39,298 nt of DNA from assembly GCA_020833415.1 (NCBI GenBank), contig JAJHQJ010000009.1:1-39298 (forward strand), in the 5' to 3' direction. Within the stretch, counting starts at the first letter, position 1. Every line of letters begins with the position of its first letter. This document shows, piece after piece, positions 1 to 39,298 of the stretch. Below the pieces are notes generated by a model. The model had not been told where the DNA came from. It saw only the letters and a list, made by a program, of their open reading frames with translations, and searched no databases. This stretch comes from Desulfurococcaceae archaeon (lineage in GTDB: Archaea > Thermoproteota > Thermoprotei_A > Sulfolobales > NBVN01). Both the position numbers and the translations under genes were made by a program.

Positions 1-1463
1 TATTTAGGAGTGAGACCGATACCGAGGTAGTCCCCCACCTCCTCGAGGAGCTACTGAGCAGGGGGTACACGACCCTCGACGCCCTGAGGGAGCTGGCCAG
101 GACCCTGAGGGGGGCCTACGCCCTAGCTATAGTAGTCTCGGGTGAGCCCGATAGGATATACTTCATTAGGAACGTATCGCCCCTAGTCATAGGCTTACTG
201 GAGGGCGCCGTCTTCCTAGCGAGCGACATACCGGCCTTCCTCAGGTACACGAAGAGGGTCGTGGTCCTGGAGGACGGGGACTTCGGCTACGTATCGCCGA
301 GCGGGGTGTACGTAGAGAACATCGTGAAGGGGGTCGTGGACTGGAGGGGGAGGCTGAGGGTGGTCGACTGGACCCCGGATATGGTTGCTAAGGGTGGGTA
401 CCCCCACTTCATGCTTAAGGAGATCCACGAGCAGCCCACAGCCCTGGGGAACACCCTGGCGAGCATACCACCGGAGGTAGGTGAGGCGGTTAAGACTGTA
501 GCTAGGGCCAGCCGGGTGTTCCTAGCGGCCTGCGGTACCTCCTACCACGCAGCCCTGGTGGGCGAGTACCTCCTAAACACCCTCTGCGGGCTGAGCGCTA
601 CGGCGTTCGTAGCGTCTGAGTACCTGAGGTACAGGAAGGTGTTTAGGGAGGGGGACGTCCTTATAGCCATAAGCCAGTCCGGGGAGACCATCGATACTCT
701 GATGGCGGTTAGGGAGGCTAGGAAGCGCGGGGCTAGGGTGATCGCGGTAGCCAACGTACTCTACAGCGCCATCCCTAGGGAGTCCGACGTGGCTATCTAC
801 ACCAGGGCCGGGCCGGAGATAGCCGTCGCGGCCACCAAGACCTTCACAGCCCAGCTGGTAGCCCTACTCTACCTAGCTACCGAGGTCGCGAGGGTACTGG
901 GGTCCGAGGACCCCGGCTACCTAGACCTACTACGTAGGGAGATGACCTCGCTACCGGAGCTAGCTGGGGAGGTGATACACGTACACGAGGCGCGTATCAG
1001 GAGGCTGGCGGATAGGATGAGGGGTAAGGTCAGCGCGTACTACCTGGGGAGGGGTATAGGGGTCCCGGTATCCATGGAGGGGGCCCTGAAGCTTAAGGAG
1101 GTTGCGTACATCCACGCGGAGGCCTACCCGGCGGGTGAGAGTAAGCACGGACCCATAGCCCTGGTTGAGGAGGACTTCCCGGTACTCTTCGCAGTATTCG
1201 ACGACGAGTTCAGGGACCTCCTCCTGGGTAACGTGGAGGAGATGAGGGCTAGGAGGGCCTTTGCCGTAGGTCTCGTACCTAGGGGCTACCAGGACGTAGC
1301 TAGGAGGTTCGACTTCGCCTTGGAGATGCCTAGGCTAACACCGTACACAGCCGCGGTGCTCTACTCGATACCGTACCAGCTCCTAGCCTACTACACCTCC
1401 GTAGCTAAGGGCCTAGACCCGGACAGACCTAGGAACCTAGCTAAGACGGTAACCGTGGAGTAG
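1..1463 (+). CDS. glmS: Glutamine--fructose-6-phosphate aminotransferase (isomerizing), 5' end outside window
   Basis: The frame is open from position 3 (FRSETDTEVVPHLLEELL...), upstream of the listed ORF start at 261. SIS motifs: ACGTSYHAALVGEYLL, SQSGETIDTLMAVREA, C-terminal RPRNLAKTVTVE. Confidence 0.95.
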   Translation, partial: FRSETDTEVVPHLLEELLSRGYTTLDALRELARTLRGAYALAIVVSGEPDRIYFIRNVSPLVIGLLEGAVFLASDIPAFLRYTKRVVVLEDGDFGYVSPSGVYVENIVKGVVDWRGRLRVVDWTPDMVAKGGYPHFMLKEIHEQPTALGNTLASIPPEVGEAVKTVARASRVFLAACGTSYHAALVGEYLLNTLCGLSATAFVASEYLRYRKVFREGDVLIAISQSGETIDTLMAVREARKRGARVIAVANVLYSAIPRESDVAIYTRAGPEIAVAATKTFTAQLVALLYLATEVARVLGSEDPGYLDLLRREMTSLPELAGEVIHVHEARIRRLADRMRGKVSAYYLGRGIGVPVSMEGALKLKEVAYIHAEAYPAGESKHGPIALVEEDFPVLFAVFDDEFRDLLLGNVEEMRARRAFAVGLVPRGYQDVARRFDFALEMPRLTPYTAAVLYSIPYQLLAYYTSVAKGLDPDRPRNLAKTVTVE

Positions 1464-1468
1464 GTGGG

Positions 1469-2626
1469 GTGGGTATGCGCAGGATCCCCGTGGTGGTGCT
1501 AGCTGGAGGGGTTGGTGAGAGGATTAGGGTGCTCACGGGGGGTAGGCCGAAGGCCCTCCTCGGTCTAGCCGGTAGGTACCTAGTGGAGTACGTACTGGAT
1601 AACGTAGCTGAGCTAGGCCTTACCGAGGTCTACGTAGTAGTCAGTAACCCGAGGGACTTCGAGGACGTAGCCGTTAAGTACGGTAGGAGGCTGAGGCTGG
1701 AGCTGGTCCAGCAGGGTAAGCCGGGGGTTGAGGGTGCTGTGGAGTCCGCTAGGGGTGTAGTGGGAGGGGACTTCCTACTAGTCTACGGCGACGTGGTAGC
1801 ACCGGTGGACATGTACAGGGAGCTCCTAGACCTAGCGGCCGCCGGTGAGTACGGTGTGGTCCTAGTCCCCGAGGAGGAGCTGGAGCAGTACACCGTAGCT
1901 AGACTGAGGGACCCGACTACCGTAGAGGAGTTCTCCGCAACCGTCGAACCCGGTGCGGTAGGCTACTACGCCGTCGGTGGGGCCTACCTACTACCGGGGG
2001 AGTTCCTAGAGTACATCGGGGCGTACGGGAGCCTTACCGATGCATTGAACGCTGTTAACAGGAGGTTCAGGCTGAGGCCATGTATATGGGGTGGTTGGTG
2101 GGTAGATGTAGAGTACCCGTGGGACCTACTCAGGGCTACCCTCTACGTCCTAGATAGGCTGGATAGGGCTGTGATAAGCAGTAGCGCTAGGGTAGCCCAC
2201 ACAGCTACCGTAGAGGGGGTTGTTATCATAGATGAGGACGCTGAGGTAGACCACTACGCGGTGATTAAGGGGCCTGCGTACATAGGTAGGAACTGCTACA
2301 TCGGGAGCTACACACTTGTGAGGAACTACGTATCGCTTGAGGGGGACAACGTCGTAGGGTCCTACGCGGAGGTCGTGTGGAGCTCCATCCAGAGGGGTGC
2401 GACCATCGGTAGCAGGTCCTACATAGGCTTCTCAGTAGTAGGTGAGGGTAGTACCGTGGAGCCCGGCGTCGTAACCCTAAACGTAGTACCCGAGAGGGTG
2501 AAGGTCTCCAGACCCGTGAGGGTAGAGAGAAGGGGTAGGGAGTACGTAAAGCTCGGCGCTGTAGTCGGTAGGGGGGCTAGGGTGAGGGCCTACACGGTAC
2601 TTAAACCGTGTGAGGTTGTTGAGTGA
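1469..2626 (+). CDS. Sugar-1-phosphate nucleotidylyltransferase with C-terminal left-handed beta-helix acyltransferase domain (GlmU-like)
   Basis: N-terminal VVLAGGVGERIRVLTGGRPKALLGLAGRYLVEYVLDN; hexapeptide-type repeats in the C-terminal half. Directly follows glmS. Confidence 0.85.
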   Translation: MGMRRIPVVVLAGGVGERIRVLTGGRPKALLGLAGRYLVEYVLDNVAELGLTEVYVVVSNPRDFEDVAVKYGRRLRLELVQQGKPGVEGAVESARGVVGGDFLLVYGDVVAPVDMYRELLDLAAAGEYGVVLVPEEELEQYTVARLRDPTTVEEFSATVEPGAVGYYAVGGAYLLPGEFLEYIGAYGSLTDALNAVNRRFRLRPCIWGGWWVDVEYPWDLLRATLYVLDRLDRAVISSSARVAHTATVEGVVIIDEDAEVDHYAVIKGPAYIGRNCYIGSYTLVRNYVSLEGDNVVGSYAEVVWSSIQRGATIGSRSYIGFSVVGEGSTVEPGVVTLNVVPERVKVSRPVRVERRGREYVKLGAVVGRGARVRAYTVLKPCEVVE

Positions 2627-2655
2627 AAGAGTTAAGACATGGGGTTACCAGAGGC

Positions 2656-4029
2656 TTACTTCTTCGTGATCTCTGCTAGGAAGCTCTCCAGCGTGGTCCT
2701 GAATAGCCTGACCTCCTCCTCGCTGTGTACTAGGGACGGTAGTAGGTGTACGAGTCTCTCACTTACGTACAGCACTCCGCGGAGCCTTGCGTAGAGGTTG
2801 AGTACGTGCTCGATGCCCCTACTCCACCTAAGCTCGTGTACCTCCCTAGCGTTCCTAGGCCTAACCCTGGTGAAGTGTACGCCGCTCATAGTACCCGCAC
2901 CCGTGGTCCAGCACGGTAGACCCACCTCCTGGCACAGCCTATCCACGTCCCTCCTGAAGGCCTCCCACAGGGAGTTGGCCTTCTCGTAGAGCTCCCTGTG
3001 CTTAGCTAGGTACTCGACCACGGCCCTACCGGCCACCATGTTGACCGGGTTGCCCACGAAGGTCCCCCCGTGGAAGGACCTGGCCCTCGGGTCCGGGTAC
3101 TTCAGGTGGTCCAGCAGCTCCATAACCTCAGCCCTACCTCCGAACGCCCCGGCCCCCGCGAAGCCCCCTCCAACTACCTTACCCAGTACTACGAGGTCTG
3201 CCCTAACCCCGAAGTACTCCTGACCACCACCGGGGGCTAGTCTGAAGCCTGTTATAACCTCGTCGAAGACTAGTAGAGAGCCGTAGGCGTAGGTGAGGTC
3301 CCTGAGATCCTTCAGGTAGTTACCTACGGGGCCTATGCAGCCCCCGGCACCCAGTACCGGCTCTACGAAGATAGCCGCCACCGGGTACCTCTTCAGAACT
3401 CTCTCAGCAGCCTCCACGTCGTTGAAGGGTACGGTTAGGGTGTACACCAGGTACTCCTCTGGGAGCCCAGCTGACTCAGGACCTGTAAACGGTGGTGAGA
3501 CAGCTACGTGTAGGGCGTCGTAGCCCCCGTGCCACCCTCCCTCAACCTTAACTACGTACTTCCTCCTAGTGTAGGCCCTCGCGAGCCTTAGGGCGTACAT
3601 GTTCGCCTCGGTACCGCTGTTGGTGAACCTAACCATCTCGAGACCGGGTACTACCTTTGATAGTAGCTCAGCGTACTCAACTGCGTAGGGGTTCTCGTAG
3701 CCTAGGTGCGTACCCCTACCGACTACCTCAGCTACGGCCTCGAGGACGAACCTCGGGGAGTGTCCGAGTACGTGGGTTCCGTGGCCCATCCAGTAGTCTA
3801 CGTACTCGTTCCCATCTACGTCCCAGACCCTAGTAACGCTGGCCCTCTCTATGAAGACTGGGTAGGGTCTGAAGTACCTTATAGCGTAGGTAACCCCAGC
3901 CGGCATTACCTTAGACGCTCTCTCGTAGAGCTCCCTACTCCTCCTAGTCCTCTCTAGGTAGCCCCTCTCGAGCTGCTTGTAGAGCTCCTCGAGTTTCCTC
4001 TCCACGTCTGCGTAGGACATGGGGGTCAC
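2656..4029 (-). CDS. Class III PLP-dependent aminotransferase, glutamate-1-semialdehyde aminomutase-like
   Basis: VMPAGVTYAIRYFRPYPVFIERASVTRVWDVDGNEYVDYWMGHG; FTNSGTEANMYALRLAR; LLVFDEVITGFR; LGKVVGGGFAGAGAFGG. Confidence 0.85.
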   Translation of the reverse strand: MTPMSYADVERKLEELYKQLERGYLERTRRSRELYERASKVMPAGVTYAIRYFRPYPVFIERASVTRVWDVDGNEYVDYWMGHGTHVLGHSPRFVLEAVAEVVGRGTHLGYENPYAVEYAELLSKVVPGLEMVRFTNSGTEANMYALRLARAYTRRKYVVKVEGGWHGGYDALHVAVSPPFTGPESAGLPEEYLVYTLTVPFNDVEAAERVLKRYPVAAIFVEPVLGAGGCIGPVGNYLKDLRDLTYAYGSLLVFDEVITGFRLAPGGGQEYFGVRADLVVLGKVVGGGFAGAGAFGGRAEVMELLDHLKYPDPRARSFHGGTFVGNPVNMVAGRAVVEYLAKHRELYEKANSLWEAFRRDVDRLCQEVGLPCWTTGAGTMSGVHFTRVRPRNAREVHELRWSRGIEHVLNLYARLRGVLYVSERLVHLLPSLVHSEEEVRLFRTTLESFLAEITKK

Positions 4030-5015
4030 ACGGAGAACTTTACCTTAAACGGGAGTAGGTCTGTCATTAGGTGTAGTCCTGGTGTCAGGTACGGTACCCT
4101 CTCGGCTACGTTTAGAACTACGGTAACCGTACCGAGGTCTCCGGGGGTACCGGTACTCCTCCACCTAACGCTGTACTCCCTACCCTCAACCTCCACCTCC
4201 TCGTACTCCGGGGCGCCTACGTAGGCGTGGAACTCGACCCTAATGACCTCCCTATCCCCTACGTACCCAGCTCCGTAGCCCGAGATACCCCTGTTCCTAC
4301 CCCTCTCAACCCTAATCCCGGCCGACTCCACGGTCTCCTCAGCCGGTACAACGCCCTGCCACTCAACTACCTTAGTTAGGTTGAGGTCCCCGGCTAGGGC
4401 TACCAGGTAGACGGACTCTGCGTAGCCTACGTGACCGGTTATCTCACCCCTAGTCAGCCTCTCCTCAACGAGCTTCGGGTCCTCGCCAACCCCTATCTTC
4501 TTCCTAAACGGCTCCCTCCTCCTAGCTGCGTCGAGGCTCCTCACAGCCCTCACCCTGGTGACCCTAGGTACTGAGGCTGCTATTACAGCTACGAGGGTAT
4601 CTAGGAGGTAGCCGGGGTTGATACCCGTACCTATCACCACCGAGCCGTAGGCCCTAGCCAGCTCGTCGAGTCTCTTAGCTAGTACCGGGTACCTGTAGTA
4701 CGGGTAGGACAGGGTCTCGCAGGTAGATACCACGTGGACACCCATCCTAACAACCGAGGCTATCTGGTCGAACACCCTATCCAGGTAGGACCCCGTAGCG
4801 TGTACAACTACATCAGCATCACCGAGCTCGTAGACGTCGTTGGAGACCTGGACACCTATAGGTCCAACACCCAGAAGCTCACCTACGTCCTTACCCAGGA
4901 TCCTCTCATCTATATCGACGGCCGCGACGATTTCGTAGCCGCGGTCGAGGGCTAGCTTAGTCGCGAGCCTACCTATAGCCCCGAAGCCGTATATACCTAT
5001 CCTCAAGTACGTCAC
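4026..5015 (-). CDS. NAD(P)-binding DapB-fold dehydrogenase resembling 2,4-diaminopentanoate dehydrogenase
   Basis: N-terminal IGIYGFGAIGRLATKLALDRGYEIVAAVDID; VVHATGSYLDRVFDQIASVVRMGVHVVSTCETLSYP; GTGINPGYLLDTL. Overlaps the aminotransferase start by 4 nt. Confidence 0.7.
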   Translation of the reverse strand: MTYLRIGIYGFGAIGRLATKLALDRGYEIVAAVDIDERILGKDVGELLGVGPIGVQVSNDVYELGDADVVVHATGSYLDRVFDQIASVVRMGVHVVSTCETLSYPYYRYPVLAKRLDELARAYGSVVIGTGINPGYLLDTLVAVIAASVPRVTRVRAVRSLDAARRREPFRKKIGVGEDPKLVEERLTRGEITGHVGYAESVYLVALAGDLNLTKVVEWQGVVPAEETVESAGIRVERGRNRGISGYGAGYVGDREVIRVEFHAYVGAPEYEEVEVEGREYSVRWRSTGTPGDLGTVTVVLNVAERVPYLTPGLHLMTDLLPFKVKFSV

Positions 5016-5035
5016 CGAGAAGCTGTAGCCGGTAA

Positions 5036-5047
5036 GGTATAAATACC
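5036..5047. promoter_or_regulatory. Near-palindromic TATA element (ggtataaatacc), possible divergent promoter
   Basis: Lies about 25 nt upstream of the minus-strand start at 5015 and upstream of a small plus-strand ORF. Confidence 0.5.
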
Positions 5048-5096
5048 TAAGGTAAGTACCTACCGCAACCCCTTAGTATGAAGGGACCTAGCTAGA

Positions 5097-5210
5097 ATGG
5101 CTGAGGGCGGGGGTACGGTGCTCGTAGCCACACACTACATGTACAGGGAGCTGAGGGATGTAGTAAACTACGTGGTTAAGATAATTTCAGGGGGTGAGGC
5201 CGGTCGCTAA
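5097..5210 (+). CDS. Small ORF, 37 aa (MAEGGGTVLVATHYMYRELRDVVNYVVKIISGGEAGR), unknown
   Basis: ATG ORF downstream of the TATA element at 5036-5047; no family recognised with confidence. Confidence 0.35.
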   Translation: MAEGGGTVLVATHYMYRELRDVVNYVVKIISGGEAGR

Positions 5211-5272
5211 ACTAGGTAGGGTCCCGTGAGGGTCGAACTCCCCGTGGCCCTGGAAAACCTCGGACATGTTTG

Positions 5273-6289
5273 TTAGCTGGTTTTTATCTCATCTTCGTAG
5301 TTCCTCAGCATCTCATCTTTAACTCTGTGTACTAGTTCCTCCCCAGCTAGCCCCGGCAGCTTGCCGAGGACCCACATGAGCTTAACTGTAGCTGCTTCCT
5401 TACTCATGTCGTAGGCTGGTATGACCCCGCTATCTAGGAGTCTCCTACCGACTTCGTAGACCTCGAGGTTCACCCCTCCGTATGTTGATTGCGAGGTCAC
5501 TACTACCGGTACCCTACTAGATATTTTTGAGAGCTTCGCTATCAGCTCCTCGGGGAGCCCTCCCAGCCCGAATGACTCGACTACTATGCCCCTCACCCCG
5601 GCTGATAGGAGGGCTTCTATGAGGTCTGCTCTAATCCCTGGGAATGCCTTTAGGACAGCTATGGACCTATCGAATGATGCCTCCAGCTTCAGCTCCCCCT
5701 CCACACGCCTCGATGGTCTGTGCTCTACAGCCACTTCCTCACCGCTTACGCGGGCTATGTAGGGATAGTTAACCGATGTGAAGGCATCTACGCTTGCGGT
5801 ACTCACCTTACTAGCTCTAACTCCCAGGATAACCTTACCGTAGAACACTATGTAGACCCCTGAGAGCCCGAGCTTCGGTGCTTCCCTAGAGAAGACTAGG
5901 GAGTCCCACAGGTTCTTAGGTACGTCCGTACCGCTCTCCTCTAGGGTCTTCATGGACCCGGTGAGGGTTACAGGTTTTCTAAGCCCCCTAAGTGAGAAGG
6001 CTAGTGCCGCTGCCGTATACGCCATTGTGTCAGTACCGTGTAGTACTAGGAAGGAGTCGTAGTCCCGGTACTTCTCGTAGATTGTGGTAGCTATCTTAAC
6101 CCAGTCCTCTGGGCGCATTAGGGAGCTGTCGACCATCATCAGGTTGAGGATGTCTACCTCGATACCTGCCGGGAGCTTACCCCTCAAAGCCTTCTCAAGT
6201 ATCTCAGCAGCACCCATCCCCGGTGCCACACCCCTACTAGTTGCGACGCTAGCTATGGTGCCCCCAACACCTACTATGAGGACCCTCAC
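5273..6289 (-). CDS. L-asparaginase (type I, GatD-related catalytic core without a GatD N-terminal domain)
   Basis: VGVGGTIASVATSRGVAPG; LVLHGTDTMAYTAAALAFSL; VESFGLGGLP; VVVTSQSTYGGVNLEVYEVG. Confidence 0.85.
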   Translation of the reverse strand: MRVLIVGVGGTIASVATSRGVAPGMGAAEILEKALRGKLPAGIEVDILNLMMVDSSLMRPEDWVKIATTIYEKYRDYDSFLVLHGTDTMAYTAAALAFSLRGLRKPVTLTGSMKTLEESGTDVPKNLWDSLVFSREAPKLGLSGVYIVFYGKVILGVRASKVSTASVDAFTSVNYPYIARVSGEEVAVEHRPSRRVEGELKLEASFDRSIAVLKAFPGIRADLIEALLSAGVRGIVVESFGLGGLPEELIAKLSKISSRVPVVVTSQSTYGGVNLEVYEVGRRLLDSGVIPAYDMSKEAATVKLMWVLGKLPGLAGEELVHRVKDEMLRNYEDEIKTS

Positions 6290-6290
6290 C

Positions 6291-7484
6291 CTATCCGTAC
6301 CTCACCACCGTAGCGGGGTCTACGTACCTACTCCTAAGTACCTCTAAAGCCTCCTCATAGCTAGCTAGCACCTCCTCCGCGGATGCTAGGGCTACCTTAG
6401 CCATAGTGTCAGCATCATCCCTAGTGGCGTAGGGTATGCCGGCTTGGGCCATGTAGTCCTCCCCTACAGCCATGGACACCACCACCCCCGTCCCCGGTAC
6501 CAGACCTGCTGAGCCAACCACCTCAGCCAGCTCCTCACTCATGAAGAACACCCCTCCGAGGTCCTCGCAGACGACTCTAGCTAGCTCCGCGGTAGCTACC
6601 ACCTTATCCCGGGACTTAGTTGATCTCCCCAATGCTTCAGCCAGCCCAGCTATTCTAGTAGCTAGCTCCACCCTAACCTTCTCGAGGGATCTGGAGAACC
6701 TCGGGAAGGCTGTGTCTACCTCTAAGTAGCCTATGCCGAGTCTTGTGAGGGCCCTTGAGACAGCTCTAGCAACTGCTGTGTTATCGTAGTCCTTACTGTA
6801 CCTTAGGAGGATCGTCGAGCCCCTCACCCTACTAGCTAGGGACGGTATGAATGCCTTGCTCTCGAGGACTACTGTAGGTACCGCTACAGCCCCGAGCGAC
6901 TCCATAACGCTTCGCTTAGGCCCTAGCGGTACGTTGCCCTCTAGGTCCTCAACAGGCCCCACACCGCTACCTGAGCCGTTGACTGTTATAAGTACCGAGA
7001 GTGCCCCGCCGGGGAGGTCCGTGCTGAGCCCCCCAATAACGTCGGCCTCTCCCTCCAGCCGGCTGACTACGAAGCCCTTAACCCTCCTAGACACAGTATC
7101 TAGAGCCGCTACAGATAGCGCGTACTCCACTGCTGCGGGTACCTCATCGCACCCACCCCCACGTACCCTACCGAACAGCTTGAGGACTGCGAGGTGAGGT
7201 AGTGAGGAGTCCAAGCCTTCGAGGCCCCTCAAAATCTCGGACTCGAACTTGTTGAGTCCTCTACTAGGGGTCGCGCAGCCTATCCCCCCATCAGCTGTCT
7301 CGACGCAGAGGCGCCTCGGGTGGCTTACCCAGACCTTCCTAACAGATGTGTCGAAGTCGTAGAATCTGCGTACTAGTGCTAGTGCTGATGAGAACCCTAG
7401 GGAGTCGTCCTGTACGAAGCCGCTGTGACTGTGTGTATGTCCTACACCTACGTGGCCAGCTACCAGAACACTACGCGAGGCTAT
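6291..7484 (-). CDS. Conserved-looking hypothetical protein; coding frame extends about 84 codons upstream of the listed TTG start
   Basis: Open frame upstream of 7232 reads (ATA)ASRSVLVAGHVGVGHTHSHSGFVQDDSLGFSSALALVRRFYDFDTSVRKVWVSHPRRLCVETADGGIGCATPSRGLNKFESEI and joins LRGLEGL... . No ATG/GTG/TTG in the extension. TATA-like TTTTTACTTAAG about 27 nt upstream of the ATA. Confidence 0.6.
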   Translation of the reverse strand: MASRSVLVAGHVGVGHTHSHSGFVQDDSLGFSSALALVRRFYDFDTSVRKVWVSHPRRLCVETADGGIGCATPSRGLNKFESEILRGLEGLDSSLPHLAVLKLFGRVRGGGCDEVPAAVEYALSVAALDTVSRRVKGFVVSRLEGEADVIGGLSTDLPGGALSVLITVNGSGSGVGPVEDLEGNVPLGPKRSVMESLGAVAVPTVVLESKAFIPSLASRVRGSTILLRYSKDYDNTAVARAVSRALTRLGIGYLEVDTAFPRFSRSLEKVRVELATRIAGLAEALGRSTKSRDKVVATAELARVVCEDLGGVFFMSEELAEVVGSAGLVPGTGVVVSMAVGEDYMAQAGIPYATRDDADTMAKVALASAEEVLASYEEALEVLRSRYVDPATVVRYG

Positions 7485-7534
7485 TCCCCAGCTCTGTTTA
7501 GGGCTTAAGTAAAAAGGTTTGGGGGTTGAGGCCC

Positions 7535-8821
7535 CTACCTAGACTTGAACTTCTGCTCATCGAAGTCCTTGAGGACTAGCTTGCTTATTACTAGGCAGCC
7601 CAGCGGGTCGCCCGTCACGTTCAGCATGGTGTTCGGCATGTCTATTAGTGTGTAGACACCGGCTATCCAGCCAACCGGCTCCATAGGTAGCCCCAGGGTC
7701 GACATAGTCATCGCAGCTATCACTATCCCACCACCAGGTACGCCAGCACATGCGGCTGAGCCTAGGAGACCCATGATCAGGGCCATGAACGTCCCCACAC
7801 CCCCGAGTGGCACATTGTACATCTGGGATACCCACACAGCGTATATGGGCATCTCAGCAGCTACTGCCTGCATGTTGATTGTTGCCGCTATAGGCAGTAC
7901 TATGCTGGCTACGTCTGCCGGTACTCCCAGCTCCCTAGTTACCCTCATAGTGACCGGTAGGGTCGCGCTGCTACTGCAGGTAGTGAAGGCTGTTAACATA
8001 GCTGGATATATCTTCCTCCAGAACCGGATCGGGCTGAGCCTCAGGATCGCTGCCAGCACTATCGGGTGGTAGATGAAGAGTACTATGGCGTAGCTGATCC
8101 ACTGTGTGACTATCATGGCCCCAACAGCTGTTAGCCCCATAGCCCCGACGGTAGCTGTTAGGTTAGCCATTAAGGCGAACACACCTATCGGCGCGTACCA
8201 GAGTATTAAGTCAATTATCTTGTAGATTACCGCTAGGATCGCTGCCAGCAGCTTCGAGAGGAACTCCTTGGTATCTGGTGAGAAGGTGCCTATCATAGCT
8301 ATCGCGAAGCCTGTTAGGAGGGCCATCACGATTATCTGGAGGGCGTTAAGCTCTAGGAACGGCTGGACGGGGTTCCTAGGTATGAGCCCTAGTAGGACGT
8401 CTACAGCTGAGGCAGGCTCCGGAGCTGTCCAGCCCTCAGGTGGCTTTAGCTGTAGGCCCACACCTGGGCGGAGTACCGTGGCCATCGTGTAGCCTGTAGC
8501 TGCTGATAGTATACCCATAATCGCCCAGTAGGTGAAGAACCCACTGAATATCTTACCGAGCCTAGTGTAGGTCCTGACAGTAGTCACAGCCCACGCTATC
8601 GATACGAATATTAGGGGACCTACAACGAACTTCAGTAGGTAGATGAATATATCGCCAAGGAACTTGATGCCGGTAACTGGCTGGCCAATACCTAACCCAG
8701 CGACAATACCGATCAGGGTAGCTAAGAGCATTAGCAGTGGTCTCCTCCCAGGCCTTAGAGCTAACTCGAAGGCCTCAGCTCCCCCAGAACCTCCGCTAGA
8801 GGAGCTCACGTAACTCACCAC
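7535..8821 (-). CDS. Dicarboxylate/amino acid:cation symporter (DAACS family)
   Basis: LLKFVVGPLIFVSIAWAV; TCSSSATLPVTMRVTRELGVPADVASIVLPIAATINM; GVPGGGIVIAAM; DMPNTMLNVTGDPLGCLVISKL. Confidence 0.85.
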   Translation of the reverse strand: MVSYVSSSSGGSGGAEAFELALRPGRRPLLMLLATLIGIVAGLGIGQPVTGIKFLGDIFIYLLKFVVGPLIFVSIAWAVTTVRTYTRLGKIFSGFFTYWAIMGILSAATGYTMATVLRPGVGLQLKPPEGWTAPEPASAVDVLLGLIPRNPVQPFLELNALQIIVMALLTGFAIAMIGTFSPDTKEFLSKLLAAILAVIYKIIDLILWYAPIGVFALMANLTATVGAMGLTAVGAMIVTQWISYAIVLFIYHPIVLAAILRLSPIRFWRKIYPAMLTAFTTCSSSATLPVTMRVTRELGVPADVASIVLPIAATINMQAVAAEMPIYAVWVSQMYNVPLGGVGTFMALIMGLLGSAACAGVPGGGIVIAAMTMSTLGLPMEPVGWIAGVYTLIDMPNTMLNVTGDPLGCLVISKLVLKDFDEQKFKSR

Positions 8822-8862
8822 ATAATAACCGCAGAGGTAACCTTAAAAAAGCACATGGTCCG

Positions 8863-9328
8863 CATGTTTATGGGTTTAGGAAGTCGCTTCTATCTGGGCC
8901 CGCGCCGCCCTACGAGCCGGTTACCTCCCCCGAGGTGATTCGGGTCGTTGAGGGCCTAGTACTCCCCGAGGTGGTTACTGGCGATCTTGTCTCTAGGTTT
9001 GTTCGGGGGGCTGTCCGCCTAGGTACCTGGATATTCCACACCCTAGTAGAGACGACCCTGGGGATGGTGTACGCCATAGTTAGGAGGGTGGATGCCCAGC
9101 TAAGACTACGCGGTAGGAGCCTGGGAGGAGGGGCGAGGCCCTACTCTCAGTAGCAATACTAGCGGTATCCATAGTTACAGCTCAAGCGGGTCTCGTGGCC
9201 CTAGTAGCAGCTGGGTACGGGACGATGGCGTGGGTGTTCTTCGTAGTCTACTTCGTACCCTAATCACGGTCGGACTCATCAGGTTGGCCAGGCCTAACTG
9301 GATGAGGGAGTTCTGGGCTAGAGCCTAG
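8863..9328 (+). pseudogene. Frame-broken remnant of a membrane-protein C-terminus (possibly an NuoL/MrpD/Hyf-like subunit)
   Basis: Coding-like peptides in three successive frames: FRKSLLSGPAPPYEPVTSPEVIRVVEGLVLPEVVTGDLVSRFVRGAVRLGTWIFHTLVETTLGMVYAIVRRVDAQLR, then ALLSVAILAVSIVTAQAGLVALVAAGYGTMAWVFFVVYFVP, then LITVGLIRLARPNWMREFWARA*. No intact ORF or N-terminal part. Confidence 0.5.
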
Positions 9329-9420
9329 ACCCCCCTTTCCCTCACGGTTCCCCGCTCTCTAACGAACTCACTACCGGGCTTATTTAGGCTTAGGCCTACG
9401 TAGTACCCAGGGGTGAGGGC

Positions 9421-10605
9421 TTGGGCTCGTCGCGTAGGGCTGTCCTAGTGTTCCTCCTCCTAGGTCTGGTCTCGCTGTTCGCCGACATGGTCTACGAGGG
9501 CGGTAGGTCCATTAGTGGGGCCTACCTAGCTGAGGTCGGGGCCCCGGCTGTAGCAGCAGCCATGATAGGTGTTGGTGAGTTCCTGGGCCTCGTCTTCAGG
9601 CTCGTATCGGGCTACGTTGCGACGGTATTTCACTCCTCAACGGTACTCTGGGGCTCGACGCTACTGGGCTACCTACTGACCTCGGTCAGTATCCCGGCTA
9701 TAGCTATCGCACCTACCTGGCACACCGTCGTAGCTCTCTACATAGCCGATAGGCTTGGTAAGGGGTTGAGGGCCCCCGCGAGGGATGTTATACTGGCCGA
9801 GGTCTCCGAGGGTATAGGTGTTGGTAAGGGGTTCGGGGTCCACGAGCTCCTAGACCAGCTGGGGGCCTTCGCCGGGCCGGTATTGGTTAGCGTACTCCTA
9901 GCCCTCTACGGGTATAGGGTGGCCTACCTCACCCTCCTAATCCCGGGTGCCGTAGCCGTACTGTTGGTAGCCACAGCGTGGCGGCTCTACCCAATCCTCA
10001 GGTCGACCTCCAGGGGTGGTGCTAGTTCTAGGACCCTCGTCTTCAGGGGGTACGGCCGCTCCTTCTGGCTCTACGTCGCGGCTACCAGTGCCCTAGCCCT
10101 AGGGTTCATGCACTGGTCCATAGCATCCTACTACCTCAAGGTCCGGGGTGCTGTAGGTGATGTAGAGATAGGCCTGATCTACGCGGTAGCTATGCTCGTC
10201 GACGCGCTCGTAGCTATACCCCTGGGGGCCCTCTTCGATAGGGTGGGCCTGAGGGCACTACTCCCAGTCCCAGCCCTAGTACCCGCGTTCGTAGTACTGG
10301 TGGCCTACGCACCGCGCGAGCTGCTGTACCTCTCGGCGGTACCCTGGGGTATCGTCATGTGCTCGGAGGAGAGCATCATGAGGGCCTCAATAGCTGTACT
10401 CGTAGAGCCCCCCAGGAGGCCCCTAGCGTACGGAGTCTTCGGACTGGTCTTCGGGTTAGCCTGGGCTATCGGGGGCTACGTATACACATCACTACTGGCG
10501 GAACCCCTCTACATGCTACTCTACGCGGTAGCCGCATCGGCGACCTCCCTCTACCTCTACGCACACCTAGCTAGGCACAGCCAGGGGGGACCGCGGGCTA
10601 GCTAG
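9421..10605 (+). CDS. MFS transporter
   Basis: TTG start; about 12 hydrophobic segments; DRLGKGLRAPARDVILAEVS and LGALFDRVGLRALLP-type MFS loops. Confidence 0.8.
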   Translation: MGSSRRAVLVFLLLGLVSLFADMVYEGGRSISGAYLAEVGAPAVAAAMIGVGEFLGLVFRLVSGYVATVFHSSTVLWGSTLLGYLLTSVSIPAIAIAPTWHTVVALYIADRLGKGLRAPARDVILAEVSEGIGVGKGFGVHELLDQLGAFAGPVLVSVLLALYGYRVAYLTLLIPGAVAVLLVATAWRLYPILRSTSRGGASSRTLVFRGYGRSFWLYVAATSALALGFMHWSIASYYLKVRGAVGDVEIGLIYAVAMLVDALVAIPLGALFDRVGLRALLPVPALVPAFVVLVAYAPRELLYLSAVPWGIVMCSEESIMRASIAVLVEPPRRPLAYGVFGLVFGLAWAIGGYVYTSLLAEPLYMLLYAVAASATSLYLYAHLARHSQGGPRAS

Positions 10606-10689
10606 GGGTCTACGTAGTCCCGGGGCTTGCTAGACTACTGAAAGGATTCAGGAGGACGCGGGGGTAGGGTCCCACTTCTAGGCTAGTTA

Positions 10690-11688
10690 GTCGTAGCCGA
10701 AGGCCCTGCCCTTCAGGATGAGGAGGTCGAGCAGGTGGTTCTACCCCATGCTTCTGAGGTGGCTTACCTCTATTACAGCCCTGAAGACCTCTAGTGGGGA
10801 GCCGAAGGCCTCGTAGAACGCGTCCGAGTAGTACCTCGAGAAGGTATCTAGGAGCCTTGTGAGGGCCTCGGCAACGGCCCCGGAGATCGGGGTGTCCAGG
10901 GGTGCTGGCTCGTAGTAGTCGACCCCCTTCAGTAGGGCTGTTGCGAAGTACCAAACGGTCTTAGCTATCTTCCTCCCCTTAACGGGGGATAGGGATGCCC
11001 CGGTGGAGGAGAAGGATGTGTGCAGTAGGTAGATACCCACGATCCTCTGGGGGAGCTTGGGGGTGTTCAGTAGGTCCAGGTCAACAACCCCGTAGCCGTG
11101 CCTGGTCACCTCGGATGAACCGACCCTAGCACCGTAGAGCTCCCCCACCCTGGGATCGAAGACGAGGACCCTGGTACCACCGTAGACCTCGAGGCCCCGG
11201 TCCCCGGGTCTTACGACGGTGTTCTCGGTGGACAGTACGTAGTAGCCGTGGGCTAGTGCTATAGCAGCTACACTACTCTTACCCGTATGGGGGTACCCGA
11301 GGAGTAGTACAGCCCTCTCTCCATCGCTAATAGCTACGGAGTCCGTGAGTAGTACGAGGCCCCTCCTAGCAAGGCCCCTAGCGGTAACCTGGAGTAGGAA
11401 GAAGACGGGGGACTCGTTTACGTAGGCCTCCGGTAGCCCCCCTCTTACCCTGTAGTAGTCCGGCTCGGCGGGGCTATCAGTAAACACCGCCGACTCGACT
11501 GCGAAGCCCTCACCTGGAAGCCACTCCACAACAGCTTGAGGGGTTTCAGAACAGCCTACCGGTCTAGCCGGGGGGAGGTACCTCCTGGAGAAGGTCGATG
11601 AGAGGGCTAGGAGGAGGCTATCCGGATCTCCGTACACGACTTTAACGAGGGCTCCGCAGAGGTCTAAGCATAGCTCTGAGCTAGGCAT
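10690..11688 (-). CDS. HPr-kinase-like P-loop protein with an in-frame UAG 17 codons before the next stop
   Basis: Walker A in LLGYPHTGKSSVAAIALAHGYYVLSTENTVV. The listed ORF stops at TAG (10743-10741), but the same frame continues NHLLDLLILKGRAFGYD then TAA. Confidence 0.6.
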
Positions 11689-11813
11689 GTGCGTAGCCCC
11701 CCACTAGAGCTCCGGGGGGATAAAAGTACCTGCGGCCCTCGGGGGTGTGTTACGCTAGTATGGTACTCCCCTAGAGTTATTAACCTACGCTTTAAGGATA
11801 CTCGGGTAGCTGT

Positions 11814-12956
11814 ATGAAGCTCTATGAGTACGAGAGTAAGGAGATAGCACTACGCTACGGTATCCCAGTCCCCCGTGGACGTGTTGCATCTAGCCCCGAC
11901 GAGGCTCAGCAGGTTGCTGGGGAGTTAGGTGCTGTAGTACTGAAGGCTCAGGTACTCGTTGGTGGTAGGGGGCTTGCTGGTGGTGTGAGGATTGCCGAGA
12001 GTCCGGAGGAGGCCTACGCTATCGCTAGGGATCTCCTATCTAGCAGTATTCGGGGTGAGAGGGTGGAGAGACTCCTCGTTGAGGAGAGGGTGTGTATAGG
12101 TAGGGAGCTCTACCTCTCCCTAACATTGGATAGGGCTGCCCGCAGGCTGGTCTACCTCATCTCTGAGATGGGTGGTGTTGAGATAGAGGAGCTGGCTAGG
12201 AGGTACCCGGAGAAGATCCACAGGGTATACGTTGACCCGGTAGTTGGGTATACGGACTACATGGCTAGGGAGGCTCTTAGAGTACTTAACCTCCCGTGGA
12301 GCCTCCTACCGGAGGTTGCCAAGATCATGGGAGCTATGTTCAGGATCGCGATGGACTACGACGCCGAGCTTGTAGAGTTCAACCCACTAGCACTAACGTG
12401 TGATGGAAGGCTCGTCGCTTTAGATGCGAAGGTCATTGTCGACGATAACGCGCTGTTTAGGCGTCCAGAGCTTCAGAGACTCTACGGGAGGGATATGAGT
12501 GATTATGAGAGGAGGGCTAGGGAGCTTGGCTTTAGCTACGTTGAGCTTGACGGGGATATAGGGGTTATATGCAATGGTGCCGGCCTTACGATGGCTACAA
12601 TGGACTCCATACTCTACTTCGGTGGTAGACCAGCTAACTTCCTCGACCTCGGGGGTGGGGCGTCTAGTGAGAGGGTTAGGGAGGCTGCTAAGCTCATGCT
12701 TACCCACCCTAGGGTTAGGGTACTACTAGTCAACATATTCGGAGGTATAACGAGGTGTGATGAGGTTGCTAGGGGGATTGTAGAGGCTACCAAGGAGGTG
12801 GGGGTCTCGAAACCTATCGTTGTTAGAATGCTCGGTACTAATGAGGAGGAGGGTAGGAGGATACTCACTGAGTACGGGATGCAGGCGTTTAGTGAGATGG
12901 ATGAGGCTGTAAGGAGAGCTATTGAGATAGCTAGGCAGATCTCCTCAGCTGGGTAG
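11814..12956 (+). CDS. sucC: Succinyl-CoA synthetase (ADP-forming) beta subunit
   Basis: MKLYEYESKEIALRYGIPVPRG; VLKAQVLVGGRGLAGG; GAGLTMATMDSILYFGGRPANFLDLGGGAS; VLLVNIFGGITRCDEVARGI. Confidence 0.95.
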   Translation: MKLYEYESKEIALRYGIPVPRGRVASSPDEAQQVAGELGAVVLKAQVLVGGRGLAGGVRIAESPEEAYAIARDLLSSSIRGERVERLLVEERVCIGRELYLSLTLDRAARRLVYLISEMGGVEIEELARRYPEKIHRVYVDPVVGYTDYMAREALRVLNLPWSLLPEVAKIMGAMFRIAMDYDAELVEFNPLALTCDGRLVALDAKVIVDDNALFRRPELQRLYGRDMSDYERRARELGFSYVELDGDIGVICNGAGLTMATMDSILYFGGRPANFLDLGGGASSERVREAAKLMLTHPRVRVLLVNIFGGITRCDEVARGIVEATKEVGVSKPIVVRMLGTNEEEGRRILTEYGMQAFSEMDEAVRRAIEIARQISSAG

Positions 12957-12968
12957 GGGTGGTGCTCT

Positions 12969-13847
12969 GTGGGTATACTCGTAAACTCCTTAACGAGGGT
13001 CGTAGTCCAGGGGATAACAGGTAGGGAGGGTAGCTTCCACACTAAGCTAATGCTCGAGTACGGGACGAGGATAGTTGCCGGTACATCACCCGGTAAGGGA
13101 GGTACCTACGTACACGGAGTACCGGTGTATAACAGTATCTACGAGGCTGTAGGGGAGCAGGGACCTGTAGATGCCTCGGTGGTGTTCGTCCCGGCGAGGT
13201 TCGCCCCGGATGCTATATACGAGGCTATCGACCACGGGTTGAGGGTTATCGTAGTGATAACTGAGGGTATACCGCTACACGATGAGGTTAGGTTCGTTAA
13301 CTACGCAAGGAGTAGGGGGGTGGCCCTAGTAGGCCCTAACTGCCCTGGAGTTATAACTGTTGGTGAGGCTAAGCTAGGTATTATGCCTAGCCACGTATTC
13401 AGGAGAGGCTACGTAGGGGTCGTATCTAGGAGCGGGACGCTAACCTATGAGATCGTTAGGGAGCTTACTAAGAGAGGCTACGGAGTGTCAACAGCTGTTG
13501 GTATAGGGGGAGACCCGGTAACGGGGCTAGACTTCGTAGACGTGTACAGCATGTTCCTTCAGGACCCGGAGACGAGGGCTGTTGTACTGATAGGTGAGAT
13601 AGGTGGGGATGCTGAGGAGAGGTTCGCAAGCTACTACAGTAAGCTAGCCCAGAGGAAGCCCGTAGTCGCCTACGTAGCTGGGAGGACGGCCCCGCCGGGG
13701 AAGAGGATGGGTCACGCGGGAGCAATAATATCGATGGGTCTAGGAGATTACTCATCGAAGAGGAAGGCCCTGGAGGGTGCGGGTATTCCAGTAGCTGAGA
13801 CACCATCTCAGGTACCTCTACTACTAGAGAAGGTCCTCGAAAGGTAA
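12969..13847 (+). CDS. sucD: Succinyl-CoA synthetase alpha subunit
   Basis: VVQGITGREGSFHTKLMLEYGTRIVAGTSPGKGG; LVGPNCPGVITVGEAKLGIMP; VGIGGDPVTGLDFVD; GHAGAIISMG. Confidence 0.95.
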   Translation: MGILVNSLTRVVVQGITGREGSFHTKLMLEYGTRIVAGTSPGKGGTYVHGVPVYNSIYEAVGEQGPVDASVVFVPARFAPDAIYEAIDHGLRVIVVITEGIPLHDEVRFVNYARSRGVALVGPNCPGVITVGEAKLGIMPSHVFRRGYVGVVSRSGTLTYEIVRELTKRGYGVSTAVGIGGDPVTGLDFVDVYSMFLQDPETRAVVLIGEIGGDAEERFASYYSKLAQRKPVVAYVAGRTAPPGKRMGHAGAIISMGLGDYSSKRKALEGAGIPVAETPSQVPLLLEKVLER

Positions 13848-13920
13848 CCTCCAAGTACTTGAGGAGGCCGGGTGAGACCCTTAAAAGGGGGAGGTAGGAT
13901 ATTACGAGGTTGTCGGTAGG

Positions 13921-14096
13921 TTTAAATAGGTGTAGATAGCTGTGACCACCTGGTAAACCCATTTTCTTATTTCTTAGATGATCTGCTCTGCAATGACTCG
14001 GAAGCCCGGGTGGAAGCCCCGTGGCGTTGGGCTCTACCGGGGCCCGGGGGTGTGGGTGAGGCTGGGAACCAACACCAAGACCTAACTCCACTAACG
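13921..14096 (+). ncRNA. Candidate structured RNA resembling the 3' end of an IS200/IS605-IS1341 tnpB/omega-RNA (orphan; no tnpB in window)
   Basis: TATA-like tttaaata at 13921-13928. Nested GC stems: GCCCCGTGG/CTACCGGGGC (14016-14024 with 14034-14043) inside CCCGGG/CCCGGG. Terminal hairpin GGTGT..GGGTGAGGCTGGGAACC..ACACC (14049-14076), followed by a potential guide stretch. Confidence 0.4.
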
Positions 14097-14138
14097 GAAG
14101 CGCATGTACGCACGGATACTGTCGAGTACTGTTAGTGG
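14088..14138. repeat. 8-bp inverted repeat CCACTAAC (14088-14095) / GTTAGTGG (14131-14138)
   Basis: Exact reverse complements flanking 35 nt just before the frdA stop codon. Could be a terminator or structural element between convergent genes. Confidence 0.5.
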
Positions 14139-14145
14139 GAAAGCA

Positions 14146-15801
14146 CTACAGCTTAATAACCCTCCTTAGTACCGCCTCACCCCTGTAGTCGGGTAGTAGT
14201 ATAGGTGCTCTCCTGGACTCAGGTACTCCTAGAAGCTTCAGCTCCTCGGTAAAGCTCTCGAGGTGTTTAAGCGATACCCTGGGTTTAGGTAATCTCTTCA
14301 CCAGTCTAGATACTTCGATACCAGCCCTCCTACCGAATACGAAGATATCCGCAGTAGAATTTCCTACAAGTCTGTTCTTCCCGTGAATACCTCCGGTAAC
14401 CTCACCGGCTGCTAGGAGGCCGCCGAGGGGCTCGCCTGAGGGTCTTAGTACGTGGGTCCACTCATCGATTAGTACCCCACCGTTCTGGTAGTGTAGGGTT
14501 GGGTACGTAAGTATAGGCTCTACAGTTATGTCTATACCGTGCCTTAGGAACATCCTGTAGAGTGCTGGGAGTTCCCTCCTAATCGTACCAGAACCCTTCA
14601 ACATATCTATTACCGGGGTATCCAGCCACACACCACAGGTACCCGTTGGGGTTATAATGCCCCTACCCTCGGTACACTCCCTTATAATGGCCGAGGCCAC
14701 TACGTCTCTGGGTTCGAGCTCGTATACGAACCTCTGCCCCTTAGTGTTTACGAGCTGACCACCAATACTCCTAGTCTTCTCAGGTATGAGCTCGCCGAGT
14801 ATTGCCTCAGGCCAGGCAACTCCCGTTGGGTGGTACTGGAGCGTGTCTAGGTCTACTAAGCCTGCACCGACCCTGTAGGCTAGTACTAGGCCATCACCTG
14901 TAGCACCGTAGTGGTTAGTTGTGGGGAAGCCGGCTATGTGTAGCCTACCGATACCACCCGTAGCTAGTACGGTAACCTTACTACGTACAACTCTGTACTC
15001 CCCGGTATCGAGGTTTAGGAGTACTGCACCACTTACGGCACCGGTCTCGGGGTCGGTAAGTAGTTCTATAGCTGAGTGGAACTCCAGTACCGGGATCCCG
15101 AGGGCTCTTACCTCATCCTTCAGTACCCTCATAACCTCGAGACCTGTGTAGTCACCGCAGCAGTGTAGTCTAGGTCTCGACGCGCCACCACCTGAGAGTC
15201 TCTCCAGGTCTTCACCAACACGGCTCCACCTAACGCCGAGCCCCTCAAGCCACTTTATCACTAGGGGAGCCTCCTCGGCGAGGACCCTCACGAGCCTGGG
15301 GTTATTCGTGAAGTGAGCCCCTGCGAGGGTGTCTAGGTAGTGTATTACGGGGCTATCGTCAGGTCCTGTAGCTGCCTGGGTACCGCTCTGGTACTTTACG
15401 GTATTGCTATCCCCGAGTCTGAGCTTCGTTGCTATTAGAATACCTGTAGGGTCTACACCCTCCTCAACAGCCCACCAGGCAGCAGCTAGTCCAGCACCGC
15501 CCGAGCCCACGATCAGTACATCTACATCGTAGTCTACGTGGTCTAGGTCTACCTCACCGGGTCTAACAAGGGGCCAGGACTCCAGTAGGTCAGCTATCGT
15601 AGAGTACATCACCATTCCCTTACACGGCCCGACCCCGAGGGCCCTCTTTAGCTCAGGCTTGTAGTCCGGGTGCCAGGCCCTTACTATACTCTCCCTCTCG
15701 TCGAGGGTCAGGCGCCGAGGTGGGGGTGCTCTAAGCCTCTCCCTACGGGTCTCCTCAACTACCTCAATAGCCTTCCTAAGCTCCGGTGGGTACCCGCTCA
15801 C
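14146..15801 (-). CDS. Fumarate reductase / succinate dehydrogenase flavoprotein, TfrA-like
   Basis: VDVLIVGSGGAGLAAAWWAVEEG; KYQSGTQAATGPDDSP; HYGATGDGLVLAYRVGAGLVDLDTLQYHPTG; TLHYQNGGVLID; GGIHGKNRLVGNSTADIFVFGRRAG. Confidence 0.9.
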   Translation of the reverse strand: MSGYPPELRKAIEVVEETRRERLRAPPPRRLTLDERESIVRAWHPDYKPELKRALGVGPCKGMVMYSTIADLLESWPLVRPGEVDLDHVDYDVDVLIVGSGGAGLAAAWWAVEEGVDPTGILIATKLRLGDSNTVKYQSGTQAATGPDDSPVIHYLDTLAGAHFTNNPRLVRVLAEEAPLVIKWLEGLGVRWSRVGEDLERLSGGGASRPRLHCCGDYTGLEVMRVLKDEVRALGIPVLEFHSAIELLTDPETGAVSGAVLLNLDTGEYRVVRSKVTVLATGGIGRLHIAGFPTTNHYGATGDGLVLAYRVGAGLVDLDTLQYHPTGVAWPEAILGELIPEKTRSIGGQLVNTKGQRFVYELEPRDVVASAIIRECTEGRGIITPTGTCGVWLDTPVIDMLKGSGTIRRELPALYRMFLRHGIDITVEPILTYPTLHYQNGGVLIDEWTHVLRPSGEPLGGLLAAGEVTGGIHGKNRLVGNSTADIFVFGRRAGIEVSRLVKRLPKPRVSLKHLESFTEELKLLGVPESRRAPILLPDYRGEAVLRRVIKL

Positions 15802-16542
15802 CTACCCCACCTCTAGGGACTGAGGTAAACGACCTGTCTTCAGGAACTCCTCGTAGACTCTCCTAACCTCGCTAGTGGGCGTTGAGAGTAGCTTCTCAAA
15901 GACCTTGCCGTACTTACCACTCTCGATCTCCCTAACCCTCTCCTCCAAGGACTTCGACCTCGGTGTGTAGTAGAGACCTACGACCCTCCCTACAAGCCTG
16001 AACACCGGTGGGTGCCTTATCTCAGCTGGACACCTCAGACTACAGAGTCCGCAGGAGATGCAGTCGAAGGTTAGCTCCGCAGCCTTCTTAAGGTCCCCCC
16101 GTAGGATTGCCTGGATGGCGTCCATGGGGCTAAGCCCCTGTGGACAGGCCTTAGAGCACGCATTGCAGCTTACACACCTCGAGATCTCGGGGTACAGCTT
16201 GAGTACGTAACCTGGGTCTGGTCTAAGCTCACCCCTCTTAGGTACGTACTCCACGAGGGGGACGTAGGGTACTAAACTAATGTACATACCGTCCACTACG
16301 GCCGTCTGGCATGCTAGACCTACCCTAATCTTGTAGTCCCCGGGGAGTCTGTAGACTACCGGACACGCGCCGCAGAAGCCACCCCTACAGCCAGCACCAC
16401 GTGTAAACCTAAACCCAGCATACTCCAGGGCCTTCATTATCGTTAGGCCCTTGGGGACCCTGTAGGCCTCCCCGTTAAAGTATATGGTGAGGTATTCCCT
16501 TACTTGGTGAGCTCCCTCAATACCCGAGGTCAAGTCCCCCAC
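15802..16542 (-). CDS. Fumarate reductase iron-sulfur subunit, TfrB N-terminal-like
   Basis: [2Fe-2S] ligands GCRGGFCGACPVVY...LACQ; two 4Fe-4S-type motifs CVSCNACSKACP and CISCGLCSLRCP. Confidence 0.88.
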   Translation of the reverse strand: MGDLTSGIEGAHQVREYLTIYFNGEAYRVPKGLTIMKALEYAGFRFTRGAGCRGGFCGACPVVYRLPGDYKIRVGLACQTAVVDGMYISLVPYVPLVEYVPKRGELRPDPGYVLKLYPEISRCVSCNACSKACPQGLSPMDAIQAILRGDLKKAAELTFDCISCGLCSLRCPAEIRHPPVFRLVGRVVGLYYTPRSKSLEERVREIESGKYGKVFEKLLSTPTSEVRRVYEEFLKTGRLPQSLEVG

Positions 16543-16566
16543 CTAGAGTACCTCCTGGTAAACAAT

Positions 16567-17413
16567 TTAAGTCTCACCCCTCAGGGAGGCGACGACCTTC
16601 AGAGTTTCCGGACTTACCGCCTCACGTAGATTAGCTGCGTAGGCTACGAGCTCGGATAGGTGGACTACCTTTAGGTTTGTGTACCTTCTTAGGTTGTAGA
16701 GGCATAGTGGGCAAGGCGTTACAACTATGTCCGCACCGCTACTAGCAATACTCCGGGCTATCCTCTCAGTATTCCCTCTAACGATAGCGGGCTCTGCGAG
16801 TACGTGGAAGGAGCCGCAGCAGTACGTCCTATACGGGTACCTCACGGGTACCGCACCTAGGGCCTCCACAATTCTCTCGATTACCTGCGGATTGTCGGGG
16901 TTATCTACAGCTACGGCCCTCGGTCTTAGTAGCATACAGCCGTAGTAGGCCGCTACCCTAACCCCCCTCAACCTACCCTCCGCTAGCTTAGCTACATCGC
17001 TAAGCCTAGCTGAGATTACCTCGACTAGGTGAAGTACCCTAAGCCCCCCGCGGTACGGTTCGAGCTCGTCTCTCAGGTAGTCGGCTACCCTTACGTACTC
17101 ACCCGGTCTACTCACAGGTAGTTGCTCAGCCTGCCTCAGGGTATTGTAGCAGAAGGGGCAGGAGGTGACTACGGAGTCCGCTCCTAGTTCACGCGACTGT
17201 CTGTAGGCTACTGAAAGAGTTCTGAGGGAGGATACGTACTTTACGTGCTCCAGGGCTGTAGCACCGGGGAAGCCTCCGCAGCAGTACCAACTCGAGATCT
17301 CGACGACCCTATAGCCGAGAGCTGCGAGTAGTGCTAGGGAGGACCTCTCAACCTCGCTGAAGTCCCTCTTCACGGAGCAGCCGGGGTAGTAGAGTAGGGT
17401 CTGCGTAGGCCAT
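16567..17413 (-). CDS. hdrB: HdrB-like heterodisulfide reductase subunit (two CCG domains); apparent +1 frame disruption just after the coupled ATG
   Basis: The listed ORF starts at GTG 17373, but the same frame upstream encodes LLYYPGCS, giving CX31CC with ISSWYCCGG. ATG at 17413 overlaps the hdrC stop (TGATG) but lies in another frame. Second motif: YYGCMLLRP...TYCCGSF...CPLC. Confidence 0.85.
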
Positions 17414-17802
17414 CACCCCGTCGACTTACGGGAGTAGGTAACGAGTAGTATTGAGGGGGTAGTCTCATCGATAGGTAGCTGACTATATGCCCTAGGCTCA
17501 ACACCGTTCTTAAGGGCTAACTGCCTTAGGGTCTCGACTACGAGGCCTGGAGCCACATCACGTGGACACTTATCTACACAGGTCATACAGGACACGCATA
17601 TCCATATGGACCTCAGCTTAGGTAGCTCAACACCACCTAGCTGTACGGCTCTAACTAGAGCTGCTGGGTGTAGGTCCATGAAGCTGGCAACAGGGCATAC
17701 AGCTGTACATAGACCGCACTGCATACAGGCGGTTACCTCCCTCCCGGTGTACTCCCTGATGAGTTCCCTAAGCTCTCTCGGGGTAAGCCTCAACCCTGCC
17801 AC
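17413..17802 (-). CDS. hdrC: HdrC-like iron-sulfur subunit
   Basis: CMQCGLCTAVCPVASFMDLHP and CVSCMTCVDKCPRDV; about 129 aa. Confidence 0.88.
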   Translation of the reverse strand: MAGLRLTPRELRELIREYTGREVTACMQCGLCTAVCPVASFMDLHPAALVRAVQLGGVELPKLRSIWICVSCMTCVDKCPRDVAPGLVVETLRQLALKNGVEPRAYSQLPIDETTPSILLVTYSRKSTG

Positions 17803-27241: not shown

Positions 27242-28439
27242 GGGCCGCGGTCTCTCTGGTGAGGACCTTCACTACTACGGCCCCGGCTGAGGTAATAGCT
27301 AGGCTTACTAGGACTGCCTGCGGTGGGCTTAGTAGGGGTAGTACGGTGTTCAGTAGGGCCGTACCTAGGAACAGCACGGTGTTCATGAAGGCTACAGACG
27401 TCGCGGCGGCCTCCGGCCCCCGCACCTCCCTCACCATCGGGGAGACCACTATGTGCGGACCTAGCGAGGCCCCGAGTACTGCTAGAGATAGTACTGCTGC
27501 GGTAGGGCTTCTGAGTACGTAGGAGGTGTATAGCAGGGCCCAGGAGACGGCCATGGATGTAGCCGATAGCAGTAGGAGGGGCTTCCTCCTCCTGATCACC
27601 CTATCGCTTACGTAGCCAACTATAGGTGAGGTAGCCACGAAGACTGCTACGAGTACCATTAGGTAGTAGCTTACAGTAACCCTATCCAGGTTAAAGCACC
27701 TGGACAGCAGTAGCTGACCCCAGGAGGACTGGAGGGATAGGGCTGTCCCGTAGGTAGCTAGAGCACCTACGCTAACACCCCAGCTGTGGGGGTCCTTAAG
27801 GACGTCCCCCAGGTTCCTGACCGTCCTCGATAGGTAGCCCCCACCGGAGCCCCGGTCTACGAGTACGCGGAGCCCTACGTAGGCTGCGGCCAGGGCTGTA
27901 GCTAGGGTTACAGCTGAGAGTAGTGCGGAGGTGTAGGCCAGGCCCAGGCTGTCTAGTGCCAGCCTGAGGGGGTAGGTAGCCAGCATGGCGCTGACGTTAC
28001 CGACGACGAGGGCTAGGGACGTGGCCCAGACCTGCTCATCCCTCCTGAAGTAGAGCGAGAGGGACCTCTGGTACGAGAGGAAGGCGACCGTCGCGGAGAA
28101 CCCCACGAGGGCCCTACTCAGTATGAGTAGGGGTGGTGAGGGGACGGCGATGAGTACCGTTGCAAAACCCATTAGGGCTAGTAGCGGTGCTACGACCCTG
28201 CCGATCCCGAGGTAGTCGAGTAGCGACCCGACGGCGAACTGGGATAGTGCGTAGGTGTAGAAGTAGAGGGACGATAGTACTGACAGTAGCACCTGGGGGT
28301 CCCAGCCGGACCCCCTAGCTAGCTCGCTGATCTCCCTCTCCATAACCCCCGTCATAGCTCTGTGGAAGTAGGCTAGGCTGTAGGCGGCTAGTAGTACCGC
28401 CATTAGGGCGTAGCGCCTCCGCGGGGCCACGGCTCCCAC
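27234..28439 (-). CDS. MFS transporter
   Basis: AVLLAAYSLAYFHRAMTGVM, GSLLDYLGIGRVVAPLLALMGFATVL and GYVSDRVIRRRKPLLLL; 12-TM-like hydrophobicity. Confidence 0.82.
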   Translation of the reverse strand: MGAVAPRRRYALMAVLLAAYSLAYFHRAMTGVMEREISELARGSGWDPQVLLSVLSSLYFYTYALSQFAVGSLLDYLGIGRVVAPLLALMGFATVLIAVPSPPLLILSRALVGFSATVAFLSYQRSLSLYFRRDEQVWATSLALVVGNVSAMLATYPLRLALDSLGLAYTSALLSAVTLATALAAAYVGLRVLVDRGSGGGYLSRTVRNLGDVLKDPHSWGVSVGALATYGTALSLQSSWGQLLLSRCFNLDRVTVSYYLMVLVAVFVATSPIVGYVSDRVIRRRKPLLLLSATSMAVSWALLYTSYVLRSPTAAVLSLAVLGASLGPHIVVSPMVREVRGPEAAATSVAFMNTVLFLGTALLNTVLPLLSPPQAVLVSLAITSAGAVVVKVLTRETAAPR

Positions 28440-29144
28440 CTACTCTATGAACACGGCCCTAACCGAGCGGGTTAGGGCCCCACCTCCCCTAGCCGGGTCC
28501 AGTGATGACAGCCCGCGCTTAAGCTCCTCGAGCTCCTCCTCAGCTACTGGGGCCACCCTGTAGGTGATTAGAGTGCAGCTGGGGCTCACTATGGATGATG
28601 AGTAGAGGCCCTCCATATACCTAGCCAGGGCCGTATCCACGTCCCTACCCGACGGGAGGCAGCTAGCTGGGTGGGTATGGGCCTCCACTATAACGCCAGC
28701 TACGTAGGGCAGTACCACCCTACCTAGACCCCCCTCAGCTACGTAGACCTCCCCGTCTCTGAGTAAGTAGAGGGCGTACTCAACACCCGTGGAGAGGGTT
28801 ACGTAGGCTAGGGGCTTGAGCTCCCCTAGTACGTCGACTAGGTACTGGAAGGCCCCCTCTAGGATCCTCCCGGGAGGTTCGCCCCCCAGGCCCTCCACGT
28901 ACCTCACCCTAACCCCAAGCTCCTCGAGCTCCCCGAGCTCGAACCTCTCGGGGCCCAGGGCACAGCCCGAGTAGTAGACGAGGGCATCCCCACCCGCAGC
29001 CAGCCCACCGACTCTACACCCGTACTCGGCCTCCAGGGAGGTCAGCCCATCGGCTAGGAGGACCCTCCTAGCTAGCTCGACGGAGCTCGAGGTCCTGAAC
29101 AGCCTCTCGTACCTCCTCCGGGGGCCCGTAGCCGAGCACCTCAG
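28440..29144 (-). CDS. JAB/MPN-like putative metalloprotease; probable CTG start, longer than the listed ORF
   Basis: EAHTHPASCLPSGRDVD resembles a JAMM HxH...SxxD motif. Upstream frame is open and coding-like (RCSATGPRRRYERLFRTSSSVELARRVLLADGLTSLEAEYGCRVGGLAAGGDALVYYSGCALGPERFELGELEELGVR); a CTG at 29144 overlaps the SDR stop as CTGA. Confidence 0.5.
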   Translation of the reverse strand: MRCSATGPRRRYERLFRTSSSVELARRVLLADGLTSLEAEYGCRVGGLAAGGDALVYYSGCALGPERFELGELEELGVRVRYVEGLGGEPPGRILEGAFQYLVDVLGELKPLAYVTLSTGVEYALYLLRDGEVYVAEGGLGRVVLPYVAGVIVEAHTHPASCLPSGRDVDTALARYMEGLYSSSIVSPSCTLITYRVAPVAEEELEELKRGLSSLDPARGGGALTRSVRAVFIE

Positions 29145-29935
29145 TAGGACCTTAGAAGGCCCCCGTCTACTGGGACTACGGCCCCACTCACATAGGAGGC
29201 TAGGGGGCTTAGGAGGAAGGCCACCACGTACCCGACCTCCCTCGGGGTCCCGAGCCTCCCTAGGGGTACCTCGGCTACGTACTCCCTGAGTACCTCCTCG
29301 AAGCTCCTACCGGACCTGGAGGCCGCGTCCTTAACGACCTGGATGGTCCTCTCCGTAGCTATCCTACCGGGTACTACGACGTTCACCCTAACCCCCCTGG
29401 GTGCCAGCTCCCTGGATAGGGTCTTAGCTAGCCCGTGGATGGCCGGCCTGAGTACGTTCGAGAGGGCTATGTTTGGTATGGGCTCCCTAACTGACGTACT
29501 GGTGAGGTAGACTACCGAGCCCCTACCGGAGCTCTCCAGGTAGGGTAGGGCCCTCCTAGTTAGCCACACGGCACTAAGCACTAGGAGTCTAACCCCGTAG
29601 TCCCAGTCGTCGGGACCCAGCTCGAGGAACCTCCCGGTCCTCGGGGGGCCGGTGACGTAGACCAGGCCGTCCAGCCCCCCTAGAGCCCTGGCGGCGCTGT
29701 CGACGAGCCTCTCGCAGTCCTCCCTAGATGTTAGGTCGGCGGCGAACCCGTAGACCTCGCCCAGCTTGGATAGCTCCTCAACAGCCCTCTCAACGGACTC
29801 CCGGGACCTACCACTTACGGCGACCCGGGCCCCCTCCTCCAGTAGTACCTCCGCGATACCCCTACCGATACCCCTCGTGGAGGCTGTCACCAGTACCCTA
29901 AACCCCCCGAGCCCGAACCTACCCACGCTCCCCAC
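29141..29935 (-). CDS. Short-chain dehydrogenase/reductase (SDR)
   Basis: VLVTASTRGIGRGIAEVLLEEGARVAVSGRS; ELAPRGVRVNVVVPGRIATERT; SGAVVPVDGGLLRSY. Confidence 0.92.
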   Translation of the reverse strand: MGSVGRFGLGGFRVLVTASTRGIGRGIAEVLLEEGARVAVSGRSRESVERAVEELSKLGEVYGFAADLTSREDCERLVDSAARALGGLDGLVYVTGPPRTGRFLELGPDDWDYGVRLLVLSAVWLTRRALPYLESSGRGSVVYLTSTSVREPIPNIALSNVLRPAIHGLAKTLSRELAPRGVRVNVVVPGRIATERTIQVVKDAASRSGRSFEEVLREYVAEVPLGRLGTPREVGYVVAFLLSPLASYVSGAVVPVDGGLLRSY

Positions 29936-29990
29936 CGACTAGACTGCGGGCCTAGCGTTAAGAGCTCGGGCGGGGCCGGAGGCGGAGGAG

Positions 29991-29998
29991 ATATATAG
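29991..29998 (+). promoter_or_regulatory. TATA box (atatatag) for the RCK-like/mscS transcript
   Basis: Centre about 26 nt upstream of the in-frame CTG at 30021. Confidence 0.55.
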
Positions 29999-30020
29999 CT
30001 AGCTACCTAAATCCTGGGGC

Positions 30021-30740
30021 CTGGAGCTGAGGTACCTGACGGTAGTCTGCGGTAGGTACGTCCGGCTGGTGGTGGAGTCCGTTAGGAGGTACGACGCGGG
30101 CTCATCGATAACCCTGGTAGCCCTCGACGAGGTAGCCGCCGAGGAGGGGAGGTCCCTGGGGCTCAGCAACCTGCTCATCGGGCGCGACTCCCTGGGTACA
30201 GCCGACCTCGGGGAGGTCGACGTAGCCCTAGTCTGGGCCTGCTCGGATGCGGAGACCTGTGAGCTGGGTAGGCAGCTACGCTCAGCCGGCGTCCCGATGG
30301 TGGTGGGGCTCTCGGCTTCGACTGGTGAAGCCCTTAGTAGAGGGGGCTGCGGCTTCGACGCCGTGGTAGCGGCCGGCCTCTACGTCGAGAGTGCTCTGGG
30401 GAGCTTGGTGGGTTTCGATACTTGGGTCGACATACCGATCGGGGGGTTCGCCAACGCCTACGCTAGGGTGTACAGGGTATTCAGGAGGGCTAGGCTCGGT
30501 ATAACCCTCCAGGAGCTCGTGGATGCTACGAGGGGTTGCGGGGGAGCTCTGTTCGTGTACGATAGGTGCGGCGCGTACGTAACCTCCCCAACCCGTAGGC
30601 TGGAGGAGGGGGACCTACTGGTGGTGGTAGCACCTACGGAAAGGTCTGCGGTAGCCTGCGTAGAGAGGGTCAATAGGCTTTTTACCCTTGCCGAGAGGGT
30701 GTACACAGCGCTGGAGTCGAGGAGGCCTCCGGGTGGGTGA
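30021..30740 (+). CDS. TrkA-N/RCK_C-like regulatory protein; probable leaderless CTG start
   Basis: Extended N-terminus LELRYLTVVCGRYVRLVVESVRRYDAGSSITLVALDE; C-terminal TrkA-C-like FVYDRCGAYVTSPTRRLEEGDLLVVVAPTERSAVACVERV. Confidence 0.55.
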   Translation: MELRYLTVVCGRYVRLVVESVRRYDAGSSITLVALDEVAAEEGRSLGLSNLLIGRDSLGTADLGEVDVALVWACSDAETCELGRQLRSAGVPMVVGLSASTGEALSRGGCGFDAVVAAGLYVESALGSLVGFDTWVDIPIGGFANAYARVYRVFRRARLGITLQELVDATRGCGGALFVYDRCGAYVTSPTRRLEEGDLLVVVAPTERSAVACVERVNRLFTLAERVYTALESRRPPGG

Positions 30741-30743
30741 TGG

Positions 30744-31496
30744 ATGCCGGAGTGGTTAGAGCCTATACTGAACTACCTGGTGAGGGTGGTCCAGGCAGCT
30801 ATAGCTATCGCAGTAGCCTACCTAGTCGTTAAGTACCTCGACAGACTCGTAGCCTACTTCGTTAAGATAGAGGAGCACGAGTACCTGGAGAGGTTCCTGA
30901 TGTTCCTCAAGGCCGTTGTGTACGCTATAGCGGCCCTAACGGCTATCAGCTTCCTCTCCACAGAGCCCGTGGTGTTCGCCGTCATGCTACTAGCCGTCGG
31001 TATAGCCGTGGTCGTCATGTTCTCCGACGTACTGAGGAACCTCGGGTCCGAGCTCTTCGTTAGGAGCTCCAAGGCCTTCAGGATCGGGGACTGGATAGAG
31101 GTCGACGGGGTCCAGGGTAGGGTCTCCTCCATGACCTCCCTAGGGGTTGTAGTCGAGACCCTGAGGAGGGAGAGGGTCTTCATACCCTACACGAGGCTAG
31201 CCCACACTAAGGTAGTTAACAGGTCGGGGGTCTACGGGGTATCCCTCAGACTCGAGGTTAGGGTACCTAAGACCTACGACGTCAGTAGAGCTAGGGAGCT
31301 GATAGCCTCCACCCTCCAGACCGTTAGGGAGGACCTGATAGCCGAGCCCTCGGTAACCCTGAGGGGGTCTACCGAGTCCTTCTACGTATTCGACGTAGTG
31401 CTGGACGTAATGAACGTTAGCAAGGTCGGGGACGTCTTCGAGAGGGTCTTCCTAGAGCTTAAGTCCCGCGAGCCGGGTCTAGACGTAGTGTTCTAG
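30744..31496 (+). CDS. MscS-family mechanosensitive channel
   Basis: N-terminal TM segments; FSDVLRNLGSELFVRSSKAFRIGDWIEVDGVQGRVSSMTSLGVVVETLRRERVFIPYTRLAHTKVVN (MscS beta domain). Confidence 0.88.
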   Translation: MPEWLEPILNYLVRVVQAAIAIAVAYLVVKYLDRLVAYFVKIEEHEYLERFLMFLKAVVYAIAALTAISFLSTEPVVFAVMLLAVGIAVVVMFSDVLRNLGSELFVRSSKAFRIGDWIEVDGVQGRVSSMTSLGVVVETLRRERVFIPYTRLAHTKVVNRSGVYGVSLRLEVRVPKTYDVSRARELIASTLQTVREDLIAEPSVTLRGSTESFYVFDVVLDVMNVSKVGDVFERVFLELKSREPGLDVVF

Positions 31497-31506
31497 CTAG
31501 CCTAAG

Positions 31507-32736
31507 GTGCCGGCGTTGCCCGAGGACCGCCTAGCCAGGGTACTCAAGCTCTGGAGGGCTGAGGCAGCGACGTACCAGTTCTCCACGAGTATATCGACTA
31601 CCCTAGTCCAGGCCTACGCTATAAGGGTCCTACACTTCGACGTAGACCTCCTAGGGCTCCTCGTGTTCCTGCAGATAGGTTCGGTAAGCCTGGGCTACCT
31701 AGTCGGCTCCGTACTCGTAGCTACCCTTAGGAAGAGGCGCATTCTCCTCTGGAAGGTCCCCGGGGCGTTGAACAGGGTACTCTGGGCTACGGTAGGGTTC
31801 AGCCACCTACTACCGGAGAGGGTTAGGGTGGGCTACCTACTGGCCTCAGTAGCTACAGCCCAGTTCGCCGGGTCCGTAGCCGGGATAGCAGCGGGGGATG
31901 TCGGGGCCGACCTGGTCAGTAGGGAGAGGGCGGTTAGGTTCTACAGCTCCCTAAACTCCATAGCCCTCCTAGCTAACTGTCTAGGGCTAGCTACAGCTAC
32001 AGCCCTCTTCTACATAGTACCGGTACACTCAGCTACGGAGGCCTACACCGTAGCCTACGGTACCGCGCTCGCCTCCTCGATAACCTCAACAGCCCTACTA
32101 GCCACGCTCGAGGACCTGAACCCGCCCAGCTCCTCGACCGGGGTTACCGAGACTCTGAGGGAGTTCGCCAGGGTCTCGAGGGACTCGGACTGCTCCAGCT
32201 ACGTAGGGCTGGTAGCGCTATTTGCAGCCGTCGTCAACCTACCGGGGGCCCTCTGGAACTACTACCTACTAACGGTCTTCAGGGGTAGCGAGAGCTGGAT
32301 AACCCTTAAGGCTGTAACCGCTAACCTAAGCCAGGCCGTTGGGTACAGACTGTGGGGTGAGATCCTCAGGAGGGTGGGTACCAGGAGGGGTCTCTACGTA
32401 GGTATAGCCCTCACATCCCCCATCCCCGTAGCGTTCATCCTAGCCCCCACACTGTGGTCCCAGCTAGCGGTCGAGGTGTACTCGGGCTTCGTATGGGCTG
32501 CCTACAACCTAGCTAACAACATCTACACCCTCTACCTACCTAGGAGGGAGTCCAGAGTGTACTTCATAGCCCTACTGAACCTAGCTTCTAACGCCGTAGC
32601 ATCGGTAACCTCGCGGCTAGGGGCGTCGATAGCCTCCCTAGGTCTTCAGCCTATGAACGCGGTATTCATAGCCTCGACAGTCGGTAGGGTGGTCTCCAGT
32701 GTAGTGGCTAGGGCTAGAGCCCCCAGACTAGTGTAG
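31507..32736 (+). CDS. MFS-like multi-spanning transporter
   Basis: 409 aa with about 12 hydrophobic segments; GTG start; 10 nt after mscS. Confidence 0.65.
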   Translation: MPALPEDRLARVLKLWRAEAATYQFSTSISTTLVQAYAIRVLHFDVDLLGLLVFLQIGSVSLGYLVGSVLVATLRKRRILLWKVPGALNRVLWATVGFSHLLPERVRVGYLLASVATAQFAGSVAGIAAGDVGADLVSRERAVRFYSSLNSIALLANCLGLATATALFYIVPVHSATEAYTVAYGTALASSITSTALLATLEDLNPPSSSTGVTETLREFARVSRDSDCSSYVGLVALFAAVVNLPGALWNYYLLTVFRGSESWITLKAVTANLSQAVGYRLWGEILRRVGTRRGLYVGIALTSPIPVAFILAPTLWSQLAVEVYSGFVWAAYNLANNIYTLYLPRRESRVYFIALLNLASNAVASVTSRLGASIASLGLQPMNAVFIASTVGRVVSSVVARARAPRLV

Positions 32737-32759
32737 GGGCTTGAGTAAAAGAACCTGGT

Positions 32760-33266
32760 CTAGGTTTTGGGGTACTCGGCGGGTTGGGGCTTAAACCTGC
32801 AGAGCTCTACTAGGTGGTTAGGCCACGGTGCTAGGGTATACCTCTTCAACCACTCCTCATCGATCTCCAGCTTCCTAATCTCCTCGACGATCCTATCCAC
32901 CAGCTCCCTAGGTATGCGGCCCTCAGCAACAGCTGGGCAGTCTAGGTCTAGGTGCACAACCCTCTCACCGGTTCTGAAGTCGTAATAGACCATGACGGGC
33001 CACAGCCTACAGTCTAGGGGTCTATCGCGGTATATCCTACACCTACCTGCCTCGTCTAGGTATGGGCAGGGCCTCCCATTCCTAGCTCCTATAGCTCTAA
33101 CACACCCAAGCTCTGTGGGGACCTCGAAGCTACTTGAGGAGAACTCCCCCTCCTCCTCAGGTAGTAGGACTGCGTAGAACCTTCTACAGCAGTTCTCGGT
33201 GCAGTTACTGCATATCGAGCCGAAGTCTACGAAGTCGAACCTAAGCCTAACCCTACCCCCACCCAT
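32760..33266 (-). CDS. YkgJ-family Cys-cluster protein
   Basis: FGSICSNCTENCCRRFYAVLLPEEE...CPYLDEAGRCRIYRDRPLDCRLWPV. Confidence 0.85.
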   Translation of the reverse strand: MGGGRVRLRFDFVDFGSICSNCTENCCRRFYAVLLPEEEGEFSSSSFEVPTELGCVRAIGARNGRPCPYLDEAGRCRIYRDRPLDCRLWPVMVYYDFRTGERVVHLDLDCPAVAEGRIPRELVDRIVEEIRKLEIDEEWLKRYTLAPWPNHLVELCRFKPQPAEYPKT

Positions 33267-33349
33267 ACCCTACCTAACCTAGCTCCGTGGTAAGCTCTAG
33301 ACCAGCGGTTTATAAAAGATCGGTAGCGGGAGAGTGAAAAAGTACTCAG

Positions 33350-34723
33350 CTACAGGGGTAGTGCTGTTAGTAGGGCTACTAAGGTAGGTGCTGCTACTAG
33401 GGTCATGAAGAGGACCCCGAGTGAGACTCCGAGTCTCCAGAGTGCTCCGGATACTAGGCTAACTACTAGGGTTCCGAAGACCCCGGCTACCTTAGCGTCG
33501 TAGTAGGCCAGCATGATGACTATAGCTATGAAGAGTCCGTACAGGGCCTCCGCGGGGACCCTCCTGAACACCGCCAAAGTTATACTCCTGGAGTACCTCA
33601 CGAGTAGTGGATAGGCTATTAGGAAGGCTATGGCCGAGGCTAGGAGGAGGGATATAACTATAGTTACATAGTCGTACCTGGAGACTATGTAGTCCCTAGG
33701 TGTCATACCCAGGCTATCCAGCTTGGTGAAGAACGGCATGGCAGGCCCCGCAGCCATGGGCCCGGTGGGCTGGCCTATCACTAGTAGCGGTATTAGGGTA
33801 CCGCCTACGTAGGTAGCGTTCTTTATGGCGTCCCTAACGGTGTATGCTAGGACGGCCCCCTTAACCCTATCCCTACTACCCTCCCTCAGTAGGTCGCCTA
33901 TCAGTATGGTGAGCCCTACGGGGGACATCACCGTAGCTAGGACTGAGGTAATAGCCGACCACAGTGTACTGTGGGCTAGCTCCTCCTTAGTCAGTATCCT
34001 AAGTGGGTTCAGGCTTATCCTACCCACCCTAACCAGCCTAACCTCCTTAAACCCCCTCCTGGTGTAGGACCTCCTGAGCTCTCTGTGGAGCATTGAGAGG
34101 AGGTCGAACATTAGGGGACCTATGGTTATCCCCAGGAAGAAGCTTATGTATATAGGCCTCCCGTAGACTGACCTAAGCCCCTGGATCAGCAGGGCGAAGG
34201 AGGGTACCGATAGTAGTGCTACCCACCTACTCCTAGAGGTTAGGGCTAGTACGACCACCCCGGCTAGTACTAGCCAGAACCAGCGGGCTACCTTAACACC
34301 GAGGACCGTGTCCGCAGTCCTCAGCCACTCACCCGCAGGCATCAGCTGGTAGGAGAGGGCTAGGGCTACGACCAGGGCTACGAACTGGCCGACCGCGCTC
34401 GAGGCTATACCCTTCCTTAGTACCGTATCGGCTAGCCCGTGCTCCTTAGCTACCAGGGCATCAGGAACCTGCGGTACGGCCATAACGCCCCCGGGGATCC
34501 CGGCGAGAGCTACCGGTATGCTGTCGGCCATCTTGAAGGCCGCTATACTGGCCACGAACCACACTAGGACCAGTAGGGGGTCTACCCCGGCTAGTAGTAG
34601 GGTGAGGGCTATCGGAGCCATGGTCGCGGTCTCGTCGGTACCGGGTAGTATCCCGATGAATATGTAGAGTAGGCAGGAGAGGGCTGAGAGGAGTACCGCT
34701 AGGGCTACGGTAACCGGGTCCAA
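33350..34723 (-). CDS. TctA-like large membrane subunit (tripartite tricarboxylate transporter family)
   Basis: FIGILPGTDETATMAPIALTLLLAGVDPLLVLVWFVASIAAFKMADSIPVALAGIPGGVMAVPQVPDALVAKEHGLADTVLRKGIASSAVGQ. Confidence 0.65.
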   Translation of the reverse strand: MDPVTVALAVLLSALSCLLYIFIGILPGTDETATMAPIALTLLLAGVDPLLVLVWFVASIAAFKMADSIPVALAGIPGGVMAVPQVPDALVAKEHGLADTVLRKGIASSAVGQFVALVVALALSYQLMPAGEWLRTADTVLGVKVARWFWLVLAGVVVLALTSRSRWVALLSVPSFALLIQGLRSVYGRPIYISFFLGITIGPLMFDLLSMLHRELRRSYTRRGFKEVRLVRVGRISLNPLRILTKEELAHSTLWSAITSVLATVMSPVGLTILIGDLLREGSRDRVKGAVLAYTVRDAIKNATYVGGTLIPLLVIGQPTGPMAAGPAMPFFTKLDSLGMTPRDYIVSRYDYVTIVISLLLASAIAFLIAYPLLVRYSRSITLAVFRRVPAEALYGLFIAIVIMLAYYDAKVAGVFGTLVVSLVSGALWRLGVSLGVLFMTLVAAPTLVALLTALPL

Positions 34724-34726
34724 GAC

Positions 34727-34972
34727 CTACACCTCCCTAACCTCCCTCTTAACCCTAGCTAGAAATAGGGAGATCGCGAAGCCTACTGTAGCACCTACGG
34801 CACCTAGGGTGATCGACAGCCCGCTGGCAGCTACGTTAAGTAGCCCAGCGACGCTCGGGGCTATGTAGAAGAACAGCATGGCTAGGGCTGTCGAAACGGC
34901 TGTGCATATACCGAGCTCCCTCAGGGATACGTACTCCCCGTAGAGCTCGTAGAGCTCCTCATCAGACTCCAC
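34727..34972 (-). CDS. Small 2-TM membrane protein paired with the TctA-like protein
   Basis: 81 aa with two hydrophobic helices; ends 4 nt before the TctA-like start. Confidence 0.55.
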   Translation of the reverse strand: MESDEELYELYGEYVSLRELGICTAVSTALAMLFFYIAPSVAGLLNVAASGLSITLGAVGATVGFAISLFLARVKREVREV

Positions 34973-35110
34973 TGAGGGTCCCTCCAGATATGCCGTGGGC
35001 TGGGGTTAATAAGTTACGTCATACGCCTACAGCTACTCTAGACAGCCGTCTGACTTTATTCGGTAGCTGAGGTTTTTAGCTACTTCCAGCTCCGGTAGTG
35101 GGTGTAGTCC

Positions 35111-39298: not shown

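Follow-up and report, generated by a model that had tools for sequence, protein, structure and literature searches.

A putative ACG start codon for hdrB at the hdrC-hdrB junction of a Desulfurococcaceae archaeon

AUG, GUG, and UUG are the start codons given for archaea in a review of their translation initiation (PMC7531240), and close spacing between the stop codon of one gene and the start codon of the next is a requirement for translational coupling in archaea (PMC10666635, PMC6728339). Near-cognate initiation at CUG and ACG has been described in eukaryotes, an example being yeast ALA1, which is initiated at ACG (PMC2909995). In the open-access literature, from which many journals are missing, we found nothing that directly describes archaeal genes starting with ACG or CTG; because of those missing journals, this negative result is weak evidence of novelty. 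Here, we describe an archaeal hdrB gene that is probably translated from ACG. We refer to the whole stretch of DNA that was analyzed, 39,298 nucleotides, as the window.

The hdrC-hdrB junction in the window

Reading of the window sequence places both hdrC and hdrB on the minus strand, with the following features at and around their junction.

17413 to 17802, minus strand: hdrC, encoding a 4Fe-4S dicluster subunit of 129 amino acids that ends ...S-R-K-S-T-G-TGA (Pfam Fer4_8 / Fer4_9; orthologues end R/K..TG-TGA).
17412 to 17419, minus strand: Shine-Dalgarno (SD) sequence of hdrB, GGGGTGAT, with the hdrC stop TGA inside it (anti-SD match; GGGTGAY in 12 of 12 junctions).
17411 to 17413, minus strand: the ATG within TGATG, not in the hdrB frame, which would open a 21-residue peptide, MAYADPTLLPRLLREEGLQRG (phase varies among relatives).
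17404 to 17406, minus strand: ACG, the putative hdrB start, 5 nt past GGTGAT and 5 codons ahead of YYPGC (GTG or ATG in this column in the closest relatives).
17377 to 17379, minus strand: codon of the first CCG cysteine (YYPGC), lying beyond the called open reading frame (ORF) (CX31CCX39CXXC).
17371 to 17373, minus strand: GTG chosen by ORF finding, rejected as the start (inside the conserved domain; SD absent upstream; the start in no relative).
16567 to 17406, minus strand: hdrB from the proposed ACG, 279 codons plus stop, with two complete CCG motifs (motif count, Pfam; 69% identity to the relatives L071 and L072 along almost the whole protein).

After the hdrC TGA (17415 to 17413), the hdrB frame reads W-P-T-Q-T-L-L-Y-Y-P-G-C-S-V-K-R. 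The original prediction had stated that this frame holds no ATG, GTG, or TTG between the hdrC UGA and GTG 17373, and our reading confirmed that none is present; ORF finding begins hdrB at GTG 17373 because there is no earlier in-frame ATG, GTG, or TTG. Its further observations also held: an ATG overlaps the hdrC stop (TGATG, 17413 to 17411) out of frame with hdrB, PGC and CC are separated by 31 residues (CX31CC), and the first cluster cysteine, at codon 17379 to 17377, is outside the ORF called from GTG 17373. Pfam CCG matches HdrB twice, the first repeat being CX31CCX39CXXC and the second CX38CCX34CXXC, and both sets of cysteines are complete only when translation begins upstream of that cysteine codon. 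Between the hdrC stop and YYPGC, the sole codon in the hdrB frame with a single mismatch to ATG is the ACG at 17406 to 17404, which the original prediction did not mention, and hdrB has no ordinary in-frame start able to replace it. The 16S rRNA 3' end of the window's own genome (L069) is GGCTGGATCACCTCCC, and GGTGAT of the hdrB SD is complementary to the tail GGATCACCTCC, pairing with AUCACC. The ACG stands in the start column of its orthologues and at a normal distance from an SD that matches the organism's own 16S tail.

We propose that hdrB is intact and translated from this non-canonical ACG (17406 to 17404, minus strand), a reading to which we assign a probability of roughly 0.74. With the hdrC stop codon inside the strong SD GGGGTGAT, a ribosome ending hdrC, or a small subunit newly recruited by the SD, would be held 5 nt upstream of the ACG. 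Initiator tRNA would then be used at the ACG to give M-Q-T-L-L-Y-Y-P-G-C, the N terminus becoming (M)QTLLYYPGCSVK. The position of the ACG, the SD, the spacing between them, and the conservation of the start column are directly established by the sequences; actual use of the ACG, its reading as Met, and a coupling of initiation to the end of hdrC translation are our inferences. The codon probably arose by a T-to-C change in an ATG start, made tolerable by a strong SD at short distance. Counting against this reading are the weakness of ACG as a start codon where it has been measured, its absence from the start codons given in the review cited above, and the out-of-frame ATG at the hdrC stop, which could draw away ribosomes that reinitiate there. 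The assembly, moreover, is 82% complete and in 85 contigs.

One copy of hdrB is present in the genome, and it adjoins the genes for HdrC and HdrA. Positions 14146 to 22540 of the window (minus strand) encode an HdrA-like protein, MvhD/FlpD, the small and large hydrogenase subunits, HdrC, and HdrB, followed by FrdB- and FrdA-like proteins, a gene order that suggests an Hdr-hydrogenase complex linked to fumarate/succinate. The HdrB proteins most similar to that of the window belong to other families of the order and lie outside its genus; no close HdrB was found in six same-genus genomes, and the operon is therefore patchy. The measured weakness of ACG starts, together with the dispensability of the operon implied by the six same-genus genomes that lack a close HdrB, would be in keeping with a true loss-of-start mutation, in which this strain produces little or no HdrB and is losing the complex. 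We consider such decay improbable, since the remaining hdrB frame is uninterrupted and contains both CCG motifs, the neighboring hdr, hydrogenase, and frd-like genes are intact, and the SD and its spacing have been kept.

The same junction in related genomes

Junctions were compared base by base in the window and 11 same-order relatives (12 junctions), whose HdrB proteins are about 35 to 69% identical to that of the window; two of them, L071 and L072, are the close relatives L034 and L033 from the genome collection (68 to 69% identity). The sequence GGGTGAY, within which TGA is the hdrC stop, is present at the end of hdrC in all 12 junctions. In each of the 11 relatives, an ATG or GTG start follows the SD by 4 to 7 nt and precedes Y(Y/F)PGC by 4 to 7 residues. 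The window has the same SD, a spacer of 5 nt, which is the commonest value among the junctions, and 5 residues to YYPGC, with ACG in the start column. That column holds GTG in L071, ATG in L072, and ATG in L073, the closest relatives, and the codons that follow can be set side by side: ACG-CAG-ACC-CTA in the window, GTG-CAG-ACC-CTA in L071, and ATG-CAA-GTA-TTG in L072. The original prediction had called for alignment to homologues; that alignment reveals an SD/stop/start layout kept in all 11 relatives, with the ACG of the window in the start column. Its description of hdrB as "frame-broken" is unsupported, as the relatives have ATG or GTG where the window has ACG, and among the four options that it offered, a non-canonical start is the one favored by the junction comparison.

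Two of the other options relied on the ATG within TGATG, combined either with a 1-nt indel or with +1 frameshifting. This ATG is present in 3 of the 12 junctions and absent from 9, and its phase relative to hdrB is different in each of the three: the window copy is out of frame, the L071 copy is in frame, and the L072 copy is out of frame by the other phase and is followed by a good in-frame ATG. The codon overlaps the SD itself and is best read, from the junction sequences, as a by-product of the SD/stop sequence. If it were the true start, the assembly would carry one extra nucleotide, or lack two, between 17411 and 17404. The in-frame position of this ATG in L071 and the joining of the two frames upon removal of one base from the window are consistent with such an assembly indel, but we judge it very improbable: the L072 copy is out of frame by another phase beside its good in-frame ATG, the spacer varies freely between 4 and 7 nt, the ATG overlaps the SD, and nine junctions have no such codon. 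Furthermore, frame breaks are rare in the assembly (three places in 657 kb), which makes an indel at exactly this position unlikely.

In keeping with a programmed frameshift from the same ATG into the hdrB frame, this codon overlaps the hdrC stop and opens 21 codons. However, neither an upstream start nor a shift site is conserved, with the ATG lying in three phases in three genomes and missing from nine, and the RNA structure predicted around the junction is no better than that of shuffled sequences (z = 0.88). No Rfam element was found in the window. The last option, readthrough of the UGA to yield an HdrC-HdrB (HdrD-like) fusion, draws on the 6 of 12 junctions (window, L073, L076, L079, L080, and L081) at which hdrB is in frame with the hdrC stop. 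The arrangement is not conserved: the frames differ in the other six junctions, all five in-frame relatives carry a proper ATG or GTG start for hdrB, and the UGA is already accounted for as part of the SD. Moreover, where an HdrD-type fusion has one continuous conserved frame, a UGA lies between hdrC and hdrB. Because the TGATG ATG occurs in three phases and the UGA is in frame in only 6 of 12 junctions, both frameshifting and fusion are argued against, and we hold either to be scarcely credible. Selenocysteine insertion at the UGA was considered and rejected; no tRNA-Sec scored over the cutoff, and the best match was a tRNA-Ser.

Apparent irregular starts elsewhere in the genome

A further explanation is that position 17405 reflects a consensus error or a minority strain allele and that the organism has ATG, an ordinary start. 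The ACG has been seen in one genome of the species, the only one available, and a single T-to-C change separates it from the ATG that, with GTG, fills the start column of the relatives. We nevertheless regard an error or allele of this kind as unlikely. The assembly contains few frame breaks relative to the sister genome (3 places in 657 kb), and errors can hardly explain all of the further near-cognate starts, described below, that this assembly shows in universal genes. ACG starts would occur at a few per thousand genes, a frequency at which a real ACG is likelier beforehand than an error in that one codon.

A census of starts covered 657 kb of the 1.25 Mb of the window's own genome (G000), 766 kb of a same-genus genome (G003), and two further comparison genomes, with the same gene-finding script applied to all four. 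Coding sequence immediately upstream of the first NTG, with a threshold of at least 5 nats, was found at 5.3 per 100 genes in G000, compared with 2.4 in G003 and 2.1 and 1.4 in the others. Among 298 non-overlapping orthologue pairs, N-terminal homology extended ahead of the first NTG in 30 cases in G000 versus 8 in G003, both lists including some shadow ORFs. Apparent CTG starts in G000 include those of the following six genes.

L138, 2331 to 2936, minus strand: rpL18, apparent CTG start (orthologue column; NCBIfam).
L111, 840 to 1307, minus strand: rpS15, apparent CTG start (orthologue column).
L139, 14960 to 16879, minus strand: ArgS, apparent CTG start (ATG in G003).
L082, 6027 to 7739, minus strand: GlyS, apparent CTG start (ATG in G003; NCBIfam).
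L091, 8087 to 9007, plus strand: NAD-dependent epimerase, apparent CTG start.
L130, 6105 to 6701, plus strand: PdxT, apparent CTG start (NCBIfam).

The rpL18 gene begins CTG-GCT-AGG in G000, compared with ATG, GTG, or TTG in six same-genus and about sixteen further genomes; rpS15 begins CTG-AAC-AAG, compared with ATG, GTG, or TTG in the readable relatives, including the six same-genus genomes (a few rows without a match to the search motif were left unread). The CTG codons of ArgS and GlyS correspond to ATG in G003, that of ArgS standing one codon off the printed column, and the CTG of a zinc-ribbon protein corresponds to TTG. NCBIfam matches for L18, PdxT, and GlyS start at the CTG or a few residues from it. 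In a simple tally, CTG at SD distance was 1.5-fold over background, and because this enrichment is so small, the case for CTG rests on the orthologues.

ACG was enriched at SD distance in G000 (8 seen versus 1.8 expected, 4.5-fold), in a small tally in which several instances have an in-frame GTG three codons upstream. A second clean ACG was found in a conserved gene on L124 (minus strand), which reads ACG-CCC-CTC-ACT where G003 has GTG-CCC-TTC-ACT and two other same-genus genomes have GTG. Enolase probably also starts with ACG, judging from its alignment with the G003 GTG at the same distance from CTAGGTG, but a GTG three codons upstream is possible instead. Since errors can hardly account for near-cognate starts in universal genes, such codons do seem to be tolerated by the organism, and their use elsewhere in the genome makes the ACG of hdrB plausible as a real start.

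Four further loci bear on start codons. The start column of a metallo-beta-lactamase-fold gene of the PRK04286 family (L090, 5982 to 6836, plus strand) is ACG in the genome of the window, whereas six same-genus genomes (L272 to L277), most of them with no NTG nearby, read ATC or ATT; for that reason we set it aside as ambiguous. The reverse case occurs in G003 (contig C12, about position 245085, plus strand), where ACG-AAG-TAT-CGG corresponds to ATG-AGG-TTC-CGC in the window's genome. A conserved ORF in the window (6294 to 7538, minus strand), 77% identical in G003, lacks any NTG over the first 102 codons; its G003 counterpart likewise has none near the conserved onset, where both read ATA-GCY-TCG-CGT. 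A conserved gene on L117 (2236 to 3789, plus strand), 61% identical in G003, runs for about 120 codons without NTG, and the start of its G003 copy is not obvious either.

It is possible, though we put the odds slightly below even, that the species has relaxed start selection, with CUG and ACG used regularly in a small share of genes that includes rpS15, rpL18, ArgS, GlyS, and hdrB, while sister species keep NTG. The cause could be altered initiation fidelity. Loss of aIF1 was rejected as the cause, as aIF1 (SUI1) is present in G000; a tRNA scan of the G000 sample under the bacterial setting listed no Met tRNA. The sampled G+C content is 0.527 in G000 and 0.477 in G003, and CTG and ACG are each one T-to-C change from TTG and ATG. 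Both classes would be accounted for if start codons drifted under G+C bias, at little cost to genes with a strong SD. C-to-U editing of mRNA restores some plant chloroplast start codons, and as ACG and CTG are both one C-to-U change from a normal start, editing could restore AUG at hdrB and UUG at the CTG genes. We place almost no weight on it: T-to-C mutational drift in the genome of higher G+C content gives the same pattern, and to our knowledge no such mRNA editing occurs in archaea.

Gene finders commonly allow ATG, GTG, and TTG, and genes that start with ACG or CTG are therefore cut short or called broken; in the case of hdrB, the ORF call strips a cluster-binding cysteine from the protein. 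If housekeeping genes of an archaeal genome do start with CUG and ACG, it would become possible to test directly how stringently archaea select their start codons, usually given as AUG, GUG, and UUG, and this lineage would be useful for such a test in that close relatives keep normal starts.

Comparison with known systems

On sequence grounds, the predicted protein resembles HdrB of soluble HdrABC in its two CCG motifs and in its position adjoining hdrC, HdrA-like, MvhD/FlpD, and hydrogenase genes; it differs in its putative ACG start codon and in the adjoining FrdB- and FrdA-like genes. As in archaeal termination-reinitiation (PMC6728339, PMC10666635), the stop and proposed start codons are within 10 nt of each other, the genes run in the same direction and encode subunits of one complex, and the SD is located in the end of the upstream gene, hdrC, with a spacing that would fit coupling. 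Unlike in the described cases, hdrB would start not at the overlapping ATG but at the ACG 7 nt past the stop. As in eukaryotic near-cognate initiation (PMC2909995), the start column of the junction is filled by a codon with one mismatch instead of by ATG or GTG, but the putative ACG start of hdrB belongs to an SD-led archaeal mRNA and is accompanied in its genome by apparent near-cognate starts in several genes, ribosomal protein genes among them.
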